Below, piece after piece: positions 1 through 33,060 of a stretch of 33,060 nucleotides of DNA; position 1 is the first letter of the stretch; each line of letters starts with the position of its first letter. Under the pieces are notes generated by a model that was not told the origin of the DNA, made no database searches, and was given only the letters and a program-made list of their open reading frames with translations. This DNA comes from Nitrospinota bacterium (lineage in GTDB: Bacteria; JADFOP01). A program made the translations under genes and the position numbers. The stretch lies in NCBI GenBank assembly GCA_022562795.1, contig JADFOP010000022.1:1-33060 (forward strand). Direction: 5' to 3'.

Positions 1-1
1 C

Positions 2-124
2 GTGGTGACAGACCACACGCTCTACGACTATAACTTCTTGGCCAAGCACGCCTCCCTGCTGGTCGATACACGTAACGCCACGCGGGACGTCCCCAAAGGG
101 GTTGGACGCGTGGTGAAGCTCTAA
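2..124 (+). CDS. Nucleotide-sugar dehydrogenase, C-terminal end only (UDP-HexNAc/UDP-glucose dehydrogenase family)
   Basis: An open frame enters from the left edge and stops at TAA 122-124, giving the last 40 residues of a protein. It contains VVTDHTLYDY and LLVDTRNA. These match the C-terminal UDP-binding domain of the WbpA/TviB/VipA and UDP-glucose dehydrogenase superfamily, where TDH-x-x-x-DY and a late VDTRN are typical. The next gene, 16 bases on, is a 4-epimerase resembling WbpP. The WbpA-type reaction (UDP-GlcNAc to UDP-GlcNAc uronic acid) is therefore the best guess, giving a UDP-GalNAc uronate branch. The N-terminal Rossmann fold and catalytic cysteine are outside the window, so substrate cannot be judged. 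Confidence 0.75.
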   Translation: MVTDHTLYDYNFLAKHASLLVDTRNATRDVPKGVGRVVKL

Positions 125-140
125 GAGGACGGCTCAACCC

Positions 141-1112
141 ATGGCATTTTACCTGGTAACGGGCGGTGCGGGCTTCATCGGCTCCCACGTGGTGGAGCGG
201 CTCTTAATGGATGGCCATAGGGTCCGGGTAGTGGACGATTTCAGCTCGGGCCGGAAGGAAAACCTGACCTTCGGCCCGCCCGTCGATACGTCCCGTCTTG
301 AAGTTATTGAAGGTGACTTGAGGGACCTTGATTTAATCTCTCGGGCCGCGGCAGGTGTGGAGGGGATTTTTCACCTCGGCGCCGTTCCCTCGGTGAACCG
401 ATCGGTCAAGGACCCGATTACGACGACGGAAGTCAACGTAATCGGCACCTTAAACGTATTGAAGGCGGCCAGCGATAATGGGGCTGGGCGGGTCGTTTTC
501 GCCTCATCCTCTTCGGTTTACGGCGGTAAGGCTGACGGCCGCCTCTTGACCGAGGAAGAAGTTGGCGTGCCGCTCTCTCCGTATGCCTTATCCAAGAAGG
601 CGGGAGAGGAATACATGCAGCTATTCAGTCATCTATATGACCTCAAGACTGTATGCATTCGTTATTTTAATGTTTTTGGACCCAGGCAAGACCCTCAAGG
701 CGAGTATGCAGCGGTAATCCCTCGATTTATAACCTTTGCCCTTCGGGGGGAGGCTCTCCCCATATATGGGGATGGGCGCCAGACGCGCGACTTTACCTAT
801 ATAGACAACGTTGTGGCGGGTACAACGCTGGCCATGCAGGCGCCAATAGAGGGAGGGGAAGTTATCAATGTGGCCGCCGGGACCCCATACAGCCTCCTCG
901 AGTTGGTGGAGGCCTTGGAAGGCGTCCTGGGCCGGAAGCTTGAGGTGGTCCATCTGCCGCCGCGCCCCGGTGATATACGTCACTCGGCAGCCAATATCGC
1001 CCTGAGCGGCGCTCGCCTGGGCTATAGCCCTACGGTATCGTTTGCCCAAGGACTTAAGGATACGGTTGAGGCATTTCGCACCACTTCCTCCAAGGCAGCT
1101 GCATCCACGTGA
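141..1112 (+). CDS. NAD-dependent nucleotide-sugar 4-epimerase (SDR, WbpP/GalE-like)
   Basis: This 323-residue extended short-chain dehydrogenase should interconvert UDP-hexoses or UDP-HexNAc derivatives at C4 in the cytoplasm. The NAD-binding motif TGGAGFIG is at residues 7-14. A serine cluster (SSSS) lies near 126-129, and the catalytic YxxxK is Y152-K156. The stretch RYFNVFGPRQDP, followed by YAAVIPRF, is closer to UDP-GlcNAc 4-epimerases of the WbpP/VipB type than to classical GalE. The ATG at 141 starts the Rossmann fold after four residues, as usual, and AGAGGA lies upstream at 124-129. It follows the tail of a WbpA-like dehydrogenase, so the pair could make UDP-GalNAc uronic acid for a surface polysaccharide. 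The exact substrate is not proven. Confidence 0.85.
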   Translation: MAFYLVTGGAGFIGSHVVERLLMDGHRVRVVDDFSSGRKENLTFGPPVDTSRLEVIEGDLRDLDLISRAAAGVEGIFHLGAVPSVNRSVKDPITTTEVNVIGTLNVLKAASDNGAGRVVFASSSSVYGGKADGRLLTEEEVGVPLSPYALSKKAGEEYMQLFSHLYDLKTVCIRYFNVFGPRQDPQGEYAAVIPRFITFALRGEALPIYGDGRQTRDFTYIDNVVAGTTLAMQAPIEGGEVINVAAGTPYSLLELVEALEGVLGRKLEVVHLPPRPGDIRHSAANIALSGARLGYSPTVSFAQGLKDTVEAFRTTSSKAAAST

Positions 1113-1173
1113 CGTACAGGGCCTAACAGGGCACTTGCGCTGAGCCGGGGAAAGTAGGAGCCAAGAAAACGTT

Positions 1174-2484
1174 ATGAACATTTGCGTTATAGGGCTCGGC
1201 TATGTGGGGTTGACGACGGGCGCCGTCTTTTCGGACCTCGGCAATGATGTCATTTGCGTGGATATCGATAAAGAGAAGGTAGATGCCCTTAAGAAGGGGA
1301 TCATGCCCATCTACGAGCCCGGCCTTAAGGAGATCCTCTTTCGAAACATCGAAGAAGGTCGCCTCAGCTTGACCACCGACACCGAGGATTCCGTACGGAG
1401 CTCTGAAATTATATTCATCTGCGTGGGCACCCCGCCCAAAGATACCGGTGAGACTGATCTCTCCCAGGTGGAGGCGGCCGCGATTTCCATTGCTAAGGGT
1501 CTCGACCAGTATAAAGTTATTGTGAACAAATCTACCGTGCCCGTTGGCACGGGAGACCTCGTCCGCCAGATTATCGATAAACACAAACTCCACGATGTGG
1601 AGTTTGATGTGGTCTCCAATCCTGAGTTTCTCCGGGAGGGCTCAGCCGTCCAGGACACGCTACAGCCCGACCGCATCATTATCGGTGCTCCGAGCAAGAA
1701 TGTGGCCATGAAGCTTCTCGAACTCTACGCTTCTCTGGAGCGCCCGATGCTGATCACCGACGTCCACTCGGCAGAGATTATCAAGTACGCCTCCAATGCC
1801 TTTCTGGCCATGAAGGTCTCCTTTATCAATGCGATTGCCGATGTGTGTGAGCGCGCCGAGGCCGATGTGACGGTCGTTGCGAAGGGGATGGGCTACGATC
1901 ACCGTATCGGGCGCGAATTTTTAAATGCCGGTCTTGGCTTCGGAGGGTCGTGCTTCCCGAAGGACATCGAAAGCCTGGTCCATACATCTGAAAAGCTCGG
2001 CTACGATTTTCGGCTCCTCAAGGAAGTCTTAGCCATAAATCTGGATCGAGTGCCGCAACTTATCGCCACGATGGAGGACGCTTTGGGGGGCCTGGCCGGG
2101 AAGACCATCGGGGTGTTGGGGCTGGCCTTTAAGCCCAACACAGACGATATGAGGGAGGCGAAGTCCATCGAGATTATCACCGAGCTTCTAGCTCGCGGGG
2201 CCGAACTGAAGGCCTACGATCCACAGTCCATGGAGAACGCCCGAAAGGCGTTGCCTCAGATTAAGTTATGCGCGAGCGCCTACGAGGTGGCCGAGGGGAC
2301 GGATGCCCTCGTCCTGGTGACGGAGTGGCGGGAGTTCAAGCTCCTCAACATGGAGAAGATTCGAGACGCGATGCGAGACCCCGTCCTGTTCGATGGGCGC
2401 AATTTCTACAACCCAGAGAAGAAAGCCCGGTTGGGCTTCACCTATTTCGGGGTTGGTCGAGGGGTGGACTTAGCACAGTGGTAG
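1174..2484 (+). CDS. ugd: UDP-glucose 6-dehydrogenase
   Basis: The enzyme oxidises UDP-glucose to UDP-glucuronate with two NAD+. The 436-residue length is normal. The N-terminal Rossmann motif IGLGYVGL is at residues 6-13. K204 in [14 protein letters not shown] and C260 in [10 protein letters not shown] are the expected catalytic lysine and nucleophile. The C-terminal domain includes [15 protein letters not shown] and ends with a conserved VFDGRN-like element. The start ATG is preceded by a purine-rich GGGGAAAGTAGGAG stretch. The product feeds the next gene, uxs, which overlaps its last 7 bases, so the two are translationally coupled. The sequence favours UDP-glucose over UDP-HexNAc as substrate, since it is the TuaD/Ugd type. 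Confidence 0.95.
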
Positions 2485-3443
2485 ATAGAGCGACCTCGAG
2501 GGACTCCCGTCCCCGAACCCTCATCACCGGAGGGGCGGGATTCATCGGCTCCCATCTCGTCGATTACCTCTTGGAGATGGGGCATGAGGTTATCTGCCTC
2601 GATAATCTCCTGACGGGGGACCTTGCCAATGTGAGTCACGTTGCCCCGCAAGAGCCCTTTCGCCTCATCGAGCACAACGTCAGCACCTACATCGACATCG
2701 ACGGGCCGGTTGACTACCTCCTTCACTTAGCCTCCCCCGCCAGCCCCATCGATTACCAGCGCTTTCCCATCCAGACCCTCAAGGTGGGATCTCTTGGGAC
2801 CCATCATGCCCTAGGTGTGGCCAAGGCCAAGGAGTCCACCTTCCTGCTGGCCTCCACCTCGGAGGTCTACGGCGACCCCAAGGCCCATCCTCAGCACGAG
2901 GACTATTGGGGCAACGTCAACCCCATCGGCCCTCGGGGCGTGTACGATGAGGCAAAGCGCTTCGCCGAGGCCATCACCATGGCGTATCATCGAGCCCATG
3001 GGATCGACACCAAAATCGCCCGCATTTTTAATACCTATGGGCCGCGCATGCGCCTCGACGACGGAAGGGCCGTCCCGACATTCATCGGCCAAGCGCTTCG
3101 GGGCGAGCCGCTCACGGTCTTCGGCGATGGAGCCCAGACGCGCAGTTTTTGCTATATTGACGACCTCGTGGAAGGCATCTGGAGGCTGCTGGTCTCGGAC
3201 TTCAACGAGCCGGTCAACCTGGGCAACCCCCAGGAGATTTCCATTTTGGAGCTTGCCAACATGGTGAACGACCTCAGCGGAGGCTCGAGCCCTATTGTCC
3301 GAAAGCCCCTGCCGGTGGATGATCCGAAGGTTCGCAGACCGGACATCACACGGGCTAAGACCCTTTTGGACTGGAAACCTCAGGTCGACATTGAAGAGGG
3401 CTTGAAGAGGACGATTCACTTCTATAAGGAACAGATGGGCTGA
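2478..3443 (+). CDS. uxs: UDP-glucuronate decarboxylase (UDP-xylose synthase)
   Basis: This 321-residue SDR enzyme converts UDP-glucuronate to UDP-xylose. NAD motif GGAGFIG is at residues 18-24. The UXS hallmark LASPASP is at about 84-90, then [11 protein letters not shown], and Y156xxxK160 in [18 protein letters not shown] and [10 protein letters not shown] are also typical of UXS rather than RmlB. The frame is open upstream to 2268, but that part is a shadow of ugd. The GTG at 2478 is chosen because the Rossmann fold begins about 13 residues later and a GAGGGGTGG ribosome site lies at 2459-2467. It overlaps ugd by 7 bases, fitting sequential use of the ugd product. Related 4,6-dehydratases are a less likely alternative. 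Confidence 0.92.
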
Positions 3444-3444
3444 C

Positions 3445-4050
3445 ATGACCCGTAAACGCATTGTCGATCATCTTGCAGAGAGCAGCCGCCTGAAGCTGGA
3501 CTGCGCCGAGCAGCTTCCGGGGGCCATCGAGCAGGCCTTCGACCTGATGTGGGGCGCCCTGGCCGGCGGGGGGAAGATACTTCTTTGCGGCAATGGAGGA
3601 AGCGCAGCCGATGCCCAACACATCGCCGCTGAGCTGGTTGGCCGGTTCGACCGTCCCAGGCTTGCCGCGGCCGCCCTCGCCCTGACGACCGATACTTCTA
3701 TTCTGACGGCTGTGGGCAACGATTTAGGCTTCGAAGAGATTTTTGCCAGGCAGGTGGAGGCCCTTGGAAGCCCCGGCGACTGCCTCATTGGAATCTCTAC
3801 GAGCGGGGAGTCGCTTAACGTCCAACGGGCAATGGAGAGGGCCCGCAGCAGAGGGGTTTCCACGGTTGGCCTTCTGGGAATGGGGGGCGGGTCGTTGAAG
3901 AGCCTCTCCGACGCCGTTGTAGTCGTCCCTTCTCAAAGCGTTCCGCGTATTCAAGAAGCGCACATTACGATTGGGCATATCTGGTGCGACCTGATCGATG
4001 AGAGGCTCGCAGCTCAAGCCGCCGAGGAGAAGGCAACGCAAGGAGGGTGA
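3445..4050 (+). CDS. gmhA: Sedoheptulose-7-phosphate isomerase
   Basis: A single SIS-domain protein of 201 residues catalyses the first step of ADP-heptose synthesis, sedoheptulose 7-phosphate to D-glycero-D-manno-heptose 7-phosphate. The phosphosugar loop CGNGGSAADAQH is at 48-59. Candidate zinc ligands H59, E63, Q170 and H178 keep the spacing I recall for the E. coli enzyme (H61, E65, Q172, H180). That favours a true isomerase over the related DnaA regulator DiaA. ISTSGES at 117-123 completes the substrate loop. The gene starts one base after the uxs stop and its stop overlaps the hldE region, so it is part of the same operon. Its presence implies heptose in the LPS core or a heptosylated surface glycan. 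Confidence 0.93.
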   Translation: MTRKRIVDHLAESSRLKLDCAEQLPGAIEQAFDLMWGALAGGGKILLCGNGGSAADAQHIAAELVGRFDRPRLAAAALALTTDTSILTAVGNDLGFEEIFARQVEALGSPGDCLIGISTSGESLNVQRAMERARSRGVSTVGLLGMGGGSLKSLSDAVVVVPSQSVPRIQEAHITIGHIWCDLIDERLAAQAAEEKATQGG

Positions 4051-4058
4051 GAGGCCGC

Positions 4059-5540
4059 GTGAACGAGGTATTTAAAAAGGTCCTAAAGCGGGCCGAGGGA
4101 ATGAAGACGCTCGTAGTTGGAGATTTAATCTACGACGAGTTCGTCTGGGGGCGGGTCAGTAAAATCTCCCCCGAGGCCCCCGTGCAGGTCCTCGATTGGC
4201 AGTCAAGCCATACGGCTCCCGGAGGCGCTGCGAATGTGGCATACAACCTGGCGACGATGGGCGTTGAGGTTACCTTGATAGGGGTTGTAGGACAAGACGA
4301 CCAAGGCCTGGCGCTCAAGAATACTCTTCGGTCAGCGGGCGTCGATACGCTCGGGGTCATCGCCGATCCGAACAGGCCCACGAGCCACAAGGTTCGCTTC
4401 ATAGCCCACGCCCAGCAAATCCTTCGGATGGATCGCGAAGAGCGTTTAGACGTCGATCGTACCCTGGCCGAGCTCATCGGGCGAGCCATTAGAGAGGCTG
4501 TTCCGCAAGTCGACGGCATCATCATGTCGGATTACCTCAAGGGCGTCTTGACCGATGGTCTCATACAGCTAACCATTTCCGAGGCCCAAAGCCACGGAAA
4601 GCGCGTAATCGTGGACCCCAAGGGCCGTCGCTACGAGCGCTATCGCGGCAGTCACATTATCACTCCTAATTTTCAGGAAGTAGAGGAAGCCACGGGTGTT
4701 GAGCTCAAGGGCGAAGAAGACTTGCTCCGGGCTGCCGCAATCATTTTTGAGCAAGTGGACTGCGAGAGCATTTTGGTCACGAGGGGACGGGAGGGAATGA
4801 GTCTTTTTAGCGCCGACGGCTCCTCGGTACAAATTCCCACCCAGGCGAGGGAAGTGTTCGACGTTACTGGGGCCGGTGACACTGCCGTAGCGGTCTTCAG
4901 CCTCGGGGCCTTCGCCGATGCTTCCTTGGAAGAGGCTGCCAGGCTCGCCAACATCGGGGCGGGCATCGTCGTGGGGAAGGTGGGGACGTCCGTGGCCACG
5001 AAAGAAGAAATTATTGGATACTTGGAGGAGGGCCAATTTCACTCCGCGCGGAAGATTGTCTCATTGGATGAAGCCTCTAAACTGGTTCGGCTCGCCCGCG
5101 GGCGGAACAAGGCGATCGTCTTTACCAACGGGTGCTTCGATCTCCTCCATGCCGGTCATATCATGATGCTCAATAAGGCCCGAAGCCTGGGTGACCTGCT
5201 GGTGCTCGGACTCAATAGTGATGAGAGCGTCAGCAACCTCAAGGGTCCGGAGCGACCGATTATAGGGCAGGGCGATAGAGCAAAAATAATGGCGAGCCTC
5301 GACTGCGTTGACAGCGTGATCATTTTCGACGAGCCGACTCCGGAGCGGCTTATCGAGGAGTTGATGCCTGATGTTTTGGTCAAAGGTGGAGATTACACCC
5401 TCGAGGAAGTCGTGGGCCGCGAGATAGTGGAGGCGGGCGGAGGCCGGGTCGAGCTGGTGCCTCTAGTCGAGGGCTGGTCGACGAGCGACATCGTCCAGCG
5501 GATCGCGGAGAGATACAACTTAACCGGGTTAGATCGGTGA
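4059..5540 (+). CDS. hldE: Bifunctional heptose-7-phosphate kinase / heptose-1-phosphate adenylyltransferase
   Basis: The protein phosphorylates heptose 7-phosphate at C1 and later transfers AMP to make ADP-D-glycero-D-manno-heptose. Residues about 15-330 are a PfkB/ribokinase domain with APGGAANVAYNLA and the catalytic DVTGAGDTA (Asp near 274). Residues about 350-490 are a nucleotidyltransferase with FTNGCFDLLHAGH, whose HAGH is the HxGH motif, plus a late VKGGDYT. A GTG at 4047 is also in frame but abuts the AGGAGG at 4041-4046 and overlaps gmhA. The GTG at 4059 gives a workable, slightly long spacing. The two-domain fusion is the Gram-negative form. gmhB and hldD are not in the window and must lie elsewhere. 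Confidence 0.95.
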   Translation: MNEVFKKVLKRAEGMKTLVVGDLIYDEFVWGRVSKISPEAPVQVLDWQSSHTAPGGAANVAYNLATMGVEVTLIGVVGQDDQGLALKNTLRSAGVDTLGVIADPNRPTSHKVRFIAHAQQILRMDREERLDVDRTLAELIGRAIREAVPQVDGIIMSDYLKGVLTDGLIQLTISEAQSHGKRVIVDPKGRRYERYRGSHIITPNFQEVEEATGVELKGEEDLLRAAAIIFEQVDCESILVTRGREGMSLFSADGSSVQIPTQAREVFDVTGAGDTAVAVFSLGAFADASLEEAARLANIGAGIVVGKVGTSVATKEEIIGYLEEGQFHSARKIVSLDEASKLVRLARGRNKAIVFTNGCFDLLHAGHIMMLNKARSLGDLLVLGLNSDESVSNLKGPERPIIGQGDRAKIMASLDCVDSVIIFDEPTPERLIEELMPDVLVKGGDYTLEEVVGREIVEAGGGRVELVPLVEGWSTSDIVQRIAERYNLTGLDR

Positions 5541-5546
5541 ATCAGA

Positions 5547-6509
5547 ATGACTGACCGCTATCGGCTTAAGAAACTCGCCTTTGACCAGGTCAGCACATAT
5601 TCCCTGAAGGGACGGCGCCACAAGGTCTCCAGTGAGGCATTCGCCGATCCCCGGCGCTGGGAAGAGGCGCGCGATGTCGTGGCTATTCTGCCCGATATCC
5701 TTAAAGCAGCTGACTTGAAGGCCGTGGTGGAAGCGATACTCGCCGCCCGGTCAAATGACAAACCGGTCATTTTGGGGGTCGGGGCCCACGTCATCAAGGT
5801 TGGATGCTCACCGCTGATCCTCGATTTGATGGAGCGGGGCGTCATCACGGGTCTTACCATGCACGGGGCCGGGCTCGTGCATGATGTGGAGCTGGCCTTG
5901 ATGGGGGCGACCAGCGAGGATGTGGAGGCGGAGATCGGCTCCGGCCGTTTCGGTATGGCTGAGGAGACGGCGGCGACGATCAATGGGGCTCTCGCCCGAT
6001 ACGTTCCCAAAGGGTTGGGCGTTGGAGAGGCGGTTGGCCGCGACCTTGTGGAGGGCAAGCACCCGTATGTCGACCTAAGCCTGCTCGCAGGTGGTTATGC
6101 CCAGGTCTTGCCCGTGACGGTTCACGTAGCCCTGGGGACCGACGTCATCCACATGCATCCTTCGACAGACGGGGCGCTTGTAGGAGAGGGGACCTACCGG
6201 GACTTTCAGCGCTTCTGCGCAATGGTCAGCGAGATGGGCGACGGTGGGGTCTACATCAACATCGGCTCGGCCGTCCTGCTGCCCGAGATATTTTTAAAGG
6301 CCCTCTCGCTCGTCCGCAACCTGGGCCACGACGTCCGCGACTTCACCACCGTTGATTTCGACATGATCCGCCACTACCGGCCGTCGGTCAACGTCGTCGC
6401 CAGGCCGACCCTAGAGTCGGGGGCAGGCTACTCGATTACCGGTCACCACGAGCTGCTTCTGCCCCTCCTATATCACATGCTCAGAAGCCGCCTGGAGCAA
6501 GCGCCGTGA
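5547..6509 (+). CDS. Conserved protein of unknown function, tentatively deoxyhypusine-synthase-like fold
   Basis: This is a 320-residue soluble protein with no signal peptide or membrane segment. It is rich in glycine turns: VILGVGAHVIKVG (about 74-86), TMHGAGLVHDVELA, then GTDVIHMHPSTDGA and VYINIGSAVLLPE. The order of these elements, ending in RPTLESGAGYSITG, reminds me of deoxyhypusine synthase, an NAD-dependent homospermidine-synthase-type fold. The GGGxxKH segment carrying the catalytic lysine of that enzyme is replaced here by NIGSAVLLPE, so that reaction is unlikely. The gene sits 6 bases after hldE, and its stop overlaps the purB start, so it is tightly co-expressed. Placement suggests a metabolic or sugar-nucleotide role, but I do not assign one. 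The fold assignment is from memory and weak. Confidence 0.8.
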   Translation: MTDRYRLKKLAFDQVSTYSLKGRRHKVSSEAFADPRRWEEARDVVAILPDILKAADLKAVVEAILAARSNDKPVILGVGAHVIKVGCSPLILDLMERGVITGLTMHGAGLVHDVELALMGATSEDVEAEIGSGRFGMAEETAATINGALARYVPKGLGVGEAVGRDLVEGKHPYVDLSLLAGGYAQVLPVTVHVALGTDVIHMHPSTDGALVGEGTYRDFQRFCAMVSEMGDGGVYINIGSAVLLPEIFLKALSLVRNLGHDVRDFTTVDFDMIRHYRPSVNVVARPTLESGAGYSITGHHELLLPLLYHMLRSRLEQAP

Positions 6510-7804
6510 TTTCTCGCTACACTCGGCCCGCCATGGGGGAGCTATGGGCCCCCCAGAAGAAGTTCGAGCTCTGGCTGGAGATAGAGCTGCTCGCCTGTGA
6601 GGCGATGGCCGGGTTGGACCTGGTTCCGAAGGATGCCGCCCAGCGCCTTCGGGCAAAAGCGAGCTTCGATATCGGACGGATCGAAGCCATCGAGGCCGAG
6701 GTGCACCACGATGTCGTCGCCTTCATCACCGCGGTGGGGGAGACCGTCGGAGAGGACGCGCGCTGGCTCCATCTAGGCCTCACATCCTCAGATATATTGG
6801 ACACCTCTCTGGCCGTCCTGCTCAAGGAGGCTTCTCAGCTCATTCTGGCAGGCCTTGAGGAGTTCCTGGCAGTCCTCAAGCGGCGGGCCTATGAGTTCCA
6901 AGATGTACCCATGGTGGGGCGCACTCACGGCGTCCATGCCGAACCGACGACCTTCGGGTTGAAACTCGCTATCTGGTGGGACGAGATACGACGGCGCCGG
7001 GACCGGCTCGAGAGCGCCGCCGAGGGTGTGGCGGTAGGAAAGCTCTCAGGGGCTGTAGGCACATTCGCCCACTGCCCACCTGAGGTTGAGGCCCATGTAT
7101 GCGACCGGCTAGGCATAAAGCCCGCACCGGCCTCGAGCCAGGTAGTGCAGAGGGACCGACACGCCGATTTCCACGCCGCGCTTTCTTTGCTCGCTACGAG
7201 CATCGAGAAGATCGCCTTGGAAGTTCGCCACCTCCAGCGGACCGAAGTGCTTGAAGTGGAGGAGTACTTTTCTCCTGGCCAGAAAGGCTCTTCGGCCATG
7301 CCCCACAAGCGCAACCCAATAATCGCCGAGCGGTTGTGCGGCCTTTCCCGCGTGATACGGGGCAATCTCCACGCGGCGCTTGAGAACGTGCCGCTCTGGC
7401 ACGAGCGCGATATCACTCACTCCTCGGCCGAGCGCATCATTATGCCCGACAGCACGATTCTCGCTGACTACATGGTGGCCAAAGCCACAGACCTTATCGA
7501 TCGCCTTATCGTCTACCCCGACCGCATGCGGGAGAACCTGGGGCGGACGAAGGGCCTGCTCGCCTCCCAAAGCCTCCTGGTTGCTTTGGCTCAGGCGGGC
7601 CTCGAACGTGGGGAGGCCTATAGCCTCGTCCAGGACCACGCGATGCGGGCGTGGCGAGGGGAGGTCGAATTCAAGGAGGCCGTAATGGCCGACCCAGCCG
7701 TAACGAAGCACCTGAGCCGGGAGGTCGTCGAAAGGTGTTTCGATCCAGCCTTCCTTCTTCGCAACGTTAAAGCAATTTTCGAGCGCGTTTTCACCCAGGA
7801 CTAG
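6506..7804 (+). CDS. purB: Adenylosuccinate lyase
   Basis: The enzyme removes fumarate from SAICAR and from adenylosuccinate in purine synthesis. The 432-residue length fits the Bacillus/Thermotoga-type family. The N-terminus, ISRYTRPAMGELW, is the expected family start. This supports the GTG at 6506, which overlaps the previous stop and has a GGAG in the upstream coding end. H141 in GRTHGVHAEP and the signature GSSAMPHKRNP at 261-271, with its catalytic serine loop, are intact. It opens a purine block that runs to purF. The short C-terminal domain indicates the compact form, not the longer enterobacterial one. Confidence 0.97.
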   Translation: MISRYTRPAMGELWAPQKKFELWLEIELLACEAMAGLDLVPKDAAQRLRAKASFDIGRIEAIEAEVHHDVVAFITAVGETVGEDARWLHLGLTSSDILDTSLAVLLKEASQLILAGLEEFLAVLKRRAYEFQDVPMVGRTHGVHAEPTTFGLKLAIWWDEIRRRRDRLESAAEGVAVGKLSGAVGTFAHCPPEVEAHVCDRLGIKPAPASSQVVQRDRHADFHAALSLLATSIEKIALEVRHLQRTEVLEVEEYFSPGQKGSSAMPHKRNPIIAERLCGLSRVIRGNLHAALENVPLWHERDITHSSAERIIMPDSTILADYMVAKATDLIDRLIVYPDRMRENLGRTKGLLASQSLLVALAQAGLERGEAYSLVQDHAMRAWRGEVEFKEAVMADPAVTKHLSREVVERCFDPAFLLRNVKAIFERVFTQD

Positions 7805-7825
7805 CGCTACAGGGATTAGCCGTTT

Positions 7826-8533
7826 ATGGAGCCGAGGCGGCCCGTTTACGAAGGTAAAGCAAAGATAGTCTATGATACTGACGAGCCGGGCCTCCTCATC
7901 CAGCACTTTAAAGACAGCGCGACGGCCTTTGACGGCCAAAAACAAGGTGTTATCGCCAACAAAGGGGTCTTCAACTGCGCCATCTCGTCTGTCGTCTTTC
8001 AATACCTGGAGAAGAACGGTGTCGCGACCCACTTCGTTGAGAAGCTCTCAGAGCGAGATATGCTCATCAAGCGGCTGGATATTATCCCTGTGGAGGTGAT
8101 CGTTAGGAACCTCATCGCTGGAAGCCTGGCCGTACGCACCGGCCGCGAGGAAGGCGAGCCGTTACAATTCCCCATCATCGAATATTATCTAAAGAGCGAT
8201 GAATTGGGGGACCCCATGATCAATGAATGGCACATCCGGGTTTTTGAGTGGGCGAGCGATGAGGAGATGAGCTTTATCAACGATACGGCGTTTAGAATCA
8301 ACGACCTCCTCGTGCCCTACTTCGAGGGACGGGGAATTATTTTGGCCGACTACAAGCTGGAGTTCGGACGTCATTCGGAAGGGGTGCTCCTCGGCGATGA
8401 AATCTCTCCCGATGGATGCCGCCTCTGGGATAAAGCAACGGGAGAGAAGCTCGATAAGGATCGGTTCCGACGCGATTTGGGCCGAGTAGAGGAGTCCTAC
8501 GAGGAGGTCTGGCGTCGTATCTGTCAAACATAG
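7826..8533 (+). CDS. purC: Phosphoribosylaminoimidazole-succinocarboxamide synthase (SAICAR synthetase)
   Basis: The enzyme joins aspartate to CAIR using ATP, and its product SAICAR is the substrate of the PurB encoded just upstream. The 235-residue size is typical of the bacterial monofunctional enzyme. Motifs are YEGKAKIVYDTD near the N-terminus (ATP-binding loop), IPVEVIVRNLIAGSL at about 91-105, and LADYKLEFG in the C-terminal half. The ATG at 7826 is 21 bases after purB, and AGGGA lies about 10 bases upstream. No unusual features were seen. Confidence 0.97.
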   Translation: MEPRRPVYEGKAKIVYDTDEPGLLIQHFKDSATAFDGQKQGVIANKGVFNCAISSVVFQYLEKNGVATHFVEKLSERDMLIKRLDIIPVEVIVRNLIAGSLAVRTGREEGEPLQFPIIEYYLKSDELGDPMINEWHIRVFEWASDEEMSFINDTAFRINDLLVPYFEGRGIILADYKLEFGRHSEGVLLGDEISPDGCRLWDKATGEKLDKDRFRRDLGRVEESYEEVWRRICQT

Positions 8534-8547
8534 GCGGGAGGTACGGA

Positions 8548-8790
8548 TTGCCTATCGCGAAGGTTTATGTGACGCTTAAAAAAGGTGTCCTCGACCCTCA
8601 GGGCCAAACCGTCCAGAGCGCGTTGGAAACCCTTGGGTATGAAGTTGAGGAAGTCCGCATGGGCAAATACCTGGAGCTGACCCTCGCCGATGCGCCCCCA
8701 GAAGAGCTGGAGGCGTATGTCATGGAGATGTGCGAGAAGCTCCTTGCCAATCCCGTGATTGAAGATTATACATTTCAGATAGATTCTTAG
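8548..8790 (+). CDS. purS: Phosphoribosylformylglycinamidine synthase subunit PurS
   Basis: This 80-residue protein is the small structural subunit that joins PurQ and PurL in the three-part FGAM synthase. It shows the family pattern: AKVYVTLKKGVLDPQGQTVQ at the start, then VRMGKYLEL and a C-terminal NPVIEDYTF. The start is TTG at 8548, fixed by the family N-terminus and a GGGAGG ribosome site at 8536-8541, 6 bases away. Presence of PurS means this organism uses the split PurS/PurQ/PurL enzyme rather than the large fused PurL of gammaproteobacteria. The three genes are adjacent and in order. Confidence 0.96.
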   Translation: MPIAKVYVTLKKGVLDPQGQTVQSALETLGYEVEEVRMGKYLELTLADAPPEELEAYVMEMCEKLLANPVIEDYTFQIDS

Positions 8791-8831
8791 ATAATAAGTC
8801 CTATTTATTTGTATAGTATGGAGATATTACC

Positions 8832-9536
8832 ATGAAATTCGGCGTGCTGGTTATGCCGGGAAGCAACAACGATCATGACTGTCACCGGGTGGTGAAGGAT
8901 GTCCTTGAAGAGCCCGTCGAGTATGTCTGGCATGAGGATGTAGATGTCGATGGGCTTGATGCCCTGATTCTCCCTGGAGGCTTTTCCTACGGAGACTACC
9001 TTAGGGTTGGCGCAATCGCTCGCTTCAGCCCCGTTATGGATTCCATAAAGCGATTCGCCGAGGAAGGGGGCCTCGTGCTCGGCATTTGCAACGGTTTCCA
9101 GATTCTTCTCGAACTTGGTTTACTGCCGGGCGCGATGCTACGGAACCGCAGCCTGAAGTTCATCTGCAAATACCTCAGCGTCAGGGTCGAGACAAACGAC
9201 ACTCCCTTTACAAATCAATGTGTTGAAGGTGAAATCTTAAGAATGCCTATAGCCCATAACGAAGGGGCTTATTTTGCCGATCAGGAATTGCTTGCGGAGT
9301 TGAACGAGAGACGCCAAGTGGTCTTGCGGTATTGCGACGCTGACGGGGAGGTCTCAGAGGAGGACAACCCCAACGGGGCGCTCGAAAACATCGCCGGGAT
9401 CGTGAATACTCGGGGAAACGTCCTTGGGATGATGCCCCATCCCGAACGATCATCCGAGGAGCTCTTGGGGAGCTCCGACGGGCAAAAAATCTTCCGTTCA
9501 ATGCTTTCCTACGCGAAGGCGGCAACGGTCTCGTGA
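8832..9536 (+). CDS. purQ: Phosphoribosylformylglycinamidine synthase, glutaminase subunit
   Basis: This class I glutamine amidotransferase releases ammonia for FGAM synthesis by PurL. The nucleophile is C86 in [10 protein letters not shown], and the remaining triad members are H203 and E205 in [19 protein letters not shown] near residues 47-58 is the usual oxyanion region. The 234-residue size is standard. GGAG lies about 8 bases before the ATG. The 41-base gap after purS is strikingly AT-rich compared with its surroundings and might hold a weak internal promoter, but I see no convincing -35/-10 pair. Confidence 0.96.
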
Positions 9537-9570
9537 ATTTCGCCGCCCACAGACCTAATCGATAAGCTCC

Positions 9571-11811
9571 ATGTCTGAAAAACTCATAACACCCGAGCTC
9601 ATCGCTGAGCACGGCCTGACAGAGGCCGAGCACGGCCGCATTGTTGAGCTCTTAGGACGGAATCCAAACCATCTGGAACTTGGCATTTTCTCCGTCATGT
9701 GGTCCGAGCATTGTTCCTATAAGAGCTCCAAGGCGCATCTGAAGAAGTTGCCCACCGACGGGCCACACGTCTTGCAGGGGCCTGGTGAGAATGCCGGGGT
9801 TGTTGATATCGGGGACGGCCTCGCTCTCGTCTTTAAGATTGAAAGCCATAATCACCCCTCCTTCATCGAGCCCTTTCAGGGCGCGGCGACCGGCGTGGGA
9901 GGAATCCTTCGGGACATTTTCACGATGGGGGCCAGGCCTCTGGCGAGCCTGAACAGCCTTCGGTTCGGCCCGCTCGATATTCCAAAAAACCGCTACCTGA
10001 TGGAGGGTGTCGTGGCCGGCATCGCCTCCTACGGCAACTGCATAGGCGTGCCCACAATCGGCGGGGAGATTCAATTCAGCGAGGTCTACAACGGAAACCC
10101 CCTCGTGAACGTATTCAACATGGGGCTTGCGCGCCACGACCACATTTTCCTCGGAAGAGCCGACGGGGTCGGAAACGCCGTCATGTACGTTGGCAGCAAG
10201 ACGGGACGCGACGGAATCCACGGGGCCACCATGGCGAGCGAGGATTTCGACGAGACGAGCGAGGAGCGCCGACCGACAGTCCAGGTTGGCGACCCCTTTA
10301 CCGAAAAGCTTCTCCTTGAGGCCTGCTTGGAGGTCATGAAAGAGGGGCTGCTCGTCGGAATTCAGGACATGGGGGCGGCTGGCCTTACCTGCTCGACCAG
10401 CGAGATGGCGAGCCGCGGGGGCTCCGGAATCTCCGTTGACTTAGCCCTCGTTCCACGGCGCGAGGAAGGGATGACCCCCTACGAGATTATGCTCTCGGAG
10501 AGCCAGGAGCGGATGTTGCTGGTCTCCAAGCCCGGCGCCGAGGGGCGCATCCGGGAGGTCTTCGCCAAATGGAACCTCGATTGCGTGACAGTCGGAGAGG
10601 TGACAGAAGACGGGTTGCTTCGGGTTACGGAGAATGGCCGCGAGCTTGCGGCCATACCCGCCAGGGCCCTTACGGACGAGGCCCCAGTCTACGACCGCCC
10701 TCAGGCTCCCCCGGAAGACCTTGCCCACCGCCAGACGCTAAATTTCGAAGAGCTCCCCGTTCCTGAAGATTGTTCGTCCCTCCTCCTGGAGCTTCTGGCC
10801 AGCCCTTCTATTGCAAGCAAGGAGTGGGTCTGGCGTCAGTACGACCACATGGTCCGTATCAACACGGTAGTGTTGCCGGGCTCGGACGCTGCCGTAATCC
10901 GCATCCCCGGCACGACCAAGGGAGTTGCGATGAGCCTCGATGGCAACGGCCGATGGTGCTGGCTTGACCCCCGGGAGGGAGGCAAGAGGGCTGTGGCCGA
11001 GGCGGCCCGCAATGTCGTCTGCTCGGGGGCTCGTCCTCTGGCTATCACGAACTGTCTCAACTTCGGCAACCCGGAGAGGGGGTCTACCATGTGGGCGTTT
11101 GCAGAGGTGGTGGAAGGGATGGCCGAGGCCTGCCGGGCCCTGGCGACCCCTGTGACGGGGGGCAACGTCTCGTTCTACAACGAGACCCTGGGCACGGCCG
11201 TCTACCCGACCCCCGTTGTGGGCGTGGTAGGGCTCTTGGAGGACATATCCCACCACATGACCCAATGGTTCAAGGACGAAGGAGACGTGGTCGTGCTGTT
11301 GGGCCCGGCGTCCGAAGAGGTCGCCGGCAGCGAGTACCTGGCCGTCGCCCACGGCCTCGTCCGCGGACGGCCATCCATCGATCTGGAAATGGAGCGCTCG
11401 TTGCAGGAGCTCATCCTCAGCGCCAACGGAGAGGGCCTTCTAAAAAGCGCCCACGATGTGAGCGACGGAGGCCTTGCAGTGGCCCTGGCCGAGTCAGGCT
11501 TCAGACCCTCTGGACATCCCCTGGGATGCTCTGTATCTTTAGAAGTGAAGACCCGCCCCGATGCGGCTCTCTTTGGAGAAGCCCCTTCGCGCGTGGTTGT
11601 ATCGTGCGCTCCAGAGAGCGGGCGGCGCCTCCAGGTCTTGGCTGAGGAGCAGGGGGTACCCTTCGCCGTCCTGGGGACTGTAGAGGGAGAGAACCTCGTC
11701 GTCGTGGACTCCAGCGGTCGATCCCTCATCTCTGTTGAAGTGTCCGAGGCCAAGCAGCGCTGGCAGAGTGGAGTGGCTGGCTTCTTCGAGCGCCCTATTA
11801 AGAGTAATTAA
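9571..11811 (+). CDS. purL: Phosphoribosylformylglycinamidine synthase, synthetase subunit PurL (small type)
   Basis: This 746-residue ATP-dependent subunit converts FGAR to FGAM using ammonia from PurQ. Length matches the small PurL that works with PurS and PurQ. The N-terminal [11 protein letters not shown] is the family signature. [21 protein letters not shown] follows as the first ATP/FGAR region, and [14 protein letters not shown] near the C-terminus is the AIRS-like repeat signature. The ATG is chosen because [16 protein letters not shown] begins a normal family N-terminus. The ribosome site is weak. The gene lies between purQ and purF with short gaps. Confidence 0.96.
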
Positions 11812-11826
11812 ATAGGCCAGTGAGAC

Positions 11827-13233
11827 ATGTTTGATTCTTTTAACGAAGAGTGCGCCGTCTTTGGTATTTTCAACCATCCTGAGGCGGCCAACATGACCTA
11901 TCTCGGCCTCTACGCCCTTCAGCACAGAGGCCAGGAATCAGCAGGGATCGTTGCTTCCGATGGAAAGGAGCTCCATCTGGAAGTGGCTATGGGGCTCGTG
12001 GCCGACATTTTTAACGCCGAGAGGCTCTCGCTTCTGCCCGGGCGCATCGCCATAGGGCACACCCGTTATTCCACCTACGGCACTAGTCAGCTTAAGAACG
12101 CTCAACCCATCGCTATCGATTATGCCCACGGCTCCCTCGCTCTCGCCCACAACGGAAACCTCGTCAACGCCGACAAGCTCCGCCGGGAGCTCGAAGCGGG
12201 CGGGAGCATCTTCCGCTCGACGATGGACAGCGAGGTCATCGTTCACCTCATTGCCCGAAGCGAGCGAGAGCTGCTGGTGGATCGGATCGTCGAGGCCGTC
12301 GAGCAGGTGCGCGGGGCGTACTCGCTGGCTATCATGAGCCCAAGCGAGCTCATTGCGGTGCGGGACCCTTACGGTTTCCGCCCACTCTGCTTGGGTAAGC
12401 TTCGGGATGCGTACGTTCTGGCGAGCGAGACATGCGCCCTCGATCTGATCGAGGCCGAGTACGTGAGGGATATAGAGCCGGGGGAGGTTTTAGTCATCAA
12501 CGAGGACGGGTTGACGAGCCACTCCCCCTTTCCCAGTGTCCAGCACGCCCAGTGCATTTTCGAGTTTGTCTACTTTTCCCGGCCCGATAGCATGATCTTC
12601 AACCGCTCTGTCCACGAAGTCAGGAAGGCCCTCGGCCAGCGGCTTGCCAAAGAGGCCTACGTGGGCGTAGATGTCGTCGTTCCCGTGCCGGACAGTGGCG
12701 TGCCCGCCGCGCTGGGCTATGCCGAGGAGAGCGGGACGCCCTTTGATTTGGCCCTCATCCGCAACCACTACGTCGGCCGCACCTTCATCGAGCCCCAGGA
12801 GTCCATTCGTCACTTCGGGGTCAAAGTAAAGCTCAACCCCATCAAGCGGCTTCTTGAGGGGCGTCGCGTGGTTCTTATCGACGATTCCATCGTCAGGGGT
12901 ACGACCAGTCGAAAGATCGTCACCATGGTTCGCCAGGCTGGGGCCAAAGAGGTCCACATGAGGGTCTCCTCACCTCCGATTACCCATCCTTGTTTCTACG
13001 GGATTGACACGCCGACCCGCGAAGAGTTGATCGGCTCAAGCCATTCAGTGGAAGAGACTCGTAAATACATCACGGCCGACAGCCTGGAGTACCTCTCCCT
13101 CGACGGGCTCCTCTCGACCGTCCATCCTAATCAAAACAGCTACTGCAGAGCCTGCTTCACCGGCGACTACCCGGTCGAAATTCCCTTGAAGGGCCGCCCC
13201 CAGGTCGAGCTATTTGAAGAAGCTCCCACGTAA
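11827..13233 (+). CDS. purF: Amidophosphoribosyltransferase, probable Fe-S type with propeptide
   Basis: The first committed enzyme of purine synthesis makes phosphoribosylamine from PRPP and glutamine. The protein has 468 residues. An N-terminal Ntn hydrolase glutaminase domain begins at C9, so eight residues (MFDSFNEE) must be removed to expose the nucleophile, as in the Bacillus subtilis enzyme. The PRPP loop is [16 protein letters not shown]. Four cysteines lie in the contexts [14 protein letters not shown] and YCRAC. They correspond to the [4Fe-4S] ligands of the Bacillus-type enzyme, which the E. coli protein lacks. It is the last gene of the plus-strand run and faces the lapA end. No convincing terminator was seen in the 117-base gap. 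Confidence 0.96.
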
Positions 13234-13350
13234 GGCAAGAAGCGAGTCTTTGATAAGCTAAGCCCTCCTTGCCGTCCCGCCTGATTGACATTTAATAACC
13301 TGTTGCTAAAGCCTAAATTTTCTTCCGAGTTCCCATTACCAAGTGAGTTT

Positions 13351-13659
13351 TTAAGAGGGAGGCTGTTCTTCGCTCTCATCCTTCGAGGCTGCCTCTTTCT
13401 CCGTGCTCTCGTCTTCAACCTCTGGAAATGAGACCTTCCGTCGGTTGCGCTCCCGCCAACTGCGGATAATCCCCGCACCCTCGATTAGAAGGTAGGCTAT
13501 CAGCGCCCCTCCAAAGAAGGCTATGCTGACGACGACCCCAAGGGGTTGGGTCATCTGGACGAGGCCGAAAATGGAGATGGTGGCCGGTTGGAGGTTAAGG
13601 ATGATAAAGCCGACCGTCACAAGTAGAAAAACAAAGATGGTTGCGGCGGCGGCGCGCAT
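13351..13659 (-). CDS. LapA-domain inner membrane protein
   Basis: This small 102-residue protein has two predicted membrane helices, at about residues 5-23 and 42-64. Between them is the LapA/DUF1049 pattern FIILNLQPATISIFG. In E. coli, LapA acts with LapB in control of LPS synthesis. The family is widespread and the function here is inferred from similarity only. The C-terminus is a charged tail rich in Glu, Ser and Lys. It is the last gene of the rplU operon, 14 bases after rsfS. No partner LapB-like gene is nearby. Confidence 0.8.
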   Translation of the reverse strand: MRAAAATIFVFLLVTVGFIILNLQPATISIFGLVQMTQPLGVVVSIAFFGGALIAYLLIEGAGIIRSWRERNRRKVSFPEVEDESTEKEAASKDESEEQPPS

Positions 13660-13673
13660 CGGCGGTGAGCCTT

Positions 13674-14051
13674 CTAATCAGGTGGGTAGAGTTGAGGGGC
13701 GTGGCCCCATAGCCTCTCCAGGTCGTAAAACCGGCGGGTCTCTTCGAAGAAAACATGTATGACCAAGTCGCCGAAATCGAGAAGAATCCACCGGCCCTCC
13801 TTGTATCCCTCAACGCCCAAAGCCCGCACTCCTTTTTCCTTCATCATCTCCAGCAGGTGATCGGTTATCGCCTGCACCAGCCGGTCGGAGCTTCCGTGGC
13901 AAATCAAAAAATAATCCGTCATGGAAGAAACTCCTCTCAGGTCGAGGACCAGCACCTCTTCTGCCTTTTTCTCTTCAACCATTGAGACACAGAGGGCGAC
14001 CTTCTCTTCCAGGGCGATGGCGGGCTTTTTAGGCTGAGGATTGTTTCTCAT
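13674..14051 (-). CDS. rsfS: Ribosomal silencing factor RsfS
   Basis: RsfS binds ribosomal protein L14 and blocks 30S-50S joining when nutrients are short. The 125-residue protein carries the family pattern: VLVLDLRGVSSMTDYFLICHG, then SSDRLVQAITDHL, GVEGYKEGRWILLDFGDLVIHVF and FYDLERLW. The ATG at 14051 overlaps the nadD stop as ATGA, and AAGGAG lies just upstream. This indicates coupled translation. nadD-rsfS adjacency is the common arrangement in many bacteria. The first 12 residues are a short basic, proline-containing lead not critical to the fold. Confidence 0.95.
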   Translation of the reverse strand: MRNNPQPKKPAIALEEKVALCVSMVEEKKAEEVLVLDLRGVSSMTDYFLICHGSSDRLVQAITDHLLEMMKEKGVRALGVEGYKEGRWILLDFGDLVIHVFFEETRRFYDLERLWGHAPQLYPPD

Positions 14052-14752
14052 CGCGGCTCCTTATATAGGGAGTGACGGCGGATGTAGTGCTCGACCGACT
14101 CTGGAACCAGGTAGCGGATGGAGCGCCCAGCCCCCACCCGCTCGCGGATGTCCGTGGAAGATATATCGAGATGGACTATGGGGACGAGGTAGATCAACTT
14201 CTCCGAAGTTGCAGCTTGAAGAGTCTCAGCCCCGTATGCCTCATCAAAACCAGAGACAAATTTAAGGTTAGGATGCCTGGAAGTGATTTTTTTTTCTAAG
14301 TTGTGGAGGAGGCCCTGGGGTGGGTAGCCAGGCCTGCTGGTCACCACGAAGTGAGCCAACTTAAAAAGACCCTCCACATCTTTCCATGAGTGAATCTCCA
14401 TAAACGCATCGGTGCCTATAATGAAATATAGCTCCACCGGGGTCTCCGTTTTCCTCTTCAGCTCCCGCATGGTATCGACGGTGTAGGAGGGGCCGGGCCT
14501 TTCGATCTCGACAGATGATACGGTGAAGGCGTCGTTGTCGGCAGTGGCGGCCTCGGTCATTCTAAGCCGGTGGGCAGGGTCTATGAGTTGGGTTGCTTCT
14601 TTGTGAGGAGGCCGGGCCGCGGGAACGAAGAGCACCTCCGAGAGGCCGAACCGTTCTCGAAGCTCTTCTGCGGAGCGAAGATGCCCCATGTGTATGGGGT
14701 CGAACGTTCCCCCTAAGACGCCTAGCCGTACGGGTTCCCGGGGGACGGTCAT
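14048..14752 (-). CDS. nadD: Nicotinate-nucleotide adenylyltransferase
   Basis: The enzyme makes deamido-NAD from nicotinate mononucleotide and ATP. GVLGGTFDPIHMGHL holds the nucleotidyltransferase HxGH motif, and late ISSTDIRERV is the second nucleotide-binding motif. The frame could start at ATG 14773, inside the end of proA, or at ATG 14752, one base after the proA stop. The second gives a normal short N-terminus before the Rossmann strand and is preferred, though neither has a strong ribosome site. The length is then 234 residues. It is coupled to rsfS by a 4-base overlap. Confidence 0.93.
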   Translation of the reverse strand: MTVPREPVRLGVLGGTFDPIHMGHLRSAEELRERFGLSEVLFVPAARPPHKEATQLIDPAHRLRMTEAATADNDAFTVSSVEIERPGPSYTVDTMRELKRKTETPVELYFIIGTDAFMEIHSWKDVEGLFKLAHFVVTSRPGYPPQGLLHNLEKKITSRHPNLKFVSGFDEAYGAETLQAATSEKLIYLVPIVHLDISSTDIRERVGAGRSIRYLVPESVEHYIRRHSLYKEPR

Positions 14753-14753
14753 C

Positions 14754-16022
14754 TCAGGTGCGGACCTGACCATCGCCGAAGATAAAGTATTTAACGCTCG
14801 TCAGGTCAGCCAGCCCGACGGGCCCCCTGACGTGGAGCTTGGATGTGGAGACTCCCATCTCGGCGCCGAGGCCGAACTCGTTTCCGTCGGTGAATCGGGT
14901 GGAGGCGTTGACGAAAACGCAGGCCGAGTCAACCTCCCTGAGAAATCGTCTGGCCGTCGTGTAATTGTTGGTTATGATGGCTTCGGTGAGCCGAGAGCTG
15001 TGCCGCTCTATGTGCGCCAATGCCTCTTCGTAGCCCTCCAGCACCTTTACCGAGAGGATGAGGTCGAGGTGCTCGGCGTCCCAGTCCTCCTCGGTGGCGG
15101 GAACCACGTCGTCCCCCAGCGCTTGGGTTTTTTCGCAGCCTCGGATTTCCACTCCCCTTTGCTGAAGCTCTTTAAGCAGAGATGGCAGCAGGGTAGGGGC
15201 GATGGCTTCGTGGACCAGGAGCGTCTCGACCGCGTTGCAGACCCCTGGGCGCTGGGTCTTGGCGTTGATGACTATGTCCTCCGCCATGGAGTGATCGGCT
15301 TCAGCGTCAATGTAGATGTGCACGATACCCTTGTCATGCTTGAGGACAGGGATGGTTGAGGCCTCGGTAACCGCCCTGACGAGCCCTTCGCCACCCCGAG
15401 GGATAATGACGTCGATGAGCTTGTCGAGCTTGAGCATCGCCGATACCACAGCTCTGTCGGTCTCCTCGAGAAATTGAATGGCTCCGGCAGGAATTCCGGC
15501 TTCGGCTGCGGCCTGTTTGATGACGCCGGCGATGGCGGCATTGGAATGAATGGCCTCGGAGCCCCCTCGAAGGATGACCGCGTTGCCGCTCTTCAGACAC
15601 AGCCCGGCGGTGTCGGACGTGACGTTGGGCCTCGACTCGTAGATGATGCCGATGACCCCCAGGGGCACTCTGACTCGGCCCACCTCGAGCCCGTTGGGCC
15701 GCCGCCACGTGCCGAGAACCTCCCCCACGGGGTCGGGAAGTGCGGCCACTTCGCTTAAGCCCCTGGCCATCTCTTCGACTCGAGCCTCCGTGAGAGTGAG
15801 CCGGTCGATCATCGCCTTCGTCAAGCCCTTTTCCTCGGCGCCGACAAGGTCTTCGGCATTGGCCTCGAGGAGAACCTTGGTTTGGTCCACCAGGGCTTGG
15901 GCCATAGCGAGGAGGGCAGCGTCCTTAACGGCCGTGCTCAGCGCGGCCAGGCTCCGGGAGGCGCGTTTCGCCTCCTCAGCTTTAGCCGAAACGTAAGCAT
16001 CCCAGGGGTTTTTCTCCGTCAT
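14754..16022 (-). CDS. proA: Gamma-glutamyl phosphate reductase
   Basis: This NADPH-dependent enzyme performs the second step of proline synthesis, forming glutamate 5-semialdehyde from the unstable product of ProB encoded just upstream. It has 422 residues of aldehyde dehydrogenase fold. LGVIGIIYESRPNVTSD is at about 121-137, and the catalytic C262 is in RPGVCNAVETLL. The C-terminal TRFTDGNEFGLGAEMGVSTSK is typical. It follows proB by 10 bases. Nothing unusual was seen in the sequence. Confidence 0.97.
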   Translation of the reverse strand: MTEKNPWDAYVSAKAEEAKRASRSLAALSTAVKDAALLAMAQALVDQTKVLLEANAEDLVGAEEKGLTKAMIDRLTLTEARVEEMARGLSEVAALPDPVGEVLGTWRRPNGLEVGRVRVPLGVIGIIYESRPNVTSDTAGLCLKSGNAVILRGGSEAIHSNAAIAGVIKQAAAEAGIPAGAIQFLEETDRAVVSAMLKLDKLIDVIIPRGGEGLVRAVTEASTIPVLKHDKGIVHIYIDAEADHSMAEDIVINAKTQRPGVCNAVETLLVHEAIAPTLLPSLLKELQQRGVEIRGCEKTQALGDDVVPATEEDWDAEHLDLILSVKVLEGYEEALAHIERHSSRLTEAIITNNYTTARRFLREVDSACVFVNASTRFTDGNEFGLGAEMGVSTSKLHVRGPVGLADLTSVKYFIFGDGQVRT

Positions 16023-16032
16023 GGGACGTTCC

Positions 16033-17172
16033 TCATAGGTCTATTAGCACAAGGTTATCACGGTGGACGACTTCGTCGTAGTATTTGTAGCCGAGAAGCG
16101 CCTCGATATCCTTGGTATGATGCCCCTGAATCTTCCTCAGCTCATCCAATGTATAGTTTGAAAGGCCTCGGCCGATTTCTTTTCCGTTCAGGCCCTGAAG
16201 GCTAACGGCATCTCCATACTCAAAACGCCCCTCCACTTTTACAATGCCGCTCGGCAGCAGACTCTTTCCTCTCTTGGTGATTGCTTGCATCGCTCCCTCG
16301 TCCACGGTGATCGAGCCTTTGGGCTTGAGGGTGTAGCGAAGCCAATGTTTGCGAGCGGCCATGCGGTCCTTGTCCGGGAGGAAGAATGTCCCCACTTTAT
16401 CGCCCTCCAGCGCTTGGCGTATGACGTCGGGCTGTCGGCCGCTGACGATAATTGTTGGAATGCCCATGAGCCCCGCGCTTTTGGCCGCCTGGACCTTCGT
16501 GGCCATCCCTCCGCTGCCCACGTCGGAGGTTGGTAGGCCGGCCGCCTGCTCTATCTCCGGCGTTATAGCCTCGACCTCTGTCAGCAGCCGCGCCCCTTCA
16601 TCCCTTGTGGGGTCGCCGGTGTAGAGGCCCTCCACGTCGGAGACGACGATCAAAAGCTGCGCCTGGGCCATCGTGGCCACCGTGGCCGAGAGGAGATCGT
16701 TGTCTCCCATTTTAATCTCGTCGACGCTAACCGTATCGTTCTCGTTGATTATGGGGATGACCCCGAAAGAGAGCAGCTCCCCGAGGGTGTTCTTGGCGTT
16801 CAGGAAGCGATGGCGGTTGGCGAGGTCATCATGGGTAAGGAGGACCTGGGCAACCTGGTGGCCCGCCTCCTGGAAATTTCGCTCGTACTCCCAGATGAGA
16901 ATGCTTTGGCCGACGGCGGCCGCGGCCTGTTTCTTCGGCATGCTCTGTGGAACGGATGGGAGGCCGAGCTGCCGGATGCCTGCGGCGATGGCCCCGGATG
17001 ATACGATGATAATCTCCATCCCTTCGTCTTTCAACGCGGCTACCTGAGATACGAGGTTTCGGATCATCTCGGTGTTCAGCGTGTGGTCAGGAGAGGCGAG
17101 GATGTAGCTCCCGACCTTGATGACAACCCGCTTGATATTGGACAAAAAGGGTTTTCGCAGGGAGGATTTCAT
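16033..17172 (-). CDS. proB: Glutamate 5-kinase with C-terminal PUA domain
   Basis: This ATP-dependent kinase makes gamma-glutamyl phosphate, the first and normally proline-inhibited step of proline synthesis. Residues about 13-265 form the amino-acid kinase fold, with VVIKVGSYIL, SSGAIAAG and the glutamate-site NENDTVSVDEIKMGDND. Residues about 285-370 form a PUA domain (GSITVDEGAMQAI through GLSNYT), giving the 379-residue long form. Its ATG overlaps the obg stop by one base (TGATG). The N-terminus carries about 12 residues before the first strand, slightly longer than usual. A start further in is possible but lacks a better ribosome site. Confidence 0.97.
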   Translation of the reverse strand: MKSSLRKPFLSNIKRVVIKVGSYILASPDHTLNTEMIRNLVSQVAALKDEGMEIIIVSSGAIAAGIRQLGLPSVPQSMPKKQAAAAVGQSILIWEYERNFQEAGHQVAQVLLTHDDLANRHRFLNAKNTLGELLSFGVIPIINENDTVSVDEIKMGDNDLLSATVATMAQAQLLIVVSDVEGLYTGDPTRDEGARLLTEVEAITPEIEQAAGLPTSDVGSGGMATKVQAAKSAGLMGIPTIIVSGRQPDVIRQALEGDKVGTFFLPDKDRMAARKHWLRYTLKPKGSITVDEGAMQAITKRGKSLLPSGIVKVEGRFEYGDAVSLQGLNGKEIGRGLSNYTLDELRKIQGHHTKDIEALLGYKYYDEVVHRDNLVLIDL

Positions 17173-18176
17173 CAGGTTATCGCCGAGGCCATCTCGTGGG
17201 CAATGGCGTTCATGAGCGCATCGACCCCGTCGCCCGTAACGGCGCTGATGGGGTAGGGAACGATCCCCTTGCTCTCAAAGTAAGAGCGGTGCCGCTCGAA
17301 GTTCGCCCTGGCCTCCGGTATGTCCATCTTGTTGCAGGCAACCAGGCGAGTTTTAGCGAAGAGGCTGGAGTCGAACAGCTCCAGCTCGTTATTTAAAGCC
17401 TCAAAGTCCGCTGAGGGGCTTCGCCCAGCCTGCGGTGTGCAATCAATGAGATGAAGCAGGAGGGCCGAGCGCTCCACGTGTCTGAGAAAACGGTCCCCCA
17501 GCCCGCGGCCGGCGTGGGAGCCTTCGATCAGGCCCGGTATGTCCGCCACGACGAACGAGGAGAGATCGGGCCGCTTAACCACCCCGAGGTTTGGAACCAG
17601 CGTAGTGAAAGGGTAGTCGGCGATCTTCGGCCTCGCGGCGGAGATTCGGGATATGAGGGTTGATTTCCCCGCGTTGGGAAAGCCCATGATACCAACATCG
17701 GCCAAGAGCTTGAGCTCGATCAAGAGCCACCGCTCTTCTCCTGTTCGCCCCTCTTCAGCATGGCGTGGAGCCCGGTTGGTCGACGATTTGAAACGCGCGT
17801 TGCCTCGACCTCCACGGCCCCCGGCAGCTACGATCACCTCTTGGCCGTCTTCGGTGAGGTCGGCGAGGGTCTCGCCCGTCTCCGCATCTTTTATTATGGT
17901 TCCCAAAGGCACCGGCACGAGGCAGTCCTCTCCACCTCGGCCTACTTTGTTACTACCCTGGCCGTGGGCTCCCCGTTGAGCCTTATAGTGTTGTCGATAG
18001 GTGAAATCCAGGAGGGTGTGAAGATTGCCGTCGGCCCTCAGTACTACATCGCCCCCTTTGCCCCCGTCTCCCCCATCGGGCCCTCCCCGGGGGACGAATT
18101 TCTCGCGCCGAAAGCTGACGCAGCCCCGTCCGCCATCGCCGCCTTTTGTGCGGATTTTAGCTTCGTCGACAAACAT
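17172..18176 (-). CDS. obg: Obg/CgtA GTPase
   Basis: This is an essential GTPase in 50S ribosome assembly and stress response. It has 334 residues. The glycine-rich Obg fold spans about 1-158, with GGDGGRGCVSFRREKFVPRG and GGRGGRGNARFKSSTN. The G domain starts at 162 with GFPNAGKST (G1, 165-173), then DYPFTTL (switch I), DIPGLIEG (G3) and CNKMD (G4). The protein ends soon after the G domain, so the C-terminal OCT domain of Firmicutes is absent. It follows rpmA by 32 bases, in the near-universal rplU-rpmA-obg order. Confidence 0.97.
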   Translation of the reverse strand: MFVDEAKIRTKGGDGGRGCVSFRREKFVPRGGPDGGDGGKGGDVVLRADGNLHTLLDFTYRQHYKAQRGAHGQGSNKVGRGGEDCLVPVPLGTIIKDAETGETLADLTEDGQEVIVAAGGRGGRGNARFKSSTNRAPRHAEEGRTGEERWLLIELKLLADVGIMGFPNAGKSTLISRISAARPKIADYPFTTLVPNLGVVKRPDLSSFVVADIPGLIEGSHAGRGLGDRFLRHVERSALLLHLIDCTPQAGRSPSADFEALNNELELFDSSLFAKTRLVACNKMDIPEARANFERHRSYFESKGIVPYPISAVTGDGVDALMNAIAHEMASAIT

Positions 18177-18208
18177 CGGCTCAGGCGGGCGCCCAGAGCT
18201 CGCGGTGG

Positions 18209-18466
18209 TTAATCAGTCGCCTGGACGCTGATTCGGCGCCTTGAGCGGCCCAGACGCTCAAACGTGACGACTCCGTCAACTTTGCTGAACAAAGTGTAGT
18301 CGCGGGCGACGCCAACGTTCTCTCCAGCGTGGAACGTCGTGCCCCGCTGCCGTACGAGAATGCTTCCTGCCGAGACCATTTGGCCGGCGAACCGCTTGAC
18401 ACCCAAGCGCTTGCCGATGCTGTCGCGGCCGTTTCCGCTGCTGCCGCCTGCTTTCTTATGGGCCAT
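18209..18466 (-). CDS. rpmA: 50S ribosomal protein L27
   Basis: L27 reaches the peptidyl-transferase centre with its N-terminal arm. The 85-residue protein begins directly with [10 protein letters not shown], the mature form. It lacks the cleaved N-terminal extension found in Firmicutes, so no Prp-type processing is needed. [20 protein letters not shown] and [19 protein letters not shown] are conserved. It starts 2 bases after rplU ends. Confidence 0.98.
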
Positions 18467-18468
18467 GG

Positions 18469-18870
18469 TTAATCCTCCGCGACCGAAGGATCGGGAGCGG
18501 GATCCTTTGGCTCGCTTGCTTTTGCTGAGCTCTTCGTTGGTTTAGTTCTCGACGCCCCTGCGTCGATGCCTGTAATTTTAAGCGAGGTGAAGTTTTGGCG
18601 GTGACCCTGTTTGCGCCGATAATTCTTCCTACGTTTGTGCTTGAAGATGGTAATCTTTTTGGCACGCCCGTGGCCGACGATGTCTCCTGTAACAGTGGCG
18701 CCTTCAACAGTGGGTTCTCCCAGGGCCAGGCTTCCGTCGCCCTTGTTGACCAGGAGAACCTCATCGAGAGTAATCGCCTCGCCCACCTCTCCAGGGAGGC
18801 GCTCCACGCGGATGGTGTCGCCCTCTTGGACCTTAAGCTGTTTTCCGCCAACGGCTATAATTGCATACAC
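18469..18870 (-). CDS. rplU: 50S ribosomal protein L21 with long C-terminal tail
   Basis: This early-assembling large-subunit protein has 133 residues. The L21 domain covers about 1-102: [17 protein letters not shown], the RNA-binding [21 protein letters not shown] and FTSLKITGI. About 30 further residues, rich in Ala, Ser, Pro, Lys and acidic residues, form a probably disordered tail absent from the roughly 103-residue E. coli protein. The start is GTG at 18870, with GAGGAG about 10 bases upstream. It heads the eight-gene minus-strand operon and has a promoter about 45 bases upstream. Confidence 0.97.
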
Positions 18871-18912
18871 GACCTATAATCTCCTCAGCTACACCAAATG
18901 TACCACCTATGA

Positions 18913-18941
18913 ATCCTAAATTCCAACACCTAATCTGTCAA
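18913..18941 (-). promoter_or_regulatory. Sigma70-type promoter of the rplU operon
   Basis: On the minus strand, TTGACA (18936-18941) and TAGGAT (18913-18918) are separated by exactly 17 bases. The -35 is a perfect match and the -10 matches 4 of 6. Predicted transcription starts near 18906, giving a leader of about 36 bases before the rplU GTG. That leader is too short for the long L21 autoregulatory leader seen in some bacteria. The promoter lies 27 bases from the displaced nfi fragment. Confidence 0.7.
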
Positions 18942-18968
18942 GGTTATTCATCTATGACGGTTTACGGT

Positions 18969-19037
18969 CTAAAACTTTGAAAGACGATCAGCCAAGAGCA
19001 GGGGCTCGGGGTGTTTAGCGCGCCTGCAGCAGGCCAA
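18969..19037 (-). pseudogene. Isolated 3' end of an endonuclease V gene (divergent copy)
   Basis: Read on the minus strand these 69 bases encode LACCRRAKHPEPLLLAD followed by RLSKF and a stop. The intact nfi at 21055-21720 ends LACCLRTKHPEPLRLAD then RLSKF. By my base-by-base count, 54 of 69 bases match. Only three of 22 residues differ, while nine codons differ silently. Upstream the frame no longer resembles nfi and has no start, so this is a fragment. The silent-site pattern says it diverged while still in a working gene, then arrived or was stranded here. It ends 27 bases before the rplU promoter. Confidence 0.75.
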
Positions 19038-19177
19038 CTTGCTTGTGACATCAGATGGGATAGTTTTGAAAGGACAAGGCCGGTTTCTACTTCCTGGGTA
19101 CCTGGGTAGAAGTATCGGATGTGGCGAATGGCGTCCTATGTTCAGATATCAGAACGTGGTAAGGTGATATCCTGTTA
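19038..19177. other. Non-coding leader with tandem 8-mer and inverted repeat before the orphan membrane gene
   Basis: CCTGGGTA occurs twice head to tail at 19093-19108, inside a weak TTCTAC/GTAGAA stem. GATATCA (19145-19151) and TGATATC (19165-19171) form a 7-base inverted repeat with a 13-base loop. It ends 6 bases before the ATG at 19178, and the only ribosome-site candidate (AAGGTG, 19161-19166) runs into its second arm. I see no convincing promoter or gene. Confidence 0.4.
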
Positions 19178-19885
19178 ATGGTCAATTCGGCTACATTCTG
19201 TATAATTTCAACCTTTTTTTGTACCGCTTGTGTCATTGCGGGCGTATACGTAGCCGCTAGCAAACTCACCCCGGAGTTACGCAGTCGTCGTACTGTGGAA
19301 GTAACGGTCCTGGCTATTCTGTGGTTAATCTTTACCGCACTGCTTGGGCTCTCAGGATTTCTTGGAAACTTTTCTGGCATGCCCCCACGGTTAATGCTCT
19401 TCTTGCTCTTAGTGCTTGGAACAAGCACCCTCTTCGTTTTTTCCCGATGGGGAACCCTTCTCCGCGACGGATTGAGCTTGAGCACCCTCGTAGCATTTCA
19501 CTTGTTCCGCGTGTTGCCGGAAACACTCCTCTTCCTTGCCTATAAAGAAGGGATAGCTCCTGTTCAGATGTCATTTGTTGGTCATAACTTTGACATCTAT
19601 TCCGCACTCGCTGCGCCTGGTGCGGCTTTTCTAATTAAAAAGGGTGATAATAAATTCTGGGCGAGAGCGGTTGCCTGGGGTTGGAACGTTATTGGTCTCT
19701 GTTTGCTTTTCGGCGTTTTGACGGTTGCCGTTCTATCGACACCCACGCCGTTTCGGATGTATGACAACGAACCTGCAAATACTTTTGTCACTACATTTCC
19801 GTATGTTTGGCTACCTGGCGTACTTGTTTTCCTGGCGTTCGGGGGACACGTCCTCGTCGTTCGCAAATTATTGAGGGAGAAATAA
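19178..19885 (+). CDS. Orphan multi-pass membrane protein, function unknown
   Basis: This 235-residue very hydrophobic protein has about six or seven predicted membrane spans, at roughly 6-27, 43-66, 70-90, 100-116, 145-155, 165-187 and 207-226. The N-terminus has no cleavable signal. I recognise no family motif or catalytic residues. The DNA is visibly less GC-rich, with more T/A-ending codons than rplU or nfi beside it, suggesting acquisition by transfer. It is the only gene between the divergent nfi fragment (18969-19037) and the near-identical nfi tail repeat (20087-20145). It runs opposite to both neighbouring operons. The ATG is preceded by a weak AAGGTG. Confidence 0.65.
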   Translation: MVNSATFCIISTFFCTACVIAGVYVAASKLTPELRSRRTVEVTVLAILWLIFTALLGLSGFLGNFSGMPPRLMLFLLLVLGTSTLFVFSRWGTLLRDGLSLSTLVAFHLFRVLPETLLFLAYKEGIAPVQMSFVGHNFDIYSALAAPGAAFLIKKGDNKFWARAVAWGWNVIGLCLLFGVLTVAVLSTPTPFRMYDNEPANTFVTTFPYVWLPGVLVFLAFGGHVLVVRKLLREK

Positions 19886-20015
19886 CGGGAGAGCTCAAGA
19901 TAAGATTGAGGCGTATAGCCCAACACCAGCGGAAATCATGAAGGTCTACAATAAAACTCAATTACCTATATCACGATGAGAAATCAACTATCCCACCGCC
20001 TATCCGAGGGACACC

Positions 20016-20076
20016 TTTCGCGAAAATTCGCCTGAGGCGGGCTTGTGGTGTCGGGGGCTGTCCGCCTCAGGCGGAC
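20016..20076. repeat. Cluster of short perfect palindromes
   Basis: Three palindromes lie close together: TTTCGCGAAA (20016-20025), CGCCTGAGGCG (20029-20039) and GTCCGCCTCAGGCGGAC (20060-20076). The last has 8-base arms around a single C. A near twin, TCCGCCTGAGGCGGA, is at 21013-21027. Both large palindromes sit just outside the repeated nfi tail, on the side downstream of nfi. They resemble REP-type extragenic palindromes, or could be rho-independent stems lacking a T-run. Confidence 0.7.
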
Positions 20077-20086
20077 CTTAGGCGGA

Positions 20087-20145
20087 ACTACCCCTTATTT
20101 CAGATCTAGAACTTTGAAAGCCGGTCGGCCAGGCGGAGGGGCTCG
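20087..20145 (-). repeat. Near-identical copy of the nfi 3' end plus 19 downstream bases
   Basis: Fifty-nine bases match 21036-21094 with a single difference (C in place of T within the Lys-Phe codons next to the stop). The unit covers the last 12 codons of nfi, the stop, and about 20 bases beyond it (ACTACCCCTTATTTCAGAT on the plus strand). The rest of nfi is absent. An 85-codon frame running through it (20106-20363) reads nfi sequence only in its last 13 codons and is not considered a gene. Orientation is the same as the intact gene. Confidence 0.9.
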
Positions 20146-20160
20146 TTTTCCTGAACGAAA

Positions 20161-20254
20161 GGGCCCCTGAAAGGGCCAGGGGCTCTCGATCCGGGGCATC
20201 GAGAAGTGCCTAGAGACCTACGCCCGAAATAGTGGCGTGGCGGACGGCCGCCAC
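20161..20254. ncRNA. Possible structured RNA: three perfect hairpins in a gene-free stretch
   Basis: The stretch 20146-20469 has no supported gene. It holds GCCCCTG/CAGGGGC (20163-20183, extendable to 20161-20185 with one GU pair). Abutting it is TCTCGAT/ATCGAGA (20184-20204). Further on is GTGGCGG-ACGG-CCGCCAC (20237-20254, 7-base stem and 4-base loop). Stems are symmetric on the DNA, so the strand is undecided. I compared it mentally with 6S, tmRNA, SRP RNA and RNase P RNA and found no clear match. A transcriptional terminator cluster is an alternative, but no T-run follows. Confidence 0.3.
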
Positions 20255-20469
20255 CGGCTGCCTGGGAGCGATATTGTAGCGTGGCCTCAGCGACGGTGCC
20301 GTTCGGACTTGGAACAGCTCTGCCATGGCTTCGGTAGGGGTCGCGAGCGTGTAACGTCCGCATATGGCTTAAGTTTACAGGAACGGTAACAGGAAGGCTA
20401 GGAAGACCACCACGGCCCCTTTCCTAAATCGCTCGCACCTTCTCGCCCGACGGCATTCATCGCGGCATC

Positions 20470-20865
20470 CTACAAGCTGAAGAGAAACTTCCAGAGGATC
20501 TGTCCCCATGACAGGCCCATTACGCGCTCGGGATTGTGGACGAAAAAATATTCTAACTTGAAAACACCGTAGATTCCGATCACAGAGGTCACATTTCGGA
20601 GGGGTGTAAAAAGGGGAGCCAATAAGTCCCCTTTTCGGACCTTATCAATAACGTCAATGAAGGATTCTCCCATAAGTCTGACAAGAACATTGAGCCCGAC
20701 CATGATAATCAGTGTTAATAAAACCCACCAAATTCCACTATGCCCTCGTAGTTTATTGATGAGCGGAGAGAATAAAAGGATGACCATAAAAAATACAATG
20801 ATGGAAAAGGCAAAGTTGCAGAAAGCCTCGACTAACGTTGTCATGCTATCCCAAAAAGCCCTCAT
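20470..20865 (-). CDS. Orphan membrane protein, function unknown
   Basis: The frame is open from ATG 20973, but the first 36 codons look non-genic. The ATG at 20865 has GGAGGA 6 bases upstream, so I start there (131 residues). Beginning MRAFWDSMTTLVEAF, it has membrane spans at about 14-34 and 45-65. A shorter hydrophobic region follows near 90-105, and a C-terminus rich in Phe and Leu. No motif is recognised. It is the only gene between the two 59-base nfi tail repeats, on the nfi strand, and is less GC-rich than its neighbours. Confidence 0.55.
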   Translation of the reverse strand: MRAFWDSMTTLVEAFCNFAFSIIVFFMVILLFSPLINKLRGHSGIWWVLLTLIIMVGLNVLVRLMGESFIDVIDKVRKGDLLAPLFTPLRNVTSVIGIYGVFKLEYFFVHNPERVMGLSWGQILWKFLFSL

Positions 20866-20968
20866 CATTCTTCCTCCAATGAACATCGGGACGATGTTAT
20901 CTTGCTGCAGAAACTGGGCTCTAGGCCTTTGCTCGAACAGGATAAGCCTATCTTTATTATACTCCGGA

Positions 20969-21049
20969 CTCATCCAGGGCGACCCCGACCTACCCTTAAT
21001 TTGGGTAGCTCATCCGCCTGAGGCGGACAACCCCGACTACCCCTTATTT
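20969..21049. repeat. Degenerate tandem unit and palindrome downstream of nfi
   Basis: Two related units lie head to tail on the plus strand: CTCATCC...ACCCCGACCTACCCTTAATTT (20969-21002) and CTCATCC...AACCCCGACTACCCCTTATTT (21009-21049). The second also contains palindrome TCCGCCTGAGGCGGA (21013-21027). The second unit runs directly into the stop of nfi. The repetition hints at repeated insertion or slippage at one site. Confidence 0.55.
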
Positions 21050-21094
21050 CAGATCTAGAATTTTGAAAGCCGGTCGGCCAGGCGGAGGGGCTCG
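21036..21094 (-). repeat. nfi 3' end repeat, copy in the intact gene
   Basis: This is the reference copy of the 59-base unit also present at 20087-20145 (58 of 59 identical). It spans the last 12 codons and stop of the intact nfi plus 19 bases beyond. Together with the divergent copy at 18969-19037 it forms a series of three nfi ends in the same orientation. Confidence 0.9.
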
Positions 21095-21720
21095 GGGTGT
21101 TTCGTACGAAGGCAGCAGGCCAGGACGATCTCGACGGCTCGCTTGAGCGAGACCTTGTGGCCCACCGAGACGTAAAGGGGCTTGCAGCGCTCCCGCGTGG
21201 TTACGGCTGCGCCCAGGATCTCTTCTCCATCGGCATAGGTCAAAAGCTCCCAGGCGCCTTTCTTCGGCCCTGGGGTGGAGGAGACCTTCCCGTAGAGCTT
21301 CGACTTGGCGCACCCGATCGTCGGCCGCCCTATCCAGAGACCAAGGTGGCAGGCGAGGCCAAACCGCCTGGGGTGAGCGAAGCCCTGGCCATCTACCAGC
21401 AGGCAGTCGATGGGATGGGTTAGATGGGATAAGGCCGTGAGCGCGACCGGCGCCTCTCGAAAGCTGAGCAGGCCGGGGACGTACGGAAACCGGACCGGCG
21501 CCTCGGCCACTCTCTCCTCTATAACCTCCATGCCAGGCCAGCGGCAGACCACCGCGGCCGCCCGGGCCTTCCCATCTTTGTAAGCGACGTCAACGCCGGT
21601 GACCCAGCGGAGGAGCCTGACGGCTCCCCGTGTTACGACATCCGCGCGTAGCCGCTTTTGCACCGTAACAGCCTCTTTCGGCTCCAGCGGCCACTCGTGG
21701 AGCGGTCGTTTCTTCCCCAT
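21055..21720 (-). CDS. nfi: Endonuclease V (deoxyinosine 3' endonuclease)
   Basis: The enzyme nicks DNA one base 3' of deoxyinosine to start repair of deaminated adenine. The protein has 221 residues. Metal-binding and catalytic residues are present: D44 (TGVDVAY), E89 (LSFREAP), D110 and H116 (VDGQGFAHPRR), and a late H188 (VGHKVS). The frame is open to 22008, but ATG 21720 has AAGGT upstream and gives the family N-terminus. Its last codons recur at 20087-20145 and, divergently, at 18969-19037. The gene is divergent from the lipoprotein gene at 21923. Confidence 0.94.
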   Translation of the reverse strand: MGKKRPLHEWPLEPKEAVTVQKRLRADVVTRGAVRLLRWVTGVDVAYKDGKARAAAVVCRWPGMEVIEERVAEAPVRFPYVPGLLSFREAPVALTALSHLTHPIDCLLVDGQGFAHPRRFGLACHLGLWIGRPTIGCAKSKLYGKVSSTPGPKKGAWELLTYADGEEILGAAVTTRERCKPLYVSVGHKVSLKRAVEIVLACCLRTKHPEPLRLADRLSKF

Positions 21721-21755
21721 GCGCTTACCTTCTTGCGTTCTTCCCCCACTCCATG

Positions 21756-21784
21756 AAAATACCAAATCCTCTAAGAGCGGGCAA
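21756..21784 (-). promoter_or_regulatory. Possible nfi promoter
   Basis: On the minus strand TTGCCC (21779-21784) and TATTTT (21756-21761) are 17 bases apart. Each matches 4 of 6 consensus bases. Transcription would start about 30 bases before the nfi ATG. This is moderate evidence only. Confidence 0.4.
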
Positions 21785-21803
21785 CGGTATCTCCATAAAT
21801 CTC

Positions 21804-21833
21804 TTGCGCCTGGGGCCTTAGCGTTCGTAGAAT
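21804..21833 (+). promoter_or_regulatory. Possible promoter of the three-gene exported module
   Basis: TTGCGC (21804-21809) and TAGAAT (21828-21833) are 18 bases apart. The -10 matches 5 of 6 bases and the -35 is weak. It lies between the divergent nfi and lipoprotein genes and faces the latter. Confidence 0.35.
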
Positions 21834-21922
21834 ACCGGGCAAAAGGCAAGGAAATGGTGGGGGGATCATTGAGAAAGATGGAATTAGAAGCCAAAAGCCA
21901 GCGGGCGCTTTGCAGAGGGGGC

Positions 21923-22393
21923 GTGCCGGCGCGCAAAATGATGATCGGAATTTGCTGCTTGCTCCTGGCATCCTGCGCCTCAAACCGAATGGCGCCAGAG
22001 CAGCGCATGGAGCGGGCTCAGACCAGGGTCTTCGACGCATCTTACGATGAGGTATTCCCAGCCGTCGTTGAGGTGTTGTCGCGGGATTACACGCTCGTTC
22101 GGGTGGACCGGGAGGAGGGAGCTGTCGAGACGGCCCCTAAATCCGATGTCGTCTTGAATACGGAGGGGTTTCAGGGGGTCTACAGCCTGAAGGTTCGGGC
22201 TGTCGTGACGCGATTGGGGGCGGGGCGGACCAAGGTCCGTCTGCGCGTCTTGGCCGGGAGGCTCCTTGACTTTGTGGAGAACCGTTGGGTATACAAAGAT
22301 TTTGGCGCCTCCCAGTACTATCGGGAGTATTTTCGCGTAATAGATGCGGTTTTCCGCGATAAGAGGGGTTTGCCAAAAGGGGCAGTTCAATAA
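21923..22393 (+). CDS. Small lipoprotein, possibly BamC-like fold, function unknown
   Basis: An Arg-Lys pair, a short hydrophobic core (MMIGICCLLLA) and lipobox LLASC indicate export and lipidation at the Cys near residue 18. The mature part of about 139 residues begins after a Met/Gln/Arg-rich linker. It contains RVFDASYDEVFPAVVEVLSR and VDREEGAVETAP. That pattern of Asp-Ala-x-Tyr-Asp-x-Val then an Arg-Glu-x-Gly strand recalls the helix-grip domain of BamC-like lipoproteins, but I am not certain. The start is ambiguous: GTG 21923, ATG 21938 or ATG 21878 are in frame, and all keep the lipobox. The frame open back to 21599 is antisense to nfi and not coding. It heads a run of three exported proteins. 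Confidence 0.75.
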   Translation: MPARKMMIGICCLLLASCASNRMAPEQRMERAQTRVFDASYDEVFPAVVEVLSRDYTLVRVDREEGAVETAPKSDVVLNTEGFQGVYSLKVRAVVTRLGAGRTKVRLRVLAGRLLDFVENRWVYKDFGASQYYREYFRVIDAVFRDKRGLPKGAVQ

Positions 22394-22403
22394 TGAAAGT
22401 CGT

Positions 22404-22433
22404 TTGCATTTTGTAGCTTAGGCGTGCTATGCT
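22404..22433 (+). promoter_or_regulatory. Promoter directly abutting a start codon (leaderless)
   Basis: TTGCAT (22404-22409) and TATGCT (22428-22433) are 18 bases apart. The -10 ends 6 bases before the ATG at 22440, so transcription should begin at or within a base or two of the start codon. No ribosome-binding site precedes that ATG. Confidence 0.5.
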
Positions 22434-22439
22434 AATAAA

Positions 22440-23363
22440 ATGCTTGAGATAAAAAGAGCGAATTTTCCGCGAATTTCCGCCTATCTACTTTTTTTGGCGA
22501 TATTGGTTTGGGGTTGCGCTCCCAAGATTCAGGATAGCGAACGGTATAAACCCTCCGAGAGCCTGCTTGAGATTCTCGCGGATTTTCAACGACATCTGGA
22601 GGACGACACATACCGCTTTGCAACTTTCAAGGACATTACGGGCCAAAATATCTACAAGGCGACCCTGATCAGGTTGAACAACTATGAACGGCTCCACCCG
22701 AACAAGTTCGGTCCCATTTTGGCCTACAGCCGGGCGAAAGCCTACGAAAAGCTCCACGATTTCAAGGCCGCCGTGGCTAGCTATCGCCAGATTGTTGGGA
22801 CGGGAAACGAGCTAGAGCCACAAGCTAAAGAGGGGCTTCAAGTATGCCAGGACTATCTGGCGGCAGAAGCATTGGTCCCTACCGGTGGGTCGGTTGCCGA
22901 GACCTTGGTAGGGCACGACAATCGTCTCAAAGCGCTGGAAGGGCTCATCGAGATTAATAAGGGAACGCCCTACGAAAACCTGTCGCGAGAGGTGGAGGAG
23001 AAGGCTGCAATAGAGAGGGTTATTTATTTGGAGGCCAATAGAGAGCGGATTCAGAATGGGACAGAGCTTACAATTGTAGAGTATAGTCGTATTATCAAGC
23101 GCCACGAAGAGAGCAAGAACGTATATCGCCACATGCTGCGTTTGGGAGGCTTCTTTGAAGAGCTGGCCCGGCAATACTCAAACCGTTATGACCCGGAGGG
23201 CTTGAGCTTCAGCATGGATGAGTTTAAAAGCTACGCCGATAGCGCTATGGGGCTCTACGCGATGGTGGCCTCGAAGGACGGGATTATCGAGAAAGCGGAA
23301 GCCCATGGCTTGACCAATTCTTTGCGGGCGTACATGATGAAGGTCCGCAATCTCCATCGGTAG
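22440..23363 (+). CDS. Exported lipoprotein with TPR-like helices, function unknown
   Basis: The protein has 307 residues. Signal sequence: basic n-region (KRANFPR), hydrophobic core AYLLFLAILVW, and lipid-modified C26 in LVWGC. The Trp at -2 is unusual for a lipobox. The mature part is helical, with a TPR-like segment near residues 70-130 (LNNYERLHPNKFGPILAYSRAKAYEKL cut into helices, then DFKAAVASYRQIVG). Charged helices follow. ATG 22440 is forced, because an in-frame stop is at 22419 and no other start codon lies before the signal core. No Shine-Dalgarno sequence is present. The next gene starts 10 bases after its stop, so they form one unit. No family recognised. Confidence 0.8.
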   Translation: MLEIKRANFPRISAYLLFLAILVWGCAPKIQDSERYKPSESLLEILADFQRHLEDDTYRFATFKDITGQNIYKATLIRLNNYERLHPNKFGPILAYSRAKAYEKLHDFKAAVASYRQIVGTGNELEPQAKEGLQVCQDYLAAEALVPTGGSVAETLVGHDNRLKALEGLIEINKGTPYENLSREVEEKAAIERVIYLEANRERIQNGTELTIVEYSRIIKRHEESKNVYRHMLRLGGFFEELARQYSNRYDPEGLSFSMDEFKSYADSAMGLYAMVASKDGIIEKAEAHGLTNSLRAYMMKVRNLHR

Positions 23364-23373
23364 GAGTGGTCGT

Positions 23374-25854
23374 ATGCGACTGAGAGCCCTTTTCGCCGCT
23401 GCGTTGATTCTATTGTTGGTGGGCCATTCTGGATTTGCGGTCGAGCCCGACCCAAAATCTCTGCCAACCAAAGGTGCGTTAGAGCCCATAGACCTCTCCC
23501 CCTTCTCCGAAGACTACCATCCGGTCAAGAAATCTCCGGAGACGATACAGTTTTTCCCCGACGATGTGGAGTGGAGCGTGGAGCAGGCAATCATCGCGGG
23601 CTACGCAGGGCGCTCCTGGGAAATTGATAGTTATTACCGGAGCCTTCGGAAGCACGATCGGCATCTCCTTAGGCGGGGGGAGCAGGCGACGGGTTTGGCC
23701 GACGACATGCTTCAGTTTAGAAACAGCCACATCAGCGACCCCAGGGCCTATAGGGAAGCCCAGGAAAAGGTTCTAAGCCAGAAAGGCCTGAGCAAGGAGA
23801 TGAGGCGTGTCATAACCTACCGGCTGAAGAACGCCGAATTGGCGCGGGCCGAGCGCCTCCTCCATGAGGATAAACTCGCCAAGGTGGGCATGGTGGTCAA
23901 CGGCTTTCTTCAGTCGCTCGACCTGATGGCCCTTACCGTGGGCTCGGTCGTAGGAAGCACGGTCGATGCGGCTGTCCGCACCTTCGTTAGTCTAGAAGAT
24001 ATACGCGAGATGAGCGTCAAAGAAAAGAAAGCCCTGGCCGAATACAAAACCTATTTAGCCAAGTATCCCAAGGCGCTCGATGCCGATAAGGTAAGGGCCG
24101 AGGTAGAGCGGCTTGAGGCGAAGAAGCGGCATTGGGCTTTCCGGGAGGAGATGGAAAAGGCGGCCGAACATCTTGAAGCGCATGACCACGACGAGGCTCA
24201 GGCGGCCTATAGTAGGGCTTTGGAACTGAAGCCTGGCTCTCGCGAGGCCCTGGAAGGTCTTACGAAAGTCGATGAGCTTAGGGCCGAGTACGAAGCGGCC
24301 ATGGATCGCTCCCTCAAAGTGGTTCGCGGTCGCGGGGGCCCGAAGAATCGTGTCGAAGAGGCAGCCTATCGACAGCTCTTGAGCGCTGTGGCGGCTGGTG
24401 ATAGCGAGGCTGTTCGGCTTAGGGCGACGGAGTTTATGGAGCGCCATCCAAAGAGCCAGTTTCGTGATGAAGCGGCCTATGCCTTGGCTTCGGCTGTCGC
24501 CGTCTCCGGGGACTATGAGGAAGCCAAGCGGCTTATGGATAAGACCGCCCGTGACTACGGAGACCGGAATATGGGCCGGCGGGCCCAGCTTGTGCTCTCC
24601 AGTCAAGAATTCGATCGGCTGGGAGCTTTCTACGCGGCTCAGCGCGAGCATAGACGAAAGCAGGTTCAATATGCCTTGATTGGGGAGGATTTAGCCCGCA
24701 AGAACGCAGATTTCGGCGTATACAGGCTCTTTATTGATGGGATCAAGTCAGTGGAGACTCTCGGGATGGTCAACCTTCTGGGAGCTACCATGAGGACTGT
24801 GGAATTGGTGAGCCGTGACCCCATTCCTAACGACCCCATTATCGAGGAGGGGCTAAAATTCTCACATAATCACCCTGGGGCTCCCGAGGTTAAGGAGGTT
24901 TACTATCAGCTGGCCAGGGCCTATGAGCGAGAGCAAAAATACATTGACGCCTTAGCGTATTATCAGTTAAGCGGACGGGCGTCCGAGCGGAAAATCGCGG
25001 GACTTCGTGAAAAAGCCGCTCGAAACCTCCTTGCTCAGGCGACCATGGCGCCCAACTCGGTTATGAAAGCTCGCCTCTATCGAGCCATAATCGAGCAATT
25101 TCCAGAGACGAAGCCGGTTGCCAAAGCCAAAGAGCGTCTCGTTGCCCTCGCCAAACAGTATCAAGACCGCTTCAGGCTAAGTCGAAAGTACCTTCTCAGC
25201 CATCCTGAGATCGCCGGCCCGCAAGGGCTCAATCTCGATCCCAACTTGCTCGACGGAGACACCTCCAATCGGGAGATTCACGACAAAGGCATCCTCTTGC
25301 TAAGTGGCAACCGGATGAAGATTTTCTTCACCTTGCCCGATGGGAGCGAGTCGTCAAAAGTCTTTCTCCTTCACCCGAATGTAGTGGCCCGCTTGGAGGG
25401 CCTGACTCGTGACCTCGACAGGAAGAGAGCCTACGCATTGTCTGAGAAATATGGGATAGAAGGGCCTTTGGTAGCGACCCATGGGAGCTTCGCGGGCACA
25501 CTGGAGGCGGAAAAGCGGTACAATCCCTTCGTCGTAGAAGAAATCAACGATGCTCCAGGCAACGTATATCTGTCCGATGCAGAGCTAAGGCAATATGAAG
25601 AGACGCTCTACGCCAACCTCGGCGCAGATATCTCTTCCGACCTAAGAGAGCTCTCCACAGGAGGAGCCCTATACTTCCGACGTTACGGGGCAGGCGTCAA
25701 TTTCGGGCTTGACCAGGAGAGCCCCAACGTGGGGGCCCTAGTGCCTCTCGGCTTTTTCGAGATCAACACGAAGATGCGCCCCACGGGCCTTTCGGTCTAT
25801 CCCTCCATTCGATTAGGCTCCAAGCCTGTCCCCGACGAGTATCTCTATAAATAA
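23374..25854 (+). CDS. Large exported TPR-like protein, function unknown
   Basis: The protein has 826 residues. Residues 1-22 are a signal peptide (RLRALFAAALILLLVGHSGFA, cleaved near FAVEP), without lipobox. Residues about 100-640 are mostly helical with repeated TPR-type pairs, for example AEHLEAHDHDEAQAAYSRAL followed by LKPGS, EAAYALASAVAVSGDYEEAK, and VYYQLARAYEREQKYIDALA. An unusual hydrophobic stretch near 170-205 (MALTVGSVVGSTVDAAVRTF) could dip into a membrane. The last ~190 residues form a separate non-repeat domain ending near VYPSIRLGSKPVPDEYLYK. It is expected in the periplasm or outer membrane as a scaffold working with the two lipoproteins encoded before it. The function is not recognised. 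Confidence 0.85.
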   Translation: MRLRALFAAALILLLVGHSGFAVEPDPKSLPTKGALEPIDLSPFSEDYHPVKKSPETIQFFPDDVEWSVEQAIIAGYAGRSWEIDSYYRSLRKHDRHLLRRGEQATGLADDMLQFRNSHISDPRAYREAQEKVLSQKGLSKEMRRVITYRLKNAELARAERLLHEDKLAKVGMVVNGFLQSLDLMALTVGSVVGSTVDAAVRTFVSLEDIREMSVKEKKALAEYKTYLAKYPKALDADKVRAEVERLEAKKRHWAFREEMEKAAEHLEAHDHDEAQAAYSRALELKPGSREALEGLTKVDELRAEYEAAMDRSLKVVRGRGGPKNRVEEAAYRQLLSAVAAGDSEAVRLRATEFMERHPKSQFRDEAAYALASAVAVSGDYEEAKRLMDKTARDYGDRNMGRRAQLVLSSQEFDRLGAFYAAQREHRRKQVQYALIGEDLARKNADFGVYRLFIDGIKSVETLGMVNLLGATMRTVELVSRDPIPNDPIIEEGLKFSHNHPGAPEVKEVYYQLARAYEREQKYIDALAYYQLSGRASERKIAGLREKAARNLLAQATMAPNSVMKARLYRAIIEQFPETKPVAKAKERLVALAKQYQDRFRLSRKYLLSHPEIAGPQGLNLDPNLLDGDTSNREIHDKGILLLSGNRMKIFFTLPDGSESSKVFLLHPNVVARLEGLTRDLDRKRAYALSEKYGIEGPLVATHGSFAGTLEAEKRYNPFVVEEINDAPGNVYLSDAELRQYEETLYANLGADISSDLRELSTGGALYFRRYGAGVNFGLDQESPNVGALVPLGFFEINTKMRPTGLSVYPSIRLGSKPVPDEYLYK

Positions 25855-25919
25855 TCCTTCCGGCGGGAAGTCATCTGTGGTTTCAGGTGGGGGATTTTCC
25901 TGTAAGGGGGCCGCTGGAG

Positions 25920-26237
25920 CTATGAACTGCCTTTCTTCTTGCGCTTCTTTTTGCGCATTTTTGCGCGCACATCGAATCCGGGCGTCTTTTGGATGAAGAC
26001 CTCTTCTTTTCGGAGCCCTCCCCGGCCTCCCTCAGCGCTCCGGGTGAATTGAGCGGAGGCCTCAGGGGTTATGCTATCGGCTGAGAAGCCGGATGTCTTG
26101 CTGATAAGGCCCGCCGACGTGAGGGCCTTTTCCACCGGAGCGTCGCACTCATTGCAGTGCTCCGGCGGCGGGTCATCCATCTTCTGGAGGAGCTCGAAGA
26201 GGTGGCCATTCTCGCACTTGTATACGTAGATAGGCAC
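25920..26237 (-). CDS. FmdB-family zinc-ribbon protein with altered first knuckle
   Basis: This 105-residue protein begins PIYVYKCENGHLFE, the N-terminal hallmark of FmdB-like putative regulatory proteins. GTG 26237 is chosen because the family starts at that Met and GGGAGGG lies 6 bases upstream. The upstream ATG at 26252 would add five odd residues. The usual first CxxC is reduced to C8 followed by H12, with C28 and C31 in HCNEC. A C-H-C-C zinc site is therefore likely. The middle is Ser/Ala-rich and the last 15 residues are strongly basic (RKKKRKKKGSS), which may bind nucleic acid. Function is unproven for the family. Confidence 0.8.
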   Translation of the reverse strand: MPIYVYKCENGHLFELLQKMDDPPPEHCNECDAPVEKALTSAGLISKTSGFSADSITPEASAQFTRSAEGGRGGLRKEEVFIQKTPGFDVRAKMRKKKRKKKGSS

Positions 26238-26265
26238 AAAGAACCCTCCCATCGGGTGTAAGATG

Positions 26266-26295
26266 ATTGTAACAAAGAAGGGGAGGGAGCGTCAA
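26266..26295 (-). promoter_or_regulatory. Promoter of the FmdB-like gene
   Basis: On the minus strand TTGACG (26290-26295) and TACAAT (26266-26271) are 18 bases apart. Each matches 5 of 6 consensus bases. Transcription would begin about 25 bases before the GTG start. This makes the small gene independently expressed from the glycosyltransferase upstream. Confidence 0.6.
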
Positions 26296-26329
26296 CGAGC
26301 AGGGGTTAAGGGTTCCTCGAGTGAGGGCT

Positions 26330-27067
26330 CTAGCCCGGAGTTACCTCGGGGCTAGAGGGAGGTGGCGGGGCGTGGTCCCCCCGGGACCTGGTGTACCATC
26401 GATAGAGGGTCGTAGGGTTCACGCCAAGCAGGTAGCCGAGCAACACGAGGTTGTTCCTGAGAGTGGTCGCGAACACCCCCTCCCGCTCCCAACGACGTGG
26501 GGAGGTCTTAACCTGTCCGGGGGCTAATCCCACCAAACCGTGGCGCCTGAGGCGGAGCACAAAATCTACGTCTTCCATGAAGGGGAGGGGCCGAAACCCT
26601 CCCAGGGCGGCGAAGACATCCCTGCGCACAAAAATGGCCTGGTCTCCGTAGGGGAGCCCCAGCCATCGGGAGCGCAGGTTGGCTCCCGCCTCGATGATCC
26701 TCCAGGCCCGCCGGTCGCCTTCCAGCCCGAGACGAAACGCGCCGGCCACGCGGCCTCGAGAGTCGATGACGTCGAGCACCTGTGCACGCCAGTCGGCCGG
26801 CAGAGTGGTGTCGGCGTGGAGAAAGCAGAGGATACGCCCTTTGGCCCGGGCTGCACCTGCGTTGCACTGCGCAGGCCGGCCGCCTTGAACCACGAGGACC
26901 TGGGTTGCGTAGCGTGCGGCTACGGCCACGGTGGCGTCGCCGCTGCCACCGTCCACCACAAGGCACTCCTCAACAACCCCTGACGCCCGAAGCCGCTCAA
27001 GACAGGCCTCGAGAGTGGCCTCCTCACTCAAGGTCGGGATTATGATGGAGACATCTACCCTTTCCAT
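26330..27067 (-). CDS. Family 2 glycosyltransferase (TIGR04283-like)
   Basis: The 245-residue GT-A fold begins VSIIIPTLSEEATLEACLERL. It continues with LVVDGGSGDAT and the metal/nucleotide motif FLHADTTLP (Asp near residue 85). LPYGDQAIFVRRDVFAALGGF and MEDVDFVLRLRRHG are characteristic of the TIGR04283 subfamily, often encoded near rSAM/selenodomain genes. None of those partners is seen here. The C-terminal part has one hydrophobic segment (LRNNLVLLGYLLGV) that may anchor it to the membrane, then a Pro-rich tail. AAGG precedes the ATG. The acceptor is unknown. The stop overlaps a 12-base palindrome GGGCTCTAGCCC (26325-26336). Confidence 0.88.
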   Translation of the reverse strand: MERVDVSIIIPTLSEEATLEACLERLRASGVVEECLVVDGGSGDATVAVAARYATQVLVVQGGRPAQCNAGAARAKGRILCFLHADTTLPADWRAQVLDVIDSRGRVAGAFRLGLEGDRRAWRIIEAGANLRSRWLGLPYGDQAIFVRRDVFAALGGFRPLPFMEDVDFVLRLRRHGLVGLAPGQVKTSPRRWEREGVFATTLRNNLVLLGYLLGVNPTTLYRWYTRSRGDHAPPPPSSPEVTPG

Positions 27068-27311
27068 TGCCTTGATATATGCCTCCGTTTACTGGTGGTC
27101 ATCGCTTTCGGTCCTTCCCACGGCTCTTTTTACCACAAAATCTCGATAAGGCGGGATTATTCCGGTCGTCGGCCCTCGCCATCCAAATTATTGGAAAGGG
27201 AGCTGCGGGTGGCCTATGGCGCTCTTGTTATCACCGACTGACCTGGAGCTTCAAAAAAGACTTAATGTAGAGCTAGAGTTATATGCAGTTATCATATTGT
27301 TATCGAACAAT
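27068..27311. other. Intergenic region between divergent genes, no gene seen
   Basis: This stretch separates the minus-strand glycosyltransferase from the plus-strand protease. It grows AT-rich toward 27260-27311. Short frames are present but have no ribosome site or protein character. CAGTTATCATATTGT at 27286-27300 recurs with one change at 32847-32861, upstream of another exported-protein gene. No tRNA or riboswitch was recognised. Confidence 0.5.
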
Positions 27312-27363
27312 GTATGATAGACCAACTTTTTCTTGACAACCCTGAGGCTATCTTCTATCATAC
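27312..27363 (+). promoter_or_regulatory. Strong promoter embedded in an inverted repeat, upstream of the DegP-like gene
   Basis: TTGACA (27333-27338, perfect) and TATCAT (27356-27361, 5 of 6) are exactly 17 bases apart. Transcription should start near 27369, some 25 bases before the GTG. GTATGATAGA (27312-27321) and TCTATCATAC (27354-27363) are perfect 10-base inverted copies. The second covers the -10 and the first lies just upstream of the -35. That arrangement suits a repressor operator or a looped dimer site. Confidence 0.65.
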
Positions 27364-27393
27364 CGAACAGTTCTGGCGCTAGGGAGCAATACA

Positions 27394-28890
27394 GTGACAA
27401 TAACTGTTCACTCTTTTATAGCTCACCGCCGGGTAATTCTCCGCAGGCCACTTTTGTTAGGCATTGCCTTGGCCATTGCGTTACTTGCGGGGCCTGGCTC
27501 CACCTGGGCATCTTCTTCGGCTGAGCCCCCTTCACCAATATGGACTGAAGGGGCCGAAATGGCTCCCCTCGTGGAGGCGCCAAAGGTGCCATCCTTCACG
27601 AAGCTCGCCAAGACCTTCCTCCCGGCCGTTGTCAATATTTCCACGACAAAGAAGCGGGAGAAGAGCTCCCGGCCAGAGGAGGGCGAGAAATTCAAGGGGT
27701 TTTTCGAAAGGTATTTTGGCGCCCCATACGCCCGTCGGAACCGGAGCTTGGGCAGCGGATTCATCATCAATCGTGACGGCTATATCCTTACCAACGCTCA
27801 CGTCATCGAGGAGTTGGAAAACAACATTTGGGTGACCCTATTCGACAAAAGGGAGTTTCGCGCAACGATTGTGGGCAACGATGAAAAGACCGATATCGCC
27901 CTAATCAAAATTGAGGCCCATGAAAGCTTGCCCATCATTTCATTAGGGGACTCGGACAGGTTGGAAACCGGCGATTGGGTCATGGCCATCGGCAATCCCT
28001 TTGGTTATTCCCACTCCGTTACGGCGGGCATCGTCAGCGCGAAGGGCCGAAGTATCGGCGCGGGTCCGTACGACAATTTTATCCAGACCGATGCCTCCAT
28101 CAATCCGGGCAATTCTGGAGGGCCGCTGCTCAATACTCAAGGGGAAGTAATCGGCATGAGCACGGCCATAACCTCTCTCGGCCATGGGATTGGCTTCGCC
28201 ATCCCGATTAACATGGTCAAGGACCTACTGCCCCAACTGGTTGCCCACGGCCGAGTCGTACGGGGCTGGTTGGGAGTAAATCTCCAAGAGGTTGATCACC
28301 AAGCGGCCGAAGAATTCGGCCTCTCCGAGCCAACCGGGGCGCTGGTGACCAACGTGTTTGAGGACAACCCGGCCTTCGAGGCGGGTATCCAGGAAGGCGA
28401 TATTATCGTTGCTTTCAACGAGCGGGTGGTCGATGGGGTCAGGATGTTACAGAGGGCTGTGGCCGCCTCATCCATCGGGAGCGAGGTGGAGCTGGAGGTC
28501 TTGCGGGAAGGCGGACGAAAGAAAATCAAGGTGCTTATCGGTAAGAGGCAGAACGAGGATTACTCTGTGGCTAGAGAGGTCCAGACTGGATTTGGCTTGA
28601 AGGTCGAAGAGATAACCGAGGTCTTGCGGGAGCGTTACAATACGCCGTCCACTTCGGGGATTTTAATAACCCGGGTGGAGCGGGACAGCACTGCCGCAAA
28701 GGCAGGGGTTGAGCGAGGAGACTTGATTCTGGAGGTCAATCGGCATTCGGTAAAAACACTAAAGGATTACCTCCGCCTCATGCGAGATGAAGGGCATTCA
28801 GGACGGTCCATCCTCCTATTGGTGCAACGATCCGATAATACCCTCTACATAGCCTTGAAAGAGGAGGGGGATGATGAAGCTTCAGACTAG
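27394..28890 (+). CDS. DegP/HtrA-family periplasmic serine protease with two PDZ domains
   Basis: This 498-residue protein is predicted to degrade or refold damaged envelope proteins. The N-terminus carries basic residues and a hydrophobic core (RRPLLLGIALAIALLAG), with likely cleavage near TWASS. The trypsin-like domain has triad H136 (LTNAHV), D167 (KTDIAL) and S241 (GNSGGPL). PDZ1 spans about 275-370 (VRGWLGVNLQEV onward) and PDZ2 about 385-490 (SGILITRVERDSTAAKAGV). The GTG start is preceded by AGGGAG. A strong promoter with an inverted repeat lies directly upstream. The last 20 bases overlap the next gene, so both are translated from one mRNA. The paralogue identity (DegP, DegQ or other) cannot be decided. 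Confidence 0.95.
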   Translation: MTITVHSFIAHRRVILRRPLLLGIALAIALLAGPGSTWASSSAEPPSPIWTEGAEMAPLVEAPKVPSFTKLAKTFLPAVVNISTTKKREKSSRPEEGEKFKGFFERYFGAPYARRNRSLGSGFIINRDGYILTNAHVIEELENNIWVTLFDKREFRATIVGNDEKTDIALIKIEAHESLPIISLGDSDRLETGDWVMAIGNPFGYSHSVTAGIVSAKGRSIGAGPYDNFIQTDASINPGNSGGPLLNTQGEVIGMSTAITSLGHGIGFAIPINMVKDLLPQLVAHGRVVRGWLGVNLQEVDHQAAEEFGLSEPTGALVTNVFEDNPAFEAGIQEGDIIVAFNERVVDGVRMLQRAVAASSIGSEVELEVLREGGRKKIKVLIGKRQNEDYSVAREVQTGFGLKVEEITEVLRERYNTPSTSGILITRVERDSTAAKAGVERGDLILEVNRHSVKTLKDYLRLMRDEGHSGRSILLLVQRSDNTLYIALKEEGDDEASD

Positions 28891-30841
28891 GGCTGTTTTG
28901 CTGGGAATCGCAACGGCAGCGCTCCTCTTCGCATCACAGGCCCTTGCGGCTGGCCGTCCGCTGACCGTCGTCGTCGACGCTTTGGTCTCGCAAATCTCGG
29001 CCCACTTCAGCCCCGCGGTCGGGACGGTTGTAGAGGCGAGCTCTGACGGGACGCTCGTGGTGCAATTTGCCGAGGGCCGCTCCCCTCTGCCCGACCAGGA
29101 GTTGTTCCTTTATCGCTTTGGCGAGGAGATGATAAATAAGCTAACCGGTGAAAGTCTCGGCCGCAGGGAGCAGGTCATCGGTTTGGTGAGGGTCCTTGAT
29201 GTGGGGCGAGGGCTGGGCCGGGTCCAGCTATTGGAGATTGAGCCGGGGACGACCGCTAAGGCCGGGGACGTAATAAGATACTCCGGCCGCCTAGACGCGG
29301 TTTTGGAACCAACTAAGTTCTTAGTGGCCAGCCCGGCGGGCTCCGAAAACGTGGACGACATTCTGACCCTGAGCCTTCAGCGTTCAGGACGATTCCGGCC
29401 GACCGTCATGAGCGCGAAGGGTCGCAAGGAGGTTTGGAAGGAGCGGCGCTACACCTTCTTCGTTCAACCTCTCGTAAGCTCCGATGAGGCCGGACCCAGG
29501 TTAGACTTCCGGGTCTCCTCCCTCTACACGGGAGAGGCGCTCTTTGTGGTAGGGGAGAATTTTTCAACCGCTGCGCCTGAAGTTTCGGGTCGAGCCGAGG
29601 GGAAGGCACCCCTTTCGGCGTCGGCGAAACTCCTCCTCGAGTTGGAAGAGCGGCTCAAAGCGCTGGAGGAGGCCAAAGAGGCCGAGAAGACGCCCTCCAT
29701 CAACCCCGACATCGAACGGCTCGCCCCTTTGGGGAGAATCACTCCAGAGGAGTTTCAGCGGTTTCGCGCCAGCCAGAAATTTAGAAAGGTCCACCTGTTA
29801 AACATCGCCCTTGGTGACATAGACGGCGATGGCCGGGCTGAGCTGGTGGGCATGGGCGACAAATTCCTCAAGTTCTATCGATGGGACGGACAGCGATTTA
29901 GCGAATTTCACACAATTAAAAGCTCCGGTTGGGGCGGGTTGAGCCATTTTTTGCGTCTCGACGTGGCCGACATCAACGGCAACGGCCTGGCCGAGATTTT
30001 CGTCACCCACATCAAGTCGTCCGAAGGCGTCCAAAACATCGAGAACAAACTCAAGTCCTTCGTCCTGGAATACCAGGGCGGGAGGTTTGTCAAAATATGG
30101 TCGAAGCAACCGTACTTCTTGCGGGTTCTCAGAAGCCCCCAGTTGGGCCGGGGCGTCTTGCTTGCCCAGCGCATGGGCACTAACGATATGTACCGGGGCT
30201 CGGTGATGCAATTTAGGTGGAACGGCTCAACCTACGAGAAGGAACCCAGCTCGCCCATCCCGCCCCAGTTCCAAATTTACGGATTTATGGTCGCCGACCT
30301 CAAAGATTCCGGCACGCAAGAGTATTTCGTTCTTCAGGACAACGGCTATTTGGCTTCGTTCAGTCAGGGTATCGAGATGACGTGGAGGAGCGATGAAGCG
30401 GTTGGCGGCTTTAATCACGTCGGCTTCAAACAGCTTCCCCGCAACCCGACCTATGAAAAATATATCCGAAAAGATGCGGACCCGGATGAATATTTGGTTA
30501 CCCGCCACCTTAAGGGCCGCATCGAGGTAGCTCGCATCGGCGCCCCCGGAGATGGGCATTATGGGATCCTAGTGGGGAGCAACCAAGAGCCTTTCTTGAG
30601 CAAGGCCCTGTTGAACACCGCCGTGCTTAAGAATGGGCGGGTGGTCCACTTCGCCTGGAACGGGATCAAATACGTAAAGGAGTGGGAAACCAAGCCCGAG
30701 CGTAATCACTACCTTGCCGATTTCGCCCTGGGGGATATCGAGGGAGACGGCGTCAAAGATTTGGTCCTTTTAATGCACAACACCACGTATGTGAGAAACC
30801 CATCCAGCCGTCTTGAGCTTTACCGCCTTGGCAAAAAGTAG
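28871..30841 (+). CDS. Exported FG-GAP/VCBS-repeat protein with FlgT-like N-terminal part
   Basis: The protein has 656 residues. The signal peptide is MKLQTRAVLLGIATAALLFASQ and ends near ALAAG. Residues about 30-160 resemble the C-terminal part of FlgT-like proteins, a small beta domain with GTVVEASSDGTLVVQF and a late GDVIRYSG. A charged coiled linker lies near 255-280. The rest is an FG-GAP beta-propeller with calcium-type loops GDIDGDGRAEL, ADINGNGLAEI and GDIEGDGVKDL. Such propellers usually bind ligands or surface partners. ATG 28871 (or 28874) overlaps the protease gene. Exact function is unknown, but co-expression with an envelope protease suggests an envelope role. Confidence 0.85.
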   Translation: MMKLQTRAVLLGIATAALLFASQALAAGRPLTVVVDALVSQISAHFSPAVGTVVEASSDGTLVVQFAEGRSPLPDQELFLYRFGEEMINKLTGESLGRREQVIGLVRVLDVGRGLGRVQLLEIEPGTTAKAGDVIRYSGRLDAVLEPTKFLVASPAGSENVDDILTLSLQRSGRFRPTVMSAKGRKEVWKERRYTFFVQPLVSSDEAGPRLDFRVSSLYTGEALFVVGENFSTAAPEVSGRAEGKAPLSASAKLLLELEERLKALEEAKEAEKTPSINPDIERLAPLGRITPEEFQRFRASQKFRKVHLLNIALGDIDGDGRAELVGMGDKFLKFYRWDGQRFSEFHTIKSSGWGGLSHFLRLDVADINGNGLAEIFVTHIKSSEGVQNIENKLKSFVLEYQGGRFVKIWSKQPYFLRVLRSPQLGRGVLLAQRMGTNDMYRGSVMQFRWNGSTYEKEPSSPIPPQFQIYGFMVADLKDSGTQEYFVLQDNGYLASFSQGIEMTWRSDEAVGGFNHVGFKQLPRNPTYEKYIRKDADPDEYLVTRHLKGRIEVARIGAPGDGHYGILVGSNQEPFLSKALLNTAVLKNGRVVHFAWNGIKYVKEWETKPERNHYLADFALGDIEGDGVKDLVLLMHNTTYVRNPSSRLELYRLGKK

Positions 30842-30941
30842 AGAGACTCGGCCCGGCGTTCTTAAGGCCGTCCGGCATGGACGAAGAGCGTTCGAGCCGT
30901 GTAGCGTTAATGGCCACCACCTAGGGTCGTTGGAGCCTTAG

Positions 30942-32690
30942 ATGGGGCGACGGTCGCGAACCGCGGCGGCCTTACTCATAGTGGCCGGATTGGCTATCGG
31001 GTCTTATCTGAATGCCCTGGGCGGCCCATTTCTCTACGACGACCACAAGGATGTCGCCAACAATCCCATCTTACTTGAGCCACATCGACTGACGGAGATT
31101 TTCACCACCTCGTTCCTCGATAAGGGAGAGGAGCGTGGGCTTTACCGGCCCATCACGGGACTCACCTACTGGATCGATCATCGACTCTTCGGACCCAATC
31201 CCTTCGGTTTTCACATCTCAAACCTCTTGTGGCATGCAGCCGCGGCTCTTTTGGTCTTGCTTATCCTTAGAGAGCTCTGGCCTGCCGAGCCGCTAATGGC
31301 TTTTGGAGCGGCCGCCCTCTTCGCCGTCCATCCCGTTCACACCGAGGCGGTCTCTTGGGTCTCAGGGCGCTCGGAGGTCCTGGCCGCCTTTTGGGGCCTT
31401 CTTGCTTTTTGGGCTCACCGGCGAGGCGAGAGGGAAGGGGCCAACGCTTCGCCCTGGAGAATTGGCGCTTTGGCTGCCTGGCTCGTGGCTCTGGGAGCCA
31501 AGGAGATGACCGCCACGGTCCCCATTCTCCTGGTGATGACAGACGCACTGCTTGGTCGTCCGTCGGGGTGGTGGCGCCCCGGACGGCTATTCAGGCGGTA
31601 CGGCCCATACGCGGGCGTGGGGGTCGCATATCTCGTGCTCCGCTGGAGTGTTCTCGGCCAGCTCGGCCCCGTTGGGGCACATCAGTACTTCCACGGGGCT
31701 CCGCTGAGCGTCCGTGGGCCGACAATGCTTAAGGTCGCCGCCTCATACGTCGGAAGGCTAATCTTCCCTGTCAACCTGAACGCCGCTTGGACAGTGCCCC
31801 ACGCCCAAGGGCTCACCGACGGCTCCCTGCCGCTACTCGCCCTGGCTCTCATGGTCGCGTTGGTTGGGCTGGCCTGGGCTGTGAGACGGACGGCCACGCC
31901 GGTAGCATGGGGAGTCCTCTGGTCGGGCTTAGCCCTCCTTCCGGTTTCCAACCTCCTTCCCATAGGGGAGCTCGCGGCCGAGCGGTTTCTCTACTTCTCC
32001 TCCGTGGGGGCCTGCGCGGCGATCGCGTGGGTGATGGCCAAGGGGATTCAGGTTCCATTAAAGGGGAGGTCCCCGAGAGCTCCCGTGGCTATTACAAGCG
32101 CTCTCGGGTGCGTTGTTTTGGTCCTCTTTGCCATCACCACGATTGACCGCAACCGGGACTGGTCGGACGATCTCGCTCTCTGGGAGAAGACTGCGCGCCA
32201 GTCCCCAAAGAGCGTCAACGCCAGGATGAATTTCGGCAAGGCCCTGTTTCAGCGCGGGCGCGTGCCTGAGGCCGCAGGGGAGTTTGAGGCCGCTCTAGCC
32301 CTCTCTCCTAACCACGTGGATGCGCTCAACAACCTGGGGGCGGCATTCGGCCAGCTCGGGCGCGCCGACGAGGCCCGCAAAGCCTTCCATCACGCGACCC
32401 TCATCGAGCCGGACCACGCGGGGGCCTGGTACAATCTGGGATTTCTCCGCTACCGGCAGGGCGACCTCAGGGGAGCCGAAGATGCGTTACGGCGGGCCAG
32501 AGGCCTAGATCCGCAGAATTCTAAGGTCCCCTATCTTCTCGGCCTTGTGGCTTATAGACAGGGCGACCTTGAGGAGGCGGAGTCCCTATGGCGAGAGACC
32601 CTGCGGCTTGACCCTACCTTCACCAAAGCCTCAAAAAATTTGTCTGCCCTCATCCAGGCCCGCCAGCGGGCCAAGCCCAAGCCACGCTAA
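30942..32690 (+). CDS. Polytopic membrane GT-C-like protein with C-terminal TPR repeats (TMTC-like)
   Basis: The protein has 582 residues. About ten to twelve membrane spans lie in residues 1-395. The first lumenal/periplasmic loop carries GGPFLYDDHKDVANNP, the acidic Tyr-Asp-Asp pattern of GT-C glycosyltransferases of the PMT/TMTC type. LYRPITGLTYWIDHRLFG and HTEAVSWVSGRSEVLAAF are also typical of that group. Residues about 420-575 hold four to five TPRs (ALFQRGRVPEAAGEFEAALA, NLGAAFGQLGRADEARKAF and so on). A lipid-linked sugar transferase activity on exported proteins is likely by family but not shown. The ATG lies 100 bases after the previous gene, without a clear promoter between. Confidence 0.82.
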   Translation: MGRRSRTAAALLIVAGLAIGSYLNALGGPFLYDDHKDVANNPILLEPHRLTEIFTTSFLDKGEERGLYRPITGLTYWIDHRLFGPNPFGFHISNLLWHAAAALLVLLILRELWPAEPLMAFGAAALFAVHPVHTEAVSWVSGRSEVLAAFWGLLAFWAHRRGEREGANASPWRIGALAAWLVALGAKEMTATVPILLVMTDALLGRPSGWWRPGRLFRRYGPYAGVGVAYLVLRWSVLGQLGPVGAHQYFHGAPLSVRGPTMLKVAASYVGRLIFPVNLNAAWTVPHAQGLTDGSLPLLALALMVALVGLAWAVRRTATPVAWGVLWSGLALLPVSNLLPIGELAAERFLYFSSVGACAAIAWVMAKGIQVPLKGRSPRAPVAITSALGCVVLVLFAITTIDRNRDWSDDLALWEKTARQSPKSVNARMNFGKALFQRGRVPEAAGEFEAALALSPNHVDALNNLGAAFGQLGRADEARKAFHHATLIEPDHAGAWYNLGFLRYRQGDLRGAEDALRRARGLDPQNSKVPYLLGLVAYRQGDLEEAESLWRETLRLDPTFTKASKNLSALIQARQRAKPKPR

Positions 32691-32785
32691 AGGAGAAATA
32701 AGAAAGTTTCGCAGGACGATACGGACGTTAGTGCCTATACTGTCCGGAAAGCTCTTAACCAATACATGTATCTATTAAAAACTTG

Positions 32786-32814
32786 TTGCTTTGCCCGGTC
32801 AGGAGCCGTATAAT
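32786..32814 (+). promoter_or_regulatory. Promoter upstream of the last exported protein
   Basis: TTGCTT (32786-32791) and a perfect TATAAT (32809-32814) are 17 bases apart. The gap 32691-32913 otherwise holds no gene. Transcription would start near 32821, leaving a leader of about 93 bases that contains CAGTTAGCATATTGT (32847-32861), shared with one change with the region before the protease promoter. Confidence 0.55.
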
Positions 32815-32913
32815 ATTTGAAACTATCTTGCACCAAAGCTTAATTACAGTTAGCATATTGTGAAGCTGACCTAGAAGGGGGGAGTCAAGGCCCCGAAGCA
32901 TAGGAGAGTGGCC

Positions 32914-33060
32914 GTGGTACGGAACAACAATGCGAGAGTTTGGCCCCGGGTCCTAATAGCGGTAGCCGTCCTGGCGGTGGTCTTGACCCCGGCCCCCGCC
33001 CACTCGGGGGACCGCTTTGTCCCGCAGGCCATCCTCCAGGCCGAGGGGTTGGTCCTTACG
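32914..33060 (+). CDS. Exported protein, N-terminal part only
   Basis: The frame runs off the right edge after 49 codons. GTG 32914 is preferred over GTG 32908, because AGGAG (32902-32906) is then 7 bases away. The product has basic residues, a hydrophobic core (VLIAVAVLAVVLTPAPA) and a likely signal peptidase site after AHS. The mature start GDRFVPQAILQAEGLVL is not recognised. It has its own promoter and is separate from the TPR membrane gene upstream. Confidence 0.65.
   Translation, partial: MVRNNNARVWPRVLIAVAVLAVVLTPAPAHSGDRFVPQAILQAEGLVLT

Follow-up and report, generated by a model that had tools for sequence, protein, structure and literature searches.

Three nfi 3' ends in a Nitrospinota genome may record imprecise uptake of DNA from relatives

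Introduction

How does the end of a housekeeping repair gene come to stand three times, in one orientation, on a single contig? This arrangement is found in a Nitrospinota genome (here G000), in the window that we analysed, a whole stretch of 33,060 nucleotides. The gene is nfi, which encodes endonuclease V (21055..21720, minus strand; Pfam PF04493, E=8e-68) and has 82% amino acid identity to its counterpart in the congener G001; its frame stays open further upstream, and the start is probably near 21720. An earlier note, made from the sequence of the window, had described the three nfi ends and proposed that elements integrate at the 3' end of the gene and rebuild it. We confirm the three ends, including a middle copy that matches the intact end at 58 of 59 bases, and we find that DNA was indeed inserted and the gene end rebuilt, but the evidence speaks against a site-specific element with nfi as its target.

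Three nfi tails in one orientation

The tail copies lie at 21055-21123, 20087-20145 and 18969-19037, all on the minus strand, with start-to-start spacings of 1137 and 949 bases. The first is the 3' end and stop of the intact gene, in frame with the rest of it, and is probably the most recently acquired tail. The second, a relic of 59 bp that corresponds to 21036-21094, is made up of 40 coding bases and 19 past the stop. The third and most distal copy is 80% identical to the intact tail; 15 of 69 bases differ (54 are the same), in a coding-like pattern with nine of the 15 at third codon positions, and the longest exact run shared by the two is 17 bases. Because these differences fall mainly at third positions, the intact and distal tails come from two diverged lineages, rather than one being a decayed local duplicate of the other. 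The matches are far above chance (E = 2e-24 for the middle copy, 5e-11 for the distal one), and a genome search found no fourth copy, the tails being confined to this contig (C22). Only CGAGCCCCT-like stretches are common to all copies, and the outer limits differ from copy to copy.

Duplication at a terminator, which had been raised as an alternative, can be rejected, since what is repeated is nfi coding sequence, has diverged in a coding-like way and is confined to the three nfi copies; no copies lie far from nfi in the genome, as those of a generic terminator element would. A terminator-like hairpin, a match to a consensus only, stands just upstream of the middle tail (20162..20183, minus strand). 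The middle and intact copies each adjoin dispersed REP-like repeats, a point that the earlier note had missed. Directly behind nfi is a repeat (GGGTAGTCGGGG..., TCCGCCTGAGGCGGA; 20977..21037, minus strand) with many intergenic copies in the genome, and 19963..20093 (no strand assigned) holds a palindromic TTTCACGAT... family and a TCCGCC/GGCGGA family, copies of which occur at many places in G000 and G001.

The empty site and the inserted DNA

The phylum is represented in the collection by three genomes only, and G001, an independently assembled Nitrospinae single-cell genome, is the sole close relative there. In G001, nfi is followed directly by the rplU promoter, the very arrangement that had been named as the empty site to look for. 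The present lineage has thus gained an insertion of low-GC DNA, about 2.1 kb in length. The right-hand neighbour of the empty site is rplU, encoding ribosomal protein L21 (18469..18870, minus strand; Pfam PF00829); its promoter (TTGACA-17-TAGGAT; 18913..18941, minus strand) aligns with the same promoter in G001, and DNA identity between the genomes is 78% over 18942-17520. The distal tail occupies the position of the nfi end in G001, that is, the ancestral one, against the rplU promoter.

The two intervals between the tails have a G+C content of 49-51%, versus 60-65% in nfi and rplU-obg, and each holds one orphan membrane-protein gene, as the earlier note had observed of both features. The gene orf235 (19178..19885, plus strand), which would be the cargo of the older insertion, encodes a protein with six hydrophobic peaks; a distant homologue (33%, E=1.7e-21) lies beside an RlpA-like gene in an unrelated genome. 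The product of orf167 (20470..20973, minus strand), the presumed cargo of the younger insertion, has two hydrophobic segments and one weak PHROG match, to a family of unknown function. Both genes are absent from G001. Neither gave anything significant in Pfam, NCBIfam, PHROGs, PADLOC, PDB sequences or Rfam, and no significant match to defence, phage or toxin families marks them as effector or immunity cargo. A viral, phage or plasmid origin was dropped, as the insert had no DNA or protein match among such sequences.

The second interval also contains a 5'-terminal fragment of a SRAP (YedK/HMCES-type) gene, overlooked in the first reading (20239..20370, minus strand; 132 bp, start codon lost). 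It is 81% identical to the genome's own intact gene on contig C54 and 78% to that of G001, with differences by codon position of 3/3/17 (17 of 23 at the third). By its sequence, this fragment is the head of another lineage's gene.

Similar scars behind other genes

A survey of about 92% of the genome, read as stretches, found scars comparable to those at nfi in two places, behind recX and behind a gene for an MFS transporter; further genes gave weaker cases. The scars at nfi measure 40 and 69 bp, that at recX 191 bp and that at the MFS gene 89 bp; outside nfi the range is 58 to 191 bp. All intergenic relics that were found locally have the same orientation as the gene end they repeat. Relic and intact sequence differ at third positions in 13 of 17 cases at recX and 14 of 19 at the MFS gene; pooled with nfi, the count is 36/51 (p = 6e-8), an excess which indicates that the tails belonged to functioning genes while they diverged, each in its own lineage. 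The middle nfi copy has a single difference from the intact tail, and the excess thus rests on the distal nfi, recX and MFS relics. Several candidates were set aside: L130 represents tRNA-Pro genes, L186 represents ABC-ATPase paralogues, and L138, like several further repeats of this kind, belongs to the dispersed MITE- or REP-like families.

The congener adds further context. The MFS-tail relic is also present in G001, at the orthologous place and adjoining promoter-like sequence. For an ABC-transporter gene with a 58-bp scrap, comparison with G001 shows that the gene separating tail from relic is native and that the relic alone is extra. The G000 and G001 versions of a two-gene unit resembling DUF2182/DUF1326 (on contig C4) share 90% identity and stand in different places, compared with about 73-78% identity at the nfi locus, which indicates that DNA moves between the two lineages. 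Altogether, scars behind other genes make the locus look like a product of repeated imprecise uptake of relatives' DNA, not of a mobile element that targets nfi.

A model for the locus

We consider it rather likely that the locus was built by congener DNA recombining in a series of one-sided homologous events, through homology-facilitated illegitimate recombination or insertion-duplication. Starting from the ancestral order nfi - rplU, DNA from a relative, with that relative's nfi tail and whatever followed it, would have paired with the resident nfi. A single crossover inside the gene would attach the incoming tail, and the other end of the incoming DNA would join, without homology, within the resident tail. 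The product would be a complete nfi ending in a foreign tail, followed by the DNA with orf235 and then, stranded at the rplU promoter, the final 69 bases of the resident gene. A second round, with DNA carrying a near-identical tail, orf167 and the SRAP-gene scrap, would have left the middle relic. The same product could arise from a linear fragment (homology-facilitated illegitimate recombination) or from a small circle by a single crossover, and those products would be viable and persist that rebuild nfi while keeping the rplU promoter.

The scars show three features expected of one-sided recombination. A direct repeat of recipient sequence surrounds the added DNA at nfi, recX and the MFS gene; the third-position excess points to copies from different lineages for the distal nfi, recX and MFS relics; and the breakpoints vary, as the scar lengths at the three genes show, without a shared core site. 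We count in its favour the recurrence at unrelated genes with varied scar lengths, the empty site and the ancestral position of the distal tail, as well as the third-position pattern of the SRAP fragment, the MFS-tail relic at the orthologous place in G001 and the two-gene unit as a sign of DNA moving between the lineages. Some observations count against it. The collections searched yielded no donor genome in which orf167 or orf235 stands behind nfi. The scar rate in G001 is unproven, with no local tail scars in 372 kb where about 1.5 would be expected. The ABC-transporter scar, with its native intervening gene, is a poor fit. Finally, the near identity of the middle and intact tails means that the second step needs a donor close to the first, or local copying.

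Alternative explanations

Could small non-autonomous elements have integrated site-specifically at the nfi 3' end, using a recombinase in trans and accreting in tandem? Such elements would account for a diverged tail that rebuilds the gene end, for same-orientation direct repeats around low-GC cargo, for the empty site in G001 and for the 19 bases past the stop that the middle and intact copies have in common. However, the tail block begins at 69 bp in the distal copy and at 40 bp in the middle one, with unlike flanks, unrelated genes carry similar scars, and phage, viral or plasmid matches are lacking. No recombinase is visible between or beside the nfi copies, as had been noted at the outset, and the suggestion that one might be linked to nfi tails elsewhere found no support among tyrosine recombinases: a genome-wide PF00589 search gave only three, on contigs C6, C9 and C53, and the tails are only on C22. 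Nor was other cargo bounded by nfi tails found in collections with a single close relative: in other genomes, 51 nfi loci showed no convincing repeat of the tail downstream, on which ground nfi as a general att site was also discarded. We therefore hold site-specific integration to be unlikely. A strain-mosaic assembly, in which the nfi end of one lineage follows that of another because contigs from two co-existing lineages were linked, is a minor risk of similarly small size. Contig ends overlap other contigs at 91-97% identity and there are exact 127-bp contig-end overlaps, which point to mixed strains and to an assembly graph with k=127, and the C4 repeat begins exactly at a contig end. Against this, the junctions have no N runs (the 1.98 Mb hold 5), the 17 exact bases shared by the intact and distal tails are too few for graph confusion, the insert is not the other lineage's downstream region, and the orthologous MFS relic recurs in the independent single-cell genome.

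Two further explanations concern how the relics were left. A whole foreign nfi might have been inserted beside the resident gene, which then shrank to a 69-bp stub. The stub does show coding-like divergence and adjoins a promoter, as the MFS relics adjoin promoter-like sequence, but its edges are clean and no further nfi scrap lies between the copies. Moreover, the middle copy is nearly unmutated yet has only 40 coding bases, and gradual decay cannot account for the lost remainder. We regard this displacement and decay as improbable, and give no better chance to the idea that the stub was retained only because it abuts the rplU promoter. Least probable is that the middle copy arose when a RAYT-type Y1 transposase duplicated the REP behind nfi and took the neighbouring gene tail along. 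The homology between middle and intact copies stops at a GTAG box beside REP-like DNA, and G000 has three Y1 transposases elsewhere in the genome, with none found in G001; however, the distal copy has no REP, the recX and MFS scars are left unexplained, and the known RAYT products are REPs, not gene tails.

Implications

If one-sided recombination of congener DNA did build the locus, stranded gene tails would be a readable record of imprecise gene acquisition, showing where foreign DNA joined by one-sided homology, which lineage it came from and that the flanking genes survived. Displacement arrays, known from toxin loci, would then have a counterpart at housekeeping genes of a marine lineage that is uncultivated. 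It would also be a warning that an insert bounded by gene-tail repeats is not in itself evidence of an integrase. More speculatively, and in our estimate with little chance of being right, gene tails could serve as private RecA-dependent docking sites, where circles of about 1 kb (one gene plus tail) integrate by single crossover, accrete in tandem, as at nfi, and pop out, a recombinase-free cassette system that moves genes between congeners. Contig C17 begins with a three-copy array, which would perhaps reflect the same accretion.

Comparison with known systems

Integrative elements that insert at the 3' ends of protein genes (ICE, IME and prophages) rebuild the gene end from incoming DNA and leave a direct repeat at the far side. 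The nfi locus differs in having no integrase or fixed crossover point, and different genes are hit in one genome. Integron gene-cassette arrays are made of units of about 1 kb with one small gene each and short bounding repeats; here, in contrast, no integrase is found at the array, and the repeats are nfi coding sequence, the locus-specific tail of the neighbouring gene. Short-patch double illegitimate recombination could yield isolated gene scraps such as those of 132 bp (SRAP) and 58 bp (ABC transporter).

Homology-facilitated illegitimate recombination is described in transformable Acinetobacter, Pseudomonas stutzeri and Streptococcus pneumoniae (cited in PMC5361080 and PMC3784515) and is known from laboratory transformations. 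It resembles the proposed events in combining one homologous anchor with one non-homologous junction, so that foreign DNA is added and recipient border sequence can be duplicated, whereas at nfi the event is read from scars in the genome. The closest precedent is in Vibrio cholerae, whose T6SS clusters carry orphan immunity-gene arrays ascribed to sequential displacement, for which homology-facilitated illegitimate recombination has been proposed (PMC5361080); orphan 3' regions of Rhs genes are comparable. At nfi, the anchor encodes a housekeeping repair enzyme that hardly changes, the cargo has no toxin/immunity signature, with no evident selection for variable ends, and a single genome bears scars behind several unrelated genes. 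In both cases, successive insertions behind a conserved anchor shifted the former 3' end and its neighbour downstream, with no integration site or recombinase.

Stranded nfi tails and the insert between them

The earlier note described three same-orientation tails of nfi (endonuclease V, PF04493), with one membrane gene per interval in DNA of lower G+C than the flanks, and this description holds. The intact gene, on the minus strand, ends at 21055, and two further tails in its orientation lie at 20087-20145 (mid; 58 of 59 bases identical to 21036-21094) and 18969-19037 (distal; 54 of 69 identical). A search of the genome (G000) found no further copy. Hydrophobic products are encoded by orf235 (plus strand), between the distal and mid tails, and orf167 (minus strand), between the mid and intact tails; G+C is 49-51% in both intervals versus 60-65% in the flanks. 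Family searches with both gave no significant match; orf235 has a remote homologue in another genome and represents a genuine membrane family that has yet to be described. On the minus strand, the region of the SRAP fragment (see below) and the mid tail share an 85-codon open reading frame (20106-20363), which is probably fortuitous.

The empty site envisaged in that note, with nfi directly before the rplU promoter, is found in the Nitrospinae single-cell genome G001, where 69 bases and no insert separate the two; the comparison rests on this one congener, the only close relative in the collections. In the window, the rplU promoter (18941-18913) is preceded by the distal tail. Because this is the same promoter that follows nfi in G001, the distal tail marks the ancestral position of the nfi end, separated from the working end by about 2.1 kb. 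In G001, nfi itself is broken in two by what looks like a frameshift at eight consecutive G (stretch L022, about 1497-1510), either a sequencing error or the mark of a pseudogene.

The mid copy (40 coding bases plus 19 past the stop) repeats the intact tail together with its 3' flank almost exactly and is a recent duplicate. The distal tail differs from the intact one at 15 of 69 bases, 9 of them at third codon positions, and 9 of the 12 changed codons are synonymous. Distances to G001 (20 differences for the distal tail, 14 for the intact) about equal the distance between the two. Judged by sequence, the distal and intact copies are tails of separate lineages, and simple local duplication followed by decay is ruled out for this pair by that divergence.

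The insert also holds, at 20239-20370, the first 43 codons of an SRAP-type gene without its start codon. Identity is 81% with the genome's own intact copy, which lies on contig C54, and 78% with the G001 gene; as in the nfi tails, third codon positions hold most of the differences (3/3/17 by position). Given this scrap, the insert is a mosaic in which cargo genes stand beside dispersed repeats and scraps of genes from another lineage. REP-like repeats (GTAG plus hairpin) are abundant in G000, at 20977-21037 and on many contigs. Three Y1 (RAYT-type) transposases occur in G000; none was found in G001.

Comparable scars at other genes

The idea that nfi is a specific target was not borne out, as comparable scars lie behind recX and an MFS transporter gene in G000. 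These came from a survey for low-copy local direct repeats in stretches covering ∼1.98 Mb of the 2.15-Mb genome. The recX tail relic (191 bp, 91%; L189, G000:C16:20001-38224, 7427-7617 and 8589-8779) lies ∼1-1.2 kb behind recX, a single HTH gene separating the two, and the MFS relic (89 bp, 82%; L225, G000:C46, 4201-4289 and 10309-10397) lies 6 kb behind its gene. Differences by codon position are 4/0/13 for recX and 3/2/14 for MFS; pooled with nfi, 36 of 51 fall at third positions (p = 6e-8). Both are clear parallels to the nfi scar.

Other cases are weaker or less clear: 58 bp of an ABC transporter tail, 61 bp from the interior of a flippase-like gene, and a lipoprotein gene head, or 5' end (83 bp, 100%; L215, G000:C35, 4949-5031 and 8516-8598), whose copies enclose ∼3.4 kb with glycosyltransferase-like genes. 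Two more cases of this kind lie at contig starts: C4 begins within a 140-bp gene-tail repeat, and C17 starts with three same-orientation copies at ∼1.1-kb spacing (L190, 221-284, 1271-1408, and 2403-2541). The C17 array takes in a join to a comM fragment, and one of its units has an HU gene, with a copy of that region (86%) on contig C2. Contig ends in G000 overlap other contigs at 91-97% identity (C6/C64, C1/C65, C21/C58, and C43/C67), and some end overlaps are exact over 127 bp (C19/C10 and C42/C19); the assembly, made at k=127, thus contains heterogeneous strains, and we count this strain mixture as a limit on the findings.

G001 carries an MFS-tail relic at the orthologous place, beside the same downstream gene (L283, G001:C233, 5668-5773), so that the relic is conserved in two species, while its intact MFS gene sits at another place and is followed by partly different DNA. 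Since the relic recurs in an independent genome, at least one such scar is shown to be biological and old. The promoter-like TTGACT...TATAAG of the next gene starts within the relic's stop codon; this suggests that stubs last by being joined to a neighbor's promoter region, a position that the distal nfi tail shares. In C4, the tail copies enclose a DUF2182/DUF1326-like gene pair (L128, 1-2351), which is matched at 90% identity by a pair at a different place in G001 (L140, G001:C553). DNA identity in the nfi-rplU neighborhood is far lower, at 73-78%. The HTH gene found behind recX also has a homologue (79%) at a different place in G001. DNA therefore moves between these lineages.

One-sided recombination as the probable mechanism

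One-sided homologous recombination, in which incoming DNA would rebuild the gene end and strand the old tail, accounts for the rebuilt end, the stranded tail, the direct orientation, and the varied breakpoints and genes, as well as for the absence of a recombinase and for divergence at the level of congeners. We infer that the distal relic came first and the mid relic second, and the donor and entry route are likewise our reconstruction. The closest known likeness is at Vibrio T6SS loci, where homology-facilitated illegitimate recombination has been proposed as the source of orphan genes in series and of displaced 3' ends (PMC5361080).
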